Below, piece by piece: positions 1-64,000 of a stretch of DNA of 64,000 nucleotides. The translations under genes and the position numbers were made by a program. Position 1 is the stretch's first letter. The number at the start of each line of letters is the position of its first letter. The notes below the pieces were generated by a model. That model searched no databases and was not told the origin of the DNA. It worked only from the letters and a program-made list of their open reading frames with translations. Origin of the DNA: Wenzhouxiangella sp. AB-CW3. GTDB lineage: Bacteria > Pseudomonadota > Gammaproteobacteria > Xanthomonadales > Wenzhouxiangellaceae. Where the stretch lies: assembly GCF_014725735.1 (NCBI RefSeq), contig NZ_CP061368.1, forward strand, positions 2,929,225-2,993,224, given 5' to 3'.

Positions 1-1
1 G

Positions 2-667
2 TGTTCACGCTTTTCCAGCGATAACGAAAACTACATCGTTCCGGACGTCTACATCCATCCGGCCGAAGATGGCTGGCGAGTGACCCTCAACCCCGACAAT
101 GACCCCGGCCTGCGGCTCAACGACACCTATGTCAACCTGGCCCGTCAGACTCGCGGCGAAGATCGACAGTACCTGAAAGATCGTCTGCAGGAGGCGCGCT
201 GGCTGATCAGCGGGCTGGAGATGCGCAATCAGACCCTGCTGGCGGTGACCCGGGCGATCGTGGAACGCCAGCATCATTTTTTCGGCGAGGGAGAAACCGG
301 CATGCGCCCGCTGCTGCAGCGTGAAGTGGCCGAAACCATCGGCGTTCACGAATCCACCGTCTCGCGCGCGACCAGCCAGAAATACGCCCACACACCGCGC
401 GGCACATTTGAACTCAAGCATTTCTTCTCGGTCGGCATCGATACGCGCAACGGCAAGCAGGTGGCGGCCACGGCCGTCAAGGCACGCCTGCGACGACTGA
501 TTGGCGAAGAAACACCCGGGTGCCCGTTTTCCGACCAGGCGCTGGCCGATCAACTGGCCGAACAGGATATTCTCCTGGCCCGCCGAACGGTGGCCAAGTA
601 CCGGGAACAGCTCGGTATTCCCGGCTCGGCCCAGCGACGACGCGCTGCTCGGTTGCAATCAGCCTGA
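2..667 (+). CDS. rpoN: RNA polymerase sigma-54 factor, C-terminal part (5' end outside window)
   Basis: This is the C-terminal part of sigma-54, which directs RNA polymerase to -24/-12 promoters that need enhancer-binding activators. The frame is open from base 2, so the N-terminal activator-interacting region lies outside the window. The visible part starts in the core-binding domain (DNENYIVPDV, then RVTLNPDNDPGLRLN) and runs through the helix-turn-helix (VAETIGVHESTVSRATSQKY) to the RpoN box ARRTVAKYRE, which reads the -24 element. It ends 55 bases before hpf, the usual gammaproteobacterial order rpoN-hpf-ptsN. The first ATG or GTG inside the window is not the true start. Confidence 0.97.
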   Translation, partial: CSRFSSDNENYIVPDVYIHPAEDGWRVTLNPDNDPGLRLNDTYVNLARQTRGEDRQYLKDRLQEARWLISGLEMRNQTLLAVTRAIVERQHHFFGEGETGMRPLLQREVAETIGVHESTVSRATSQKYAHTPRGTFELKHFFSVGIDTRNGKQVAATAVKARLRRLIGEETPGCPFSDQALADQLAEQDILLARRTVAKYREQLGIPGSAQRRRAARLQSA

Positions 668-685
668 CGGGCGATCAAACCCTGG

Positions 686-720
686 TATAAGATTGGCACT
701 ACACCGACGAAGGAGCAGCT
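686..720 (+). promoter_or_regulatory. Candidate -10 and ribosome-binding site ahead of hpf
   Basis: The gap between rpoN and hpf holds a TATAAG at 686-691, with a weak -35-like CTGACG at 664-669 (16-base spacer), and a good Shine-Dalgarno AGGAG at 711-715, 7 bases before the hpf ATG. The Shine-Dalgarno supports the chosen hpf start. The promoter is only a candidate, because hpf could be read from the rpoN transcript. Confidence 0.35.
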
Positions 721-722
721 TC

Positions 723-1043
723 ATGCAAATCGAAATCTCCGGTCAGAACATCGAAGTGACCCAGGCCCTGAGAGCCTACGTGACCGAGAAGACTGATCGG
801 CTTGTCCGCCATTTCGACAACCTGATTTCCGCGCATTTCGTGCTGCGCCTGGAAAAGCTGGAACACTTCGCCGAGGGCACCGTCAGCGTTGGTGGACGCA
901 CGAATCCGTTGCATGCCGATGCCGTTGCCGAAGACATGTACGCCGCCATCGATGCACTGATCGACAAGCTGGACCGCCAGGTCCGACGCCACAAGGACAA
1001 GGTCACCGATCACCGCGCGTCCCGTCCGGAAAAGGCGGACTGA
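723..1043 (+). CDS. hpf: Ribosome hibernation promoting factor, short form
   Basis: The 106-residue product matches the short HPF/YfiA family, which binds the 30S decoding site in stationary phase and stabilises inactive 100S ribosomes. It opens with MQIEISGQNIEVTQALRAYV and has the family HFDNLISAHFVL and DMYAAIDALIDKLDRQ segments, with a basic C-terminal helix (RRHKDKV). There is no C-terminal dimerisation domain, so it is the short type. The frame stays open further upstream, but ATG 723 has an AGGAG 7 bases before it and gives the family length. It sits between rpoN and ptsN as in many gammaproteobacteria. Confidence 0.95.
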   Translation: MQIEISGQNIEVTQALRAYVTEKTDRLVRHFDNLISAHFVLRLEKLEHFAEGTVSVGGRTNPLHADAVAEDMYAAIDALIDKLDRQVRRHKDKVTDHRASRPEKAD

Positions 1044-1066
1044 CCCCACACGCCTGGCAGGCAACC

Positions 1067-1537
1067 ATGCAACTGTGCGATGTCATTGACGTCGACCGAA
1101 TCGCAGTCGACATCTCCGTAGCTAGCAAGAAGTCCTTGCTCGAGAAGGCGGCCGCGCTGCTTGCGGCCGCGCCCGAGAGCGCGGATGCGCGCGACATATT
1201 CGACAGCCTGTGTCAGCGCGAGCGGCTCGGCTCCACCGGTCTTGGCCATGGCGTGGCCATCCCCCATGGCCGGGTCGCCGGACAGCAGACTGTTGCCGGT
1301 GCCGTCATCCGGCTGCAAACGCCCATCGACTTCGATGCCCCCGACGCCGAAACCGTCGACCTGTTCTTCGCCCTGGCCGTGCCAGACCGCTGCACCGACG
1401 TGCACCTGCGCCTGCTGGCCGACATCGCCGAGCGCCTGGGCAGCGAGGCCCAGCGTCGTGCCATACGCGATGCCCCCGACCCCGACCAGTTGCTCCGACT
1501 GTTGGCCACCGACCCGACCGATCCCGCCTCGCGATGA
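1067..1537 (+). CDS. ptsN: PTS IIA-like nitrogen regulatory protein (EIIA-Ntr)
   Basis: EIIA-Ntr is the terminal phosphoacceptor of the nitrogen-related phosphotransferase relay. In enterobacteria it controls potassium transport, phosphate sensing and cell-envelope stress. The 156-residue protein has the family layout, with the phosphorylated histidine in GVAIPHGR (H67). It lies 23 bases after hpf, and its stop codon overlaps the hprK start (ATGA at 1534-1537), so translation is probably coupled. Phosphate is expected from the HPr encoded downstream at 3709. Confidence 0.95.
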   Translation: MQLCDVIDVDRIAVDISVASKKSLLEKAAALLAAAPESADARDIFDSLCQRERLGSTGLGHGVAIPHGRVAGQQTVAGAVIRLQTPIDFDAPDAETVDLFFALAVPDRCTDVHLRLLADIAERLGSEAQRRAIRDAPDPDQLLRLLATDPTDPASR

Positions 1538-2475
1538 CTGCCAGCGTCACTCCGGCCGAGCTGCATGAACGCTTTGCCGAACGACTCGGGCTTGAGTGGG
1601 TCTGCGGCAGGGGCCAGGCCCGCCACCGTGAAATCAAGCCAACCGGTTTCAAGACCCGCCCCTCGCTGGTCGGCTTTCTCAACCTGATCCATTCCACCCG
1701 CATTCAGGTCATCGGTCGCGAGGAATACGACTGGCTGGAAGGCCTGGACTCCCGCATCCGCTGGGAATCGTTGGCCAAGGTGATGGACGCCCGCCCGGCC
1801 GCCATTATCGTCGCCAACGGGCTCGAAGTAGCCGACGACCTTGAACAACTGGCGCGGGAAAGCAACACCCCGCTCATGAGAACGCCGCAACGCGACTGGG
1901 AGCTGATCGAGTTTCTTGAATACCAGATATCTCGCCGGCTGGCTCAGCGCACAACCCTGCACGGCGTGTTCATGGAAGTGTTCACCATTGGCGTGCTCAT
2001 CACAGGAGAGGCGGGTACCGGAAAGAGCGAACTGGCGCTGGAGTTGATTTCGCGCGGCCATCGCCTGATTGCCGACGATGCGCCGGAGTTCACCCAGTTG
2101 ACGCCTGACATCATCGAAGGCTCGTGCCCGCCGGTGCTGCGCGAATGCCTGGAAGTTCGTGGCCTGGGCATCCTCAATATCCGCAGAATGTTTGGCGACG
2201 CCGCGCTCAAGGCCAAGAAGTACCTGCGCCTGATCATCCATCTTCACCTGCCCGAACCGGGCGACGAAGAAGGCGACCGCCTGCACGGCGACGACAGCCA
2301 GCGTGAAGTCCTGGATCTCAAGATTCCGCAGATCAACCTGCCGGTACTGGCCGGTCGCAACATGGCAGTGATTACCGAGGCGGCCGTGCGCGATTTCATG
2401 CTGCGCATGAAGGGTTTCGATGCGGCAGCCGAGTTCGTTGAACGCCACGGTCGCCTGCTGTCTGACCAGACATGA
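1534..2475 (+). CDS. hprK: HPr kinase/phosphorylase
   Basis: HprK phosphorylates HPr on Ser46 with ATP or pyrophosphate and also removes that phosphate. The 313-residue product has the N-terminal domain (MTASVTPAELHERF onward), the catalytic histidine in TLHGVFMEVF, a P-loop GEAGTGKS at 158-165 and the family signature CLEVRGLGILNIR. The P-loop reads GEAG where many homologues have GESG. The frame is open upstream inside ptsN, but ATG 1534 overlaps the ptsN stop and gives the family length. The partner HPr at 3709 keeps Ser46, so the pair looks functional. The rapZ start overlaps its stop. Confidence 0.96.
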   Translation: MTASVTPAELHERFAERLGLEWVCGRGQARHREIKPTGFKTRPSLVGFLNLIHSTRIQVIGREEYDWLEGLDSRIRWESLAKVMDARPAAIIVANGLEVADDLEQLARESNTPLMRTPQRDWELIEFLEYQISRRLAQRTTLHGVFMEVFTIGVLITGEAGTGKSELALELISRGHRLIADDAPEFTQLTPDIIEGSCPPVLRECLEVRGLGILNIRRMFGDAALKAKKYLRLIIHLHLPEPGDEEGDRLHGDDSQREVLDLKIPQINLPVLAGRNMAVITEAAVRDFMLRMKGFDAAAEFVERHGRLLSDQT

Positions 2476-3338
2476 ACGATGCCTTGTCCCTGATCATCGT
2501 CAGTGGCCTGTCCGGGAGCGGCAAGACCGTGGCCCTGCATGCCCTGGAAGACCTGGGGTATTACTGCGTCGACAACCTGCCCGGCCGCCTGCTGCCCGAG
2601 CTGGCCCGCGAGGTCCGCAGCCAGCCTGAACGGTATCCGCGGGTGGCCATCGGAATCGACGCTCGCAGCGGCCCTGAAGGACTGGAACGACTACCCGCCC
2701 TGCTGGAGGACCTGCCCGGCGATGCCGGCTTTCGACTGCTCTACCTCGATACCGACAGAAAGGTGCTGATTCGCCGCTACAGCGAAACCCGACGCCGTCA
2801 TCCGCTCGGCGAACTGGGTGGCCTGGAAACCGCCATAGAGGCCGAGCAGGAACTACTCGAGCCGATTCGCAAGAAAGCCGACTGGATCATCGACACCTCG
2901 GAGAGCAATCTGCACCAGCTTCGGCGACAAATCTGGCGCACCATCGGCGTGACCCGAAACGTACAGGTTCAGTCGGTGGTCCTGGAGTCCTTCGCCTTCA
3001 AGCGCGGTGTGCCACGCGACGTTGACATGGTGTTCGACGCGCGCTGCCTGCCAAACCCGCACTGGCAACCGGGTTTGCGTGCGCACACCGGGCTGGAAGC
3101 CAACGTTCAGGCCTACCTGGAGCAACACGACATCGTCGAGGACTTTTTCGGAGACATCCGGGCGTTCATCGAGCGCTGGCTGCCGGCACTGGCCGAAGAC
3201 CAGCGAAGCCTGGTCACCATTGCCATTGGCTGCACCGGCGGCCAGCACCGTTCGGTCTATCTCGTGGAACGATTGGGCCAGGCATTGCGCGAGGGAGGGC
3301 TCCAGGTCCTGGTCAGCCATCGGGAGCTGGAGCAATGA
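2472..3338 (+). CDS. rapZ: RNase adapter protein / nucleotide-binding protein RapZ
   Basis: RapZ is a P-loop protein. In E. coli it delivers the small RNA GlmZ to RNase E and so adjusts glucosamine-6-phosphate synthesis. The 288-residue product has Walker A GLSGSGKT at 12-19, then the conserved DLGYYCVDNLPGRLLPEL. The C-terminal half has the RapZ features FGFK-like SFAFKRGVPRDVDMVFDARCLPNPHW (split here: SFAFKRGVP and DARCLPNPHW) and the IGCTGGQHRSVY motif. Its ATG overlaps the hprK stop (ATGA, 2472-2475). Whether GlmZ exists in this organism is not visible here. Confidence 0.96.
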   Translation: MNDALSLIIVSGLSGSGKTVALHALEDLGYYCVDNLPGRLLPELAREVRSQPERYPRVAIGIDARSGPEGLERLPALLEDLPGDAGFRLLYLDTDRKVLIRRYSETRRRHPLGELGGLETAIEAEQELLEPIRKKADWIIDTSESNLHQLRRQIWRTIGVTRNVQVQSVVLESFAFKRGVPRDVDMVFDARCLPNPHWQPGLRAHTGLEANVQAYLEQHDIVEDFFGDIRAFIERWLPALAEDQRSLVTIAIGCTGGQHRSVYLVERLGQALREGGLQVLVSHRELEQ

Positions 3339-3712
3339 CGGGGCTGGTACTGGTCACTCACAACGGCCTGGGCGAAGCCCTGAGACACGAAGCCGAACAC
3401 ATTCTCGGCCAGTCATTCGGCATGACGACCGTTGCCATCAGTTATCGTGCCGACCCGGACACCACGCTCGACGAACTGCGCCTGGTGCTGTCGGCCTCGG
3501 CCGATGCCGAAGGAGCCCTGGTGCTGACCGACCTGCCGGGCGCCACACCGCACAACCTGGCCACCCAGGCTGCCGCAGAACTCGGCATTCCCGTGGTGTC
3601 TGGACTGAATCTGCCGATGCTGCTCAAGGTGCTCAACCTGCTTGATGAACCCGCCGGGGCGCTGGCTGCTCATGCCTGCGAGGGTGGACGCAAGGGGGTC
3701 ATCAGATCGTGA
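3335..3712 (+). CDS. PTS EIIA component, mannose/fructose family
   Basis: This is a 125-residue stand-alone EIIA of the mannose class. It opens with MTGLVLVTHNGLG, and H9 is the expected phosphohistidine. The middle has the class motif ALVLTDLPGATPHNLATQ. No EIIB, EIIC or EIID gene follows, so it is unlikely to feed a sugar transporter encoded here and probably acts as a signalling output, as proposed for similar single EIIA-Man genes in beta- and gammaproteobacteria. Its ATG overlaps the rapZ stop, and its own stop overlaps the GTG start of HPr. Confidence 0.9.
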   Translation: MTGLVLVTHNGLGEALRHEAEHILGQSFGMTTVAISYRADPDTTLDELRLVLSASADAEGALVLTDLPGATPHNLATQAAAELGIPVVSGLNLPMLLKVLNLLDEPAGALAAHACEGGRKGVIRS

Positions 3713-3978
3713 CACGCACACCACTGCGTTTGACCAACAAGCTGGGGCTCCATGCCCGCGCCGCCAGCAAGCTGGTACAGACGGCCGCACGCTTTGACTG
3801 CGAAGCCTGGCTGGAGCATCAGGACCGGCGCGTCAATGCCCGCTCGATCATGGGGGTGTTGCTGTTGGCTGCGCCCTGCGGCAGTGAACTGATTCTCGAA
3901 ACCAGCGGCGAAGAGGCGGAGGAGGCAGCCGAGGCGATACGGCAACTGGTTGAAGACCGCTTCGGAGAGGGACAGTGA
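3709..3978 (+). CDS. ptsH: Phosphocarrier protein HPr
   Basis: HPr carries phosphate from EI to EIIA proteins. The 89-residue product has the active histidine H15 in KLGLHARAASK and the regulatory serine S46 in NARSIMGVLLLA, so it can serve both EI and HprK. The start is GTG at 3709, overlapping the previous stop. No other start fits, because H15 must sit near the N-terminus. Its stop overlaps the GTG start of ptsI. It could equally be called npr, since the cluster includes ptsN. Confidence 0.95.
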   Translation: MTRTPLRLTNKLGLHARAASKLVQTAARFDCEAWLEHQDRRVNARSIMGVLLLAAPCGSELILETSGEEAEEAAEAIRQLVEDRFGEGQ

Positions 3979-5732
3979 GTCTGGCCCTGACCGGGATCGG
4001 TGTCACCAGTGGCATCGCCATCGGGCGCGTTCATCGACTGACTCCCGGTGAACTGACACTGCCGGAGTATCATCTCGAAGACAGGCGCGCCGTGAACGCC
4101 GAGATCGAGCGCGTCCAGCAGGCAGCCGGCCGTGGAGAGCGATTTCTGCGCGACATCATGGACCGCGCCATCGAGGGCGGTGGCGAAACTGCCCGCGAAG
4201 TGCTCGAAGCCCACCGCCAGATCCTTCACGACCCGATGCTTATCGAAGCCGCCTGCGAGCGGATTCGCGAACAACGCATCAACGCCGAATGGGCGCTGGC
4301 GCAGCAGAGCGAGGAGCTGCAGGAGGCATTTCGCCGACTCGACGATGAGTACCTGGCGCTCAGGCGAGAAGACCTTGAACAGGCTGTCGGGCTGATCCAG
4401 CGTGAGCTGGCCGATCAGCCTGCCACCTTGCTGGGCACCCGCATACCCCATCAGCTCGACGACACTATCCTGGTGGCATCCGAACTGAGTCCGGCCGATC
4501 TCACAGTCCTCAGTCAGCGGCGCGTGGCCGGGCTGATTACCGAGCACGGCGCGCCCTACTCCCATTCGGCCATCCTGGCGCGCAGTCTCGAGATCCCCAT
4601 GGTGGTCGGCGTTCACCATGCCCTGGAACTGATGAACGAGAACGAGCCGGTCATCATCGACGGACACTACGGTGCCGTGCTGCTGGAAGTTGATGACAAC
4701 CAGCGGCGGCACTATGCAGAGAAGCTCGAAGCCAGCACCCGGCACCGGCGCGACCTCAGAAGGTTTCTCAAGCGCCCGTCTTATACCGCCGACCGCCGAG
4801 CCTTCACACTTTACGGCAATGCCGAACTGCCGGCCGAATTCGAACGCTGTCTGCACGCGCAGGTTTCGGGTATCGGTCTGATGCGCACCGAATACATGTT
4901 CCTGGGCGACCACTGGCCCGACGAAGAAACCCAGTTCAGGACTTATGGCGAGGCCGTACAGGCCATGCAAGGGGCCAGCGTGACCATTCGTACGCTCGAT
5001 GCCGGCGGTGACAAGCTGCCCGCCGCGGTCGAACTCACGCGCGGCCCCAACCCGGCCCTGGGCCTGCGTGGACTGCGACTGTCGCTGTCCATGCTCGATG
5101 CTTTCCGGCAACAGCTGCGAGCCATTCTGCGCGCCTCCACCCTCGGCCCGGTCCGGATTCTGCTGCCCATGCTCACCTGCATCGACGAGATCCACCAGGC
5201 GCGCCAGTTGATCGCCGAGTGCCGGGAGCAACTACGCGCCGAGGGCGTCAGTACCGACCCGGCATTGTCCGTTGGCGGTATGATCGAAACACCGGCTGCC
5301 GCGCTGGACATCCATCGCATGGCCCCGGAACTGGACTTTCTGTCGATCGGCAGCAACGACCTGATCCAGTACGTGCTGGCCATCGACCGCCAGGACGAGC
5401 TGGTCAGTCACATCTATGACCCGACCCACCCGGGTATCCTGGAGTTGATTGCCCGCATCGTGGAGGCCGGCAGGCAGCATGACCGGGAGGTCATCGTGTG
5501 CGGCGAACTGGCCGGCGAGCCGGCAACGGCCCGGCTGCTGCTGGGACTCGGCGTCGAACACTTCAGTCTGCCACCGGCACAGGTTGCACCGGTCAAGAAA
5601 GCGTTGATCGATTGCGACAGCCGCCGCTGCCAGGAACTGGTCAACGCCTTCCGAACCGGGCAGGGATCCGGCGACGGCCGCGCACTGCTTGAAACCCTGC
5701 TCGGATCGGCGGCAGAGCGACCGCCTCATTGA
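3975..5732 (+). CDS. ptsI: Phosphoenolpyruvate-protein phosphotransferase (enzyme I)
   Basis: Enzyme I takes phosphate from phosphoenolpyruvate and passes it to HPr. The 585-residue protein has the HPr-binding N-terminal half, the swivelling phosphohistidine region TEHGAPYSHSAILARS (H197 by count from this start) and the PEP-binding barrel with LMRTEYMFL, GGDKLP, SIGSNDLIQY and the active cysteine in VIVCGELAGE. It lacks the N-terminal GAF domain that marks EI-Ntr (PtsP), so it is the PtsI type. The start is GTG 3975, overlapping the ptsH stop. It is the last gene of the operon and ends 7 bases from the convergent tsaB. Confidence 0.96.
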   Translation: MSLALTGIGVTSGIAIGRVHRLTPGELTLPEYHLEDRRAVNAEIERVQQAAGRGERFLRDIMDRAIEGGGETAREVLEAHRQILHDPMLIEAACERIREQRINAEWALAQQSEELQEAFRRLDDEYLALRREDLEQAVGLIQRELADQPATLLGTRIPHQLDDTILVASELSPADLTVLSQRRVAGLITEHGAPYSHSAILARSLEIPMVVGVHHALELMNENEPVIIDGHYGAVLLEVDDNQRRHYAEKLEASTRHRRDLRRFLKRPSYTADRRAFTLYGNAELPAEFERCLHAQVSGIGLMRTEYMFLGDHWPDEETQFRTYGEAVQAMQGASVTIRTLDAGGDKLPAAVELTRGPNPALGLRGLRLSLSMLDAFRQQLRAILRASTLGPVRILLPMLTCIDEIHQARQLIAECREQLRAEGVSTDPALSVGGMIETPAAALDIHRMAPELDFLSIGSNDLIQYVLAIDRQDELVSHIYDPTHPGILELIARIVEAGRQHDREVIVCGELAGEPATARLLLGLGVEHFSLPPAQVAPVKKALIDCDSRRCQELVNAFRTGQGSGDGRALLETLLGSAAERPPH

Positions 5733-5739
5733 CCAATAA

Positions 5740-6396
5740 CTAACCAGTCACCCGATCACGCACGTAAACCGGCTCCAGCGACCAGGCCGGCACGGGTGTG
5801 ACGCCAGCGGCCAGATGGAGCAGTGCCCGGGCATCCGGCCAGACCTCCGGCAACCGCGTACCAAGCTGCGTACCCAGCGCCCGCTCCACCTCGTCGGGAT
5901 AGACAGCCAGACCGGAACCAGCGGCCAGCCAGGGGCCGTCGTGCGGAGCGGTCAGCCGGGCCGGCGGGCCCACCTGCTCGGGCCCGATGCGCTCATGCCG
6001 GCCGTCGACGCGCTGGTAGAACGCGGAGTAGACCTCCTTCATGCGGGCATCAAGCAACACGGCGATGAACTCCGCCGACAGATCGGGATCGGCCGCCCTG
6101 GCCGTGGCAGACAGGGTCGAGACCGGGTAGATCGGCAGACCATGGGCAAGGGCCAGTCCCTGCACCACACCCATGCCGATGCGCAGGCTGGTGAAACCGC
6201 CCGGCCCCCTGGATACGACCAGCCCGTCCAGATCGGCATGACTCAGGCCGGCGTCGGCCAGCAGGTCCCGCACCCAGGGCAGTAGAAGTTCGGCATGACG
6301 CCGCGGCGCATGCGCCTGGCGACTGTTCACCTCGTCGCTGATCTGCAAGGCCACCGAACAGTAGTCGGTTGCGCTTTCCACGGCCAGAAGGTTCAT
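5740..6396 (-). CDS. tsaB: tRNA threonylcarbamoyladenosine biosynthesis protein TsaB
   Basis: TsaB is the inactive paralogue and partner of TsaD in making t6A37 on ANN-decoding tRNAs. The 218-residue product has the ASKHA-fold start MNLLAVESATDYCSVAL, the segment GLVVSRGPGGFTSLRIGMG and GLPIYPVSTLSA. The ATG overlaps the yoaA stop (ATGA on the minus strand, 6396-6393), so the two are co-transcribed. It is the last gene of the mrcB-lipoprotein-yoaA-tsaB run. Confidence 0.95.
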   Translation of the reverse strand: MNLLAVESATDYCSVALQISDEVNSRQAHAPRRHAELLLPWVRDLLADAGLSHADLDGLVVSRGPGGFTSLRIGMGVVQGLALAHGLPIYPVSTLSATARAADPDLSAEFIAVLLDARMKEVYSAFYQRVDGRHERIGPEQVGPPARLTAPHDGPWLAAGSGLAVYPDEVERALGTQLGTRLPEVWPDARALLHLAAGVTPVPAWSLEPVYVRDRVTG

Positions 6397-8324
6397 GTCG
6401 ACAATCGATCCTTGATGAAACGCGCCGCTTCGGCGCCACTTTGCACTGGGGTCATGGGGGGCAGGCTGCGCAGGAACAGTTTGCCATACGGGCGGGTGAC
6501 CAGGCGTGGGTCGCCCAGTACCAGCACCCCAAAATCATCGGCCTGCCGGATCAGCCGTCCGGCACCCTGCTTCAGGGCCAGAACGGCCTGGGGCAACTGC
6601 ACTTCGGCAAAGGGGTTGCCGCCGGATTCACGCACGGCCTTGAGCGTGGCTTCCAGCACCGGGTCGTCAGGCGCGGCGAACGGCAGCTTGTCAATCACCA
6701 CCACGCTGAGTTCGCGACCGGGCACATCCACGCCTTCCCAGAAACTGGCGGCGCCCAGCAGGAGACTGCCGGGCGATTCCCGGAATCGGCGCAGCAGCAC
6801 CGGCCGCGGAGCATCCTCCTGAACCAGCAGTTGAAAATCGCTGTGCGCTCGCAACCAGTCGGCGGCCCGGCGCAACGCGCGATGCGAGGTAAACAGCAGA
6901 AACGCCCGCCCCCCGGCAGCCCGCAGCACTGGCAGCACCTGCGACAACAACTGATCGACATGATCTCGACTGCCGGGATCGGGCAGTCCCTCGGGCAGCC
7001 AGAGTCGGGTCTGTTCCGGGTAGTCGAAGGGGCTCTCGATTACCCGCTCACGGGCGTCGTCCAGCCCCAGCCGCCGGGTGAAGTGATCGAAGCGCCCGGC
7101 CACGGCCAGTGTCGCCGAGGTCATGATCCAGGTCGCCGGCACACGCTCGCGAAGCTGCCTCAGCGGTCCGGCCACATCCAGCGGGGTGAGGTTGAGCGCG
7201 AAACGTCCACGACGATTGGCAAACCAGCGCACATAGCCCTCGCGACCGGCCAGGAAATCACCCAGCCCCTCTTCCAGCACGGCGGCACGCTGAGCCGCAT
7301 TGCCCAGATCGCGACTCTGCTCGGCCAGGGGTTCCAGGGCGGCAACCAGGGCCTGCAGGGCCCGTCGCAATGACGCAAAGTGCGGTAGACAGGCCGTCAG
7401 TGCACTGAATTCGCCGCGCTGGGGCAATGTCAGGCATTCGCTGACCGCCTGGTCCAGCGCCGTTCGCAGGTTCTGCACCGGTGCCATCAGCAGCTTCAAC
7501 GCACCACTGGCCTGGCCGGCGGCACGCAGCGTGTCAGCGCCCAGTTCCCGCAGCTGCCAGGCGCTCACTCCGCGAGAAAAGAATCGCATGGCCGTTTCCG
7601 GCACCTGGTGCGCCTCGTCGATCACCACCGCACCGGCTCCCGGCAGCACCTCGCCGAAACCGGTCTGCTTCAAGGCCATGTCGGCAAACAGCAGGTGATG
7701 GTTGACGACCACGATATCGGCTTCCTGGGCCTGACGCCGGGCACGCAACAGGTGACAGTCGGCCAGCTGCTCGCATTCGCCCCCCAGGCAGTTGTCCTGG
7801 GTCGAAGTCACCAACGGCCAGACCGGCGACCGGGTGGGAATGTCATCGAGTTCGGAAATCTCGCCGGACACCGTGTGCCGCGCCCAGCGCCTGACCATCT
7901 GCAATTCCTCGCCGACCGCACCCTCGGCCACCTCCGGGTCGTTGCCGTGCTTGTCGAGCCGGTGCAGGCACAGGTAATTGGAACGCCCTTTCAGCAACGC
8001 TACTTTGCGCTCCAGACCCAGCGCGCGCAAAGCCAACGGCAGGTCGCGTGCATAGAGCTGATCCTGGAGGTTGAGCGTGCCGGTAGAAATGATCGTGCGC
8101 TCGCCGCGCAACAGCACCGGCACCAGGTAGGCCAGGGTCTTGCCGGTGCCCGTGGCCGCCTCGGCTACCAGGTCGGTTCCCGAGCCCAGGCATTCATCAA
8201 TGGCGGCAGCCAGCTCAAACTGACCCGCACGCGGACGATAGGCCGCAAGCGCGTTGGCCAGCGGACCGTCTTCGGCAAAGACGTCGGCCAGGGCCAATCC
8301 CGCGGACTCCGCCTCCCCGGACAT
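6393..8324 (-). CDS. yoaA: ATP-dependent DNA helicase YoaA (DinG/XPD-like)
   Basis: This is a superfamily 2 iron-sulfur helicase of the DinG/YoaA group. In E. coli YoaA works with the clamp-loader subunit chi in tolerance of replication-blocking damage. The 643-residue product has Walker A EAATGTGKT (55-63), a DEAH box (VVIDEAHQVPE), and four cysteines for a 4Fe-4S cluster (NYLCLHR, then DNCLGGECEQLADC). Motifs SATL and QGAGRLIRQ are near the C-terminus. The frame stays open upstream to 8522 but runs through the lipoprotein gene, so ATG 8324, one base after that gene's stop, is chosen. Confidence 0.93.
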   Translation of the reverse strand: MSGEAESAGLALADVFAEDGPLANALAAYRPRAGQFELAAAIDECLGSGTDLVAEAATGTGKTLAYLVPVLLRGERTIISTGTLNLQDQLYARDLPLALRALGLERKVALLKGRSNYLCLHRLDKHGNDPEVAEGAVGEELQMVRRWARHTVSGEISELDDIPTRSPVWPLVTSTQDNCLGGECEQLADCHLLRARRQAQEADIVVVNHHLLFADMALKQTGFGEVLPGAGAVVIDEAHQVPETAMRFFSRGVSAWQLRELGADTLRAAGQASGALKLLMAPVQNLRTALDQAVSECLTLPQRGEFSALTACLPHFASLRRALQALVAALEPLAEQSRDLGNAAQRAAVLEEGLGDFLAGREGYVRWFANRRGRFALNLTPLDVAGPLRQLRERVPATWIMTSATLAVAGRFDHFTRRLGLDDARERVIESPFDYPEQTRLWLPEGLPDPGSRDHVDQLLSQVLPVLRAAGGRAFLLFTSHRALRRAADWLRAHSDFQLLVQEDAPRPVLLRRFRESPGSLLLGAASFWEGVDVPGRELSVVVIDKLPFAAPDDPVLEATLKAVRESGGNPFAEVQLPQAVLALKQGAGRLIRQADDFGVLVLGDPRLVTRPYGKLFLRSLPPMTPVQSGAEAARFIKDRLST

Positions 8325-8325
8325 G

Positions 8326-8859
8326 TCAGAAGCGTTCCGGCACCTCAACCTGACACCGGGCCAGGCGCTCGCGGGCCTGGCGAGCGGCATCCTGGCGCTC
8401 CATGCGTTCACGGGCCAGGGCCATGGTGCGCCAGTTGCGCTGACACAGCTCGCCGACACGGGGACCGACATCGAACGAACGTGAGGCGTAGCTGTCGGCC
8501 TGCTCCCAGGCACCGCGCTCAAGTTGGACCTCGGCCATGTACTGCAACAGCTCCGGGTCGCGCGGCTCGATCCGAAGCGCCCGCTCTAGCAGGATCACGG
8601 CACGGTCCAGATCACCGGCATCTTCTGCCTGCCCGGCCGCATCGGCCAACTCGGCCACGGCCGGATTCTGCAATGGATAGACCTGCAGGCCGCTGGCTTC
8701 CTCGGCCGCAGGTGCTCGCACCTGCTCGGCCACGCTGCGGTCCTCGACCGGCGCCGGTGGCTGAGTGGCACAGGCGGCCAGCAGCAGGCTGGCCAGTACG
8801 GCAGTACTGGCCGTCGAAATGCGGATCGGGACTCTGGGCATGGACTCGGGGCTTGTCAT
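8326..8859 (-). CDS. Lipoprotein with tetratricopeptide-like repeat
   Basis: The product is about 177 residues with an N-terminal signal ending in the lipobox LLLAAC (C30 by this start), then a Pro/Ala-rich linker and a TPR-like helical pair (AEDAGDLDRAVILLERALRIEPRDPELLQYMAEVQLERGAW read in two parts). It is predicted to be an outer- or inner-membrane-anchored periplasmic protein. Starts at ATG 8859 or ATG 8841 are both possible, and neither has a strong Shine-Dalgarno. An earlier in-frame start at 8934 would overlap the mrcB end. Similar TPR lipoproteins often sit beside mrcB and may modulate it, but that role is inference. Confidence 0.85.
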   Translation of the reverse strand: MTSPESMPRVPIRISTASTAVLASLLLAACATQPPAPVEDRSVAEQVRAPAAEEASGLQVYPLQNPAVAELADAAGQAEDAGDLDRAVILLERALRIEPRDPELLQYMAEVQLERGAWEQADSYASRSFDVGPRVGELCQRNWRTMALARERMERQDAARQARERLARCQVEVPERF

Positions 8860-8896
8860 CAACGGGATCAATGCAATCGGATATTTGAACAATGTC

Positions 8897-11197
8897 TCAG
8901 CGCCGCCAGAACGGCCGGCGGCCAGTGTCGGCATTCATGCACGGCGACAGCGCTTCGGGCTGACTGCCGGCGGCAAACGGAACAGCCTGCGCGCCATCGC
9001 AGGATTCGCTGGCCAGCAGCGGCTCGGGCCAATCGATCCAGTACCACTCGATACCTTCCGGCCAGCCCGCCTGTCCGGAACGGGCTGGCAGGCCTGCAAA
9101 GAGCTCGGCCCAGACGGGCAGCGCGGCACTGGCACCGCCAATCCCGGCCGGTGCATGGTCGTCACGACCGACCCACACCACGCCGAGCCAGTCCCGAGTA
9201 TAGCCCACGAACCAGGCATCGCGTCGGTCATTGGTGGTGCCGGTCTTGCCTCGAATACCCGGGTCCTCGGGCAACAGGTTGGCCAGCGAACGCCCGGTGC
9301 CATGAGTGACCACCCGGCGCAGGGCAAAGTCGAGCAGCGCCAGGGCTTCGCGCTCGCGAATGGGCCGCAGGCGCATGGGGTAGCGGCCAATGGACTGCCC
9401 CTCGGCATCCACCACTTCGCTGATTCCCTTCAGCGGCGTGCTGTAACCCTCCGCAGCCAGCGGCTGATAGAGCTGGGTGATCTGCAGTGGGCTGAGGCTG
9501 AGTGAGCCCAGGAAGACCGACGGATGAGGGTCGGTCCCGGGCACCACGCCAAGCTGCTCGAGCAGGCGCAGCAGCGGAGCCACGCCAATCTCCAGCCCCA
9601 GGCGGACCGTGGCCTGGTTGTGGGACATGGTCAGCGCCTCCATGAGTGGCACGCTGCCATGACTGTTGCCGTCGTGATTGCGCGGCTGCCAGGGCTCACC
9701 TCCCGGAATCGGCACACTCAGGGGCTCGTCGAGCAGCGGCGTGACCAGGGTATGGTTGTCCGGGTCGGCCAGCGCAATCAGGTAGAGAAACGGCTTGATC
9801 ACCGAGCCCACCGAGCGGCGCGCGTCCAGGGCCCGGTTGAACCCGGCCCGCCGGGGATGGCGATCGCCCACCAGTGCACGAAGATCGCCCGTGGCCGGCT
9901 CGGCCAGGACAATCGCCCCCTGCAGCTCGCCGGGCTCGTTCTCGACCCGGGCCAGGGCATTGGACAGTGCCTGTTCGGCCCGGTGCTGGGCCGAGGGAGA
10001 CAGTGTAGTGAAAACCCTCAGCCCGGTTCCGCGCAGGTCGCGATCACGGTAATCGGCCCGCAGCTGGCGCCGCACCAGATCGAGAAATGACGCGTGACGG
10101 GTCGATCCGCGCACCGATGCCGGACTGACGCCCAGGGCCGATTCGACCAGCCGGTCGTGATCGGCCTGATCGATCAGCCCGGTTTCGAGAAACATGCCCA
10201 GCACCTGATTGCGCCGGACCCGGGCCCGTTCCGGATTGCGCACCGGGTGATACCAGGATGCGCCCCGCGCCATGCCCACCAGCAAGGCAACCTGGCCGGC
10301 ATCCAGCGCCTGCACCGGCAGCCCGAAGTAGTACTCGCTGGCGCGACCGAAGCCGTGGATGGCATGGGCGCCGTCCTGGCCCAGGTAGACCTCGTTGAGA
10401 TAGGCCTCGAGAATCTCGGCCTTGCTGAACCGCCGCTCCAGGCTCAGGGCCATGACGGCCTCGTTGAACTTGCGCAGGAAACTGCGTTCCGGCGTCAAGA
10501 AAAGGTTCTTGACCAGCTGCTGAGTGATGGTGCTGCCGCCCTGGGTGACACGGCCGTGGCGAAGGTTGATCCAGGCCGCCCGCAACATGCCACGCGGATC
10601 AAGGCCATGGTGGTGCCGGAACTGGCGATCTTCGACCGCCTGCACCCCTGTGACCAGCAAGGGTGGAAAGTCGGCCAGCGCAACCAGCGTGCGATCACGA
10701 TCATCGAGCGGCATGAGGCTGCCGATCTCCGCCGGCGGCAGTCTCAACAGGGCGCTGTCCGGTGCTCCGTCCAGCCGCAATCGTCCGGATTCCACGGCCA
10801 GCTGCACACGGCGCGCATCCTGCCGTCCATCGGGAAAAGCGAAGCCGGGGAGATGTACATCAAGCCGGGAACCATTGCGTGCATAGCGACCCACTTCGAC
10901 TGGATTGCCCTCGCGCAGCCCTGCCGCTTCCAGTTCGATAAACAGATCATCGAGCCGGACGGCCAGTCCGTCATACAGCTCCAGCGGCCGCGCATAGACT
11001 CGTGTGGCCTGGCTGAACTGGCGGTCGGCGAATCGCAGTCCGGCCTCGCGATCCAGCCACCAGACCCAAGGCCCCAGCACCCCGAGCGTCAGACCGAACG
11101 CAAACAGCAGCGTGCCGACCAATGCCCGCCGGATGATCCCGCTGCCGGACGGACGGCGCTTTTGTGACTTGCGGTTACGATGCTTCTTCCGGGTCAT
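8897..11197 (-). CDS. mrcB: Penicillin-binding protein 1B (bifunctional transglycosylase/transpeptidase)
   Basis: This class A PBP polymerises and cross-links peptidoglycan. The 766-residue product has a short basic cytoplasmic tail, one membrane helix (about 24-47), a UB2H-like region (about 60-160) and a GT51 transglycosylase domain with catalytic E189 (QAVEDRQFRHHHG) and GGSTITQQLVKNLF. The transpeptidase domain has S465 in SVIK, SHN at 525-527 and a KTGTT motif near 655. UB2H marks PBP1B over PBP1A; in E. coli that domain binds the activator LpoB. It heads the minus-strand run and diverges from the glycosyltransferase at 11382. Confidence 0.95.
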   Translation of the reverse strand: MTRKKHRNRKSQKRRPSGSGIIRRALVGTLLFAFGLTLGVLGPWVWWLDREAGLRFADRQFSQATRVYARPLELYDGLAVRLDDLFIELEAAGLREGNPVEVGRYARNGSRLDVHLPGFAFPDGRQDARRVQLAVESGRLRLDGAPDSALLRLPPAEIGSLMPLDDRDRTLVALADFPPLLVTGVQAVEDRQFRHHHGLDPRGMLRAAWINLRHGRVTQGGSTITQQLVKNLFLTPERSFLRKFNEAVMALSLERRFSKAEILEAYLNEVYLGQDGAHAIHGFGRASEYYFGLPVQALDAGQVALLVGMARGASWYHPVRNPERARVRRNQVLGMFLETGLIDQADHDRLVESALGVSPASVRGSTRHASFLDLVRRQLRADYRDRDLRGTGLRVFTTLSPSAQHRAEQALSNALARVENEPGELQGAIVLAEPATGDLRALVGDRHPRRAGFNRALDARRSVGSVIKPFLYLIALADPDNHTLVTPLLDEPLSVPIPGGEPWQPRNHDGNSHGSVPLMEALTMSHNQATVRLGLEIGVAPLLRLLEQLGVVPGTDPHPSVFLGSLSLSPLQITQLYQPLAAEGYSTPLKGISEVVDAEGQSIGRYPMRLRPIREREALALLDFALRRVVTHGTGRSLANLLPEDPGIRGKTGTTNDRRDAWFVGYTRDWLGVVWVGRDDHAPAGIGGASAALPVWAELFAGLPARSGQAGWPEGIEWYWIDWPEPLLASESCDGAQAVPFAAGSQPEALSPCMNADTGRRPFWRR

Positions 11198-11381
11198 GAG
11201 GTAGTTGAGTCAATGAGTCTGTCCTGGTTCCCGGCGGGTATCGCCGGCGCATGATCCGGTTGCCGACCCGGAAGGTGACATGCGGCAAACAATTGGAGGA
11301 TAATGGCACGCTTGCGACCGGCCCGGCCAAGCACCGCCGGGCTCGATTTTACTGAAAAAACCCAACTCGAAAGACTCAATC

Positions 11382-14300
11382 GTGCAAGCCGACCACGAGG
11401 ACAAGCCGAGCGCCGCGGGATCGAACGCCGCCAATGCCAGCGACGAGGACAAGGCCCCGTTTCGGCCCTGGGTGGTCGTGTTGCCCGGCCCCGATGGCCG
11501 GATCGATACCGAATGGCTGAGCCACCTGCGCGGACGACTGCCAGGCGAATACCACTGCACGCCGGCTGCCACCCACGACTGCCTGGAGCTCCTTGATGTC
11601 GACTCAAGGCAGTGGTCCCGCCTGGTGGCTGCGGTTGCCGATCAGGCCGGAGAGCAAGGCGCCGTGCTGATCGAAAGCGGCCTGCAAGTCCCGCACGACT
11701 TTGCCAGACGCCTGGCCGCACTGGCCCGCTGCGACAACTGCCCGCCCCTGACCTGTTTTGCCGGCAATCATGACGATGCGCTCAATCCCGCCTGTGGCCT
11801 AGACATCGATGCCGACCCGGCCTGGTGTGACGACCTCGCCTGCCTGGCCGCCGAGCGCGTGTGGACCGAGATCGATCACGATGGCCGGCGCCTGCTGTTT
11901 ATCGCCCCCAATGCAGGCCCGCGTGCCGGGGATGGAGCGGCAGCCGGTCGCTGCTGGCTGCATGACGGCTTCTACATTCACGACCCGCAACGCCGTCTGG
12001 ATGCAGGCACGACCCGTCATCCCGCCGCCAGCACCGCGCTGGGCACCTTGCGTCTGAGCTTCACGCGCCTTGCCGGGCGCGAAGAACTCGGCCTGGTCCT
12101 GCCGGCCATCGGCCGCGATGAGCGCCCGGTCACTCTGCACATCAGCCATCACTGGGGCGGCGGCGTGGCGCGCTGGATCGACGACGTCGTGGCCGAAGAC
12201 GAGCACGGCCACCACCTCGTCCTTGCCGCCCGGGGACACACCGACGGGCAGGTTCACGGCCAGCGACTGTGCCTGTATGCCGCCGGCAGCGCCCGCGGCC
12301 CCATTCGTGAATGGACGCTGACACCGGCCATTGCCTCCACCGCAGTCCGGCACGCCCAGTACCAAGCCTTGCTCGATGACATCTGCAAGCACTTCAGCGT
12401 GGGCCGCGTCATTGTTTCCTCGCTGATCGGTCACAGCCTCGATGCCCTGCGCACCGGCCTGCCCACCCTGCAGGTATTGCACGACTTCTATCCCGCCTGG
12501 CCGGTACTCGACCGCGACCCGCTGGAATTCGACCAGGCCAGCGCCGTCGATCTGGCCGGGGCCCTGGACAAGGCCGGCGAGGACTTTCTGTTCCGGGAAT
12601 CCGACCCGGCCTTCTGGCAGGCATTGAGCCGGGAGTGGCACGAACTGGTCCGACACCACGGCACCTGCCTGATCGCGCCGACCGAACAGGTGCGACAACG
12701 CTGGCGCCGGCTGGTCGGCCCCGATCTGGCCAACGCCCATATCGTCCCGCACGGCTTCAGGCATTGGCCAAAGGCCGAGCGTATCGACGGAGCGGCACGG
12801 ACAGACGGCCGGCTCAACCTGGTGATCGTCGGTCGCCTGTCGCCGGGCAAGGGACTGCGACTGCTGGAGCAGGCGCTGCCACGGTTGCGCGATATCGCCC
12901 ACATCACCCTGGTCGGTTGCGGCCATCACGGCATGCGCCTGTTCGGACGGCCCGGCGTCGATATCCTGCTCGATTTCCGGCGCGAGCAGTTGCCCTCGCT
13001 ACTGGCCACCCTCAGGCCGCAGGCGGCACTGTTCCTGTCGACCGTGGCCGAGACCTGGAACTATGTGCTCAGCGAGACCCGTTCGCTCGGTCTGGTGCCT
13101 CTGGCCACCCGGACCGGCAGTTTCATCGAACGCATCGACCACGAACACGACGGACTGCTGTTTACCCCCGATGTCGACGGCCTGGTGGACTGCCTGCGGT
13201 TATTGCACCACGAGCCCGAAAAACTTCAACAACTCGCCGCGAGTCTGCCGATCGAGCCCGGGGTCAGCGATGCGCTTCGATCCTGCAACGACCTCGTCCC
13301 GGCGCAACGACGGCCAGCCCTGGCCGGCAGGCCGAGCAGCCCGGAGCTCACCCAGCAGCTAGCCGAACGTGCGGTACATGCTGAACAGCAGCGCGAGATT
13401 CGCCACCTGAAGCAGCTTACCCGGACATTGCAGTCGGACCTGGAACAGCGCACGGCCTGGGCCCGCAAAAGCGAACGCCTGACCCGGGAGCGCACAGCCG
13501 AGCTGCGCAAGGCCTGGGATGACATCGAACAGCAGGCCGCAGTTATAGAGCGGCAGCAATCCGAACTCGAACTGCGTCGGCGGCAGGCCGATGCGCTGGC
13601 CCGATCACAGGCGCGCGTCGAGCAACTAGAACATGACCTGCATGCGACTCGCTCGAGCACATCCTGGCGACTGACGCGGCCACTGCGTTTTGCCGTACGC
13701 GTGGCCACCAACGCCCGACATCATCGGGCCTGGATGCCATGGCGTTGGCCCGGGCTGATCGCCCGACTGATCACCAACCTGAGATCGCTGGGGCTTCGTG
13801 GCGCGATCGACCGCATGCAGTACCTCTCTCCACCACCCCTGGAAGCCACCCCGGCTCCCGGCGCACTGACCGAACTGCCCGAAGCGCCGACCGCGGACCC
13901 GGACCCGGTTGCACTGAACCCGGCCGGTTCGCCGCTGGCCAGCATCATCATTCCGGTCTACAACAAGGTGGCCTACACCGCCGCCTGCCTGCACTCGATT
14001 GCCGAGCAGGCGGTCGAGACCGGTTACGAGGTCATCGTGGTCGACGACTGCTCGAACGACGACACGGCCGCCTACCTGGAGCGCTGCAGCGGCCTGCGCG
14101 TGGTGCGCAATAAACGCAACGCCGGTTTCATCCGGAGCTGCAATGCCGGGGCAGAGATCGCCCGCGGCCGCTATCTGGTGCTGCTCAACAACGACACCAC
14201 CGTGACCCCCGGATGGCTGGACGCCCTGCTGTCACCGCTGCTGACAGACGGCAAGGTGGGTGCGGTCGGTGCTCGTCTGGTGTATCCGGACGGCAAGTTG

Positions 14301-15893
14301 CAGGAAGCCGGCGGCATCATCTTCAACGACGCCAGCGGCTGGAACTACGGCCGTGGCGACGACCCCGAGCGGGCGCAGTACAACTTCCTCAGCGAAGCCG
14401 ACTACGTCTCCGGCGCCTGCCTGGCCGTAAGCCGCGATGACTTTCGGTCACTGGGCGGGTTCGATACCCGCTTCGCCCCGGCCTACTACGAAGACACCGA
14501 CCTGTGCTTCCAGCTGCGGGCCATGGGCAAGAAAGTCATCTACCAGCCAGCGGCCACCATCGTCCACCACGAAGGCATCAGCTCGGGCACCGAGGAGTCC
14601 AGCGGCACCAAGCGCTACCAGGCGGTCAACCGCGACAAGTTCCGCGACAAGTGGGCCGAAGTACTGGCCGAACATCCGCCCCCCGAGCCGCGCCATGATC
14701 GCAGCGACCCGGTCAGGCACCTGCGCTTCAGACGCAGTCCGAAGCGCCTGTTGCTGATCGATGCCGTCACCCCCCAGCCCGACCACGACTCCGGCTCGGT
14801 GCGCATCATGGCGATGATGACGCTGCTACGCGATCTTGGCTACCAGGTCAGCTTCATGCCCGAAAACCTGTCCTGGGTGCCGGGCTATTCAGACGCACTG
14901 CAACAGGCCGGCATCGAGGTGCTGTGCGCACCGCGCATCCACTCACTGGACGAGTGGTTGCGGGAGCATGGCAACGACATGGACCTGGTGATCGTGAGCC
15001 GCTACTACGTTCTGGCACCCATCATTTCCAGACTGCGACGACAGTGCCCGCGTGCCCGCCTGATCTTCGATACCGTCGACCTTCATTTTCTGCGCGAGGA
15101 ACGCGAAGCGGAGGTCACCGGTTCGGACGAGGCCCGTCGGCGAGCAAGCGAAAGCCGTCGCCAGGAGCTGGGGCTGATGCGACAGGCCGACATCACACTG
15201 GTGGTCAGCGCCGCCGAGCGGGACTTGCTGGCCGACCTCAGACCCGATGACGATGTTCGCATCGTGTCCAATATCCACACCGTGCATGGCTGCCGCAAAC
15301 CCTTCAGCGAACGCAGCGACCTGATGTTCGTCGGCGGCTTTCAGCATCTGCCCAATGTCGATGCGGCGATGTGGCTGGTCGACGAGATCTTTCCCGAAGT
15401 CAGACGCCGCCTGCCCGATGTAAAGCTGCACCTGATCGGCAGCCGCATGCCGCCGGAGATTCTCGAGCTCGACCGGCCGGGCGTGGTGGTTCACGGTTTC
15501 GTGCCCGAGCTCGAACCGTTTCTGGAAGGCTGCCGACTGTCGCTGGCGCCGCTGCGCTACGGGGCGGGCGTCAAGGGCAAGGTCAACCAGGCCATGAGCC
15601 ATGGCCTGCCCGTGGTGGCAACCCGTTGTGCCGCCGAAGGCATGTTTCTGGAAAACGGCCAGGATGTGCTCGTGGCCGACGATGCCGAAACCTTTGCCGG
15701 AAGCATCGTATCGGCCTACCGCGACGAAGCGCTTTGGAACCGACTGTCGGCAGGCGGCCTTGAGAACGTGCAGACACACTTTTCCATGGAGGCCGCACGC
15801 CGGGCCCTGATCTCCATTCTGCCCGGGCAGGCGACTGACTCAGTCCCCAAGGCCCTGGACGGGACGGATCAGGACCGGCCACAGTTGCCGTGA
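11382..15893 (+). CDS. Large multidomain glycosyltransferase (GT4-like / GT2 / GT4-like)
   Basis: This 1503-residue protein combines several modules. Residues about 1-300 are not recognised. Residues about 300-640 look like a GT4/GT-B retaining transferase (NLVIVGRLSPGKGLRLLEQ near 480; AETWNYVLSETRSLGLVPLA). A charged coiled coil covers about 655-770, ending in the SSTSWRLTRPLRF linker common in surface-polysaccharide transferases. A GT2 domain spans about 850-1100 (ASIIIPVYNKVAYTAACL, VVDDCSNDDTAAYL, LLNNDTTVTPGW, YYEDTDLCFQL). A second GT4-like domain fills about 1120-1490 (DLMFVGGFQHLPNVDAAMWL, LAPLRYGAGVKGKVNQAMSHGLPVVATRC). The start is GTG 11382. It probably builds an O-antigen, capsule or exopolysaccharide chain. 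Its end overlaps the convergent GT2 gene by 54 bases. Confidence 0.88.
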   Translation: MQADHEDKPSAAGSNAANASDEDKAPFRPWVVVLPGPDGRIDTEWLSHLRGRLPGEYHCTPAATHDCLELLDVDSRQWSRLVAAVADQAGEQGAVLIESGLQVPHDFARRLAALARCDNCPPLTCFAGNHDDALNPACGLDIDADPAWCDDLACLAAERVWTEIDHDGRRLLFIAPNAGPRAGDGAAAGRCWLHDGFYIHDPQRRLDAGTTRHPAASTALGTLRLSFTRLAGREELGLVLPAIGRDERPVTLHISHHWGGGVARWIDDVVAEDEHGHHLVLAARGHTDGQVHGQRLCLYAAGSARGPIREWTLTPAIASTAVRHAQYQALLDDICKHFSVGRVIVSSLIGHSLDALRTGLPTLQVLHDFYPAWPVLDRDPLEFDQASAVDLAGALDKAGEDFLFRESDPAFWQALSREWHELVRHHGTCLIAPTEQVRQRWRRLVGPDLANAHIVPHGFRHWPKAERIDGAARTDGRLNLVIVGRLSPGKGLRLLEQALPRLRDIAHITLVGCGHHGMRLFGRPGVDILLDFRREQLPSLLATLRPQAALFLSTVAETWNYVLSETRSLGLVPLATRTGSFIERIDHEHDGLLFTPDVDGLVDCLRLLHHEPEKLQQLAASLPIEPGVSDALRSCNDLVPAQRRPALAGRPSSPELTQQLAERAVHAEQQREIRHLKQLTRTLQSDLEQRTAWARKSERLTRERTAELRKAWDDIEQQAAVIERQQSELELRRRQADALARSQARVEQLEHDLHATRSSTSWRLTRPLRFAVRVATNARHHRAWMPWRWPGLIARLITNLRSLGLRGAIDRMQYLSPPPLEATPAPGALTELPEAPTADPDPVALNPAGSPLASIIIPVYNKVAYTAACLHSIAEQAVETGYEVIVVDDCSNDDTAAYLERCSGLRVVRNKRNAGFIRSCNAGAEIARGRYLVLLNNDTTVTPGWLDALLSPLLTDGKVGAVGARLVYPDGKLQEAGGIIFNDASGWNYGRGDDPERAQYNFLSEADYVSGACLAVSRDDFRSLGGFDTRFAPAYYEDTDLCFQLRAMGKKVIYQPAATIVHHEGISSGTEESSGTKRYQAVNRDKFRDKWAEVLAEHPPPEPRHDRSDPVRHLRFRRSPKRLLLIDAVTPQPDHDSGSVRIMAMMTLLRDLGYQVSFMPENLSWVPGYSDALQQAGIEVLCAPRIHSLDEWLREHGNDMDLVIVSRYYVLAPIISRLRRQCPRARLIFDTVDLHFLREEREAEVTGSDEARRRASESRRQELGLMRQADITLVVSAAERDLLADLRPDDDVRIVSNIHTVHGCRKPFSERSDLMFVGGFQHLPNVDAAMWLVDEIFPEVRRRLPDVKLHLIGSRMPPEILELDRPGVVVHGFVPELEPFLEGCRLSLAPLRYGAGVKGKVNQAMSHGLPVVATRCAAEGMFLENGQDVLVADDAETFAGSIVSAYRDEALWNRLSAGGLENVQTHFSMEAARRALISILPGQATDSVPKALDGTDQDRPQLP

Positions 15894-16883
15894 GCCCAGG
15901 CGCCTCAGGGCGCGGACATTTCGACGCCGGCGCGGCAACTGGCCGAAGCCGTCAGTCAGGGCGCGCAGGGCAAGCCGGAAGTCCAGTTCCGGTTCTGGAT
16001 CCGTGTTGGACTGTGGCAAACGCCGATCGCGCGGGGACAGGCGCCGCCGGATCCGGCGCAAGGGCATGAGCACGATGCGCTGAACGGCTGTCCACGACAG
16101 GCGCAGGCCGAAGCAAACCAGCCACAACAGCAACAGGGCGGGCGGAAGGTTCTTGCCTGCCGCCCAGATCATGTTGCGCAGCGAACGGGTGGTCACAAGC
16201 GCCGAGGCCACATCGGTGGACGCGCCGCGCTTGTGATAGACCACTGCATCGGGCACGTACAGGCAGCGATGGCCGGCCACCTGCGCCCGCAGGTCGATAT
16301 CGATATCTTCGAAAACCAGGAAAAAGTCTTCGTCAAACGGCCCGATATCGTCGAACAGGTTGCACCGATACAGGGCAGCTCCCGCGCAGGCTCCAAATAC
16401 CCAGGCCGGCTCTGAGTGATGCTCGGCCGGCTCCCCCGCCCCGATATTGATGCCGCCCCCGCGCCAGATGGAAAAGCGGTCGCCGGCCGAGTCGATCCGG
16501 TGCGGGGGGTCGAAGCGCAGCATCTTGCAGGCCGCGAAGCTGGCCCCGGGCGTGGCATCCATGGCATCGACCAGTCGCTCCAGCCAGCCCGGATCGGCGC
16601 GGGTATCGTTGTTGAGCAGCGCCAGGAACTCGCTGCTGCTGACCCGAATGCCGGCATTGACCGCGGCGGAGAAACCGAGATTCGCGTGATTGCGCACGAT
16701 GCGTACCCAGGGGTAGTCACGCTCGACCAGGGCCAGCGAGTCATCTTCCGAACCGTTGTCGACCAGGATGACATCGAAATCCCTAAACCGCTGCTGGTCC
16801 AGTGAATCCAGGCAGCCGGGCAGATGGTGCGCACCGTTCCAGTTGGGAATGATGACGCTGACGCGTCGGGCAGGCTGATTCAT
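15840..16883 (-). CDS. Family 2 glycosyltransferase, membrane-associated
   Basis: The 347-residue product has a GT2 (GT-A) domain: VSVIIPNWNGAHHLPGCLDS, VILVDNGSEDDSL, NLGFSAAVNAGIR, the metal-binding LLNNDTRADPGW and the acceptor-side FFLVFEDIDIDLR. A hydrophobic segment follows at about 255-275 (ALLLLWLVCFGLRLSW) and a very arginine-rich tail. It resembles rhamnosyl-type transferases of cell-surface polysaccharides; the donor sugar cannot be read from sequence. It starts 4 bases after the relA stop, so it is probably co-transcribed with relA, an unusual pairing. Its 3' end overlaps the convergent gene. Confidence 0.9.
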   Translation of the reverse strand: MNQPARRVSVIIPNWNGAHHLPGCLDSLDQQRFRDFDVILVDNGSEDDSLALVERDYPWVRIVRNHANLGFSAAVNAGIRVSSSEFLALLNNDTRADPGWLERLVDAMDATPGASFAACKMLRFDPPHRIDSAGDRFSIWRGGGINIGAGEPAEHHSEPAWVFGACAGAALYRCNLFDDIGPFDEDFFLVFEDIDIDLRAQVAGHRCLYVPDAVVYHKRGASTDVASALVTTRSLRNMIWAAGKNLPPALLLLWLVCFGLRLSWTAVQRIVLMPLRRIRRRLSPRDRRLPQSNTDPEPELDFRLALRALTDGFGQLPRRRRNVRALRRLGSRQLWPVLIRPVQGLGD

Positions 16884-16887
16884 CGGT

Positions 16888-19041
16888 CTATCGCAATCGC
16901 CGCGCGCTGGTGACGTTGGGTATGCCCTGCAAACGCGTCAACAGCACCGCCAGCTGATCGAAATCCTCGACCTGGACCGTCAAGTCCATTTCGACACTGT
17001 CCGACCCTTCGGCATGGCGTGCATTCATTGCGCTGACATTGACCCGCTCACTGGCCAACAGGGTACCAATATCCCGGATCAGATCGCGGCGGTCCCATGC
17101 CTCGATGCAAATCCGGGCCGGGTAACGTCCCTGTGCCCGGGTTGACCAGTACACATCCAGCACCCGCTCGGGGTGGCGCCGTTGCAGTGCCAGAAACTGT
17201 CGGCAGTCCTGGCGATGAATGCTGACGCCCCGTCCCCGCGTGATGTAGCCGGCAATCTCGTCGCCCGGCACCGGCTGGCAGCAGCGCGCCATCTGGTGCA
17301 TCAGGCTGCCCACACCCTCGATGCGCACATCATCTTCTTCGCCGCGGCGCTGCGGCGGCTTGTGCACGGCCAGCTCGGTTTCGGGTTGCTGCTCGCGCTG
17401 ATGCAGGCGCTCGACCGCATTGGCCACCTGGGCCGCGGTGATGTCACCCGCCCCGACTTTCTCCAGCAGATCCTCGACCCGACTGGCATTGAATTTCTGA
17501 ACGACCCGGCCGATCTCATCGAATTCCAGATCCAGACGCCGGAACTCGCTTTCCACGGCCTGACGGCCGGCAGCCTGGTTCTCTTCCTGGTTGGCCTGGC
17601 GAAACCAGGTCCGAACCTTGCCGCGCGCCCGCGCCGTGTTCAGATAACCCAGGCGCGGCACCAGCCAGTCACGCGAGGGATGCGGCTGTTTGCCGGTCAG
17701 GATCTCGACCCGGTCGCCGTTTTTCAGCTCGGTGGTCAAGGGCACGATGCGGCCATTGACCCGGGCACCACGACAGCGATGCCCGACCTCGGTATGAATC
17801 AGGTAGGCAAAATCCAGCGGCGTGGCGCCGGCGGCCAGATCCTTGACCTCACCGCCAGGCGTGAGCACATACACCCGGTCCTCGGTGGTGAGGTTCTGAA
17901 AACTCTCCATCAGCGAGGCATCGTCCTCGCCGCCTTCGGACTCCAGCAACTGCCGCATCATCTGCACACGCCGGTCCAGCGACTCGTCGTGCCCGCCCCC
18001 TTCCTTGTAGCGCCAATGAGCGGCCACCCCCAGCTCGGCGTGGCGATGCATCTCGTGAGTACGGATCTGCACTTCCACCACGCGACCGCTGTCGGTGGCC
18101 ACCGCCGTGTGCAGCGAGCGATACAGATTGGGCTTGGGATTGGTGATGTAGTCGTCGAACTCGCCCGGCACCGGCTGCCAGTGCGTGTGCACCATTCCCA
18201 GCACCGCGTAGCACTGCTCCACCGTATCGACCAGGACGCGCACCGCGCGCACGTCAAAGAGTTCGTGAAAATCCAGCCCCTTGCGTTGCATCTTGCGCCA
18301 GATCGAGTAGATATGCTTGGCCCGGCCGGTGATCTCGCCGTCGATGCCGGCCTCGGACACGCGCTGGCGCAACTCGCTGATGAATCGCTCGATGAACGCC
18401 TGACGATCAGCCTGCCGCTCGGCCACGAGCCGGCTGATGCGCTGGTAGGTATTGGGCTCGAGGAAGCGGAACGACAGATCCTCCAGCTCCCACTTGAGTT
18501 GCCACACGCCCAGCCGGTTGGCCAGCGGCGCATGAATCAACTGGGTCTCCCGGGCGACCTCGCGCCGCACCGCCGGATCGGCATCATCCACCGAACGCAG
18601 ATGCGCAATCTGCCAGGCCAGCGCGATCAGCACCACCCGCACATCGGCCACCAGGGCCATGAGCAATTGCCTCAGGCCCTCGGCGCGATGCTGATCATGC
18701 GGGAGGTAGGTACGACCAAAGAAATCCAGGGTGGCGAGCTGCTCAAGCAGACGACGGACCTCGTCGGAGGTCTCCTCCGGCAGGTTGCCGGCCTGCCCGT
18801 TGCCGACCACCAGCGGCAGCAGGATGGTGGCTTCGATAGCAGCGCGCTCGGCCCGGATACGCGAAAGGGCTTCCAGCGCATGACGGACCCGGAACAGCAC
18901 GGGCCCGACCTCATCCCCCGCGGCCGCCACCAACTGCTCGACCAGAGCGACCAGATCAGCGCCCGGCCCGTCCTGGCCCGAGGCATGCGCTTCGACCCAG
19001 CGCAGCAGCGCCTTGTGCTCCGTTTCCGGTGAGGATTTCAC
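16888..19041 (-). CDS. relA: GTP pyrophosphokinase RelA, (p)ppGpp synthetase I
   Basis: RelA makes (p)ppGpp when uncharged tRNA sits in the ribosome. The roughly 717-residue product has a degenerate N-terminal hydrolase domain (the region FGRTYLPHDQHRAEGL lacks the HD pair), so it is expected to be synthetase-only. Then come the synthetase motifs (RAKHIYSIWRKM, ELFDVRAVRVLV, DDYITNPKPNLYRSLHTAV), a TGS domain (DRVYVLTPGGEVKDLAAGATP), a helical/zinc-finger region and a C-terminal ACT domain. GTG 19041 is chosen; an in-frame TTG at 19062 is the alternative and neither has a clear Shine-Dalgarno. A separate SpoT is expected elsewhere. Confidence 0.94.
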   Translation of the reverse strand: MKSSPETEHKALLRWVEAHASGQDGPGADLVALVEQLVAAAGDEVGPVLFRVRHALEALSRIRAERAAIEATILLPLVVGNGQAGNLPEETSDEVRRLLEQLATLDFFGRTYLPHDQHRAEGLRQLLMALVADVRVVLIALAWQIAHLRSVDDADPAVRREVARETQLIHAPLANRLGVWQLKWELEDLSFRFLEPNTYQRISRLVAERQADRQAFIERFISELRQRVSEAGIDGEITGRAKHIYSIWRKMQRKGLDFHELFDVRAVRVLVDTVEQCYAVLGMVHTHWQPVPGEFDDYITNPKPNLYRSLHTAVATDSGRVVEVQIRTHEMHRHAELGVAAHWRYKEGGGHDESLDRRVQMMRQLLESEGGEDDASLMESFQNLTTEDRVYVLTPGGEVKDLAAGATPLDFAYLIHTEVGHRCRGARVNGRIVPLTTELKNGDRVEILTGKQPHPSRDWLVPRLGYLNTARARGKVRTWFRQANQEENQAAGRQAVESEFRRLDLEFDEIGRVVQKFNASRVEDLLEKVGAGDITAAQVANAVERLHQREQQPETELAVHKPPQRRGEEDDVRIEGVGSLMHQMARCCQPVPGDEIAGYITRGRGVSIHRQDCRQFLALQRRHPERVLDVYWSTRAQGRYPARICIEAWDRRDLIRDIGTLLASERVNVSAMNARHAEGSDSVEMDLTVQVEDFDQLAVLLTRLQGIPNVTSARRLR

Positions 19042-19192
19042 GGTGCAAGAACCTGATGGCAACCAATCCGGGTCTTGTCCGGCGACTCAGTTCCCAGAAC
19101 CAAACTCGTCCCGTTGCAGGACGACTTCGGACCGGGTGACACTAATCCCCGGCGGGGCATGCACCCACGCCCTGCCGGAGGCATCAGAGAAT

Positions 19193-20446
19193 CTAGTCGG
19201 TGATCTCGAATGATTGGCTGATGCGAGTCGACATTGGATACTGAACATTATCCGGATTGGCCCTGAACACGTACGTACCCGGATCCATATCATCGGTCTC
19301 GATGTCATCTATAACCGCCTCCCCTTCCGAAACCAGATAGGAAACCGTGCCACCGCAATTCTGAATATCCCCATCACAAATCCTGAGATCAATGATTGTG
19401 GAACTGTCGGAAGCCACCTGATTGCCATTACCATCAACGACATGAATGACTACCGGCTCCATAGTCTCACCCTGCTCTGTGTTGACCGGGTCGACAGCAA
19501 AAATAATCTCGTGGGGCTCTCCGACGATCGGCACACTGCCCGTGGCTGTATCGAAGGCAGCCAGTGAGCCTGCACCATTCACCGCGGCAGCGTAAAGATT
19601 GATGTTTCCGCTCTGACTTTCTGCGTCGGACACCGTACGAGAAACCGTAAACGTAATCTCGCTACCCGACGGGAGGACAAGTCCCTCGAAGCGTAGTGGA
19701 TCACTGCCTTCTAAAGCCGGGCAGAAGTCAGTATCTTCCGGTAGAGACCAGCAACCCCAGCCCCCCGCATCAAGACGCGCGGAATACACATCGGAAACGG
19801 GAAAGACCTCCTGGAAGGCTAGCTGATCGGCAGAAACCACCCCGGTGTTGGCGATGGTGACTGTATAGTCGAACACATCACCTCGCATGACGTTCTCAGG
19901 CAGGTCGTTGTACGAGACCGTAAGATTCGGAAAGGCAGAAAACTCATCCCGAAATAGCTGGTCATCACTGCGCGGTGGCAGCCCGGAGTACTCACTGGGC
20001 TGAGTGCCGAAACGCCCAAAGTGACCGCCCACTGACCCATTGTAGAAGCATTGCACTGAAGCTGCCATGGCCACGGACAGCTCGTCGTTAGACAGGTAAT
20101 AGTCGATCCCGGAGGTCATGCCGATATCATCCATGATCAGATGGCCATTGGCGTCATGAGCATGCAGGGTCACCGGCCGAGATTCTTCGGAGAAGTCGAA
20201 ACAGAACAGCGGCTCGTTGAACTCGCCACCGATCACACCGATATCCAGGCTGACTCGACCGGAGTCGATGTCATACGTCACCACGGATTCGTTTCCGGCC
20301 GGTTCGATCACCGGAAACAGCCCGGCTTCACTGTTGATGATGGAAAACCAGAGATCCCCGTTACTCTGGCCATGAGCGACTGATCCGGCGGTCAATCCTA
20401 GAATGCACAGGGCCAATCCGGCGCCCGAAATTGCTGCCTGTTTCAC
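19193..20446 (-). CDS. Exported protein with DUF11-like middle domain, function unknown
   Basis: I do not recognise the family. The roughly 417-residue product starts with a Sec-type signal (VKQAAISGAGLALCILG, cleavage likely after VAHG). The middle (about 190-310) resembles a DUF11-type beta-sandwich: NLTVSYNDLPENVMRGDVFD then YTVTIANTGVVSADQL. The C-terminal third reads like a bacterial Ig-like domain (VVIHVVDGNGNQVASDSSTI, YLVSEGEAVIDDIETDD). The composition is acidic and poor in Lys/Arg, fitting an exported protein. GTG 20446 places the signal at the N-terminus; an upstream ATG at 20512 is possible. Codon third positions are visibly more AT-rich than in neighbours, which hints at acquisition. 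Confidence 0.75.
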   Translation of the reverse strand: MKQAAISGAGLALCILGLTAGSVAHGQSNGDLWFSIINSEAGLFPVIEPAGNESVVTYDIDSGRVSLDIGVIGGEFNEPLFCFDFSEESRPVTLHAHDANGHLIMDDIGMTSGIDYYLSNDELSVAMAASVQCFYNGSVGGHFGRFGTQPSEYSGLPPRSDDQLFRDEFSAFPNLTVSYNDLPENVMRGDVFDYTVTIANTGVVSADQLAFQEVFPVSDVYSARLDAGGWGCWSLPEDTDFCPALEGSDPLRFEGLVLPSGSEITFTVSRTVSDAESQSGNINLYAAAVNGAGSLAAFDTATGSVPIVGEPHEIIFAVDPVNTEQGETMEPVVIHVVDGNGNQVASDSSTIIDLRICDGDIQNCGGTVSYLVSEGEAVIDDIETDDMDPGTYVFRANPDNVQYPMSTRISQSFEITD

Positions 20447-20621
20447 GTTCAGGAGTCTCTCAGTTGGTTGTCGACTAGTGAATTGTAACCCTTCTGAATG
20501 GAAAATGACCATCGTGCAGGCATAAAAGTTCCGTTAATTCAGTCCTTTCTGCCAATTTCGCCAAATTCGTCACAAGTTGATCGACCGCACGGCTCCAACC
20601 ACACGACACAGTTTCCGCAGC

Positions 20622-23600
20622 CTATTGTTCCACGTCCGACCAGGCCTGCTCCAGCCGCTTGCGAGACACCTTGCCGTCGGTACCCAGGCGCTGGGCAAAG
20701 ACCTGGACACGAAATTCCTCGACCAGCCAGCGAAACCGGTCCAGTGCCGGCGTGTACCAGCCGCCGTCTCCCAGGTACTCCAGGTAGCGGTGCCACCAGG
20801 GCGAAATCTCGGCCATGCGCTGATCATCGCGCACCGGATCGATCTCCAGCGCGTCAAGGCGCTGCGCCAGGGCCTGGAGGTAGCGGGGATAATGGGCAAG
20901 CCGGTCGGCCTGGATATCGTCTGGGAAACCGGCGTACATGAGATCGTCAAGCTGCGAGCGCATGTCGGCTACGGCACGGGGTGCGGCATCCTCCAGCCCG
21001 TCGAGTCGCAGGGACAGCTCGTGCCATTGGAGCAGACAGGCATCCAGGTCGCTGGCCGCCGAGCGGTAGCGCTCGATCAACTGCTGACGGATTTCGGTCT
21101 GCAGGCGGTGAAAGGCGTCGGCATCACGCACCTGCCAAGCGTCGGCCAGAAAAGTGCGCAGGGCCAGCCGGCGCAATGATTCGGTCAGACTGGAAACATC
21201 TTCGACACGGGTCCAGGCCAGCTGGGCCTCGCGCGACAGGCCGTGATCGCGCCCCAGGTATTTCCACTTGTCCTTGAGCGCGACCTGGAGCAGTGCGGCA
21301 AGGCCGTCAAAATGGGCCTGCCTGGCTTCCTCCACCGTGTCGAACAGGCGCACACCGGCCTGCCGACCCTGGTCCACCAGCGCCGGCCAGGCTTTGTGCC
21401 CGCCGCGCGTGGTGATGATCTCGGGCAGCTCCGGGAAGTCGCCCGGACCCAGGCCGTCGCGCTGCCACTGGCCGGCCTGTCGATCCATGAACTCGCGCCG
21501 GGCCTGATCGCTGAAGCGCTCGATCAGGGCTCCGGGGTCACGGCTGCTGCCCAGCAGTCGGCCGCCTTCGCCACGCACGCGAACAAGGAAATGCAGGTGC
21601 CGGGGCAGCTTGTCGAGCTTGAAGTCACCCGCCTCGATGGTCATACCGGACATGCGCGAGAGCTCATCGGCCAGTCGCTCGAGCAGTGAGCCCTCGGGTG
21701 CGCCCAGCGACTCCAGCGCGGCGCGGGCATACTCGGCGGCCGGGACCAGCGAGCGACGCCGGGACTTGGGCAGGCTGGCGATCAGCGCGGTGACCTTTTC
21801 TTCCAGCAATCCCGGCACCAGCCACTGCAGACGATCGGTATCGAGCTGGTTGAGCAGGTGCAGCGGACAGTCCAGGGTCACACCGTCGTTGTCGGCGGCG
21901 GGATCGAAGTGATAGTGCAGCCGGAACCGTTCCGGCCCCGTGTCCAGCGATTCGGGAAAGGCGTCCTGCCCGGCCAGGGGCGCTTGGTCTCTGAGCAGGG
22001 TAGCGCGGTCGTACAGCAAGCGCTCGCGTTCGTCCCGGCTCAACGATTCATACCAGCGGCCGAAGGCCTTTGCCGTATACAGATCGGCCGGCAGATGCTG
22101 ATCGAAGAATGCTTCCAGCTCGGCCTCGGCGGCCAGCACATCACGCCGGCGCCGCTTGTGCTCGTGTTCGGCCAGCTCCCGCCGGAGCGCCTCGTTACGC
22201 TTGAGAAACTCGGCCCGGGAATGCATTTCGCCACGCACCAGGGCGTGTCGGATGAACAGTGCCCGGGCCGTCGGCGGATCGTGCGGGCCATAGTGAACAC
22301 GGCGCTTTTCAACCAGCACCAGGCCATGCAGGCTGACCTGCTCGTAGCCCATGACCCGACCTGAGCGGCGGTCCCACCAGGGATCAAACACGCGTGACTT
22401 GAGCAGATGCCCGCCCTGCTGCTCCAGCCATTCGGGCTTGACCGGGGCGACCATGCGGGCATAAGGCCGCGCGGTCTCCACCAGCTCGGCGGCCATGATC
22501 CAGCCCGGATTGCGACCGGCCAGTACCGAACCGGGAAAGATGCGGAACTTGTGGCCGCGCGCGCCCTGGTACTCGCCTTTTTCCTGGTGCTGGCCGATCA
22601 TCGCCAGCAGGCCGGCGAGCAGGCTGCGATGAACATCGTCGTCATCGGCATCACCCAGCTTGCCGGGTTTCCAGCCTTCCTCGCGCGCGATCTGCTTGAG
22701 CTGGCCGTGCAACTGCCCCCACTCGTGCAGACGCTGCGGGGCCAGAAACTGTGCTTTCGCGGTCCGGTCGGCCTTGCTGCGCGACAGCTCGGCTCGCGTT
22801 TCCTGCCACCACCGCCACATTTTCAGAAGCGTGAGGAAATCCGACCCCGGCACCACGAACTGGGCATGGGCCTGGTCGGCAGCCTGCTGCTGGTCCAGCG
22901 GACGGTCGCGCACATCGGCAATCGACAGCGCGGCAATCAGCACCAGGGCTTCGGCCAGCGCGCCGCGCTCGGCCGCCTCGATCAGCATGCGACCGTGGCG
23001 GGCGTCGACCGGCAGGCGCGCCAGCCGACGACCCAGTTTCGTGATACGACGGTTTTCATCGACTGCCTGGAGCTCCACCAGGCTCTGCCAGGCCTCGCCG
23101 ATCAGGCGTCGGGGTGGCGAGTCGACGAATGGAAAATCTTCCGGATCACCCAGCCCCAGGGCCAGCATCTCCAGCAGCACGCCCACCAGCCCGGCACGCT
23201 GGATTTCCGGCTCGGTGAACTCCGGTCTGGATTCGAAATCGGCCTCGTCGAACAGACGGATACAGGTGCCCGGGCCGACGCGGCCGCAACGTCCGGCACG
23301 CTGGTTACAGGAGGCCTGCGACACCGGCTCGACGGGCAAGCGCAGCACGCGCGAGTGCGCGGCATAGCGCGAGATGCGTGCCAGGCCGGAATCGATCACG
23401 AAGCGAATACCCGGCACGGTCAGCGAGGTCTCGGCCACGTTGGTGGCCAGGACGATGCGCCGGCCCGTGCCGGTCTTGAAAATCCGGTCCTGCTGCCCGG
23501 CCGGCAGGCGGGCGTAAAGCGGCAGCACTTCGGTGTGCGAAAGATTGGCGCGTTTGAGTGCACGCGAGACCTGAAAGATCTCACGCTCACCGGGCAGAAA

Positions 23601-24455
23601 CACCAGAATGTCGCCACGCGAGTCGATACGGCTGACGGTATCGACCGCCCGCCTGACCTGCCGCGGCAGATCTTCACCGTCACCCTGTTCCTGGTAACGC
23701 ACCTCAACGGGATAACTGCGACCTTCCACGGTGATGACCGGCGCATCATCGAAGTGTCTGGCGAAGCGCTCGGTATCGATGGTCGCCGAAGTGATGATGA
23801 TCTTCAGATCGGGCCGGCGCTTTGTCAGGCGCTTGAGATAGCCGAGCAGGAAATCGATGTTGAGGCTGCGCTCATGCGCCTCGTCGATGATCAGGGTGTC
23901 GTAGCCATCAAGCAGGCGGTCACGATGCACTTCGGCGAGCAGAATGCCGTCGGTCATGAACTTGATATAGCTCTGATCCGAGACCTGGTCGGTGAATCGC
24001 ACCTGGAAACCCACAGCCTGGCCCAGTTCGGTGCCCAATTCCTCGGCCACACGCCGGGCCACCGAGCGCGCGGCAATGCGCCGGGGCTGGGTACAGCCAA
24101 TCAGCCCCCGCTCGCCGCGTCCGGCCTGCAGGCACAGCTTGGGCAACTGGGTGGATTTGCCCGAACCGGTCTCGCCGGCCACGATCACCACCTGGTGGTC
24201 GCGAATCGTCTCGACGATGGTCTCGGCATGGGCCGATATGGGCAGGTCCGGCGGCTCGCCGGTATCCGGCCGGTTTTCCCGGCGCGCCTCGCGTTGCGCC
24301 TGCGACTGGCCCAGCCGCTGCTCGTAGCCGGCCAGCAGCTTCTCGCGCTTGTCGGCCGGGCCGCGAAATCGTGCCAGTTGCTTGTGGCGACGCTTCAGCC
24401 AGGCGATATCGCGCTGCATCACCTCTGCCGGGTCGAAGGTCGGAATCTTGCTCAT
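20622..24455 (-). CDS. hrpA: ATP-dependent RNA helicase HrpA
   Basis: HrpA is a DEAH-box 3'-5' RNA helicase; in E. coli it is linked to processing of fimbrial mRNA and rescue of stalled ribosomes. The 1277-residue product (family about 1300) has Walker A GETGSGKS (94-101), TQPRRIAARSVA, the DEAH box (LIIDEAHERSLN), SATID, the motif V/VI region NVAETSLTVPGI and QRAGRCGRVGPG, then the OB-fold and the long HrpA-specific C-terminal half. The frame is open up to 24713, but the extra residues are low-complexity and unlike the family; ATG 24455 (MSKIPTFDPAEV) gives the usual start. It diverges from ltaE. Confidence 0.95.
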   Translation of the reverse strand: MSKIPTFDPAEVMQRDIAWLKRRHKQLARFRGPADKREKLLAGYEQRLGQSQAQREARRENRPDTGEPPDLPISAHAETIVETIRDHQVVIVAGETGSGKSTQLPKLCLQAGRGERGLIGCTQPRRIAARSVARRVAEELGTELGQAVGFQVRFTDQVSDQSYIKFMTDGILLAEVHRDRLLDGYDTLIIDEAHERSLNIDFLLGYLKRLTKRRPDLKIIITSATIDTERFARHFDDAPVITVEGRSYPVEVRYQEQGDGEDLPRQVRRAVDTVSRIDSRGDILVFLPGEREIFQVSRALKRANLSHTEVLPLYARLPAGQQDRIFKTGTGRRIVLATNVAETSLTVPGIRFVIDSGLARISRYAAHSRVLRLPVEPVSQASCNQRAGRCGRVGPGTCIRLFDEADFESRPEFTEPEIQRAGLVGVLLEMLALGLGDPEDFPFVDSPPRRLIGEAWQSLVELQAVDENRRITKLGRRLARLPVDARHGRMLIEAAERGALAEALVLIAALSIADVRDRPLDQQQAADQAHAQFVVPGSDFLTLLKMWRWWQETRAELSRSKADRTAKAQFLAPQRLHEWGQLHGQLKQIAREEGWKPGKLGDADDDDVHRSLLAGLLAMIGQHQEKGEYQGARGHKFRIFPGSVLAGRNPGWIMAAELVETARPYARMVAPVKPEWLEQQGGHLLKSRVFDPWWDRRSGRVMGYEQVSLHGLVLVEKRRVHYGPHDPPTARALFIRHALVRGEMHSRAEFLKRNEALRRELAEHEHKRRRRDVLAAEAELEAFFDQHLPADLYTAKAFGRWYESLSRDERERLLYDRATLLRDQAPLAGQDAFPESLDTGPERFRLHYHFDPAADNDGVTLDCPLHLLNQLDTDRLQWLVPGLLEEKVTALIASLPKSRRRSLVPAAEYARAALESLGAPEGSLLERLADELSRMSGMTIEAGDFKLDKLPRHLHFLVRVRGEGGRLLGSSRDPGALIERFSDQARREFMDRQAGQWQRDGLGPGDFPELPEIITTRGGHKAWPALVDQGRQAGVRLFDTVEEARQAHFDGLAALLQVALKDKWKYLGRDHGLSREAQLAWTRVEDVSSLTESLRRLALRTFLADAWQVRDADAFHRLQTEIRQQLIERYRSAASDLDACLLQWHELSLRLDGLEDAAPRAVADMRSQLDDLMYAGFPDDIQADRLAHYPRYLQALAQRLDALEIDPVRDDQRMAEISPWWHRYLEYLGDGGWYTPALDRFRWLVEEFRVQVFAQRLGTDGKVSRKRLEQAWSDVEQ

Positions 24456-24763
24456 GGGGGCGTATTGTCGCCTCTTGAGGGGTGGAGGTGGAACGGGTGG
24501 TATCGGGAAAAGCCGGGCTTTTCGCGGTGTACGCCTGCCACGGCCAGTCAGGGCAATGGGGGGCTTTCTGCTGCCGATACAATAATGTCGTTGCCTCTTG
24601 AAACTCATAGCGTTTCGCCAAGCCACAGAGGAGGCTGTCAGTACGGATGGCTGGATGATTTTTCCGCACCGCTCCAAGCCCGGATTTTCCCGACACCACA
24701 CCCGCCACCCCACTCCCCTGGCGGTGCTAGGCTATTGCGCTGAGTTTCCGACATCGCCAGCCC
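24456..24763. other. Intergenic gap between hrpA and ltaE
   Basis: This 308-base divergent gap holds no gene that I can support. It contains one short palindrome, GAAAAGCC-G-GGCTTTTC at 24507-24523, which could form a small hairpin, and otherwise nothing clear. Promoters for hrpA and ltaE must lie here, but no convincing -35/-10 pair was found. Confidence 0.6.
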
Positions 24764-25798
24764 ATGAATTTCAAGAGCGACAACGAGGCACCGGCGCATC
24801 CGGCGGTCATGGAGGCCCTGGTCCAGGCCAACGAGGGTTACGCCACGGCCTATTCCGAGGATCGATACAGCCGGGCGCTTGATGCCCGCTTTTCCGAGCT
24901 GTTCGAAACCGAATGCCGGGTCCTGCCCATTGCCACCGGTACGGCGGCCAACTCGAGCGCCATTGCCGAGCTCTCCCCGCCCTGGGGGGCCGTGATGTGT
25001 CATGAGCTGGCGCATATCCACAACGACGAGAATGGCGCACCGGAGTTCTACTCCGGCGGCGCAAAGCTGGTTCCCCTGCCCGGTGCCAATGGCCAGCTCG
25101 AAGCCGAGCGGCTGGCGCAGGCCATTGATGCGGCCGGCCGCCATGGTGTGCACAACGTCAAGCCCTCGGTGGTCTCGATCACGCAGGCCACCGAGTGCGG
25201 CACGACTTACACTCCAGATGCCATCGGTGCGATTGCCGAGGTCACCCATGCGCGCGGGCTGCACCTGCACATGGATGGCGCACGCTTTGCCAATGCCGTC
25301 GTGTCGCTGGGCTGCACACCGGCCGACATCACCTGGAAGGCCGGCGTCGACGTGCTGTCTTTCGGGGTCACCAAGAACGGCGCGATGATGGCCGAGGCGA
25401 TCGTCGTATTCGGTCATCCGCAATGGATCGAAGGCATGGCGCGCCGCCGCAAGCGAGCCGGCCACCTGCTGTCGAAAATGCGCTACGTTTCGGCCCAGCT
25501 GCTGGCCATGCTGGACGACGACCTCTGGCTGAAACTGGCCGGCCATGCCAATGATCGCGCCCTGCAACTGGCCCACGGCATCGAACAATGCCCGCATGCC
25601 TCGCTGTCCTGGCCGGTGCAGGCCAATGAAGTGTTCATGCAGGCCGACCCCGAACGCCTTCAGGCGCTGAAATCAGCCGGCTTTGAATTCCACATCTGGC
25701 CTGGCCATGACGATCTGGCCCGACTGGTCTGTTCGTGGGCCACCCCGCCCGACCAGGTCGAGCGCTTCCTGGAGGCGCTGCATCAGACAGCTACCTGA
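24764..25798 (+). CDS. ltaE: Low-specificity L-threonine aldolase
   Basis: This is a PLP enzyme that cleaves L-threonine and L-allo-threonine to glycine and acetaldehyde. The 344-residue product has the fold-type I aldolase layout: NFKSDNEAPAHPAVMEAL, GTAANSSAI, MCHELAHIHNDENGAPEF, the PLP aspartate in LHMDGARFANA and the Schiff-base lysine K204 in FGVTKNGAM. It belongs to the beta-eliminating lyase group typical of the Rhizobium/Xanthomonas-type enzymes. It ends 3 bases before the convergent gene at 25802, so no terminator separates them. Confidence 0.93.
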   Translation: MNFKSDNEAPAHPAVMEALVQANEGYATAYSEDRYSRALDARFSELFETECRVLPIATGTAANSSAIAELSPPWGAVMCHELAHIHNDENGAPEFYSGGAKLVPLPGANGQLEAERLAQAIDAAGRHGVHNVKPSVVSITQATECGTTYTPDAIGAIAEVTHARGLHLHMDGARFANAVVSLGCTPADITWKAGVDVLSFGVTKNGAMMAEAIVVFGHPQWIEGMARRRKRAGHLLSKMRYVSAQLLAMLDDDLWLKLAGHANDRALQLAHGIEQCPHASLSWPVQANEVFMQADPERLQALKSAGFEFHIWPGHDDLARLVCSWATPPDQVERFLEALHQTAT

Positions 25799-25801
25799 CC
25801 A

Positions 25802-26569
25802 CTACTCGCTGGCAGATTCAGAATCCGCCCGGCCAAAGTAGTGTCTGACAATGCTGCGCTGGTAAGCCTCGCCCTGCTGCTCGTAGCGTTGACAGAAGCG
25901 TTGCGGGTAGCGCGCCGGTTCGTGGCTGACCTTCAGCATGCCGGCTGAATGCCGGGCATTCCGAACCATGCCGAAGTCATCTCGAACCGCGCCAATAGCC
26001 TGCCACGAACCCAGCCGTCCCTGACGAACCTGAAGCTGCCCGTCGCTGTGAATACGGGCCTGCCACTCTGCTTCTCGGTCTGGCGCGGCAGGCGCCAGCA
26101 GGTCCACCTCGCCCGAGCCATTCCAGCCCGGCTCACTGACATATCTCGCACCGCCGACCTCCAGCTCGATGGACGCTTCACGACCGGCGCCGGACCGGGC
26201 CGAGCGTACCGCTCGGCAGAATCGGTCGGACCAGCCGCCGGGCACGGTCTCCACCCTGAAGCGACCGAAGGTATTACGTGCCGGCACACTTCTTGGCGCA
26301 TAGCCGGCCCGCGACCATACCTCCTCTTCATCGGCCAGCGAAATCTCCAGCACATCACTCCCACGAAACCGCTCGTCGCGCAAGGCCAGATAGCGCCGAT
26401 CCCCGGTATCAGTCTCGAACACAAGCCGCTGGTCGGGCACAAGCTCTCCCCGCGCCAGCCTGTCGCCGCTGAAAGCATCGAACACCTGCACTTCGGCAAA
26501 AGTGCCGGGCCATGCCAGCACGGGCACGATCAGAAAAGCAAAAACCAGAACGCTTCGAAAGAATGGCAT
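25802..26569 (-). CDS. Exported protein of unknown function
   Basis: The 255-residue product begins with a clear signal peptide (MPFFRSVLVFAFLIVPVLAW, cleavage near WPGTFA). The mature part is beta-rich, with runs such as VQVFDAFSGDRLARGEL, QRLVFETDTGDRRYLALRD and a tail CQRYEQQGEAYQRSIVRHYFG. Two cysteines (RFCRAV, RFCQRY) could form a disulfide in the periplasm. I do not recognise the family. The next minus-strand gene lies downstream of nothing co-directional within 70 bases on its 5' side, so it is probably a single transcription unit or shares one with the gene at 26644. Confidence 0.7.
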   Translation of the reverse strand: MPFFRSVLVFAFLIVPVLAWPGTFAEVQVFDAFSGDRLARGELVPDQRLVFETDTGDRRYLALRDERFRGSDVLEISLADEEEVWSRAGYAPRSVPARNTFGRFRVETVPGGWSDRFCRAVRSARSGAGREASIELEVGGARYVSEPGWNGSGEVDLLAPAAPDREAEWQARIHSDGQLQVRQGRLGSWQAIGAVRDDFGMVRNARHSAGMLKVSHEPARYPQRFCQRYEQQGEAYQRSIVRHYFGRADSESASE

Positions 26570-26643
26570 GAACGACGCTCCGCCATGGCAAATGAATTAG
26601 TTACCCAGACCGGGCCCTGCACCCGTGAGTTCCGGCGTGTCTG

Positions 26644-27246
26644 TCAGGAGCCCTCTCCCAGGTGGCGACCTCCTGTCCAGCCGCCGCGGGACAGCAGCTG
26701 CTCTCCCAGCTCACGCGGACGGGATTCCAGATCGGTGGCCATGGAGTCGTTCCAGCGATTGAGAAAGCCGTAAAGACAGACCGCCGCCAGTAGTTCGACA
26801 ATCTGTTCGTCACTCCAGTGTGCCTTGAGCGACGCCATGATCTCCTCGTCGACGGCATTCGGGACGCTACCGGCGGCAAGGGCAAAATCGAGTGCCGCCC
26901 GCTCGGCCTCAGAATAATGCTCGCTGGCCCGGTAATCCCACAAGGCATCCAGCTTCTCCTGCGGCAAACCGCTGATACCGGCCGCAACCAGGGAATGAGC
27001 CTGACAATACTGACACCCGGCCGCGCGACTGGCGAAATGCGCCAACAGCCGCTTGAAAGCCGGATCCACACTCCCCTGCGGATCCATCACCGCCGCAGTC
27101 AACTCACCAAAAGCCTTCACGATACCCGGCCGACGCTGCATGGTCAGCAGACTATTGGGAACAAACCCAAGAATCGCCTCAAAATGCCGAAAGGTATCCA
27201 CCAACTCCGGTGTATGATCAACCGGCAAAGGATCAACAAACGCCAT
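26644..27246 (-). CDS. AhpD-like carboxymuconolactone decarboxylase-family protein
   Basis: The 200-residue product belongs to the CMD/AhpD superfamily. It has the AhpD peroxidase signature C78-Q-Y-C81-Q-A-H84 inside ASRAAGCQYCQAHSLVAAGI, where the two cysteines and histidine act in AhpD-type peroxidase chemistry. It matches the group annotated as peroxidase-related or alkylhydroperoxidase-like proteins. ATG 27246 (MAFVDPLPVDHTPEL) is preferred; an upstream in-frame start at 27291 adds a hydrophobic stretch not seen in the family. Its 5' part is visibly richer in A and C than neighbours. Confidence 0.85.
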   Translation of the reverse strand: MAFVDPLPVDHTPELVDTFRHFEAILGFVPNSLLTMQRRPGIVKAFGELTAAVMDPQGSVDPAFKRLLAHFASRAAGCQYCQAHSLVAAGISGLPQEKLDALWDYRASEHYSEAERAALDFALAAGSVPNAVDEEIMASLKAHWSDEQIVELLAAVCLYGFLNRWNDSMATDLESRPRELGEQLLSRGGWTGGRHLGEGS

Positions 27247-27283
27247 AAAAAAACCACCAAACATCAAAGCCAACCATTCTACC

Positions 27284-27304
27284 CCTAACACCTAACACCT
27301 AACA
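27284..27304. repeat. Three tandem copies of CCTAACA
   Basis: Three head-to-tail 7-base units (CCTAACA) stand between the divergent genes at 27246 and 27325. They are just upstream of the hydrolase start. This is probably a slippage-prone simple repeat; no function is implied by sequence alone. Confidence 0.7.
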
Positions 27305-27324
27305 CTGCACACTTCCCACTCCCC

Positions 27325-28185
27325 ATGCCCCACCCCCAACCCGTCGTCCCCATCAAAACCAAAGACGACCACCGCTTCGAGCTGATCCACGTACCTGCCG
27401 AGCAGCCCCGACACACGCTGTTCTTCCTGCCCGGCATGGGGTTGAGCGCGCGACACTACATCGATTTCGGTCAGGCGCTGGCCGAGCACGGCATCGAGGT
27501 CTTCATCCACGAATGGCGTGGCATCGGCTCTTCGAACGTGCGCGCTGCCCGCATCTGCGACTGGGGCTACCGGGAACTGCTGGAGCTGGACCTCTTCGAT
27601 GCGCTCGCGACCATTCACGATTATTCGAACCGGCAGCGCTTGATCATCGCCGGTCACAGCCTGGGCGCGCAGTTTGCCTGCCTGCTCGGGGCCATGAAAC
27701 CCGACCGCTGCGACGCCCTGGCCCTGATCGCCGGAGGATCGCCCTACTGGCGGCTGTTCGACTGGAAAATGAAGCTGGTCATGGTCGCGGTAATGTTTGG
27801 CTTTCCCCTGATCGCCGGTGTGCGCGGCCACTACCCCGGAAAATCACTGGGCTTTGCCGGACGTGAGGCACGGGGTGTGATTTCGGACTGGACGCGCTCG
27901 GCACGCACCGGCGAGTACCACCCTTCGGGTGTCGCCACCGACCTGGAAGCCGGCATGCGGGATCTGGCTGTTCCGGCCATCGGCATGAACATGGCCGCGG
28001 ACTGGTTCGTGCCCGACGCCTCCCTGCACTGGCTGACCGGCAAGCTGACCCAGTGCCGGGTCGAGCATTACACCATCAAGGCCAGCGACGAGTTTCCTGC
28101 AGATCATTACGCCTGGATGAAGCAGCCGGACGCAACCGTCAGCCACCTGCTGAACTGGATGGCGCATTATTCGATCATTCAATGA
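27325..28185 (+). CDS. Alpha/beta-hydrolase fold protein
   Basis: The 286-residue product has the alpha/beta-hydrolase pattern: the oxyanion-side FFLPGMGLSARHY, the nucleophile elbow IIAGHSLGAQ with S112, and a likely C-terminal histidine in FPADHYAW (acid residue not assigned). There is no signal peptide, so it is cytoplasmic. It resembles the serine aminopeptidase S33/lysophospholipase-like group; the substrate cannot be named. It ends 18 bases before the convergent CoA-transferase-family gene. Confidence 0.85.
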   Translation: MPHPQPVVPIKTKDDHRFELIHVPAEQPRHTLFFLPGMGLSARHYIDFGQALAEHGIEVFIHEWRGIGSSNVRAARICDWGYRELLELDLFDALATIHDYSNRQRLIIAGHSLGAQFACLLGAMKPDRCDALALIAGGSPYWRLFDWKMKLVMVAVMFGFPLIAGVRGHYPGKSLGFAGREARGVISDWTRSARTGEYHPSGVATDLEAGMRDLAVPAIGMNMAADWFVPDASLHWLTGKLTQCRVEHYTIKASDEFPADHYAWMKQPDATVSHLLNWMAHYSIIQ

Positions 28186-28203
28186 TGCGCTGCTGCTACG
28201 AGG

Positions 28204-30081
28204 TCAGCGAGCCAGGACTGCTGCCACCAGTCGCGCGTAAAGCTTCTCTTTAACGGAGTCGGGTTGATCCAGGCCCAGCCGTTCAAGCGCTTCGGGGTGG
28301 TCACCCGGACGACCACGGAACAGGGCCCGAATCAGTGCCGGCTTGCTTTCGGCCACTGACTTCAGTTGTTTCAGGGCGGGAATCAGCTGCCTCTCGATCT
28401 CGGTGAAATCCGATCCGAAGGGATAGTCCGGAAAGTCGTCAGAAAACGATCCGAATACTTTCTCCAGGTAGTCTGGTGTATTGCGTCGGGCTGCATCGGG
28501 AATCCGCCAGTCTTGGTCGAGCTTGCCAGACTTTCTGGCCCGCTCCACCAGCTCATCCTGAAAGCGGGCGTCCATGATCCCGACCAGGGCCTGAATACAT
28601 TCTTCGTCGGTCTTGCCGCGCAGATCGGCAATGCCGTATTCGGTGACCACCAGGTCGCGCAAATGACGCGGGATCGTGGTGTGCGGATATTCCCAGACGA
28701 TGTTGGAGGTCGTGCCTTCGCTGCTCTCGCGGGTGGCACGCAGCATCAGCGCCGAGCGCCCGTCGGCCATGGCATGGGCCATGGCGACAAAGTTGTACTG
28801 GCCACCCACGCCCGAGACCACCTGGTGGTCGGCCAGCCCGTCGGAAACGGCCGCACCGGTTGCCGTGACCATCATGCAGGTGTTGATGAAGCGGGCATGA
28901 CGGCGCTGGGCAATCTCCAGCGCTTCGGACCCGCCGTAGAGCTGATTGATTCGTCCCACGCCGTGCATGCGAAATCGCGGCCGTTCTTCATCGTCGAGTC
29001 CATTGAGAAAGTCGTAGAAATCACCGGCACCAAGAAAGAAACCGCCATCCATGATGGTTCCGCTGCCAGCCTGCTCGACCGACTCACCCTGGTTGACCCG
29101 CTCCTGGATTTCGATGTCATCAAACACTTCGCGCTTGAGTATGCCGGCACGGTAGAGGTGCATGAAGGCGTCCATGAACATTTCGCTGGCACCGTAAATG
29201 CCATGTTCGAATTCGCCGCGTTCTTCATGTTTCCAACGCTCGACACCGAGTTCCTCCAGCACGCTGCGGTAACGGGCATTGTCCCCGTGCCGCAGGATCA
29301 TGCTGTGAACCAGTGCATCGGACAGCGAGCCGATACCGATCTGCAGGGTGCCGCCGTCGGCCATCAGGCGGCTGGCATGAAAGCCGACCGCGTGATCCTG
29401 CAAAGCGACCGGCGCACGAGGGAGTGCGAACAGCCGCTGCCCCGGATCGCTCTCGACGACCTCGTCGAAAAAGTCCGGATCGACCACGGCGTCGCCATGC
29501 ATGAACGGCAGGTCGGGATGGACCTGGGCAATGGTCATGAACGGACCATGGTCCTGTTCGCGCACGAGGCGAACCAGGTCCAGCGTCACATCCGGGTTGC
29601 ACGAAAGGCTGTAGCGCCCGTCGACCGGCCCGGAAACAAGCTGCATGCACACATTGATGCCACGATCGACGAGGTCGCGTGCTACATGCGTGTAGTTGGA
29701 GGAGACGTAGCGCCGCTGCATGGCGGGCTGGCCCAGCGCGACACCGGACTGAAAGTAGAACTCGGTGACCGTCACGTTATCCGGCATCGATCCGGACTGC
29801 AGGTCGGCAAGGTAGTCCAGGCGTGGATAGTCGCGCCCGAAAAGGCGCTTGACAATGGGGCCCATCAGCCGCTCTTCGAGCCAGTGCTTCGGTTGCGGAA
29901 CGTCAAGCGACAGCGCCGTCACGATATCCAGTTGAATCGAGGGGTCGCTGCAGGCGCGCTGGTAGAAGGCATTGACCAGCCGATTGGGCTTGCCCAACCC
30001 CAGCGGCAAGCCGACAACCAGCCTCTTGCCCACACGTTCGATGGCCTTGTCGACGACTGTCTCGTACACTCGGTTTGTCAT
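28204..30081 (-). CDS. Acetyl-CoA hydrolase/transferase family protein
   Basis: The 625-residue product belongs to the acetyl-CoA hydrolase/4-hydroxybutyrate CoA-transferase family (class I CoA-transferases). Evidence: VGLPLGLGKPNRLVNAFY, GTLQIGIGSLSDALV, the C-terminal half VVSGVGGQYNFVAMAHAM with DGRSALML, TTIPRHLRDLVVTEYGIADL and RGKTDEECIQALV. It is longer than the typical 430-500 residues, with extra N-terminal sequence, like a group common in gammaproteobacteria. The acyl acceptor is not predictable. It is divergent from the DSD1-type gene, 65 bases away. Confidence 0.88.
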   Translation of the reverse strand: MTNRVYETVVDKAIERVGKRLVVGLPLGLGKPNRLVNAFYQRACSDPSIQLDIVTALSLDVPQPKHWLEERLMGPIVKRLFGRDYPRLDYLADLQSGSMPDNVTVTEFYFQSGVALGQPAMQRRYVSSNYTHVARDLVDRGINVCMQLVSGPVDGRYSLSCNPDVTLDLVRLVREQDHGPFMTIAQVHPDLPFMHGDAVVDPDFFDEVVESDPGQRLFALPRAPVALQDHAVGFHASRLMADGGTLQIGIGSLSDALVHSMILRHGDNARYRSVLEELGVERWKHEERGEFEHGIYGASEMFMDAFMHLYRAGILKREVFDDIEIQERVNQGESVEQAGSGTIMDGGFFLGAGDFYDFLNGLDDEERPRFRMHGVGRINQLYGGSEALEIAQRRHARFINTCMMVTATGAAVSDGLADHQVVSGVGGQYNFVAMAHAMADGRSALMLRATRESSEGTTSNIVWEYPHTTIPRHLRDLVVTEYGIADLRGKTDEECIQALVGIMDARFQDELVERARKSGKLDQDWRIPDAARRNTPDYLEKVFGSFSDDFPDYPFGSDFTEIERQLIPALKQLKSVAESKPALIRALFRGRPGDHPEALERLGLDQPDSVKEKLYARLVAAVLAR

Positions 30082-30146
30082 CCTGGCGCCCCGCGCATGC
30101 GTCCAAGCCTTAAACTATCACCAAAATCATTCAAGCAAACCGAACA

Positions 30147-31277
30147 ATGTCAGAATCGACTCCAGTCACCCCATGCCTGCTGCTGGACACGGCGCGCATG
30201 ACCCGAAACATTGAGCGCATGAGAACCCGGCTTCAGTCGCTGGGGCTTGCATTGCGTCCGCACGTCAAGACCTGCAAGAACATCGACATCGCGCGCCAGC
30301 TGACCGCCGGCCAGCCCGGCGGCGTGACCGTCTCGACCCTGGCCGAGGCCGACTATTTCTTCGAGAACGGCATCACCGACATTCTCTACGCCGTCGGCAT
30401 TGCTCCCGGAAAACTTGCCGCCGTGGCCGATCGCATGGCCCGCGGCATGGCGCTGCGCATCATTCTCGACCATCCGCAAACGGCCACCGCAGTGGCCCGT
30501 GCGGCACGTGAGTTCGACACCCGTTTTCGCGTACTGGTCGAAATCGACGCCGACGGCGAGCGCGCTGGACTGCGTGCCGATGCACCGGAACTGATCGAAA
30601 TCGCCAGCATTCTCGACGCCGCCGGATGTCATGTCGACGGCGTGATGGTGCATGCCGGCGGTTCGTATCACTGCCCCGACGCCGACAGCATGCAGCAAAT
30701 GGCCGAAACCGAACGCGCCAGCGCCGTGGCAGCGGCCGAGCGCTTGCGGCAGGCCGGCCACGCGGCTCCTGTCGTCAGCGTCGGATCCACTCCCACGGCC
30801 ACCTTTGCCCGCGACCTGACCGGCGCCACCGAAGTCCGCGCCGGCGTGCACGTGTTTCAGGATCTGGTCCAGGCCGGCCTGGGCGTTTGCGAAATCGACG
30901 ACATCGCCATCTCGGTGTTGACCGAAGTCATTGGTCACCGTAGCGAAGATGGCCGGCTGCTGGTCGATGCCGGCTGGATGGCGCTGTCGCGTGATCGCGG
31001 CACCGCCGATCAGCCCATCGATCAAGGCTATGGCCTGATCTGCAGCGAGGACGGAGAAGCACTTGATGACATCATCGTCACCGGCACCAACCAGGAGCAC
31101 GGCATCGTGGGCAGACGGGACGGTTCACCGCTGAATCTCGACACGTTCCCCGTTGGCACCCGTTTGCGGGTCCTGCCCAACCATGCCTGTGCCACGGCCG
31201 GGCAGCATGATGGTTACTGGATAGTCGGCAGTCCCGACCAGGCCCGGCGATGGCTGCCGCGCTGCCGCGGTTGGTAA
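30147..31277 (+). CDS. DSD1-family PLP enzyme (D-threonine aldolase / D-serine dehydratase type)
   Basis: The 376-residue product is a fold-type III PLP enzyme. K41 in LRPHVKTCKN is the expected Schiff-base lysine, and the C-terminal NHACATAGQHDGYWIV supplies the metal-binding His/Cys pair typical of D-threonine aldolase and eukaryotic-type D-serine dehydratase. The barrel shows GVTVSTLAEADYFFENGI and VMVHAGGSYHC. The two activities cannot be separated from sequence. Together with ltaE at 24764 the region holds two beta-hydroxy amino acid enzymes of opposite stereochemistry, although they are 4 kb apart. Confidence 0.88.
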   Translation: MSESTPVTPCLLLDTARMTRNIERMRTRLQSLGLALRPHVKTCKNIDIARQLTAGQPGGVTVSTLAEADYFFENGITDILYAVGIAPGKLAAVADRMARGMALRIILDHPQTATAVARAAREFDTRFRVLVEIDADGERAGLRADAPELIEIASILDAAGCHVDGVMVHAGGSYHCPDADSMQQMAETERASAVAAAERLRQAGHAAPVVSVGSTPTATFARDLTGATEVRAGVHVFQDLVQAGLGVCEIDDIAISVLTEVIGHRSEDGRLLVDAGWMALSRDRGTADQPIDQGYGLICSEDGEALDDIIVTGTNQEHGIVGRRDGSPLNLDTFPVGTRLRVLPNHACATAGQHDGYWIVGSPDQARRWLPRCRGW

Positions 31278-31316
31278 ACGGTCCGGCTTGGCCACGAACG
31301 AGGAAGGACTTTATAA

Positions 31317-31679
31317 ATGAGTTACTACCCGCTTCTAAAAAACATCCATATCTTCATTGCGCTGCTCAGTGGCCTGGGGTTCGCCGTGCGAGGTTACCTG
31401 CGCCTGGTCGCGAATCGGCCGCTGAGTCACCCGGTCATACGCATCGCACCGCATATCCTCGATACGCTGCTGCTGGCTACCGGCATCGCACTGTGGGTCA
31501 TGGTGGGATGGACCTTCCTGTCCTGGCTGGGGCTCAAGATCGGCCTGATCGTGGCCTACATCCTGATCGGCATGGCCGCCTTCCGCAAAGGCCACGGCGG
31601 CAGCGGCATCATCCTGTACTGGCTGGCCCTGGGCATCTACCTGGCGATTGCATTCATTGCCGTGCACAAACCGATCTGA
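31317..31679 (+). CDS. SirB2-family integral membrane protein
   Basis: The 120-residue product has four predicted membrane helices and matches SirB2: MSYYPLLKNIHIFIALLSG, LRLVANRPLSHPVIRIAPHILDT (read in two parts), then three more hydrophobic segments. SirB2 proteins have no firm biochemical role. An AGGAAGG Shine-Dalgarno at 31301-31307 supports ATG 31317. It is 39 bases after the DSD1 gene and probably co-transcribed. Confidence 0.88.
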   Translation: MSYYPLLKNIHIFIALLSGLGFAVRGYLRLVANRPLSHPVIRIAPHILDTLLLATGIALWVMVGWTFLSWLGLKIGLIVAYILIGMAAFRKGHGGSGIILYWLALGIYLAIAFIAVHKPI

Positions 31680-31697
31680 ACCCTGACATCAGGGGCT

Positions 31698-31732
31698 AGA
31701 AAAAGAATGCCCCGGCACGTAGGTGCCGGGGC
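31698..31732 (-). terminator. Intrinsic terminator of the repeat-protein operon
   Basis: A perfect 10-base-pair GC-rich stem (GCCCCGGCAC at 31709-31718 with GTGCCGGGGC at 31723-31732, GTAG loop) is followed, read on the minus strand, by ATTCTTTTTC. The T-run lies on the minus-strand side only, so the element ends transcripts coming from the repeat-protein gene at 31819. On the plus strand the hairpin may still help stop the sirB2 transcript. Confidence 0.8.
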
Positions 31733-31818
31733 GGGGCCAACAGCATGTGAATCGCCGTCAGGGGGCAGGGAAGGGGAAGCGATTCACGCGCCCGTCAGCA
31801 AACTGAAACCTCATAGAC

Positions 31819-32745
31819 TCAGGGAAGTGAAATCACTTCAAAGCCTTGGTGCGAATTTTCATGACCAGCGTGTGCAACGAGGACTTCATCGGCGTACCGC
31901 CCGGAGAGCCGATGAACAATCACATGAGTCCCTTCTTCATCGATCACGACTTCGGCGATACCCCAGGCGCCGGATACCGGAGAACAGCTTTCACTTGCCG
32001 CTCCACTGCCGGAACCTTGCACCAGCAGTCTTGAGCCATTGCCACCTACAGATTCGGGCGAACCGCTGCCAGAACCCTGGACCAGAAGGCCTGAATCGCT
32101 GTCGCCTGCACTTTCCGGCTTGCCGCTTCCCGAACCCTGAACAAGCAGACTGCCATCGCTGGCACCGACTGACTCTCCGGCCGCGCCGCTTCCCGAGCCC
32201 TGAACCAACAGACTTCCATCGTTGGCTCCGACCGACTCTCCGGCTGCACCACTTCCCGAGCCCTGAACCAGCAGACTGCCATCGCTAACGCCGACCGACT
32301 CCCCGGCCGCACCGCTTCCCGAGCCTTGTACCAGCAGACCTGGCTGGCCTCCATCATGATTCTCTCCAGCAGCTCCACTTCCAGAGCCGCGGACCAGCGG
32401 GGAGTGACCACCACATTCGCTGGAAGGCGATCCACTGCCCGAACCCTGCACCAAAGGCCTTCCGCCGTCGACCAGAGAATAGAGTGGCACGATCAGGTAA
32501 TCCTGCTGAATGGCATCAGCCGATACCGCGCCGGCCAAGACACTTCCCTCTGCATGCAGGGATATGGTCAGGCCGCTGTCCTGTTGCGAAACATGCAGGG
32601 AAACAGGCTCGGCAGCAATAGCCGACCCCATGACCAGACCCAACGCAACGGCAGCCACACAAAGGCTCCGACACGGACGAGACAGTTCTGCTCCCGTACC
32701 GCTCTTGCCAATCCCCGTTCCAGATTTTTCAATAAAACTCAACAT
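31819..32745 (-). CDS. Exported protein with eight Gly/Ser-rich tandem repeats, function unknown
   Basis: The 308-residue product has a signal peptide (CVAAVALGLVMGSAIAAEPV), a short beta-rich head, then eight repeats of 19-21 residues with core LLVQGSGSGAAGES and a variable acidic end, and a 49-residue tail (EVVIDEEGTHVIVHRLSGRY). Cysteines in the mature part appear only in the first and last repeats (SSECGG and ESCSPV), which could close the array with a disulfide. ATG 32745 has a strong AGGAGAG 6 bases before it; an upstream TTG at 32751 is less likely. It is the last gene of an operon with DUF6502-like and EAL genes and ends at a terminator. I do not recognise the family; a surface or matrix structural role is a guess. 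Confidence 0.85.
   Translation of the reverse strand: MLSFIEKSGTGIGKSGTGAELSRPCRSLCVAAVALGLVMGSAIAAEPVSLHVSQQDSGLTISLHAEGSVLAGAVSADAIQQDYLIVPLYSLVDGGRPLVQGSGSGSPSSECGGHSPLVRGSGSGAAGENHDGGQPGLLVQGSGSGAAGESVGVSDGSLLVQGSGSGAAGESVGANDGSLLVQGSGSGAAGESVGASDGSLLVQGSGSGKPESAGDSDSGLLVQGSGSGSPESVGGNGSRLLVQGSGSGAASESCSPVSGAWGIAEVVIDEEGTHVIVHRLSGRYADEVLVAHAGHENSHQGFEVISLP
31969..32457 (-). repeat. In-frame tandem repeat array of about 60-63 bases, eight units
   Basis: The coding DNA of the exported protein carries eight consecutive units, each encoding (L/P)LV(Q/R)GSGSG plus a variable part. Units 3, 4 and 5 are nearly identical at DNA level over 63 bases, so copy number may change by slippage or recombination. 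The array preserves the reading frame. Confidence 0.9.
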
Positions 32746-32784
32746 ATTCAACTCTCCTGCATTTCGATTATTCCGTCCTACGGC

Positions 32785-33651
32785 TCAGGTTGCCCCAGAC
32801 CGTGCCTCTTCGGTGTTGGTAGGGTTTTCCCAGTAATACCAACCCACACCGATCGAACATTCATCCCGTTTAGATGGATGCAATTCTTCTGCTTCAAGGT
32901 GGTTTTCCACCGCTCTGATATGCGACTCGATTAGCGCACGGATATCCTCCCGCACGATCTCCAGTCGCTCTTTGGGAATTCGATGAGTCCAGCGATCCTG
33001 TTGCAGCCATGAAGAGTCGCTGGAGGTATGTCGTCTCGTGTTGTGCGCAACAGCCCTGCCTAGCCGATTGATCGCAAAACTGCCGGCCTCGATGGCGGTT
33101 CGCTCGGAGGGCTCCACCGGCATGAAAAACGGGTCGACAAGCTCCACACGGGTATCGTCGTCACACAGGCGTACGTTGCCGCTTTCCAGCAGCCGGTCGA
33201 GTGCAGTCTGGGGCGTGACGGCACGCCCTGCAGAGCGGCTGACCAGACGCTGGAAAGTGCTGTGGGGACCATGGATCAGCAGCCTGGCCGGTGCACCCGT
33301 ATCGGGATCAATAAAGGACTCGTCCATTCGCCACATTTCCAGAATGGCAGCTTCCGAGCAGACATCGGCCAGTGCCATCTCGCCATCTCGCGTCTCGTAG
33401 ACCTTGATTGCTCGGCCGTCCATTCCACACAACAGTGAGAGGGCCGAAGTCGTGACCCGCTTGTCGGGGTTCTCCGCTTCCAGGTAGCGACGCGCCTCGG
33501 TGACGTAGGCTTCTCGAACCAGCTCCACCAGTGCGCTACAGGAAATTCTCCCGACCGCGAAGCGGACCAGGGGCCGGATCATTCGCATCATGGCGCCAAC
33601 CAGCCACCCGACCTGCGCCCTGCTCTCGTCTTGTCTTGCCAACTGTCCCAT
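32785..33651 (-). CDS. DUF6502-like protein
   Basis: The 288-residue cytoplasmic product resembles the DUF6502 family: an N-terminal helical part with MIRPLVRFAVGRISCSALVE followed by LVREAYVTEARRYL, then a winged-helix-like region (RVTTSALSLLCGMDGRAIKVY) and a weakly conserved C-terminal half. Families with this layout are suspected DNA-binding regulators, but no function is established to my knowledge. It sits 2 bases after the EAL gene and 39 bases before the repeat-protein start, so the three form one transcript. Family assignment is from memory of the pattern and is moderately sure. Confidence 0.7.
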   Translation of the reverse strand: MGQLARQDESRAQVGWLVGAMMRMIRPLVRFAVGRISCSALVELVREAYVTEARRYLEAENPDKRVTTSALSLLCGMDGRAIKVYETRDGEMALADVCSEAAILEMWRMDESFIDPDTGAPARLLIHGPHSTFQRLVSRSAGRAVTPQTALDRLLESGNVRLCDDDTRVELVDPFFMPVEPSERTAIEAGSFAINRLGRAVAHNTRRHTSSDSSWLQQDRWTHRIPKERLEIVREDIRALIESHIRAVENHLEAEELHPSKRDECSIGVGWYYWENPTNTEEARSGAT

Positions 33652-33653
33652 GC

Positions 33654-34400
33654 TCAGATCTCCATGATCTCGGGCTCATGCACCAGGTACCCCTGGGCGT
33701 AACCAACCCCCAGATCCTTCAGCAGCTGCAGCTCCTGAGGACGCTCCACACCTTCGGCCACCACCACGCCGCCGAGCCGATCAGCCAGCGTGGTCAGGCA
33801 ATCGACCACGGCGCGCTGATGACTGCGAGAGTCGAATCCACTGATGACCCGACCGTCGATCTTGACGATGTCCACCACGCCGGCGGCGCACAGGTCAAAG
33901 CAGTTCATGCGACTGCCGAAATCGTCCAGTGCGATCAGGACACCGCGCTGCCGCAGCAGGCGGGCATGCTCAATCAGTCTTGAGCGGTTGCTGCAATCGG
34001 CGAACTCGATCAGCTCCAGACACAGCGAATGACCCTGCTCGCCAAGCAGCTTGTGCATCCGGGTCACGGTATCCACGAAATACGGAGCGATGAAAGATTC
34101 GGGATGGGCATTGACGCTAATGCGCGTCGGCCCTGCGCGCTCGGCCAGCCAGTACCCGGCGCGCTCAAGCACCTCCACATCGGTCACCGAGGGCGGGCGA
34201 TGCAGGTAGAGGCACTCGACAAAACCGGCGGGAGAGCCGTTGAAACAGGCCGAGTCGGGCCGGATCAGCAACTCGTACCAGGGCCAGTCGGCACCAAAAA
34301 CCGCGCCATCGGCCTGCAGCGCCTGAATGCGCTGGGCCGCGAAGGCGCAGTGATCCCCTGTTGCGGACAGGGAAATGGTTTGTGCGAGTGGACTGGCCAT
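33654..34400 (-). CDS. Stand-alone EAL-domain protein, likely c-di-GMP phosphodiesterase
   Basis: The 248-residue protein is a single EAL domain with no sensor or membrane part. The catalytic set looks intact: E43 in YELLIRP, N in ISVNAHP, both glutamates of LELIEF, the aspartate pair in LDDFGS, K in VKIDG, E in AEGVE and Q in QGYL. It should linearise c-di-GMP, although the motif spelling is divergent and it could be a binding-only protein. It is the first gene of the operon; GAGGAA lies 6 bases before ATG 34400. Confidence 0.87.
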   Translation of the reverse strand: MASPLAQTISLSATGDHCAFAAQRIQALQADGAVFGADWPWYELLIRPDSACFNGSPAGFVECLYLHRPPSVTDVEVLERAGYWLAERAGPTRISVNAHPESFIAPYFVDTVTRMHKLLGEQGHSLCLELIEFADCSNRSRLIEHARLLRQRGVLIALDDFGSRMNCFDLCAAGVVDIVKIDGRVISGFDSRSHQRAVVDCLTTLADRLGGVVVAEGVERPQELQLLKDLGVGYAQGYLVHEPEIMEI

Positions 34401-34421
34401 CTATTTTCCTCAATATTGGCA

Positions 34422-34439
34422 TTTGCCATTTATGGCAAA
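34422..34439. promoter_or_regulatory. Palindromic operator candidate at the EAL operon start
   Basis: Perfect palindrome TTTGCCAT-TT-ATGGCAAA, 18 bases, placed directly downstream of the -10 element of the minus-strand promoter and across its expected transcription start. That is the usual place for a repressor site. The repressor is unknown. Confidence 0.7.
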
Positions 34440-34441
34440 CG

Positions 34442-34470
34442 ACAGTATCGTCAGTTGCCGCGATTGTCAA
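34442..34470 (-). promoter_or_regulatory. Promoter of the EAL/DUF6502/repeat-protein operon
   Basis: On the minus strand a perfect TTGACA (34470-34465) is separated by 17 bases from TACTGT (34447-34442), a sigma-70 arrangement with a weak -10. The predicted start near 34435 lies in the 18-base palindrome, about 35 bases before the EAL ATG. Confidence 0.65.
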
Positions 34471-34574
34471 GCACTTTCTGAACATGGTGGCCCGGCCACA
34501 TCGGCCGGACCGCTTTGAGTTGTGCCAATGCTTTCGCTTCGCTACGCTTCTGACGCAACCACGGAGACTTCCGA

Positions 34575-36359
34575 ATGTCGACCAGCACCCGACTCGTCTG
34601 CGCCGTACTCGCCACCCTGGCGTTCACGGCGGCCTGCAACAAAACCGATACCAACGCGGCTGACGAGACCACCTACCGCCACGCCATTGACGGCGTTCCC
34701 GCAAGCCTGGACCCGGCCCACGCGGCCGATGTCTATTCGTCCACCCTGGTGGTGAATCTTTTTGACACGCTCTACCGTTACCGCTACCTGGAGCGCCCCT
34801 ATCAACTGGCCCCCAACCTGGCAGCCGACATGCCGGAGGTGTCCGACGATGGCTTGGTCTGGACCATCCGGATGCGCGAGGACGCAGTGTTCGCACCCGA
34901 CCCGGCTTTCCCGGATGGGACGGGCCGAAGGGTGACTGCCGCCGACGTGGTGTATTCCCTGGCGCGGCATTTCGATCCGGCCACCCGGTCGCAGGGTGCC
35001 TGGCTCTGGCGCGACCGGATTCTGGGACTCGACCAATGGGTGGAGTCCGGCGCCGACCCGGATCAGCCCATCGAAGGTTTGCAGGCGCTCGACGAGCACA
35101 CGCTTCAGATCACACTCAAGAGACCATTCCCACAGCTGGCCCACACCCTGGCCATGGCCCTGTCGGCCGTCGTCCCCAGAGAGGTGGTGGAAAGTCGCGG
35201 GCGGGAGTTCGGAACCCATCCGGTCGGATCCGGGCCGTTCACTCTTGCGCGACGCGACGAAAGCCAGGCGGTGCTGCTCCGACGGCCGGACTTTGTCCGC
35301 GACCCCTTCGATCTGGCCTACGAGGGACATGACCCCGAACTGCATGCGGAACTGGAACTGGAGCACCTGGACGGTCGTCACTACCCCTTCGTCGACCGAC
35401 TGGAGATCCACTTCATTACCGAACCCGGATCACGCTGGAGCAGCTTCGCAGCTGGCGAGGTCGACAATGTCATGGTGCCGCCCGACCAGGCCACGCGGAT
35501 ACTGTCGTCACGAGATCCAATCCGTTTTACACCGGAGATCAGTCAGCAGTACCACAGCATGGCTTCACCCGAGGCCGGCTTTGTGCTCTATGGCTTTAAT
35601 ATGGCCAACCAGGACATCGGTCACCACCCGGAACCGACACGTGACCAGGCCAACCGCCAGCTGCGCTGTGCCATGCGCGACGCCTTCGACTGGGACCGCT
35701 ACAACGAGACCTTCCATCATGGCCTGGCCCAGGTATTCCCCGGCGCCATTCCGCCATTTGTGGAGGCGTTCGATCCGTCTCATGGAGAGGACAGCATCCG
35801 CCACCAACCCGAGCGGGCCCGCGAACACATGGATGAACTGGCCGCAACGGAGCAGTTGCCGCGACTGACCTACGGCATGGAAGCCAGCGTGCATCAGCGC
35901 CAGATGTTCGAACAGTTTCGCCAGCGCATGGTGGAAGCCGGCCTGCCACGTGACCACATGCAATCGCGGGCCTTTGCCTCGTTCGGGGAATACTCCCGCG
36001 CCATTGCCGCTGGCGAGCTTGATATCTTTCTTCTCGGCTGGACCATGGCCTGGCCGGATGCACAGTATGCGCTGCAACTGTTTTATGGCCCCAATGCCGC
36101 CCCCGGAGCCAACAGTTTCAGCTACCGCAACCCGGAGTTCGATGCGCTGTTCGAGCGCGCTACCGCGCTGCCTGACGGTCCCGAGCGGACCGCCCTCTAT
36201 CGTCAGCTCAATGACATCGTGATGGACGACTGCGTGTTCATCGGCAGCCTGGCACGCACCCGTCTGCACCTGTGGCACCGGCACGCGCACATGCAACCCG
36301 ACCGCGAGATGCTGGGCGGTTTCTTCCTGCGCTTTGTCGATGTGGGAGCGCGACCTTGA
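34575..36359 (+). CDS. Peptide-type ABC transporter substrate-binding lipoprotein (SBP family 5)
   Basis: The 594-residue product is a DppA/OppA-type binding protein. It has a lipobox signal (TLAFTAAC, C21), the family start IDGVPASLDPAHAADVYS, the domain I/II strands (LVWTIRMREDAVF, TLQITLKRPFPQL, VGSGPFTLARRDESQAVLLRR) and a C-terminal GWTMAWPDAQYALQLFYG. It is tethered in the periplasm and should deliver oligopeptides or another ligand to the two permeases that follow. Its stop overlaps the TTG start of the first permease. Confidence 0.9.
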   Translation: MSTSTRLVCAVLATLAFTAACNKTDTNAADETTYRHAIDGVPASLDPAHAADVYSSTLVVNLFDTLYRYRYLERPYQLAPNLAADMPEVSDDGLVWTIRMREDAVFAPDPAFPDGTGRRVTAADVVYSLARHFDPATRSQGAWLWRDRILGLDQWVESGADPDQPIEGLQALDEHTLQITLKRPFPQLAHTLAMALSAVVPREVVESRGREFGTHPVGSGPFTLARRDESQAVLLRRPDFVRDPFDLAYEGHDPELHAELELEHLDGRHYPFVDRLEIHFITEPGSRWSSFAAGEVDNVMVPPDQATRILSSRDPIRFTPEISQQYHSMASPEAGFVLYGFNMANQDIGHHPEPTRDQANRQLRCAMRDAFDWDRYNETFHHGLAQVFPGAIPPFVEAFDPSHGEDSIRHQPERAREHMDELAATEQLPRLTYGMEASVHQRQMFEQFRQRMVEAGLPRDHMQSRAFASFGEYSRAIAAGELDIFLLGWTMAWPDAQYALQLFYGPNAAPGANSFSYRNPEFDALFERATALPDGPERTALYRQLNDIVMDDCVFIGSLARTRLHLWHRHAHMQPDREMLGGFFLRFVDVGARP

Positions 36360-37315
36360 ACCATCGGCGCGAGCTGCCGGCCTTCTTCCTGCGCAAGCTG
36401 GCCGCGGCCGTACCGCTGCTGCTGGGCGTTACCCTGATCAGCTTTGCTCTGACGGTGCATTTCGGACCGGACCCGGCCCATGCCCTTGTGGGCAAGAACC
36501 CGACCGCGGCCGAACTGGCGCAGTTGCGCCAGGAACTGGGACAGGACCGGCCGTTCTGGATCCGTTATGCCGACTACCTGCGGGGACTGGCCACACTGGA
36601 TCTGGGTCATGCACAGGCCAGTGGAGAATCGGTACGTGAGTTGTTGGGGCGCACGCTGCCGGTGTCGGCCATGCTGCTGGCTCCCGGCTTCCTGCTCGGC
36701 ACGGCCCTGGCGCTGGCGCTGGCGATGTGGGCTGCCTGGTACCGTGGCAGTCGGCTGGACCGCTGGATTACAGGATGCTCGGTGGTCGGCATGAGCCTGT
36801 CGTTCGTGGTCATCATCATCGGCCTGCAGGCGATATTCGGCGTCTGGCTGGGCTGGTTTCCGGTGCGTGGCTGGGCTGTGGGAGACCCGGGCAGCTATGT
36901 CCGGCATGTCTCCCTGCCCACCCTGGCCTTCGTGCTGGCCAGTCTGGGCTACAACACCCGGTTCTTTCGCGCCATGCTGGTCAATGCCATGAGCGCCGAC
37001 CATGTGCGTACCGCACTGGCCTACGGCGCCACCCCGCGCCGAATCATGATCCGACACGTACTACCGGCAGCCCTGCTGCCGATCATGACGCGCATCATCT
37101 ATACCGTGCCGGGCCTGGCCATTGCCGGCAGTCTGCTCATCGAGAGCCACTTTGCCGTGCCCGGGATTGGACGCATCACCTACCAGGCCATCCTGGCCGG
37201 CGACCAGGCAGTCATCATGGCCGTGGTGGGCCTGAGTGCCGTGCTGCTGGCCCTGACGGTGACCGTGGCCGACATGCTCGGTCAACTGGCGGATCCTAGG
37301 ATTCGAGTCGCATGA
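36356..37315 (+). CDS. ABC transporter permease, DppB type
   Basis: The 319-residue inner-membrane permease has the DppB/OppB layout: an N-terminal helix (FFLRKLAAAVPLLLGVTLIS), the long periplasmic loop with ELAQLRQELGQDRPFWIRYA (read in parts), several helices and the EAA-type coupling loop YGATPRRIMIRHVLPAALLP. TTG 36356 overlaps the previous stop (TTGA) and gives the usual short N-terminus; an earlier in-frame start at 36272 would lie inside the binding-protein gene. Confidence 0.9.
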   Translation: MNHRRELPAFFLRKLAAAVPLLLGVTLISFALTVHFGPDPAHALVGKNPTAAELAQLRQELGQDRPFWIRYADYLRGLATLDLGHAQASGESVRELLGRTLPVSAMLLAPGFLLGTALALALAMWAAWYRGSRLDRWITGCSVVGMSLSFVVIIIGLQAIFGVWLGWFPVRGWAVGDPGSYVRHVSLPTLAFVLASLGYNTRFFRAMLVNAMSADHVRTALAYGATPRRIMIRHVLPAALLPIMTRIIYTVPGLAIAGSLLIESHFAVPGIGRITYQAILAGDQAVIMAVVGLSAVLLALTVTVADMLGQLADPRIRVA

Positions 37316-38193
37316 CCCCGCGAATCGTCCGCTTGCCTCGATACAGATCCTGGATGTCGGGCCTGCCCGTCCTGATCCTGGGCCTGTATGCCCTCGCCGC
37401 TGTCGGTGTGTGGCTCGGCCTTTGGTCCGGTCACTGGTCGGCCATGACCGGTCCGATGTGGGCGCCCCCATCACCCGATCACTGGCTGGGCACCAACCGC
37501 CTCGGCCAGGATATCTTCGCGCGCAGCGTGGCAGCCACCGCCACGGCATTCGAAATCGGGCTGGTCGTGGCCGTCGTCACCTGCCTGTTCGGCGGACTGA
37601 TGGGCAGCATCGCGGGATTCTTTCACCGCGGCTGGATCGACGAATTCATCCTCTGGCTGACCGGCACCCTCGAGGCCATCCCCTTCTATCTTCTCGTCGG
37701 CGCCATTGCCTTTGCCCTGCACCGCCACCCGTCAGCCATGTACGTGGCCATGATGGCGGCCTTCTGGACCACCACCGCGCGCGTGGTTCGTGCCGAGGCG
37801 ATCCGGCTTGAGCGATCCGGTTTCATTCTGGCCGCACGCGCCGGCGGCAGCGCACCCTTGCGCATCCTGCGAAGACATGTGCTGCCCAACCTGGCCCATG
37901 TGCTGCTGGTCCAGGCCACGCTCGTGTTTGTGGCAGCGATCAAGATCGAGGTCATCCTCAGCTTCCTTGGCCTGGGTGTGCACGACTCGATCAGCTGGGG
38001 CCTGATGCTGGCCGAGGCCGGTCAGGACATTCTGGCCGGACAGTACATGAACTTCGTGGTGGCTTCGGTCTTTCTGTTCGGCCTGGTCATGGCCGGCAGC
38101 CTGGTCGCCGACGATTTGCAGGACCGCCTCGACCCGAAGCGGCGCAAGAGCAAGCCGGCCGGCGTCGAACGCGATCCCCGGATACTCCCCTGA
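37312..38193 (+). CDS. ABC transporter permease, DppC type
   Basis: The 293-residue partner permease has the DppC N-terminal pattern (HWLGTNRLGQDIFARSVAA), multiple helices and the coupling loop AARAGGSAPLRILRRHVLPN, ending with EVILSFLGLGVHDSISWGLM. Its ATG overlaps the upstream stop. No ATPase gene (DppD/F type) follows, so the ATP-hydrolysing subunits must come from another locus or the cassette is incomplete. Confidence 0.9.
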   Translation: MTPRIVRLPRYRSWMSGLPVLILGLYALAAVGVWLGLWSGHWSAMTGPMWAPPSPDHWLGTNRLGQDIFARSVAATATAFEIGLVVAVVTCLFGGLMGSIAGFFHRGWIDEFILWLTGTLEAIPFYLLVGAIAFALHRHPSAMYVAMMAAFWTTTARVVRAEAIRLERSGFILAARAGGSAPLRILRRHVLPNLAHVLLVQATLVFVAAIKIEVILSFLGLGVHDSISWGLMLAEAGQDILAGQYMNFVVASVFLFGLVMAGSLVADDLQDRLDPKRRKSKPAGVERDPRILP

Positions 38194-38245
38194 ACGGTGA
38201 AGCGGTTATCATGACCGACCTGATCCTTCAGCCCTGGAGCTGCAG

Positions 38246-38713
38246 TTGTCGAGACATCGCCTGTCCACTGTCCTGATCCTGATACTGAGCCTGACCATGG
38301 GCTGCATGGGAGGGCTGCCGCGCGTTTCCACCGATACGCTGCGCGTCAGCATCGACAGCCTGGAGCGCACCGAAGATCACCTCGTGATCAACCTGGCCTT
38401 GCGCAACCTGCAAGAACGCGAGCTGGCCTACAAGGCACTTGAAATTCAACTCGAGCTGGACGGCACGAAGCTGGCCGGCACCCGGCATGAAATGCCGTTC
38501 GAGCTTCCGGCCCGCTCGCGCGAAGTCATCCGTATCGAAACGACCGGCAGCTCCGCGGGACTGGAACACCTGAACAAACTGTCGGAGGGCCAGCGCCAAT
38601 CGCTGCCCTGGACCCTGGAGCTGGGCATGATTGGCGAGCGCGGGCCCACTCGCTCGGTCGAGTATGAAGGCTGGCTGCATGCCGTGCCCGGCCAGATCAA
38701 CCGTTTTCGATAG
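38246..38713 (+). CDS. LEA14-like lipoprotein
   Basis: The 155-residue product has a lipoprotein signal (LILILSLTMGC, C20) and one WHy/LEA14-type beta-sandwich: DTLRVSIDSLERTEDHLVIN, ALRNLQERELAYKALEIQLE, then ELPARSREVIRIET. Such domains occur on envelope proteins; no reaction is known. The start is TTG 38246 with GGAG at 38236-38239, 6 bases ahead. It follows the ABC genes by 52 bases. Confidence 0.78.
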   Translation: MSRHRLSTVLILILSLTMGCMGGLPRVSTDTLRVSIDSLERTEDHLVINLALRNLQERELAYKALEIQLELDGTKLAGTRHEMPFELPARSREVIRIETTGSSAGLEHLNKLSEGQRQSLPWTLELGMIGERGPTRSVEYEGWLHAVPGQINRFR

Positions 38714-38730
38714 AGGAGGCGTGATCGACC

Positions 38731-39567
38731 ATGCATGGCAAGCGTTTCGTTATCCTGTCCTGGCATTCCATCCGCGTGCTGGACAACCACTACGCCGACA
38801 ACGACCTGATCGCTTTTGGCGAGGACCTGCTTACCCTGGATGCGCAGGGCTGGACTGTGCTGCCTCTGGCACAGGCCCTGGCCGGTCTTGATTCGGGAAC
38901 ACTGCCCGACAAGGTGGCGGTCCTGACCGCCGACGACGGTTCCATCATGGACTTCGAGGCCTTCGATCATCCCAGCTGCGGCCCGCAGAAGAGCCTGGCC
39001 CAGCGCCTGCGCGAGTTCCGCGACTCGCCTGCCAGCTCGGGCCGACACCATCCCCACGTCAGCGCCTTCGCCATCGCCTCCCCACAGGCGCGCGACGAGC
39101 TCGACAGGACCGACTACATGAGCCTCGATGTATGGCGTGATGACTGGTGGGCGAAAGCCAATGAAAGCGGACTGATCAGCATCGAGAACCATAGCTGGGA
39201 TCACAATCACGGCTCACTCCAGCGCACCGTGCAACGCGACAACCGGCGCGGCGACTTCCGCTGGATCGAAACCGAATCAGAATGTCGCGCCGAGGTCGAC
39301 CAGGCCAGCGATTACATCGAGCGGCGCGCGGGCCGCCGCCCGTGTTTCTTCGCCTACCCCTACGGCCAGTCCAGCGAGTACATACGGCGGGAATACCTGC
39401 CAAGATATGGTCCCGAGCTGGGACTGCAGGCCGCCCTGGCCTGCGACCCGGAGCCCGTCACCGCCGCCAGCGACCGCTGGCACCTGCCGCGCTACATGTT
39501 TTCCCGCGACTGGAAGCAACCCGGTGACCTGGAAATACTTCTGAACGACGCCCAAGCTCACGCTTGA
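38731..39567 (+). CDS. Polysaccharide deacetylase-like (NodB-fold) protein
   Basis: The 278-residue product resembles the NodB/CE4 family. The usual TFDDG motif appears as LTADDGS, and the metal-binding H-x(3-4)-H motif as IENHSWDHNHG. A later SYRYP-like segment reads FFAYPYGQSSEYIRREYLP. It has no signal peptide, so it would act in the cytoplasm, unlike cell-wall deacetylases; the substrate is unclear. It lies 17 bases after the LEA14-like gene. Confidence 0.8.
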   Translation: MHGKRFVILSWHSIRVLDNHYADNDLIAFGEDLLTLDAQGWTVLPLAQALAGLDSGTLPDKVAVLTADDGSIMDFEAFDHPSCGPQKSLAQRLREFRDSPASSGRHHPHVSAFAIASPQARDELDRTDYMSLDVWRDDWWAKANESGLISIENHSWDHNHGSLQRTVQRDNRRGDFRWIETESECRAEVDQASDYIERRAGRRPCFFAYPYGQSSEYIRREYLPRYGPELGLQAALACDPEPVTAASDRWHLPRYMFSRDWKQPGDLEILLNDAQAHA

Positions 39568-39649
39568 CCGGGATCAAAGTAAAGATTCACTTGACAGTAG
39601 ACAATCCCGCGATCAGATTCACACACGCAGCAGGCCTACGGGAGTGACC

Positions 39650-40348
39650 ATGAACGAGCAAGACAAGCGTGACAGGCAGGAGATCTTCGAGGTCTACACG
39701 CGCCGAAAAGTCAGGGCGGCCAACATCTGGCTGCACGGCATGGGCGTCAATGCCGAAGACCTCAATCCCATCCTGGTCAACCTGCGCCAGTCACGCGAGA
39801 TCGGTCTGCACTACATCGCCCCCAGCGCCCCGATCAGGCGCATCACGGTCAACCAGGACCGACCGACCCGGGCCTGGTTTGACGTGCGCGGCGAGCCCGG
39901 CGAGGCGCCACTGGATCGTGACGGCATGGACGAGAGCACACGCATGGTGCACGATCAACTCGATCGCCTTCGCAACCAGGGGCGCGATCCCCGTCATATC
40001 ATCCTGGCCGGATTCTCGCAGGGTGCCACTCTGGCACTGCACGCCGGCCTGCGTTACCCGCACAGCCTGGCCGGCATCGTGGTGATGTCGGGAGAACTGC
40101 TGTTTGCCGACAGCCTCATGGACGAAGCCGAGGCCGCCAGTCGCCATACGCCCATCCTCATGCTGCACGGCGAAAACGACCGCGTGGTACCGATCACTGA
40201 TGCCCGCGCCAGCCGCGATGCCCTGCAGGCCAGCGGCTACCAGATCGAGTGGAACGAGTTCCCGATCGAACACACGGTCTCGCCCGAAGAAGTCGAACGC
40301 GTCGACGACTGGATCCACCAGCGCCTTACCGAGACGCTGGCGCAGTGA
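39650..40348 (+). CDS. Phospholipase/carboxylesterase family esterase
   Basis: The 232-residue product is a small alpha/beta-hydrolase of the carboxylesterase 2/YpfH group: NIWLHGMGVNAEDL, APSAPIRRITVNQ, the nucleophile elbow LAGFSQGATLAL (S123), aspartate in MLHGENDRVVP and histidine in FPIEHTVSPEE. ATG 39650 has GGGAG 5 bases before it; a GTG 6 bases upstream is in frame but lies in the Shine-Dalgarno. It probably acts on short acyl or lysophospholipid esters. Confidence 0.9.
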   Translation: MNEQDKRDRQEIFEVYTRRKVRAANIWLHGMGVNAEDLNPILVNLRQSREIGLHYIAPSAPIRRITVNQDRPTRAWFDVRGEPGEAPLDRDGMDESTRMVHDQLDRLRNQGRDPRHIILAGFSQGATLALHAGLRYPHSLAGIVVMSGELLFADSLMDEAEAASRHTPILMLHGENDRVVPITDARASRDALQASGYQIEWNEFPIEHTVSPEEVERVDDWIHQRLTETLAQ

Positions 40349-40412
40349 ATCCTCGATTCGAAACGTTACCCGATTACCAAGATTTCTCAGCCATGGCCGT
40401 GCTCTCATTCAA

Positions 40413-40480
40413 GAAACCGCAGATGAAAGACAGGTCGGAAATTTGACTAATCTGTGTTCATCTGCGTTCATCTGCGGTTC
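40413..40480. repeat. Inverted/direct repeat element with ATCTGCG units
   Basis: In the gap after the esterase, AACCGCAGATGAA (40415-40427) is repeated inverted as TTCATCTGCGGTT (40467-40479), and TTCATCTGCG also occurs directly twice (40457-40466 and 40467-40476). This looks like a member of a dispersed intergenic repeat family; I recall similar TTCATCTGCG strings between genes in many bacteria. No gene is supported in 40349-40560. Confidence 0.6.
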
Positions 40481-40560
40481 TGTAATTTCCCGGCCACAGG
40501 TGCCTGAAAAATCTGCGCAGCCAGGAATCCAAAAAACGATCATGCGACCAGACAACGATG

Positions 40561-40914
40561 CTACCAGTCCAGCTCCCGGCTGGGCATCAGCCAGGAGTCG
40601 TCGGGCACGTGCCCGGCTTTGATGGCCTGGTCGTAGCCGCTGGAAAACAACGTCAATATGTCATTCAGCGCGTCCTCCACGCTGCCGTAGCGCTGGGTTT
40701 CACTCATTGACGGGCTGTTCGCTCCCGGCGGCTGCAGGTAGTGGCTTTGCGCCACCTCGTACCAGTCATCGTCCAGGCTGCCGAAGATCCGCACGCGGAT
40801 CATTTCCGACAGCCCCTCCAGCTCGAAACAGTATTCACCGACAAAACGGCGAGCATTGACCACGCCAGGACGACTAAACATCTGCGCCGGAATCTTCTCT
40901 TGTTGCTCGCTCAT
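40561..40914 (-). CDS. Conserved hypothetical protein
   Basis: The 117-residue cytoplasmic product is not recognised. It is acidic, with strands such as FVGEYCFELEGLSEMIRVRI and an ending GHVPDDSWLMPSRELDW; a short GYDQAIKAG helix precedes the tail. A strong GGAGGAGAA lies 5-6 bases before ATG 40914, which supports real translation. It stands alone, divergent from the nos cluster. Confidence 0.75.
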   Translation of the reverse strand: MSEQQEKIPAQMFSRPGVVNARRFVGEYCFELEGLSEMIRVRIFGSLDDDWYEVAQSHYLQPPGANSPSMSETQRYGSVEDALNDILTLFSSGYDQAIKAGHVPDDSWLMPSRELDW

Positions 40915-40982
40915 GGGCCGTTCTCCTCCATGGTTACGCGTCGCGTCCCAAGGCAGTCTGTCTGCAACAAAAACCCCTCGAG

Positions 40983-40996
40983 TTGCGCCAGATCAA
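40983..40996. promoter_or_regulatory. Candidate FNR/DNR-type box upstream of nosR
   Basis: TTGCG-CCAG-ATCAA matches the FNR/DNR consensus TTGAT-N4-ATCAA in the right half and in TTG of the left half. A start site 41.5 bases downstream of its centre would fall near 41031, with AT-rich -10-like sequence (CAGAAT at 41019-41024, TCATAT at 41024-41029). This fits oxygen- or NO-controlled expression of nos genes and leaves a leader of about 120 bases. Confidence 0.5.
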
Positions 40997-41149
40997 ATAA
41001 GCAATTAACGTACTCATTCAGAATCATATATCCAGTTTACATGTCTCCGGATCGGGGAAAGGTAAAAGACAGCGGATGATTCCGACTGTACACCAGCAAC
41101 AGTCAGTGCCATCGCCACTGAACAGGTGCGCGACAGCCACGGAGGCCAT

Positions 41150-43273
41150 ATGAGTCGCCTTCTGGCGGCACTGAGCCTGTCGGTGCTGCTGTGGGGCCCG
41201 GCTCTGGCCGACCCCCGAGACGGTGCCCTGGGTGAGTTCTTCCCCGAGGCCGATCATGCCGGCGACCGTGCCGGGGAGCCGCCGGCCCGCCCGGTCTTTC
41301 GCGACGACGAACAGATCGGCCTGATATTCGAGACCATCGACGTCGCACCGATCCCCGCCTATTCCGGCAAACCGGTCAACATGCTGGTCGGGCTGGACAT
41401 GGACGGCATGGTCACCGGCGTCAGGGTTCTGGAGCACGAAGAACCCATCATGCTGGTCGGCATTCCCGAACGCCGCCTGGTCGAGTTCGTCGACCAGTAC
41501 GTCGGCAAGACCATCCGCGACCGCGTGCGCGTTGGCCTGTCGGCGCGCATCCGCGAGGGCTACAGCTACGTCGATGCGGTTTCCGGGGCCACCGTCACCG
41601 TGGTGGTGATGGGCGAGGACATCATGAACGCCTCGCGCCTGGTCGCCGTCGGTCATGGTCTGGTCGACCCGGATGCCGTTCCCATTGCCGACCCGGCCAC
41701 GGTCAAGGACGATGTTTTCGAGCCCATGGACTGGCCCGAACTGCGTGAAACAGGTGGCGTCGGCCGACTGCACCTGACCCGCGGCGAGGTCGACGAGGCC
41801 TTCATCGGCACCGAGGCCGAGCAGGTCGACAATCCACCCGAAGGCGCCGAGGACGATACTTTCATCGACCTCTATGCCGCCTACCTCAATGCCCCGACCG
41901 CCGGGCGCAACCTGCTCGGCGATGACCACTACGAGCGGCTGATGGACCGGCTCGATGAGGGCGAGCACGCGATCTACCTGGCCGCCAGCGGACGCTATTC
42001 CTTCAAGGGCACCGGCTTCGTGCGCGGCGGCATTTTCGACCGCATCCAGATCAACCAGGGCGACAGCGCCATCCAGTTCCGCGATGCCGACCTGGTACGC
42101 GCACCGTCGCAGATTGCCGCCGACGGCGCACCGGAGATCAGTGAGCGCGATATCTTCATCGTGCGCTCCGAATACAGCTTCGATCCGGGTCGCCCCTGGG
42201 AACTGGACCTGCTGGTGCGCCGCCAGGTCGGTGCGCTTGACTCGGTCTTCGTCAATTTCCCGCTGGAGTACGAACCGCCGGAGGCCTGGTTCGACTACCC
42301 CGAGCCACCGCAAGCCATGCCCGGCCCGTCCGACCGACCGCTGTGGGTGACGGTATGGGAGGAACGCACCTGGCAGATCGGCGTGCTCGGCGCCGGCCTG
42401 CTGCTGCTGACCTTCATCCTGCTGTTCCAGGACTGGCTGGTCCAGCGAAAAAAACTGACTCGCGTCATCCGCACCGGTTTTCTGATCTACACCGTGGTGT
42501 TCATCGGCTGGTACACGCTGGCCCAGCTGTCGGTGGTCAATATCCTGACTTTCACCAACTCGCTGCTGACCGACTTCCAGTGGTCCACCTTCCTGATGGA
42601 CCCGATGATGTTCATCCTCTGGACCTTTGTCGCCGTCACCCTGCTGCTGTGGGGACGCGGTGTGTACTGCGGCTGGTTGTGTCCGTTCGGCGCCATGCAA
42701 GAGCTGATCAACGACGTTGCCCTGAAATTCAAGGTCAAGCAGTACGAACTGCCCTGGGCGGTACACGAACGGCTGTGGTCGCTCAAATACCTGATCCTGC
42801 TCGCCCTGTTCGGCATCTCCCTGCATTCACTCGGCACGGCGGAAGTCTATGCCGAGGTCGAACCGTTCAAGACCGCCGTGACCATGCGCTTCCAGCGCGA
42901 ATGGGGCTTCATTCTCTATGCCCTGATCCTGCTCGGCATCTCGGTGTTCAACCGCAAGTTCTTCTGCCGCTACATGTGCCCGCTGGGCGCCGGCCTGGCC
43001 GTTCCGGCACGGCTGCGGCTGTTCGACTGGCTCAAGCGCCACAAGGAATGCGGCTCACCCTGCCAGATCTGCGCGGCCGAATGCGAAGTGCAGGCCATCC
43101 ATCCCGACGGCCATATCAATCCCAACGAGTGCCATTACTGCCTGGAATGCCAGATCACCTACTTCAATGATGAGAAGTGTCCGCCCATGATCATGCGCCG
43201 CAAGCGCAGGGAAAAGGCGGAAAAACTGGCTTCAGGCAACAACCGCGTGCCACTGAAAGTGGCCGAAACCTGA
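41150..43273 (+). CDS. nosR: Nitrous oxide reductase regulator/electron donor NosR
   Basis: NosR is a membrane flavo-iron-sulfur protein needed for nosZ expression and for electron supply to NosZ. The 707-residue product has a signal peptide, a periplasmic FMN-binding domain (flavin threonine in VDAVSGATVTV, about residue 148), several membrane helices, two CxxxCP motifs (YCGWLCPFGAMQE and CRYMCPLGAG) and two 4Fe-4S ferredoxin-like clusters (CGSPCQICAAEC and CHYCLECQITYF). GGAGG lies 4 bases before ATG 41150; an upstream GTG at 41126 is less likely. No apbE/nosX flavin transferase is visible in the cluster. Confidence 0.96.
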   Translation: MSRLLAALSLSVLLWGPALADPRDGALGEFFPEADHAGDRAGEPPARPVFRDDEQIGLIFETIDVAPIPAYSGKPVNMLVGLDMDGMVTGVRVLEHEEPIMLVGIPERRLVEFVDQYVGKTIRDRVRVGLSARIREGYSYVDAVSGATVTVVVMGEDIMNASRLVAVGHGLVDPDAVPIADPATVKDDVFEPMDWPELRETGGVGRLHLTRGEVDEAFIGTEAEQVDNPPEGAEDDTFIDLYAAYLNAPTAGRNLLGDDHYERLMDRLDEGEHAIYLAASGRYSFKGTGFVRGGIFDRIQINQGDSAIQFRDADLVRAPSQIAADGAPEISERDIFIVRSEYSFDPGRPWELDLLVRRQVGALDSVFVNFPLEYEPPEAWFDYPEPPQAMPGPSDRPLWVTVWEERTWQIGVLGAGLLLLTFILLFQDWLVQRKKLTRVIRTGFLIYTVVFIGWYTLAQLSVVNILTFTNSLLTDFQWSTFLMDPMMFILWTFVAVTLLLWGRGVYCGWLCPFGAMQELINDVALKFKVKQYELPWAVHERLWSLKYLILLALFGISLHSLGTAEVYAEVEPFKTAVTMRFQREWGFILYALILLGISVFNRKFFCRYMCPLGAGLAVPARLRLFDWLKRHKECGSPCQICAAECEVQAIHPDGHINPNECHYCLECQITYFNDEKCPPMIMRRKRREKAEKLASGNNRVPLKVAET

Positions 43274-43337
43274 TCGCGAGATCCGCGATGAAGGCACACA
43301 ACCTACTCGACGACGAGGCAAACCAGGAGAGGAAACG

Positions 43338-45248
43338 ATGAACGACAAGACCCGGGACAAGAGTCCGAAAACACCCGAAACCGACATACAGGATTCCGGC
43401 CGACGCCGCTTTCTCGGTGTGACCGCCACCGTCGGTGCGCTGGGCATGGCCGGTGCCGGCAGCGCCGGGCTGCTGCTTGGCGGCACCCGCACCGCCGAGG
43501 CACGCAACTCCGGTTCGACGCAGGACTACAATGTTCCGCTGGGCGAACTGGACGAATACTACGGCTTCTGGTCCGGAGGACACTCCGGTGAAGTGCGTGT
43601 ATTCGGTGTGCCCTCCATGCGCGAGATCATGCGCATCCCGATCTTCAATCACTGCTCGGCTTCGGGCTGGGGCACGACCAACGAATCCAAGCGCATCATG
43701 GGCGACTCGCATCGCTTCCCCAACGGTGATGCCCACCACCCCCACGTCAGCTATACCGACGGCAGCCACGACGGCAAGTACCTGTTCATCAACGACAAGG
43801 CCAATACCCGTGTGGCGCGCATCCGTCTCGACATCTTCAAGTGCGACAAGATGACGACCGTACCCAATGCCCAGGCTATTCACGGACTCAGGCTGCAGAA
43901 GGTGCCCAAGACCAACTACGTCTTCTGCAATTCCGAATACATCACGCCCAAGCCCAACGATGGCCGCCACCTCGACAACCCCGAGGAATACTGGACGGTG
44001 TGGAGCGCAATCGACGCCGAGACCATGGAAGTGGCCTGGCAGGTACTGGTCGACGGCAACCTAGACAATATGGATGCCGACTACACCGGCAAGTACGCCG
44101 CCTCGACCTGCTACAACTCCGAGCGCGCCGTGCACCAGGCCGACATGATGGCACCCGAACGCGACTGGGTGGTGATCTTCAATATCGAGCGCATCGAGGA
44201 AGCCGTGCGCAACGGCGACTACATGACCTTTGAAGGCGACACCCCGGTGGTCGACGGTCGCAAGGGCTCGGCGGTGACCCGCTACGTGCCCATCCCCAAG
44301 AGCCCGCACGGGCTCAATACGTCCACCGACGGCAAGTACTTCATCGCCGCCGGCAAGCTCTCGCCGACGGTCAGCATGATCGAAATCGATCGTCTTGACG
44401 CACTGTTTGCCGATGAGCTCGATGACCCGCGCGACGTTATCGCCGCCGAACCGGAGCTGGGTCTGGGCCCGCTGCACACCACCTATGATGGACGCGGCAA
44501 CGCCTACACCACGCTCTACCTCGACAGCCAGATCGTCAAGTGGGACATGGAAAAGGCAGTGCGCAACTGGCAGGGCGAGGACGTCGACTACATCATCCAG
44601 AAGCTCGACGTGCATTACCAGCCAGGCCACAACCACGCCACCCTGGCCGAGTCCAAGGATGCCGACGGCAAGTGGTTGTTCTCGCTCAACAAGCATTCCA
44701 AGGACCGCTTCCTGCCGGTCGGGCCGCTGCATGCCGAGAACGACCAGATGATCGACATCTCCGGCGAGGAGATGAAGCTGGTGCACGACACGCCCACCTT
44801 CGCTGAGCCGCATGATGCGGTGATCGTGCGTCGCGACCAGATCAACACCTCCCAGATCTACAGCCGCGACGATCCCACCTTCGCCGAGACCATCGCCATG
44901 GCCGAGGCCGACGGCGTCGATGTCGAGCGCGACAACAAGATCATCCGCGACGGCAACAAGGTCCGCGTCTACATGACCTCGGTCGCTCCGACATTCGGCA
45001 TGGAAGAGTTCAAGGTCAAGCAGGGTGACGAAGTCACCGTCGTGGTCACCAACCTCGACCGCGTCGAGGATCTCACCCACGGCTTCTGCATGACCGACCA
45101 CGGCATCAGCTTCGAGCTCAGTCCGCAGCAGACCGCCTCGGCCACCTTCGTTGCCGACAAGCCGGGCGTGTACTGGTACTACTGCAACTGGTTCTGCCAT
45201 GCCCTGCACATGGAAATGGGCGGGCGCATGCTGGTAGAACCGGCGTAA
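43338..45248 (+). CDS. nosZ: Nitrous-oxide reductase NosZ (clade I, Tat-exported)
   Basis: NosZ reduces N2O to N2 in the periplasm, using a four-copper CuZ centre and a CuA centre. The 636-residue precursor has a twin-arginine signal (SGRRRFLGVTATVG), the histidine-rich CuZ ligands of the seven-bladed propeller (GDAHHPHVSY, SPHGLNTS, GHNHATLAES and others) and the C-terminal cupredoxin CuA site in YWYYCNWFCHALHMEM. The Tat signal puts it in clade I, typical of complete denitrifiers. AGGAGAGG precedes ATG 43338. Confidence 0.98.
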   Translation: MNDKTRDKSPKTPETDIQDSGRRRFLGVTATVGALGMAGAGSAGLLLGGTRTAEARNSGSTQDYNVPLGELDEYYGFWSGGHSGEVRVFGVPSMREIMRIPIFNHCSASGWGTTNESKRIMGDSHRFPNGDAHHPHVSYTDGSHDGKYLFINDKANTRVARIRLDIFKCDKMTTVPNAQAIHGLRLQKVPKTNYVFCNSEYITPKPNDGRHLDNPEEYWTVWSAIDAETMEVAWQVLVDGNLDNMDADYTGKYAASTCYNSERAVHQADMMAPERDWVVIFNIERIEEAVRNGDYMTFEGDTPVVDGRKGSAVTRYVPIPKSPHGLNTSTDGKYFIAAGKLSPTVSMIEIDRLDALFADELDDPRDVIAAEPELGLGPLHTTYDGRGNAYTTLYLDSQIVKWDMEKAVRNWQGEDVDYIIQKLDVHYQPGHNHATLAESKDADGKWLFSLNKHSKDRFLPVGPLHAENDQMIDISGEEMKLVHDTPTFAEPHDAVIVRRDQINTSQIYSRDDPTFAETIAMAEADGVDVERDNKIIRDGNKVRVYMTSVAPTFGMEEFKVKQGDEVTVVVTNLDRVEDLTHGFCMTDHGISFELSPQQTASATFVADKPGVYWYYCNWFCHALHMEMGGRMLVEPA

Positions 45249-45277
45249 ACTCGAACGGTCTCATGGACCAACCACGC

Positions 45278-45301
45278 GGGGCGGCGGACTTCCGCCGCCC
45301 C
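45278..45301. other. Strong GC hairpin between nosZ and nosD
   Basis: GGGGCGGCGG (45278-45287) pairs perfectly with CCGCCGCCCC (45292-45301) around an ACTT loop. No T-run follows on the plus strand, so it is not a classical terminator. It could slow or reduce read-through, or protect the nosZ mRNA 3' end, lowering nosDFYL relative to nosZ. Confidence 0.6.
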
Positions 45302-45321
45302 GTCTCGATTCAAAGGCATCA

Positions 45322-46605
45322 ATGAAGACATTTCTGACCATCCTGCTGTTGCTGTCCACACCCTCCCTGCTTGCCGCGACGATTGCCGTGGAGCCGGGTG
45401 AGCTGGAACAGGCGCTGGAAGATGCCCCGGACGGCGCCACGCTGGAGCTGCAGCCCGGCATTCACGAGGGCAACTTCCGCATCACCCGCCCGCTCGTCCT
45501 GCGCGGAACCGACGATGCCACCATCGATGGTGGCGGTCAGGGTCACCTGCTGTGGATCGACGCACCGGATGTCACCGTCGAGGGCGTGCACCTGAGAAAC
45601 GGCGGCGTCAACCTGACTGACATGGATTCAGCCATCTACACCACGCGCAATGCCACAGGCGTCAAGCTCATCGGCAACCGCATCGAGGCACGCGGCTTCG
45701 GCATCTGGCTGCATGGCAGCAACGAGACTCTCGTGGAAGGCAACCGCATCAGCGGTGACATCACCCTGCGTCACCAGGACCGCGGCAACGGCATCCACCT
45801 GTTCAATACCCGCCACAGCCTGATCAGGAACAATGTGGTCTGGGAGACACGCGACGGCATTTACATCGATTTCTCTCACAACAATCGCCTCGAGGGCAAC
45901 CACCTGCACACCCAGCGCTACGGGGTGCATTACATGAATTCCAACGACAACGAGGTTGTCGGCAACCGCACCTGGAACAACCGCGCCGGCTTTGCTCTGA
46001 TGCAGTCGCGCCGGCTGGTCATTGCCGGCAACCACGCCGAGGGCGACGAGGGCTACGGCTTTCTGATCAACGACCTGCAGGATTCCGACATTACCGACAA
46101 CACCGCCACTGCCATCACCGCCAGCACCAACCCGCGCACCGGTACACCCATCCGCGGTTCCGAAGGCAAGGCGATGTTCATCTACAACTCGCAGTTCAAC
46201 ACCATCCGCCGCAATCATCTCGAGCGCACCGACATCGGCATTCACCTCACCGCCGGCTCGGAGAACAACAAGATCCACGAGAATGCGCTGATCAACAACC
46301 GCAGCCAGGTCATGTACGTGGCCACCCGCGACCAGGAGTGGTCGATCGACGGGCGCGGCAACTACTGGAGCGACTACATGGGCTGGGACCTGGCCGGCGA
46401 CGGCATCGGCGATGTGCCGCACGAACCCAATGACGCGGTCGACCGCCTGTTCTGGACCTACCCCATGGCGCGCATCCTGATGAACAGCCCGGCCGTGCAA
46501 CTGCTGCGCTGGGTCCAGCGTGAATTTCCGGTGCTGCGCCCCTCCGGTGTCCGGGACTCGGCTCCGCTGATGCGCCCCATGGCCCAGCAGGAGCCGACAA
46601 CATGA
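45322..46605 (+). CDS. nosD: Periplasmic copper-site maturation protein NosD
   Basis: NosD is a periplasmic beta-helix protein that works with NosF and NosY to load copper/sulfide into CuZ. The 427-residue product has a signal peptide (MKTFLTILLLLSTPSLLA), then repeated parallel beta-helix (CASH-type) coils such as NRIEARGFGIWLHGSNETLV and NDNEVVGNRTWNNRAGFALM, and the family end GNYWSDYMGWDLAGDGIGD. Its stop overlaps the nosF start (ATGA at 46602-46605). Confidence 0.95.
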   Translation: MKTFLTILLLLSTPSLLAATIAVEPGELEQALEDAPDGATLELQPGIHEGNFRITRPLVLRGTDDATIDGGGQGHLLWIDAPDVTVEGVHLRNGGVNLTDMDSAIYTTRNATGVKLIGNRIEARGFGIWLHGSNETLVEGNRISGDITLRHQDRGNGIHLFNTRHSLIRNNVVWETRDGIYIDFSHNNRLEGNHLHTQRYGVHYMNSNDNEVVGNRTWNNRAGFALMQSRRLVIAGNHAEGDEGYGFLINDLQDSDITDNTATAITASTNPRTGTPIRGSEGKAMFIYNSQFNTIRRNHLERTDIGIHLTAGSENNKIHENALINNRSQVMYVATRDQEWSIDGRGNYWSDYMGWDLAGDGIGDVPHEPNDAVDRLFWTYPMARILMNSPAVQLLRWVQREFPVLRPSGVRDSAPLMRPMAQQEPTT

Positions 46606-47534
46606 CCAGCGTGGTTCGCCTGGAGAACGTCAGCCGCCACTTCGGCAAGGTCCGGGCCGTGGTCGACCTGAACCTGGAAGTAGCCGCCGGAGAAGTGCTC
46701 GGCCTGCTCGGCCACAATGGTGCCGGCAAGTCCACCACCATGAAGATGATCCTGGGCGTGCTCGCCCCGAGTGCCGGCCAGGTGCAGGTGCTCGGCGAGA
46801 ACCCGCGCGGTCGCGCCGCCGGGCATCTCAGGCTACAGCTCGGCTACCTGCCCGAGAACGTGAGTTTCTACGACAACCTCTCCGGTCGAGAGGTGCTGCG
46901 TTACTTCGCCCGCTTGAAGCGCATCGAGGTCAAACTGGCCGATCAGCTGCTTGAACGGGTGGGGCTGGGCGATGCGGCCGACCGGCGCGTGCGCACCTAT
47001 TCCAAGGGCATGCGCCAGCGTCTGGGCCTGGCCCAGGCGCTGCTTGGCGCTCCGAAGCTGCTACTGCTCGACGAACCCACCGTCGGCCTGGACCCCATCG
47101 CCACGCGCGATGTCTACGACATGATCGACGAGCTCCGCGAAACCGGCACCAGCGTGATCCTGAGCTCGCACGTACTGGCCGGTGTCGAGAAGCACCTGGA
47201 CCGCGTCGCCATTCTCGCCCACGGCCGCCTGCAGGCCGACGGCACGATCGATGCGTTGCGCGCACAGGCCGATCTGCCGCTACGCGTTCGTGCACGCACC
47301 ACATCGCTCAATGGACAGATCAACGAGCGCCTGGCCGGGCTGGGCCTGACCGCTCGTGAAGTACGAGATGACCTGATCGAGTTCGATGCACCCGCCAGCC
47401 GCAAGCTGGAGATCATGCGGGCCTTGCTGGCCGAGGAGGAGGTCAGCGACGTCCATGTCGACGCCCCCAGCCTGGAGTCGCTCTACACTCACTTCAATCG
47501 CCTGGCCGACGCCCCGGAGGATGCCAATGCGTGA
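46602..47534 (+). CDS. nosF: ABC transporter ATPase NosF
   Basis: NosF is the ATPase of the NosDFY maturation system, which energises NosY. The 310-residue product has Walker A GHNGAGKST, the Q-loop LGYLPENVSFYDNLSGREVL, the ABC signature YSKGMRQRLGLAQALLG, Walker B LLLLDEPTVGLDP and the H-loop SSHVLAG. The start overlaps nosD, and the end overlaps nosY by 8 bases, so the subunits are translationally coupled. Confidence 0.96.
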   Translation: MTSVVRLENVSRHFGKVRAVVDLNLEVAAGEVLGLLGHNGAGKSTTMKMILGVLAPSAGQVQVLGENPRGRAAGHLRLQLGYLPENVSFYDNLSGREVLRYFARLKRIEVKLADQLLERVGLGDAADRRVRTYSKGMRQRLGLAQALLGAPKLLLLDEPTVGLDPIATRDVYDMIDELRETGTSVILSSHVLAGVEKHLDRVAILAHGRLQADGTIDALRAQADLPLRVRARTTSLNGQINERLAGLGLTAREVRDDLIEFDAPASRKLEIMRALLAEEEVSDVHVDAPSLESLYTHFNRLADAPEDANA

Positions 47535-48357
47535 GATCGCCATTGTCGCCGCCAAGGAGTTCCGTGACGGGCTGAGGAACCGCTGGGTGCTGGCCACCAC
47601 GCTGGCCTTTGCCGTGCTCGCCATCGCCCTGGCCTGGTTCGGCGCGGCCGCAGCCGGCCAGATCGGTTTTACCCGCATTTCCACCACCATCGTCAGCCTG
47701 GCCAGCCTGGCGGTGTTCCTGATCCCGCTGATCGCCCTGATGATGGCCTACGACAGCATTGTCGGCGAGGACGAGAAAGGCACCCTGTTGCTGCTGATGG
47801 CCTATCCCATCAGCCGGGTCGGACTGCTGGCCGGCAAGTTCCTGGGCCATGCCGGTATGCTGGCACTGTCCACGGCACTGGGCTTCGGCATTGCCGCGGC
47901 CGTGATCGGCCTGGTGGCCGAGGAAGCCGCCTTCGCCGACCTGCTTGGCCCGTTCAGCCTGTTCATTGGCAGCGCCATATTGCTGGGCTGGGCCTTTCTG
48001 GCCCTGGCCTACCTGATCAGCACCATCACGCGCGAAAAGGCACGCGCGGCCGGCCTCGCGCTGCTGGCCTGGTTTTTGTTCGTGCTGATTTACGATCTGG
48101 CCCTGCTCGGCGTGCTGGTGGGCACCGAGGGTCGGGTCGACCAGGGCCTGTTCCAGGTGCTGTTGCTGATCAACCCCACCGACGTGTTCCGGCTGGTCAA
48201 CCTGACCGGCTTCGAAGAAGCCGCGGCTGCATCCGGCATGCTCTCGGTGGTCGCCGAACAGGGCTTTTCGGTCGGCCGCCTGATGGGCATACTGGCGGCA
48301 TGGACCGTGCTGCCGCTGGCCCTGGCCGCCGCCCTGTTCGCCGCCCGGCGACACTGA
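47527..48357 (+). CDS. nosY: ABC transporter permease NosY
   Basis: The 276-residue inner-membrane protein has six predicted helices and the ABC-2 permease layout, starting MREIAIVAAKEFRDGLRNRW and carrying the coupling-region motif AYDSIVGEDEKGTLLLLMAYPISR (read in parts). It is the membrane subunit of NosDFY. ATG 47527 overlaps the nosF end; the same frame is open upstream inside nosF, but that would add residues foreign to the family. Confidence 0.94.
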   Translation: MREIAIVAAKEFRDGLRNRWVLATTLAFAVLAIALAWFGAAAAGQIGFTRISTTIVSLASLAVFLIPLIALMMAYDSIVGEDEKGTLLLLMAYPISRVGLLAGKFLGHAGMLALSTALGFGIAAAVIGLVAEEAAFADLLGPFSLFIGSAILLGWAFLALAYLISTITREKARAAGLALLAWFLFVLIYDLALLGVLVGTEGRVDQGLFQVLLLINPTDVFRLVNLTGFEEAAAASGMLSVVAEQGFSVGRLMGILAAWTVLPLALAAALFAARRH

Positions 48358-48382
48358 CTGGACAACGGAGAAGGCAAGCGCA

Positions 48383-48892
48383 ATGACGACTCGACGACAG
48401 ATCCTGCAGATGCTGGCCCTGCTGCCGGCCGCCGGCCTGATCGGCTGCGGCCAGCAGGCCGAGGTCGGTCACGACCACTGCCGAGTGCTCACCCTGACCG
48501 ACGAACACGAGTGCACGCTGTGCGGCATGACCATCGTGCGCTTCCCCGGACCCAAGGGCCAGGCCTGCCTGAGAGACGGCGAGATGCTGCCGTTCTGCTC
48601 CACCGGCGATCTGATTTCCTGGGCCTGGCAACCCGAATCGGCCCCGGCCATCGCCGCACTCTTCATGCACGACCTGTCGCTGACCGGCTGGGACGATCCA
48701 TCCGACGAACACTGGGTCCGAGCCACCGAGGCCTGGTTCGTGCTCGGCCACGACCAGCGCGGCGCTATGGGCCATGCACCCGCCCCGTTTTCGGTGAAAC
48801 AGAATGCCGAAACCTTTGCCGGACAACACGGCGGCCGGATCTACACCTGGGACGAACTGGACTGGGACATCATGCGCGAGCACCGCGGCTGA
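48383..48892 (+). CDS. nosL: Copper chaperone lipoprotein NosL
   Basis: NosL is an outer-membrane- or periplasm-facing lipoprotein that supplies Cu(I) to NosZ maturation. The 169-residue product has the lipobox LIGC (C22) and the copper-binding CTLCGM motif (C44, C47, M49) within HECTLCGMTIVRF, then the family FCSTGDLISW segment. GGAGAAGG lies just upstream of ATG 48383. Confidence 0.95.
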   Translation: MTTRRQILQMLALLPAAGLIGCGQQAEVGHDHCRVLTLTDEHECTLCGMTIVRFPGPKGQACLRDGEMLPFCSTGDLISWAWQPESAPAIAALFMHDLSLTGWDDPSDEHWVRATEAWFVLGHDQRGAMGHAPAPFSVKQNAETFAGQHGGRIYTWDELDWDIMREHRG

Positions 48893-48922
48893 TCCCGGGC
48901 CTCACATCAAGGAGAATGGACA

Positions 48923-49126
48923 ATGGGAATCGGAAACATCGGAATCTGGCAGCTGCTCGTGGTGCTGCTTATCGTCCTGCTGATCTTCGGCAGCGGCAAG
49001 ATCAAGAACCTGGGCAAGGATCTCGGTGGCGCGTTCAAGGGCTTCAGAAGCGCAATGAACGAGGTGGAGGAAGCCGATCGGGAAATCCGTGGCTCCAAGA
49101 ACACGGACCCCGGCAAGACCGACTGA
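48923..49126 (+). CDS. tatA: Sec-independent translocase component TatA/TatE
   Basis: The 67-residue product has the TatA layout: short periplasmic start, one membrane helix ([20 protein letters not shown]), an amphipathic helix ([20 protein letters not shown]) and a charged tail. It follows nosL by 30 bases with AAGGAG ahead of the ATG. In Pseudomonas stutzeri a tatE gene also ends the nos cluster, so this copy probably assists export of the Tat-dependent NosZ; the symbol tatE would be equally apt. Confidence 0.93.
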
Positions 49127-49132
49127 CGAACG

Positions 49133-51343
49133 TCAGTCCGTGCCGCCCTGCGGCTGCACCGGCCTGTATCGTTCGAGCAGATCAGCCAGCGGCATGGGGC
49201 GATCGAAGTAGTACCCCTGCAGCAGGTGGCAACCCATGGCGGCGAGCGCCCGAGCATGCTCGGCAGTCTCCACTCCTTCGGCCACCACTTCCAGGCCCAG
49301 TGCCTGCGCCATCTTGACCAGTGCCTCGACCAGCGCATACTGTGACCTGTCTTCCAGCATGCTGGCCACAAAAGCCCCATCGACCTTGATCTGGGTGACG
49401 GGGAAATTCCTGAGGTAGGTGACTGACGAATAGCCGGTGCCGAAATCATCGATCGACAGGCGCACGCCACCCTTGTGCAACCATCGCAGCAACTGGTGCT
49501 GCCGATCGCGGTCAGGCATGAGCAGCGATTCGGTCAGCTCGACCGTCAGGTACTTGGGCTCGAACGCTTCTTCCTCAAGAATTTCCAGCCATCGTCGCAC
49601 TATCTTGTAGTCGTTGAACTCGCGCGGTGAACGATTGATCGAGAGCGTGATGTCCAACCCCTCGGCCCGCATTCTCCGGCCATCAATGCATCCCTGCTTC
49701 AGCACCATCAGCCCCAGATCGCGGATGACCCCGGTCCTCTCGGCCACGGGAATGAAATCGGCCGGGCTGAGCAGGCCTTTCTCGGGGTGCTGCCAGCGTA
49801 CCAGGGCCTCGACCGAGCGCAGCGAACCATCCGTGGCATCGACCAGCGGCTGGTAATACACCTCGAACTGATCGTCGGCCAGTCCACGCTGAATCTCTCG
49901 ATGCAGCAGCAAGTGGGTTTCCGACTGGTGACGCAACGACTCGTTGAAAAAGTAGGACGTGGCTCGGCCGGCCGACTTGGCCGCGTACATCGCCAGATCG
50001 GCGTGCTTGAGCAGGTCGGTGGTCGTGGTGCCATCATCCGGATAAACGGCAATGCCAACCGAGCCGCCGATGCTGACTTCGTGGCCGGCGACCTCAGTGG
50101 GTGGCTGCAGGGCGGCGAGCACCTGGTCGGCGGCCAGTTCGGCGTCGACGGGATCGCCCAACCCCCTGATCAGGACAACGAATTCGTCACCACCAAGGCG
50201 CGCCACCATGTCTTCGGCGCGAACCGCCGCGACAATGCGCTGACTGCAGGCCTGCAACAACTCATCGCCGGCCTCGTGGCCCAGAGAGTCGTTGATCTCC
50301 TTGAAATGATCGAGATCGAGAAACATCAGCGCAAAGCGCAGATCCTGCTGTCGGCAACGGCGAATTTCGGCGGTCAGATGCTGGGTGAAAAACTGGCGGT
50401 TGGGCAGGCCGGTCAGCCCGTCGTAGCGTGCCTGGTGACTGATGGTCGAGAATGCACGGCGCAAGCGAATATGGCTGATCAGCAAACCGTGCATCAACAA
50501 TGTCGCGGTCAACGCAAGCATTACTCCAAGCAGCCAGCGACCCGAATAGGTCCCCAGAGGCTCCTCCCAGGACAGCGAATCCGGCATTGCAGCCAGACGC
50601 CACTGCCCCACCGGCAGGTCTACCGGCATCATGACCGGATCGAGTTCCCAGACTCGATCCAGCCCCACAATGGCTTCTCCTTCCAGGCCCGTTCCATCCA
50701 CGCCGCGCAAAGCCACCGACCACTGGTCGTCGTCAAGCAGCCCGGCATCTGCAAACAGAGCTTCGTGATCGATCACCTGGGAAACAATGCCCCACAGTTC
50801 ATCACTGCGGTGCAGGTAGACCGGCACTCTTGCAATCAGGGCCTGTCCCCCCTGGACAAGATCGACCGGACCGCTGATGAGTATATCGCCAGCCTCCAGC
50901 GCCGCCTCGATCGAGCCAAGCTGTTCGGGGTTGTCCCGGTAGTCCAGACCCAGTGCCGCCTCGTTGCCGGCCAGCGGGTACACATGGCGGACGACCAGGT
51001 CCGGCGCCACGGCCACATGGCGAGTGTGCAAGTCATCGGTCAGGACTTCCTCGGCCAGACGCTTGACGCGCTCGGGGTCAATCACCGAATCGACGGCCAG
51101 CTCGGCGCGCAATACACGCATGGCCATCAGGTTGGCACCGAGATGCCCCTCGATACGCGCTCGCAGGGTGGCCAGTTCCTGCAGGGCGTGGAACCGCTTC
51201 ATCTCGGCGTCGGCCACCTGCACGGACTGGATATGACGGGCCACAAGCCCCATGCACAGCGCGAACAGTGCCACTGCGAACAGCGCATTCCCGGCCACCT
51301 TCATCGGTTTCGAAACCCGGCCGTCATCTTGAACAATGCCCAC
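49133..51343 (-). CDS. CHASE-GGDEF-EAL c-di-GMP turnover protein
   Basis: The 736-residue inner-membrane protein has a membrane helix (about 17-37), a periplasmic CHASE-type sensor domain, a second helix (about 270-292), then a GGDEF domain (intact GGDEF near 388, with the inhibitory I-site RAED five residues upstream) and an EAL domain (EALVRW near 511, with SINRS, ELTES, DDFGTGY, KVDGAF, AEGVET, QGYYF). Both catalytic motifs look intact, so it could make or degrade c-di-GMP. GTG 51343 is chosen; ATG 51304 would still keep the first helix. Confidence 0.92.
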   Translation of the reverse strand: MGIVQDDGRVSKPMKVAGNALFAVALFALCMGLVARHIQSVQVADAEMKRFHALQELATLRARIEGHLGANLMAMRVLRAELAVDSVIDPERVKRLAEEVLTDDLHTRHVAVAPDLVVRHVYPLAGNEAALGLDYRDNPEQLGSIEAALEAGDILISGPVDLVQGGQALIARVPVYLHRSDELWGIVSQVIDHEALFADAGLLDDDQWSVALRGVDGTGLEGEAIVGLDRVWELDPVMMPVDLPVGQWRLAAMPDSLSWEEPLGTYSGRWLLGVMLALTATLLMHGLLISHIRLRRAFSTISHQARYDGLTGLPNRQFFTQHLTAEIRRCRQQDLRFALMFLDLDHFKEINDSLGHEAGDELLQACSQRIVAAVRAEDMVARLGGDEFVVLIRGLGDPVDAELAADQVLAALQPPTEVAGHEVSIGGSVGIAVYPDDGTTTTDLLKHADLAMYAAKSAGRATSYFFNESLRHQSETHLLLHREIQRGLADDQFEVYYQPLVDATDGSLRSVEALVRWQHPEKGLLSPADFIPVAERTGVIRDLGLMVLKQGCIDGRRMRAEGLDITLSINRSPREFNDYKIVRRWLEILEEEAFEPKYLTVELTESLLMPDRDRQHQLLRWLHKGGVRLSIDDFGTGYSSVTYLRNFPVTQIKVDGAFVASMLEDRSQYALVEALVKMAQALGLEVVAEGVETAEHARALAAMGCHLLQGYYFDRPMPLADLLERYRPVQPQGGTD

Positions 51344-51409
51344 CCCTCGATCTCGATCCTGCCGAAAACGGGCAGGAAACGCTGTCCATCCTACACCAGG
51401 CCGTCAGCA

Positions 51410-51931
51410 CTAGAACGGCCCCAGTTCACGGACGCTGTCGATCAATTCCTCCCGGTCCACTTCGGGCAGCTGCCGGTTCCAGCGCACGATCAGGTGCGCA
51501 TGATCGCCGATGCGGCGATACCCGCAGCGCTGGAGAATCGACCATGAACGCTCGTCGCCACAATACCCGAACGTTCCCACCGACTCATCAGCAAAGCGGG
51601 CTTCGCTGTAGCGTACCGTCTGCAGCATCAGCCCGTCGGACTCGGCCAGCGCGGCCTGTTGGTGTGCACCCAGCCGTCGCAGCACCTCGCCATCGGTTGC
51701 GGCGCCGCCGATCAACATGGCGTTTCGATGTGGCAGGTAATTGACGTAGAACGCGGGCCACCAGCAGCCCGTCTCGCCGGCGACAAACGCAATCACATGA
51801 TGTCCGTGAGGCGGAACATCCATGTTGTACTTTCGCCTCAGCACGGCCGCGGCCAGCCGGCTGGCATCGGCCACTTCGGTGATGGTCACGAACCCGTCCA
51901 GGCGCGAATCCAGCTGAAATGAATGGGTCAT
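51410..51931 (-). CDS. Conserved hypothetical protein, possibly GNAT-like
   Basis: I do not recognise the family. The product from ATG 51931 is 173 residues (MTHSFQLDSRLDGFVTI...), with a beta-rich middle (HHVIAFVAGETGCWWPAFYV, NAMLIGGAATDGEVL) and a C-terminal stretch GYCGDERSWSILQRCGYRRI that looks somewhat like the end of a GNAT acetyltransferase. Upstream in-frame ATG codons reach 51988. No Shine-Dalgarno decides the start. It is divergent from the MAPEG gene. Confidence 0.65.
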   Translation of the reverse strand: MTHSFQLDSRLDGFVTITEVADASRLAAAVLRRKYNMDVPPHGHHVIAFVAGETGCWWPAFYVNYLPHRNAMLIGGAATDGEVLRRLGAHQQAALAESDGLMLQTVRYSEARFADESVGTFGYCGDERSWSILQRCGYRRIGDHAHLIVRWNRQLPEVDREELIDSVRELGPF

Positions 51932-52049
51932 CAGTTGATTGCCATGGCTGAGCAAAGCAAATTCTAACCCGGGCATGGCCATTGGCACTGTCTTCCATGC
52001 CGGCCATGCCGTATGCTTGCTTCAATTCTGGACACGGAGCATTCCACCC

Positions 52050-52424
52050 ATGACCGTTGCTTTCTGGTGTGTGCTGATCGCCGCCCTGTTTCCCTTCGTC
52101 CTGGCCGGCATTGCCAAGGCCGGCGACCGCAGTTTCAACAACCGCCGACCGCGAGAATGGTATGAAACGGTCACCGGATACCGCAAGCGGGCCTGGTGGG
52201 CGCAACAGAACAGCCTCGAAGCGTTTCCACTATTTGCCGCCGCGGTCATCATCGCCCACCTTGCCGGAGCCGCACAGGCCACCATCGATACCATTGCCAT
52301 GATATTCGTTGCCGCGCGCATCGTCTATGCCGGCTGTTATCTGGCCGATGTCCACCTGGCCCGGTCACTGGCCTGGCTGGTAGGCCTGGGCGCCTGTGTC
52401 GCCTTGTTCATCGCGGCCGCCTGA
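52050..52424 (+). CDS. MAPEG-family membrane protein
   Basis: The 124-residue integral membrane protein has four predicted helices and the MAPEG pattern: NRRPREWYETVTGYRKRAWW and AQQNSLEAFPLFAAAVIIAH, then RIVYAGCYLADVHLARSLAW. Relatives include glutathione-dependent membrane enzymes, but many bacterial members have no assigned role. GGAG at 52036-52039 precedes ATG 52050 by 10 bases. Confidence 0.88.
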   Translation: MTVAFWCVLIAALFPFVLAGIAKAGDRSFNNRRPREWYETVTGYRKRAWWAQQNSLEAFPLFAAAVIIAHLAGAAQATIDTIAMIFVAARIVYAGCYLADVHLARSLAWLVGLGACVALFIAAA

Positions 52425-52511
52425 GCGGGCATTGACGGCCCGTCACCAGACCTCTACGCTATACGGTTTCGATGCCTTCCTTCGACTGATCAAATCCCAA
52501 GGAACCCATTC

Positions 52512-53075
52512 ATGAGTCTGCGCATCACCCTTGAATTTACCGAAAAGGATCTCGAACGCTTTCGCAGCATGGCCCGCCAGGCCATGGAGAACACTGAGGA
52601 ACAACCCCGTGACGTGATCATCGAAAGTGCCCGCAAATTGCTCCGGGAGGTCGACGAGACGGTCGGGTCCGACTACATCCGCGACCGGCTCGGTCAGCTG
52701 CAGGTCCTCATCGACATGCTCGAAGACGAGGGCTGGGGCATGCAGGAGGTCGGACAGCGCCGCGTGCTGGCCGCACTGGCCTACTTCAACAACCCCGAGG
52801 ACCTGATCCCCGACCATCTGCCAGGCATCGGCTTTCTCGACGATGCCATCATGGTGGAACTGCTGTGCCGTGAACTGACGCCGGAAATCGACGCCTACCG
52901 CGACTTCGTGCAGTATCGGGCAGAAGAAGCCAAGCGACGCGGGATGGACCCGGATGAACTTAATCGTGGCGACTTCCTGAAGGCTCGCGAGCAGGCCCTG
53001 CTGGCGCGCATGCGCCGCAGGCGTCGTCATGGCGGTGGCGGCGGTCGACGTCGCTCACCCTTTTCGCTGTTCTGA
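52512..53075 (+). CDS. YkvA-like DUF1232 protein
   Basis: The 187-residue product carries the DUF1232/YkvA motif ALAYFNNPEDLIPDHLPGIG then FLDDAIMVELLCREL, a signature of small proteins of unknown role. The N-terminal half is helical and acidic; the C-terminus is strongly basic and glycine-rich (MRRRRRHGGGGGRRRSP), suggesting contact with nucleic acid or membrane. Its 3' end overlaps the convergent elaA-like gene by 21 bases. Confidence 0.85.
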   Translation: MSLRITLEFTEKDLERFRSMARQAMENTEEQPRDVIIESARKLLREVDETVGSDYIRDRLGQLQVLIDMLEDEGWGMQEVGQRRVLAALAYFNNPEDLIPDHLPGIGFLDDAIMVELLCRELTPEIDAYRDFVQYRAEEAKRRGMDPDELNRGDFLKAREQALLARMRRRRRHGGGGGRRRSPFSLF

Positions 53076-53555
53076 GTCGGCCGCCCGGACCATCTCAAGA
53101 TGGGGAATGCCGTCTTCGGAATACGGCCCGCGCACGGCCTCGAAGCCCAGTTCGGTGTAGAAGCGGTTTAGATACTGCTGGGCCGAGATTCTCAGTGCCT
53201 GCCCGGAGAACCGCCTGGCCGACTCGGCCAGGCAACGACGCATGAGTTCCCGACCCATGCCGGTGCCTCGCACCGGCATGGCGGTCAGAACACGACCAAT
53301 CGAAGGCTCCGCGAAGCGCAAGCCGGGCGGCAGGATACGCGCATAGGCCAGCACGCCCCCCGCTTCATCCCGGGCGCTGACGTGAATCGCCCGATCGTCC
53401 AGCCCGTCGATATCCTGATAGGGGCAGTCCTGCTCGACAACAAATACCTCCACCCGCGCTGCGAGCACCGAGTAAAGCTCCGAGCATGTCATTTCATGGT
53501 ATTCCTGAACGCACCAGAGCGTTTTTTCTGCAACCAAGCCGAAGCTCCTGATCAT
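53055..53555 (-). CDS. elaA: ElaA-like GNAT N-acetyltransferase
   Basis: The 166-residue product matches the ElaA family of acetyltransferases: LYSVLAARVEVFVVEQDCPY then QDIDGLDDRAIHV, the acetyl-CoA loop VRGTGMGRELMRRCL and QALRISAQQYLNRFYTELGF. The substrate is unknown. ATG 53555 shares bases with the ATG of the divergent gene at 53554, so one of the two starts may lie further inside its gene; family length allows a slightly shorter ElaA. Confidence 0.88.
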   Translation of the reverse strand: MIRSFGLVAEKTLWCVQEYHEMTCSELYSVLAARVEVFVVEQDCPYQDIDGLDDRAIHVSARDEAGGVLAYARILPPGLRFAEPSIGRVLTAMPVRGTGMGRELMRRCLAESARRFSGQALRISAQQYLNRFYTELGFEAVRGPYSEDGIPHLEMVRAADSEQRKG

Positions 53556-54654
53556 GAATCAAGCCCTGCATCATATCCGCCTGGCCGCCGGGCTGGAAAT
53601 CCAGTCCGACCCGGCATCCGTAAAACGGGTACTGGCCCGGGAACCGGCCAGCGAACTGGCCGCGCATCTGGCCCGTGACCTGGCCAGGGTGGTGCCGGAG
53701 GTCGAGCAGACCATGCTGGTCGCGGGTGGTGCGCTGTTCGAGCCCACCGAGCTGCTCCAGCCCGGGCTGCCCGCCTGGACAGCACTGGAGGAGCTGGCCG
53801 GCAATCTGCTGCGGCAATCGGGTTTTCAGCCGCAGGTGCTGGCCATCGGTGCGCACGAAGGCCGCCTGCCCCACCGCGACCTGCAACCCGGCGCCGATGC
53901 CCCGCTGGGGCAGTTTCTCGTCATTCCCCTGGTGCTACTGGGCCCGACCGACCAGGCCACGAGCATAGAGCAGCGGCTTGAAGCGAGCCTGTTCGAGACC
54001 GGTGCGGTGCATCCACCGGGCCGTGCCCTGCTGCAAACGCAACTGGGCCTTGACACGGTCCACGGGCAGTTGCTGACCGCCAACGACCTGATCGCCCTGC
54101 AGCACGTACAGCTCGACGGCGCCGGACTGGGCGGCTTCTGGCCGGTGATCGAACATGCCCTGATGGCACCGGATCAGCCCCGGACATTCGAACTTCCCGG
54201 CGCACTGTCCGCGAACTGGAACGCACATGCCAAACGCCTGGACGTACAGTTCCTGGGACACGATCAGGCACTGGCCCGGCAGCTCGATCCGGTGCTATGG
54301 ACTCGCGCCTTCCGCACAATGATCGCGCTGCTGGATGCTCATGCCGTGGACTGGCAGGCCATCGGCGAGAACCCACTGACGTTCGATTCGGCACGGCAGA
54401 TGATGATCGAGGCCGCCGGGTCGGCCAGCCATGCCGACGGCCTCACCGTGCACCATCATCCACAACTGGGACTGTTGGCCTGGACCGTGGTCGAGGATGG
54501 CAACATGCACCACCTCCACCCGCTTCGCCCCAGTGCAGCGGAAGCCATTGAACAGGAATTGTCCACCCGGCACGGTCAGCGCGCGGTACACTGCCGCAGT
54601 CCGCAGACCGACCCGATGTCAGGATGCCTCCAACCCGCGACGGACCCAAGATGA
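53554..54654 (+). CDS. Conserved hypothetical protein
   Basis: The 366-residue cytoplasmic product is not recognised. It is rich in Leu/Ala/Gln, shows a regular alternation of helices and strands (for example ALEELAGNLLRQSGFQPQVL, LGQFLVIPLVLLGPTD), and ends with VEDGNMHHLHPLRPSAAEAI. Codon use is like the neighbours, and it has no convincing alternative on the other strand. Its stop overlaps the start of the SET-domain gene (ATGA at 54651-54654), so the two are probably made together. Confidence 0.75.
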   Translation: MNQALHHIRLAAGLEIQSDPASVKRVLAREPASELAAHLARDLARVVPEVEQTMLVAGGALFEPTELLQPGLPAWTALEELAGNLLRQSGFQPQVLAIGAHEGRLPHRDLQPGADAPLGQFLVIPLVLLGPTDQATSIEQRLEASLFETGAVHPPGRALLQTQLGLDTVHGQLLTANDLIALQHVQLDGAGLGGFWPVIEHALMAPDQPRTFELPGALSANWNAHAKRLDVQFLGHDQALARQLDPVLWTRAFRTMIALLDAHAVDWQAIGENPLTFDSARQMMIEAAGSASHADGLTVHHHPQLGLLAWTVVEDGNMHHLHPLRPSAAEAIEQELSTRHGQRAVHCRSPQTDPMSGCLQPATDPR

Positions 54655-54983
54655 GCCAGTCATACGACGACAACCCGCTGGTGTACGTGGATGACTCCCC
54701 GATTCACGGCCGGGGAGTATTCGCCCGCCACCCCATCGCCCGGGATGTCTACATCGGCACCTACGAAGGCCCGGCCACCGACAGCGACGGCATGCACGTG
54801 CTGTGGCTGTGGAACGAAGAGCGCAAGTGCTGGGAGGGTATCGACGGCAAAAACGAATTGCGTTTTCTCAACCATTCGGCCAAACCCAATGCCGACTGGT
54901 GGGGTAACGAACTCTACGCCATCCGCAACATCGCCGCCGATGAGGAAATCACCTTCGACTACGGTTGGGACGAACCGGAGTAA
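54651..54983 (+). CDS. Small SET-domain protein
   Basis: The 110-residue product is little more than a SET core: SPIHGRGVFARHPIARDVYI, then LRFLNHSAKPNADWWGNEL and EEITFDYGWDEPE. These are the S-adenosylmethionine and substrate motifs (RFLNHS, E-Y/F-DYG), so lysine methylation of a protein is expected, though the target is unknown. ATG 54651 overlaps the previous stop; an in-frame ATG at 54624 lies inside the upstream gene. Confidence 0.87.
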   Translation: MSQSYDDNPLVYVDDSPIHGRGVFARHPIARDVYIGTYEGPATDSDGMHVLWLWNEERKCWEGIDGKNELRFLNHSAKPNADWWGNELYAIRNIAADEEITFDYGWDEPE

Positions 54984-55063
54984 GGCGCTTCGCAGCGGAG
55001 CAGCCCGCGCCGCCTGCCCGATGGACCACCTCGCCGGCGCCGGCCGGCGGCAGATGTCCCCGT

Positions 55064-55092
55064 TTGACCTGTCTGTCCCTGGAAAGTATGTT
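55064..55092 (+). promoter_or_regulatory. Promoter candidate of the glutamate dehydrogenase gene
   Basis: TTGACC (55064-55069) and TATGTT (55087-55092) are separated by 17 bases, a good sigma-70 arrangement. The predicted start is near 55099, about 27 bases before ATG 55126. Confidence 0.55.
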
Positions 55093-55125
55093 GCTGGACA
55101 CGACACGAACCAGGGAATCTGATCG

Positions 55126-56553
55126 ATGAGTGATACCAAGTTTGCCCGCGGCGGTATGAGTTTTCGCGAGAGCGTCGAGCACACGGTCGACCAGGCTATC
55201 GGCATCATGGATCTGGACCCTGGCATCGGCAATGCTCTCAAGACCTGTCAGAGCGTCATCCAGATCTCGTTTCCGGTCGAAATCAACGGCAAGGCGGAAA
55301 TCTTCACAGGCTGGCGCGCCACCCACAGCGACCACCGCCTGCCCTCGAAAGGTGGCATTCGCTATGCCCCCATCGTCGACCAGGACGAAGTAGAAGCACT
55401 GGCGGCACTGATGACCTACAAGTGCGCCATCGTGGATGTTCCGTTTGGCGGCTCGAAAGGCGGCCTGTGCGTGGACCCGCGCAAGTACGAACGCCACCAG
55501 CTCGAAGCCATCACAAGGCGATTCGCCCGCGAACTCATCGGCAAGGGATATCTCAGCCCGGCCAAGAACGTGCCGGCCCCGGACATGGGCACCGGGCCGC
55601 GCGAGATGGGCTGGATGACCGACACCTACCGTCAGCTCTTCCCCGATGACATCAACTACATGGGAGCAGTGACCGGAAAACCGGTCGAACACGGTGGCGT
55701 GCGTGGACGTCACGAGGCCACCGGACGCGGCGTGAAGTATGCGCTCAGGGAGTTCTTCAGGCACGGTGACGAAGTCCGCCGTGCCGGACTGGACGGCGAC
55801 CTCGGCGGCAAACGGGTCATCGTGCAGGGCCTGGGTAATGTCGGTTACCACGCCGCCCATTTCCTGCAGACCGAAGACGACTGCATCATCATCGGCATCA
55901 TCGAGCGCGATGGTGCCATCATCAACGAAGACGGGCTCGATGTCGCATCAGTCCAAGAGTACATGAAAGAAAACGACGGCATCCGGGGCTATCCGGATGC
56001 AACCTTCGAAAAGGACGGGGCGAGTGTTCTGACAGCAGACTGTGACATCCTCATTCCGGCAGCCCTGGAAGGTGTCATCACCACCGACAACGCCGATGAA
56101 ATTCAGGCCCATCTGATTGCCGAAGCCGCCAATGGCCCGGTGACCTACGAGGCCGATGAACGGCTGCGCAAGCGAGGCGTAGAGATCATCCCCGACGCCT
56201 ACTGCAATGCCGGCGGTGTCATCGTGTCGTATTTCGAGTGGATCCGGAACCTCAATCATGTGCGATTCGGCCGGATGGAGAAGCGCTTTCACGAAGCACG
56301 TGGACGCCACATCATTTCGGCCATTGAGTTGACCACCAACACCACGGTTCCCGACTGGCTGCGCGAAGAAATTGCCCAGGGTGCCAATGAGTTCGACCTG
56401 GTGCGCTCCGGCCTCGATGACACCATGCGCCTTGCCATGCAGGAAATCATCGAGAAGCGCCGCAGCAACGAAAGAATCCACGACTACCGCATGGCAGCCT
56501 ACGTCATTGCCATCGAGAAGATTGCGCGGTCCTACCTGGATATCGGCTATTGA
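55126..56553 (+). CDS. gdhA: Glutamate dehydrogenase
   Basis: This enzyme interconverts glutamate and 2-oxoglutarate plus ammonium. The 475-residue product has the substrate-binding lysines in SKGGIRYAP (K75) and MTYKCAIVDVP (K99), the catalytic aspartate in VPAPDMGTG, GRHEATGRGV, and the Rossmann fingerprint VIVQGLGNVGYHAAH. The length fits the NAD/NADP family of about 420-480 residues rather than the 1600-residue type; coenzyme choice is not settled by sequence. The symbol gdhA is given by family; gudB would be an alternative. Confidence 0.93.
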   Translation: MSDTKFARGGMSFRESVEHTVDQAIGIMDLDPGIGNALKTCQSVIQISFPVEINGKAEIFTGWRATHSDHRLPSKGGIRYAPIVDQDEVEALAALMTYKCAIVDVPFGGSKGGLCVDPRKYERHQLEAITRRFARELIGKGYLSPAKNVPAPDMGTGPREMGWMTDTYRQLFPDDINYMGAVTGKPVEHGGVRGRHEATGRGVKYALREFFRHGDEVRRAGLDGDLGGKRVIVQGLGNVGYHAAHFLQTEDDCIIIGIIERDGAIINEDGLDVASVQEYMKENDGIRGYPDATFEKDGASVLTADCDILIPAALEGVITTDNADEIQAHLIAEAANGPVTYEADERLRKRGVEIIPDAYCNAGGVIVSYFEWIRNLNHVRFGRMEKRFHEARGRHIISAIELTTNTTVPDWLREEIAQGANEFDLVRSGLDDTMRLAMQEIIEKRRSNERIHDYRMAAYVIAIEKIARSYLDIGY

Positions 56554-56593
56554 CCCGTCGCCTGATCACCAGTGGCTCGCCGCAGAAGCTGGC

Positions 56594-57202
56594 TCAGGCC
56601 AGATCCTCCATCGAGCGATAGACGGGCCCGAGATCCTTTAGCCGGCCATCACCGATGGCATAGATCCAGCCATGGATGCTCAGCGGCTGTTCCCGTTCCC
56701 AGGCCGCCTGCACGACGGTGGTTCGTGCCAGGTTGATGGCCTGTCGTTTCACATTGAGTTCGCACAGCCTGTTCAGGCGCTGATCTTCAGGCAGGTCATC
56801 GAGTTCGGCGGCATGATCCAGCGCCAGTTGCCGGATGGGCCGCAGCCAGTTGTCGATCAGCCCCAGGCGCCGGTCCTCCAGTGCCGCCTGCACGCCACCA
56901 CAGCCGTAATGGCCGCAGACGATGACATGACGCACCTTGAGGTACTCCACGGCAAACTGCAGCACCGCCAGCAGGTTCATGTCACAGTGCACCACCAGGT
57001 TGGCGACATTGCGATGAACGAACACCTCGCCAGGCTGCATGCCGACGATCTGATTGGCCGGGACGCGACTGTCGGAACAGCCGATCCATAGAAACTCCGG
57101 TTTCTGCTGCCCGGCCAGGCGTTTGAAGAAATCCGGATCCTCGGCGGTCACCGCCTCGGCCCATTGACGATTGTTCTCGAGCAGATCGGAAAGTGTCGGC
57201 AT
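56594..57202 (-). CDS. can: Beta-class carbonic anhydrase
   Basis: This zinc enzyme hydrates CO2 to bicarbonate. The 202-residue product has the beta-class zinc ligands C42, H98 and C101 and the catalytic dyad D44/R46 (GCSDSRV at 41-47, CGHYGCGG near 96-103), matching the numbering of E. coli Can. ATG 57202 has GGAG 9 bases ahead; an in-frame start at 57307 adds residues not typical of the family. Confidence 0.95.
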   Translation of the reverse strand: MPTLSDLLENNRQWAEAVTAEDPDFFKRLAGQQKPEFLWIGCSDSRVPANQIVGMQPGEVFVHRNVANLVVHCDMNLLAVLQFAVEYLKVRHVIVCGHYGCGGVQAALEDRRLGLIDNWLRPIRQLALDHAAELDDLPEDQRLNRLCELNVKRQAINLARTTVVQAAWEREQPLSIHGWIYAIGDGRLKDLGPVYRSMEDLA

Positions 57203-57547
57203 GCCTTCAGACTCCGGGGCTATGGTTTCTGGTTGGTGATCTCGACAAGGCTGTCTGATCCGGCAGCACCGGAGCAGAATCGCTTTTGTGCCGAGCGTAG
57301 AGACCACACAAGTTTACACCGGCGAAAATTCCGGGATACCGCAGACAAGCCACACAGGCCGTGCCGGCCTCAAGCGGGAGGATACGCTGAAGGCCTCGCC
57401 ACCGCGTCGAACTGAAGCGTATCCTCCCGCTTGAGGCCGGCCTCGGAGCCACCAACCCCCCAAAAACCGGGCCTCGGAGCCTATGCGACTCTCACAAACA
57501 GTCTGCACTATGGCGTTTCCATGCCGATCCCACTACACTCTCGTCCC
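57203..57547. other. Intergenic gap between can and xthA
   Basis: This 345-base divergent gap has no supported gene. It holds a perfect 26-base inverted repeat (described separately) and a direct repeat GGCCTCGGAGCC at 57439-57450 and 57470-57481. Promoters for both genes must be here, but no strong -35/-10 pair was found. Confidence 0.6.
57363..57441. repeat. Perfect 26-base inverted repeat, REP- or MITE-like
   Basis: Arms at 57363-57388 and 57416-57441 are exact reverse complements and enclose a 27-base spacer. The ends are the self-complementary GCCGGC. No T-run follows either side, and the element stands between divergent genes, so it is not a terminator. Size and symmetry suit a repetitive palindromic or miniature transposable element. 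Confidence 0.75.
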
Positions 57548-58312
57548 ATGAAAATCGCAAGCTGGAACGTCAATTCGCTGAAAGTCAGGCTGGAACACGT
57601 ACTGGAATGGCTCGACCACCACCGTCCCGACGTGCTCGGCCTGCAGGAAACCAAGCTCACCGACGACAAGTTTCCGGTCGAGCCACTGGCCGAGCTTGGC
57701 TACCATGTCGCCTTTGCCGGTCAACCGACCTACAACGGCGTGGCCCTGATCAGCCGTCACGAACTGCTGGACGTGCAAACGGAAATCCCGGATTTCCCCG
57801 ACGAGCAGAAACGGGTGATTGCCGCCACCGTCGACGATGTACGGGTGATCAATCTCTACGTGGTCAACGGCAAGGAAGTCGGCTCGGACAAGTACGACTA
57901 CAAGCTGGCCTGGCTGGACGCGGTCAACAAATGGGTCGCCGACGAACTCTCGCGTCACCCGAAAACCGTGGTCATGGGAGACTTCAATATCGCCCCGGAC
58001 GACCGCGACGTCTACGATCCCGAAGCCTGGCACGAAAAGATTCTGTGCTCCACCCCCGAGCGCGAGGCGCTCAAGGGCATGCTCGACCTGGGCCTGCACG
58101 ATTCCTTTCGTCTGTTTGACCAGCCTGAAAGCGTGTTTTCCTGGTGGGATTACCGCGCCGCCGCCTTCCGGCGGGGCATGGGCCTGAGAATCGACCTGGT
58201 ACTGTGTTCGGATGCACTGAAAGAGACTTGCTCGGCCAGCTACGTCGACAAAGAACCGCGCAAGCTCGAACGACCCTCCGATCACGCCCCGGCCGTGGCC
58301 GAATTTTCCTGA
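57548..58312 (+). CDS. xthA: Exodeoxyribonuclease III
   Basis: XthA removes 3' blocks and nicks DNA at abasic sites in base-excision repair. The 254-residue product has the catalytic residues E34 (LGLQETKL), D145/N147 (VMGDFNIAP) and H246 (RPSDHAP), and starts MKIASWNVNSLKVRLEHVL as in the family. The frame is open upstream to 57431, but ATG 57548 gives the canonical N-terminus. Confidence 0.96.
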   Translation: MKIASWNVNSLKVRLEHVLEWLDHHRPDVLGLQETKLTDDKFPVEPLAELGYHVAFAGQPTYNGVALISRHELLDVQTEIPDFPDEQKRVIAATVDDVRVINLYVVNGKEVGSDKYDYKLAWLDAVNKWVADELSRHPKTVVMGDFNIAPDDRDVYDPEAWHEKILCSTPEREALKGMLDLGLHDSFRLFDQPESVFSWWDYRAAAFRRGMGLRIDLVLCSDALKETCSASYVDKEPRKLERPSDHAPAVAEFS

Positions 58313-58319
58313 GACAGCA

Positions 58320-59801
58320 TCACCCCTCGATGATGGGCACTTCCAGCCGTTGCTGGCGGCTGACCAGTCGGAAGGCAATGTAGTACTTGTAAATGTTGGA
58401 CACGTACTGCACGGTTTCGCGGCCGATGACCCGGGCGGCAATGGTTTCGACGTTGTCGAACCAGATATTCGGATCCAGGCCGACACGCTCGGCCTCGCGG
58501 CGCATTTCACGCACCCGCCGCGGACCGGCATTGTACGAAGCCAGCGCAAACAGCAGCTTGTTGTCTTCGTCCATGGGGGCGTCGGCATAGTACCGGTCGA
58601 TCATCCAGCGCACGTAGCGCGCCCCGGCATGAATATTGTTTTCCAGCTCGGTAATGTCACCCACCCCCATCTCGGCTCCGGTCGTGGGCAATAGCTGCAT
58701 CACGCCGATCGCCCCGGCCGGGGATCGTGCCGACTGATCGAGCCGGGACTCCTGGTAACCCTGGGCGATCAGCATCAGCCAATCAAGATCGTATTCGTCG
58801 CCATACTCGCGAAACAGGTCGGCCAGCTCGGCAAAACGGGCCACGGCCTCATCGCGGCCCTCTTCCAGCACCCAGCGGGTGTTTTCCAGGTAGCGTCGGA
58901 AAGTGACGTTGCCAAACAGCGTACCGGCACGATGATTGCGCAGGAACTCATCGAGCTTGACCTTGAGCTGCTGGCTTTCCGGATGCACGGCGAAGGCCAT
59001 CTCGGCACCCTGGCGCAGCACGATGTTCTCGTGCACTTGCAGATCGGGCAGCGCCTGCTCCCACAGTCGCGCCAGGTAGTCGTCGGCAACCGCATGATCG
59101 ATCAGGCCGGCCGCCACCATCTCCAGCACATCACCGGTCTCGAAGTGGCCCGGGGCCGGCTCCAGGCGCATACGCTCAAGCCCGCGCTGGGAAAAGCTGC
59201 GGTTGAGCCGCTCCAGGCTTTCGAAGTAGCTGCTGTGCGGCCGCACGTAGACGGTGCGGCCAGCCAGGTCGTCGGTGGTTTCGACCGGCTCGGCCGACGG
59301 GCCGGAAACCAGCACTTCATCGATACCGCGCGACCACGGTTCGCTGAACAGCACCTGGCGCTGGCGCGTGGGAGTGACCGTGAGGTTGGCGGCGATCACA
59401 TCACCCCGGCCATCGCGCAACCACGGAATCAGACGATCGCGGGTGACCGGAACGAAGATGACATTGACGCGCTGGTGCCCGCGGCCAAGCTGCTCGTTGA
59501 GAAAGTCCTCGAAAGCTTCCATGAACTCGAACGACAGCCCGCGCTGACTGCCGCGTTCGTCCAGGAAATAGAACGTGCGGCTGTAGGGAACGAGCACGCG
59601 GATCTGACGTCGCTCGATCATGCCCTCCAGATCACCACTCCACCGACCGAGCAGCGGGTCGGCCAATTCGATCAGTTCGTCGACAGGATCGGGATCGGAC
59701 GGTTGCGGGGCCGCCCCCTCGTCATCGGGGGAACAAGCCACCAGCACGGCAAAGACCAGCGCCGCGCAGAATAGTCGCAAGACTGTCCACGGCAGCGTCA
59801 T
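58320..59801 (-). CDS. mltF: Membrane-bound lytic murein transglycosylase F
   Basis: MltF cleaves peptidoglycan glycan strands, and its binding-protein domain is thought to regulate it. The 493-residue lipoprotein has the lipobox LVAC (C23), an SBP3 domain (about 65-290: IRVLVPYSRTFYFLDERGSQ, TVYVRPHSSYFESL) and an SLT domain with the catalytic glutamate in QGYQESRLDQSARSPAGAIG and ending NAGPRRVREM. ATG 59801 is chosen for the signal position; an earlier ATG exists at 59834. Confidence 0.94.
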   Translation of the reverse strand: MTLPWTVLRLFCAALVFAVLVACSPDDEGAAPQPSDPDPVDELIELADPLLGRWSGDLEGMIERRQIRVLVPYSRTFYFLDERGSQRGLSFEFMEAFEDFLNEQLGRGHQRVNVIFVPVTRDRLIPWLRDGRGDVIAANLTVTPTRQRQVLFSEPWSRGIDEVLVSGPSAEPVETTDDLAGRTVYVRPHSSYFESLERLNRSFSQRGLERMRLEPAPGHFETGDVLEMVAAGLIDHAVADDYLARLWEQALPDLQVHENIVLRQGAEMAFAVHPESQQLKVKLDEFLRNHRAGTLFGNVTFRRYLENTRWVLEEGRDEAVARFAELADLFREYGDEYDLDWLMLIAQGYQESRLDQSARSPAGAIGVMQLLPTTGAEMGVGDITELENNIHAGARYVRWMIDRYYADAPMDEDNKLLFALASYNAGPRRVREMRREAERVGLDPNIWFDNVETIAARVIGRETVQYVSNIYKYYIAFRLVSRQQRLEVPIIEG

Positions 59802-59811
59802 GACACCCGGC

Positions 59812-60714
59812 TCAGCCGCTGATGGCGGCGGCACCGCCCTCGAGATTGTAGACCTGGGTGTAGCCCTGCTTGCGGTAATGCTCGGCGTACTGCTGGCTGG
59901 TCACACCGACATCGCAAACGAATACCAGTGGCTGGTTGAGATCGCCGTCCTTGAGCTCGGCCATCAGGTCGGCATCCAGCGGACGGGCGAAATCCAGCGG
60001 CTTGTCGGCGCGGTTGGCCTCGGAGCGGGTATCGATGACCAGCAGACGCTCGCCGGAGTTCAGTCGTTCCTGCAACTCGGCCGGGGTCATCTGCTTGACC
60101 GCTGCCGGGGCGCCGGGCAGGTCGAGCTTCAGTCCCTCGCCCTGCACGCTTTCCACCCAGTCGATCTTCGCACCCTTGGCCCGCTGCGCCGAGGCCAGGT
60201 CCATCAACACGGTAATGCCGGCGGCCTCGGTCTCGATTTCGTGGCCCTGTTTCGGCCCGACCTGGAACTGGGCATCCCAGCCCGAGTCAATGGAAAAATG
60301 CAGGTGGTTGCCGGGATAGGCATCGAGAAATTCGCGGATCTTCTCGGCGGCCTTGTCGGTGATCTCGATCTCGGGCGGCGTACGGTCGGGCTTTTCCAGG
60401 CCGAACGTTTCGTGCAGTTCTCCGGAGTTGAACATCTCGGTGATGATGTCGCAACCGCCGACCAGCTCGCCGTCGACATAGAGCTGCGGAATGGTGGGCC
60501 AGTCGCCGTAGACCTTGATGCCTTCGCGAATCGAGTCGTCCTCGAGCACGTTGTAGGCCGCGTAATCACCATCGAGCAGCTGATCGATCATGCCGGCCAC
60601 ACGGGCGGAGAAGCCGCATTGCGGCATCTTGGGCGTGCCCTTCATGTAGAGCACATAGCGATGCGATGCGATCTGCTGTTCAATTCGGTCGCGAACGGCG
60701 GGGTCGAGAGTCAT
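59812..60714 (-). CDS. Monothiol glutaredoxin / A-type-like / rhodanese fusion
   Basis: The 300-residue product joins three parts. Residues 1-105 are a CGFS monothiol glutaredoxin (GrxD/Grx4 type, C33 in KGTPKMPQCGFS), which carries 2Fe-2S clusters. Residues about 113-200 resemble an A-type (IscA/HesB) carrier (IEITDKAAEKIREFLDAYPG) but lack the three cysteines that bind clusters. Residues about 208-300 form a rhodanese domain with the likely active cysteine C267 in LVFVCDVGVTS. Similar fusions exist in Xanthomonadales and relatives. It probably serves iron-sulfur cluster handling or sulfur transfer. It is 10 bases from mltF and co-directional. Confidence 0.9.
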   Translation of the reverse strand: MTLDPAVRDRIEQQIASHRYVLYMKGTPKMPQCGFSARVAGMIDQLLDGDYAAYNVLEDDSIREGIKVYGDWPTIPQLYVDGELVGGCDIITEMFNSGELHETFGLEKPDRTPPEIEITDKAAEKIREFLDAYPGNHLHFSIDSGWDAQFQVGPKQGHEIETEAAGITVLMDLASAQRAKGAKIDWVESVQGEGLKLDLPGAPAAVKQMTPAELQERLNSGERLLVIDTRSEANRADKPLDFARPLDADLMAELKDGDLNQPLVFVCDVGVTSQQYAEHYRKQGYTQVYNLEGGAAAISG

Positions 60715-60816
60715 GGGAATTCCAGTCCAGTATGAATGAGAGTGCTGCGTGCATTATTGTCGGGACGATCCGGGCCACGATCAAGGCCACGGGGCGAAAC
60801 CGCGAATAGCTCAGAC

Positions 60817-60830
60817 CCATAAACTTATGG
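60817..60830. promoter_or_regulatory. Palindrome upstream of gltB
   Basis: CCATAA-AC-TTATGG is a perfect 14-base palindrome about 90 bases before the gltB start. A TATGCT at 60864-60869 could be a -10 element. A dimeric regulator could bind here; no specific regulator is assigned. Confidence 0.4.
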
Positions 60831-60919
60831 CTTAACGTGCTCAGATTGTCCGTCATTTTTGGTTATGCTAGACCATTCGTTTGAAACAGCCGTCAACGGC
60901 GGCGGGCAGCACCCTCCCA

Positions 60920-63900
60920 TTGAAAACGCTCCATCAGACTGATTTTGAACGCGACTCCTGTGGATTCGGGCTGATTGCCAGCCTCGGAGACCGCGCCGAA
61001 CACCGCATTCTTGCCGACGCGCTGGCCGCACTGACTCGCCTGACCCACCGCGGGGCCGTGGCTCCCGACGGCAAGACCGGCGACGGCTGCGGCATTCTCA
61101 TTCGCCTGCCTGGTGAGTTCCTGCGCGCCGTGGCTGGCGAGGATGGCATCGAGCTGGGTGAGCGTTTTGCCGTGGGCATGGTGTTTCTGTCCCCCGATCA
61201 GCACCAGGAGCAACGCGCGGTGCTCGAGCGCTGCCTGGGTGACCAGGCGCTCGAGGTCGCCGGCTGGCGAACCGTCCCGATCAACCCGGACGCACTGGGT
61301 GAGCGTGCCGCCGACACCCGGCCCCGCATCGAGCAGATCTTTGTCAACGTCCCGCAGGAGCTCCCGCGCGGCGATCTCGGCCGGCGGCTGTTCATGGCCC
61401 GGCGCCACTGCGAAAACTCGATCGACCCGGATAGCGGGTTCTACGTCGCCAGCCTGTCGGCCGAGACAGTGGCCTACAAGGGCATGGTCATGCCCGAGTA
61501 CCTCTCACAGTTCTATCCCGACCTGGCCGATCAGCGTCTGACCACCTCGGCCGTGGTATTTCACCAGCGTTTTTCCACCAACACCCTGCCACGCTGGGAG
61601 CTGGCACAGCCCTTTCGCATGCTGGCCCACAATGGCGAGATCAACACCATTCGCGGCAATCGCAACTGGACCCGGGCCCGGCGCAAGCTGCTGGCCTCGC
61701 CGCTGCTCGAGGAAATGGGCGATCTGGACGAACCCGTCGCCATGCATGGGTCCGACTCCAGCTCGCTGGATAACATGGTCGAGCTGCTGGTCACCGGCGG
61801 CATGCCGCTGCCCCAGGCCGTGCGCATCCTGATGCCGCCGGCCTGGCAGACGGCCGACAACCTGGATGCCGATCTCAGGGCCTTCTACGAGTATTTCACT
61901 TTCCACCAGGAAGGCTGGGATGGCCCGGCCGGCCTGGTCATGTGCGACGGGCGATTCGCCGTCTGCGCACTCGACCGCAACGGCCTCAGGCCGGCACGCT
62001 GGACGCTGACCACTGATCGTCGCCTGATCGTTGCTTCCGAGACCGGCGTGGTTGACTTGGACACCCGGGAGGTCAAGGCCCGCGGGCGCCTCGGGCCGGG
62101 ACAACTGCTGGTCGCCGACATCGAATCGGGCGAACTGCTCGACCATCGCGGGGTCGACGAGCAACTCAAGAACCTGCATCCCTGGCAGGAGTGGCTGAAA
62201 TCGGGCGTCAAGTACCTCGATTCCGAACTGGTCGACGTGCACATGGCCGCCGAACCGTTCGACAAGGACACGCTGGCCACCTACCAGAAGATGTTCAACC
62301 TGTCGCGCGAAGAACGTCGCGAAGTGGTCCAGGTGCTGGCGCGCACCCAGTCCGAGGCGGTGGGTTCCATGGGCGACGACACGCCCATGCCGGTGCTTTC
62401 GACCCGGGTCCGGTCCATTTATGACTGCTTCCGTCAGCAGTTTGCCCAGGTCACCAACCCGCCCATCGACAGCCTGCGCGAACGTATCGTCATGTCGCTG
62501 GAAACCGGCATCGGCCGCAAGGGCAACGTGTTCACCCCCGGCCCGGAGCTGGCCGAACGCGTGGTGCTCAACTCGCCAGTAATGAGCCAGCGCAAGCTAA
62601 GGCAGCTGATCAACACCCCGCAGCTGGGCGTGCCATCGGAGTTCATCGACCTGAACTACCCGGAAGACCTGCCGCTGGAGCAGGCCATCGACGATCTTTG
62701 CCAAAAGGCCAGTGCGGCGGTGGACGACGGCAAGCTGATCCTGCTGATCTCCGATCGCTACCTCAAGCCCGGCCACCTGCCGGTGCATGCCCTGCTGGCC
62801 ACCGGCGCGATCCATCACCACCTGCTCGAGACCGGCCAGCGCCCGCAGTGCAACCTCATCATCGAGACCGGCACCGCCCGCGACCCGCATCACTTCGCCT
62901 GCCTGATCGGTTTCGGCGCCACCGCCGTCTACCCCTATCTCGTCTACCAGAGCCTGCACGCCATGGTTGAGGCCGGGGAAATCGAGAGCCCGGAGAACCG
63001 GGTGCTGGAGCTGGGTCGCAACTTCCGTCGCGGCATCCGCAAGGGGCTCTACAAGATCCTGTCGAAGATGGGCATTTCCACCATTGGCTCGTACCGCGGC
63101 GCTCAGCTGTTCGAGATCATCGGCATGGCCGACGAAGTGGTCGACAAATGCTTTCCGGGCGCGGTCAGTCGCATCCAGGGCGTGGACTTCTCCGACTTGC
63201 AATCCGACCAGCAATCGCTCGCGCGCTGGGCCTGGAACAAGACCGTGCCGATCGAACACGGCGGACTGTACCGCTACGTACACGGCGCCGAGTACCATGC
63301 CTGGAACCCGGACGTCACCAAAGCGCTGCAACATGCGGCACAGACCGGCAGCGAAGACAGCTATCGCGAGTTCGCCCGGCTGGTCAACGAGCGTGAGCCG
63401 GCCACGCTGCGCGACCTGCTCGATTTCACTTCACCGCACGCACCCATCGACATCGACCAGGTCGAAGCGGCCGAAGACATCGTCAAGCGATTCGATTCGG
63501 CCGGCATGAGCCTGGGAGCCCTTTCACCCGAAGCACACGAGGCGCTGGCCATTGCCATGAACCGGCTCGGCGCGCGCTCGAACTCCGGCGAGGGCGGCGA
63601 GGACCCGGCCCGCTACGGCACCGAGAAGCGCTCCAAGATCAAGCAGATCGCATCGGGCCGATTTGGCGTGACCCCGGAGTACCTGATCAATGCCGAGGTC
63701 ATTCAGATCAAGATCGCCCAGGGCGCCAAACCCGGCGAGGGCGGCCAGTTGCCCGGCCACAAGGTCGACAAGCTGATCGCCCGGCTGCGCTTCGCCACGC
63801 CCGGTGTCGGCCTGATCTCGCCGCCGCCGCACCACGACATTTATTCCATCGAAGACCTGGCGCAGCTCATTTTCGACCTCAAGCAGGTCAACCCGGATGC

Positions 63901-64000
63901 ACTGGTCTCGGTCAAGCTGGTGGCCGAACCCGGCATCGGCACGATTGCTGCCGGCGTGGTCAAGGCCTATGCCGACCTGATCACCGTGTCGGGTTACGAC
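60920..64000 (+). CDS. gltB: Glutamate synthase large subunit (3' end outside window)
   Basis: GltB transfers glutamine amide nitrogen to 2-oxoglutarate. The 1027 visible codons include the N-terminal amidotransferase with the nucleophilic cysteine after a short propeptide (FERDSCGFGLIA, C14), GDGCGIL, FHQRFSTNTLPRWELAQPFR and HNGEINTIRGN, the central domain and the start of the FMN/synthase domain (SNSGEGGEDPARY, AQGAKPGEGGQLPGHKV). No ATG is available in frame; TTG 60920 gives a 13-residue propeptide like the family. A TTG at 60881 is the alternative. The product continues past the window edge. Confidence 0.95.
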   Translation, partial: MKTLHQTDFERDSCGFGLIASLGDRAEHRILADALAALTRLTHRGAVAPDGKTGDGCGILIRLPGEFLRAVAGEDGIELGERFAVGMVFLSPDQHQEQRAVLERCLGDQALEVAGWRTVPINPDALGERAADTRPRIEQIFVNVPQELPRGDLGRRLFMARRHCENSIDPDSGFYVASLSAETVAYKGMVMPEYLSQFYPDLADQRLTTSAVVFHQRFSTNTLPRWELAQPFRMLAHNGEINTIRGNRNWTRARRKLLASPLLEEMGDLDEPVAMHGSDSSSLDNMVELLVTGGMPLPQAVRILMPPAWQTADNLDADLRAFYEYFTFHQEGWDGPAGLVMCDGRFAVCALDRNGLRPARWTLTTDRRLIVASETGVVDLDTREVKARGRLGPGQLLVADIESGELLDHRGVDEQLKNLHPWQEWLKSGVKYLDSELVDVHMAAEPFDKDTLATYQKMFNLSREERREVVQVLARTQSEAVGSMGDDTPMPVLSTRVRSIYDCFRQQFAQVTNPPIDSLRERIVMSLETGIGRKGNVFTPGPELAERVVLNSPVMSQRKLRQLINTPQLGVPSEFIDLNYPEDLPLEQAIDDLCQKASAAVDDGKLILLISDRYLKPGHLPVHALLATGAIHHHLLETGQRPQCNLIIETGTARDPHHFACLIGFGATAVYPYLVYQSLHAMVEAGEIESPENRVLELGRNFRRGIRKGLYKILSKMGISTIGSYRGAQLFEIIGMADEVVDKCFPGAVSRIQGVDFSDLQSDQQSLARWAWNKTVPIEHGGLYRYVHGAEYHAWNPDVTKALQHAAQTGSEDSYREFARLVNEREPATLRDLLDFTSPHAPIDIDQVEAAEDIVKRFDSAGMSLGALSPEAHEALAIAMNRLGARSNSGEGGEDPARYGTEKRSKIKQIASGRFGVTPEYLINAEVIQIKIAQGAKPGEGGQLPGHKVDKLIARLRFATPGVGLISPPPHHDIYSIEDLAQLIFDLKQVNPDALVSVKLVAEPGIGTIAAGVVKAYADLITVSGYD

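Follow-up and report, generated by a model that had tools for sequence, protein, structure and literature searches.

Three minus-strand genes form one unit in Wenzhouxiangella sp. AB-CW3, within the 64,000-nucleotide stretch of DNA that was analysed as a whole (the window). A gene for an EAL protein (positions 33,654 to 34,400; 248 aa; Pfam EAL, E=9.8e-31) is followed by a gene of the DUF6502 superfamily (32,785 to 33,651; 288 aa), whose relatives match PF20112, and then by a gene for an exported repeat protein (31,819 to 32,745; 308 aa), defined by sequence, coordinates and family alignment. The stop codon of the EAL gene lies 2 nt from the ATG of the DUF6502-like gene, and a gap of 39 nt, with AGGAGA preceding the ATG, leads to the repeat-protein gene. 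On the same strand, a -35 hexamer TTGACA (34,465 to 34,470), recognized from sequence and comparison, is separated by 17 nt from a -10 hexamer TACTGT (34,442 to 34,447), which reads TATTGT in most aligned relatives. Because this -10 fits the consensus at only 3 of 6 positions, the promoter was not listed by a consensus scan, which returned one other site vs. 1.1 expected. The promoter is present as the sequence-only reading had described it, and its core, TTG[AC]-N19-TAnnGTC, a pattern fixed post inspection, occurred in all 22 EAL-bearing operons first compared vs. 0.25% of shuffled regions; the count stands at 22 of 25 testable operons, all 22 from the family of the window. Three EAL operons that are more remote (L076, L127, L128) lack it, as do 3 of 7 stand-alone DUF6502 genes (L051, L052, L062), and L042 was too short for this test. 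The unit ends in an intrinsic terminator (31,709 to 31,732, minus strand) of 10 pairs, 9 of them G-C, followed by ATTCTTTTTC; the region holds four terminator-like sites vs. 2.9 expected, and similar terminators lie 46-129 nt past the last gene in 16 of 20 loci including the window, a count made without a shuffled control. The operator, the tag array and the putative c-di-GMP enzyme are all found inside 2.8 kb.

The sequence-only reading had placed a single 18-base palindrome on the start site. This palindrome, TTTGCCATAAATGGCAAA (O2; 34,422 to 34,439, minus strand), with 8-bp arms and 2 central bases, does cover the predicted start and is near-unique, having no second copy in the genome up to 2 mismatches and two other places at 3, but it is not the sole element, belonging to a set of three dyads that overlap with 16-bp phasing. 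The other two, on the same strand, are O1, CTGACGATACTGTCGT (34,439 to 34,454), which covers the -10 and is a weak, poor dyad in the window itself, and O0, TTGACAATCGCGGCAA (34,455 to 34,470), which covers the -35. Across 22 operons, dyad symmetry scanned at centres from -40 to +45 had its maxima at +16.5 (O2), +0.5 (O1) and -15.5 (O0); the letters used as anchor favour the peaks at +0.5 and -15.5, not that at +16.5, and for L045 and L047 the anchor sat one dyad away (second of two anchors used). In 16 loci, mean pairwise identity was 0.64 in the operator vs. 0.27-0.28 in the flanks, and 0.85 in the -10, the latter partly fixed by the anchor. Taken singly, the palindromes are mostly non-significant, with a shuffle p of 0.01 in the window and as high as 0.78 elsewhere among the EAL operons, and upstream of DUF6502 genes at the class level the result was weakly positive (5 strong dyads in 29 loci vs. 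1.2 expected). Four of 7 DUF6502 genes without a full EAL gene or a visible repeat partner have the same promoter and a perfect 5-pair dyad with the half-site TAGAC. As these genes cluster on the DUF6502 tree with L048, whose EAL operon carries ATAGACAGTATTGTCTAT, the half-site tracks the DUF6502 clade. Judged from these comparisons, the operator goes with DUF6502 and not with the EAL gene, and since a DUF6502 clade lacking both partners keeps the dyad with another half-site, DUF6502 is probably the autoregulator of the operon. Alternatively, a different regulator might recognize the operator, or the operator might belong to the divergent transporter gene at 34,575.

The DUF6502-like label holds by homology to accepted members, although the protein of the window is itself below the gathering cut-off, with no match to Pfam DUF6502 (PF20112) at E<=1. 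Among its aligned relatives, 24 of 26 match PF20112 at E<=1, and orthologues with 61-66% identity (G011, G024, G006, G016, G022) clear the cut-off. The AlphaFold2 (AF2) model (mean pLDDT 77) has a helix-helix-hairpin at residues 133-171, and the Foldseek matches, all weak, included many helix-turn-helix (HTH) or winged-helix regulators, with nothing at E<=0.001 and query-length TM-scores of at most 0.20 among the rows shown. The DUF6502 profile found no PDB sequence at E<=10. From the model, these weak matches and the operator footprints, DUF6502 is predicted to be a winged-helix DNA-binding protein. The family occurs in 60 of 274 sampled gammaproteobacterial genomes, including that of the window, and a literature search for DUF6502 by name found no mention.

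The EAL protein scores 107.4 bits with Pfam EAL (curated cut-off 31.3) and has E43, R47, N97, E129, D159, D160, K180, E216 and Q236. With roles assigned from the part of PMC7290235 that was available, the metal-binding and catalytic residues, including the arginine of ExLxR, are invariant in the alignment of 20 of 20 operon-linked EAL proteins. The description of a stand-alone EAL protein with intact catalytic residues thus stands, but loop 6 is non-canonical: DFG(T/A)GYSS is not found in the protein of the window, which has DDFGSRMNC instead. As in EAL phosphodiesterases with a changed loop 6, the metal ligands and the catalytic lysine are retained; unlike in those, loop 6 of most Wenzhouxiangella members has not decayed but has given way to SRxNCFDL, a sequence specific to the clade. 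On its residues, the protein is likely a c-di-GMP phosphodiesterase, and the atypical loop 6 suggests that its activity may be low.

Comparison across loci supports the claim that the three genes make up a conserved, self-contained unit of transcription, equipped with a promoter, an operator and a terminator of its own; the adjacency in related genomes on which that claim had been staked is retained in 25 other loci. The order EAL-DUF6502-exported protein was seen at 26 of the 73 DUF6502 places read (the window and these 25, one of which, L128, has an exported protein of a different kind) and spans the families f1, f5 and f6. None of the 29 DUF6502 loci read in other parts of the class has the EAL gene, and on the DUF6502 tree (drawn without L043, L044 and matches of <180 model positions) its presence takes a minimum of 7 changes, which argues that EAL is not essential to the core. 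Comparatively, therefore, the more widespread core is DUF6502 with a tagged exported protein, and the EAL gene appears dispensable. The same absence, together with apparent EAL loss in several Wenzhouxiangella lineages on this tree and a remnant in L051, would fit the idea that EAL and DUF6502 lie side by side through inheritance alone, with an EAL product that is an independent phosphodiesterase sharing the promoter. However, their adjacency is retained in three families, and it survives where the transporter and SirB neighbours were rearranged or not found (L046, L054, L060, L061), and we consider inheritance alone unlikely.

The exported protein comprises, in order, two KSGTG units, a hydrophobic segment, a beta N-half (residues 49-90), eight V(Q/R)GSGSG repeats at intervals of 19-21 residues (32,002 to 32,451, minus strand) and a beta C-half (262-306), with a cleavage site AIA/AEP, placed by eye, after residue 44. 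In the AF2 model, pLDDT is mostly 70-91 in the beta halves and about 30-52 in the repeats. The protein had no Pfam match at E<=1, DUF5666 included, and none in NCBIfam or PHROGs; a known fold was set aside as no PDB match reached E<=0.001, and a CsoS2_M match in the relative L096 (E=0.0012, below the cut-off) was ascribed to composition. A second repeat, overlooked by the sequence-only reading, is an EKSGTGI array, KSGTGIGKSGTG (32,692 to 32,727, minus strand), which precedes the signal peptide and is built of codon-diverse KSGTG units. Tandem arrays of the EKSGTGI type were found as 27 stretches among 84,980 species searched, and in 25 of these a DUF6502 gene lies directly upstream on the fetched DNA. 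The heptapeptide is encoded with the full sets of Ser (six), Thr (four) and Gly (four) codons, so that the array is constrained as peptide and not as DNA. An RNA-level reading of the arrays was ruled out by this codon diversity and by an Rfam search, blank at E<=0.5 in 31,000-35,500.

The array fits a wider rule, by which exported proteins encoded right after DUF6502 carry an N-terminal tag. The motif xGTG was present in 24 of 28 such proteins and GIxGTG in 19 of 28; the 346 control ORFs, six-frame ORFs of other genomes, are a crude control, the partners of L131, L132, L141 and L153 were read by eye, and L133, being cut, yielded no partner. The repeat protein of the window follows suit: its gene comes right after that of DUF6502, and its KSGTG array is N-terminal. 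DUF5666, found in 59 of 229 sampled gammaproteobacterial genomes, offers a comparison: tagged proteins made up 10 of 10 of those directly downstream of DUF6502 vs. 1 of 17 others, by a motif defined post hoc and with four ORF rows without lipobox dropped (L173, the second ORF of L174, L178, L185). The bodies of the partners vary (19 of 28 match DUF5666; fn3, Calx-beta and CarboxypepD_reg were also seen), and the only alignment columns at >=90% are the lipobox Cys and three tag glycines. This link of tag to position, the constancy of these residues among differing bodies, and an array that precedes the hydrophobic segment and is constrained as peptide would also be expected if DUF6502 were to recognize its partner's GTG tag before export or in the course of it, the promoter reporting on export and EAL being a second input; in the clade of the window, the array would stay in the cytoplasm with the signal peptide. 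In lipoproteins, however, the tag sits in the exported part and would be visible to a cytosolic protein just briefly, and the tag might just as well be read in the periplasm. We rate such a sensor of export status as rather improbable. Least favoured is the original proposal, by which c-di-GMP would govern the making of an extracellular protein with a structural or adhesive role. The intact EAL residues and the exported glycine/serine-rich repeats, variable in number among species, would suit this proposal, but it is quite doubtful given repeats of low model confidence, a protein devoid of PDB fold or Pfam match, and class-level DUF6502 loci that all lack EAL.

We give about even chances to an autoregulated operon with DUF6502 as winged-helix regulator, EAL as local c-di-GMP input and a tagged exported protein as output. 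The DUF6502 protein would bind two or three overlapping dyads of the TTGCC-N6-GGCAA type, 16 bp apart, over its own -35, -10 and start, and may thereby repress or tune the whole unit. The EAL phosphodiesterase most likely feeds a local c-di-GMP input to DUF6502, possibly by contact, in the manner of trigger phosphodiesterases, and the output would be the tagged repeat protein, presumably exported to the cell envelope. In E. coli, according to the part of PMC5052742 that was available, active EAL proteins of this kind are tied to a transcription factor (PdeR/YciR) or to DNA (PdeL), and PdeL binds an imperfect palindrome within its own promoter region. The operon of the window would be comparable in that it pairs, by conserved adjacency, an EAL protein with a predicted regulator that may bind palindromes in its own promoter. 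It departs from them in having EAL and the predicted HTH encoded by two neighbouring genes, in an HTH protein of the DUF6502 type instead of a LuxR-like domain, and in a proposed output, the tagged exported protein, that comes from the operon itself.

The operon also resembles the DUF6502 (PF20112)-DUF5666 (PF18914) pairs, in which DUF6502 is directly followed by a GTG-tagged exported protein; it differs from them by a partner that lacks a DUF5666 match, by having the tag in tandem copies that precede the signal peptide, and by its additional EAL gene. Beyond the autoregulated operon, we tentatively entertain, as a possibility on the doubtful side, that DUF6502 and its downstream neighbour constitute an undescribed, widespread gammaproteobacterial system for sensing the envelope or export. 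Here the short GIxGTG(I) tag would be the mark by which the DUF6502 pathway recognizes the exported partner, independent of the body that it is attached to. Among Xanthomonadales relatives, this tag would have shifted to a place preceding the signal peptide and multiplied there, giving a cytoplasmic array, and with the EAL phosphodiesterase added in some families, c-di-GMP and tag status might be jointly read at the phased-operator promoter. Two uncharacterised families, DUF6502 and DUF5666, would thus be tied to one idea, that of an autoregulator with a peptide-tagged exported partner. With operator, tag array and c-di-GMP enzyme all within 2.8 kb, the operon of the window is a convenient handle on this idea and may help to reveal the roles of both protein families.

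Wenzhouxiangella sp. AB-CW3 (CP061368) is described as a soda-lake bacterium preying on Gram-positive cells, with a circular genome of 3,844,697 nucleotides (PMC7691419). In the operon studied here, all on the minus strand, an EAL gene (33654-34400) is followed by a DUF6502 gene (32785-33651) starting 2 nt from the EAL stop and, after a 39-nt gap, by the gene of an exported repeat protein (31819-32745) with its own AGGAGA. A SirB-family gene and a neighboring 376-aa gene (30147-31679, the latter at 30147-31277) adjoin, in several relatives, the operon or else a DUF6502 gene that stands alone. A second EAL-containing ORF of the window (49133-51343) has 30.7% identity to the operon EAL over 153 residues.

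Counting the genome of the window itself, the homologue search found DUF6502 in 49 of 101 genomes; we read 73 DUF6502 places, a subset of all matches. An EAL match lay directly upstream in 27, one of them a remnant. The three-gene unit of the sequence-only reading is kept in relatives: a full EAL gene was present in 26 of the 73 places, window included, with a GxG-motif protein flagged downstream in 25 of the 26. One of the 25 (L128) encodes an exported body of a different kind, without the array of N-terminal KSGTG units ahead of the signal peptide; L047 has GxG repeats and lacks the array, and L048, the 26th place, has a spaced VEKSGTGI array downstream. The three-gene unit also occurs in two other families (L127 in f5, L076 in f6), and a terminator was present in 16/20 loci, window included. 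The remnant (L051:5397-5861), which lies just ahead of a DUF6502 gene standing alone and spans the profile at positions 15-66 and 181-237 only, looks like operon decay; this stretch stops just past DUF6502, and a repeat protein may follow. The genome of one family member (G031; L059, L109-L120) gave 17 DUF6502 matches, with EAL upstream in 0/14 matches read and a GxG neighbor only at L059. In family f8 (L122, L123, L125), DUF6502 genes lie close together on opposite strands, besides a copy with a tagged partner.

Across the Gammaproteobacteria, DUF6502 was present in 60 of 274 genomes, and the downstream gene was readable in 28 of the 29 loci fetched (L133 being cut). An xGTG tag, mostly after the lipobox, occurred within the first 110 residues of 24 of these 28 proteins (19 as GIxGTG, 11 as GIxGTGI) vs. 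16 of 346 ORFs in a crude control set; of the others, L138 and L151 have xGSG, L130 a later GSG and L148 none. Over the 28 partners, 19 of which matched DUF5666, conservation of ≥90% was confined to the lipobox Cys and three glycines of the tag. When DUF5666 proteins were sorted by context, the tag was present in 10/10 encoded directly after DUF6502 vs. 1/17 others (Fisher p = 1.3e-6 for this comparison; the 17 divide into 1/6 with DUF6502 elsewhere in the stretch and 0/11 without it there). In this test the tag expression was set after these sequences were seen, some stretches are 5'-truncated, four ORF rows lacking a lipobox were removed, and the 28-partner set shares some of the genomes. 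Another exported partner type, whose sequence past the signal peptide opens with a GxWxxP-type motif, stands beside DUF6502 in L072, L073, L074, L128 and L130; the two scanned gave no convincing Pfam family. Within the 5.39 million papers searched, a set that excludes most subscription papers, none named DUF6502, and there was no mention of the array strings, GIGGTGI, GISGTGI or PF20112. In the same literature, the string GGIGGTG occurs in work on antifungal peptides, PF18914 in work on growth pH, and DUF5666 is named.

The repeat protein comprises two KSGTG units, a hydrophobic segment, an AIA/AEP site predicted by eye to follow residue 44, and a beta domain interrupted by eight V(Q/R)GSGSG repeats; its C-terminal half was found again in relatives. 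Among the relatives listed, the array starts no more than about 20 residues from the start codon chosen, and an AGGAG-like site precedes that codon in nearly all, none being clear in L076. The array is conserved as peptide, because every synonymous codon is used for the same heptapeptide across 125 units. A scan of 84,980 species returned tandem KSGTGIxKSGTG in 27 stretches, all titled Gammaproteobacteria, Xanthomonadales/Lysobacterales, Oceanospirillales or Wenzhouxiangella. In the fetched DNA, a DUF6502 gene lay ≤120 nt upstream in 25/27 stretches, in two of which the gene itself is cut. Stretch L104 is cut on the upstream side, and a contig of equal length (L032) shows the DUF6502 gene; L105 is likewise cut, with a DUF6502 paralogue downstream.

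The promoter, palindrome and terminator lie where the earlier reading had placed them. A consensus scan left out the operon promoter, listing 1 other site vs. 1.1 expected; as sequence, this promoter is unremarkable by consensus alone, its strength coming from comparison with relatives. TTG[AC]-N19-TAnnGTC preceded 22/22 EAL-bearing operons in the first test vs. 0.0025 per shuffled region, a rate that flatters the expression, written post-inspection. The core was absent from three more distant operons tested later (L076, L127, L128), giving 22/25 testable (L042, being cut, is outside the count), and so belongs to the main f1 lineage. Over centers -40 to +45, dyad symmetry (mean 0.26) peaked at +16.5 (0.75), +0.5 (0.66) and -15.5 (0.58), i.e., at the start, -10 and -35 in a 16-bp register; the alignment anchor fixes half of the latter two sites and no letter of the +16.5 site. 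Within the AB-CW3 genome, no second copy of the 18-base palindrome occurs at ≤2 mismatches, and two other places match it at 3. Four of seven stand-alone DUF6502 genes (L053, L056, L057, L064) had the same promoter and a perfect +0.5 dyad with half-site TAGAC, and the remaining three had neither. In the tree, the four genes with this dyad cluster with L048 and L049, both still EAL-bearing, and the L048 palindrome is of ATAGAC type; the operator half-site therefore tracks the DUF6502 clade and outlives the EAL and repeat partners. Loci from other gammaproteobacterial families (L134, L141, L147) have palindromes of TTGGGAAATATTTCCCAA type ahead of DUF6502.

The catalytic residues of the EAL protein, claimed to be intact, are so: all 20 operon-linked EALs share the metal ligands, the catalytic lysine and the glutamine. 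Loop 6 of characterized EAL enzymes, DFG(T/A)GYSS, is required for dimerization and Mg2+/c-di-GMP binding, according to PMC7290235; most Wenzhouxiangella operon EALs have SRxNCFDL or a near variant in its place. From the alignment, we read the operon EAL as probably a working yet specialized enzyme. The Pfam DUF6502 model did not match the window protein; orthologues 61-66% identical to it exceed the cut-off. Its AlphaFold model (26 sequences; pLDDT 77, pTM 0.60) shows a helix-helix-hairpin at 133-171. No Foldseek match reached E≤0.001; among the top rows were regulators of MarR, Zur, TetR and AraC type, alongside ORC and COP9 chains, and the winged helices of cullin WHB aligned with TM 0.53-0.63 by target length. 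The model thus hints, weakly, at a predicted winged helix.

The best-supported reading is that the DUF6502 protein would autoregulate the operon through the phased dyads, with the EAL protein giving c-di-GMP input in the manner of trigger phosphodiesterases, a precedent described in PMC5052742, and an exported tagged protein as product. Since the array, together with the signal peptide, would be expected to stay cytoplasmic, we surmise that the DUF6502 protein may itself read the array.
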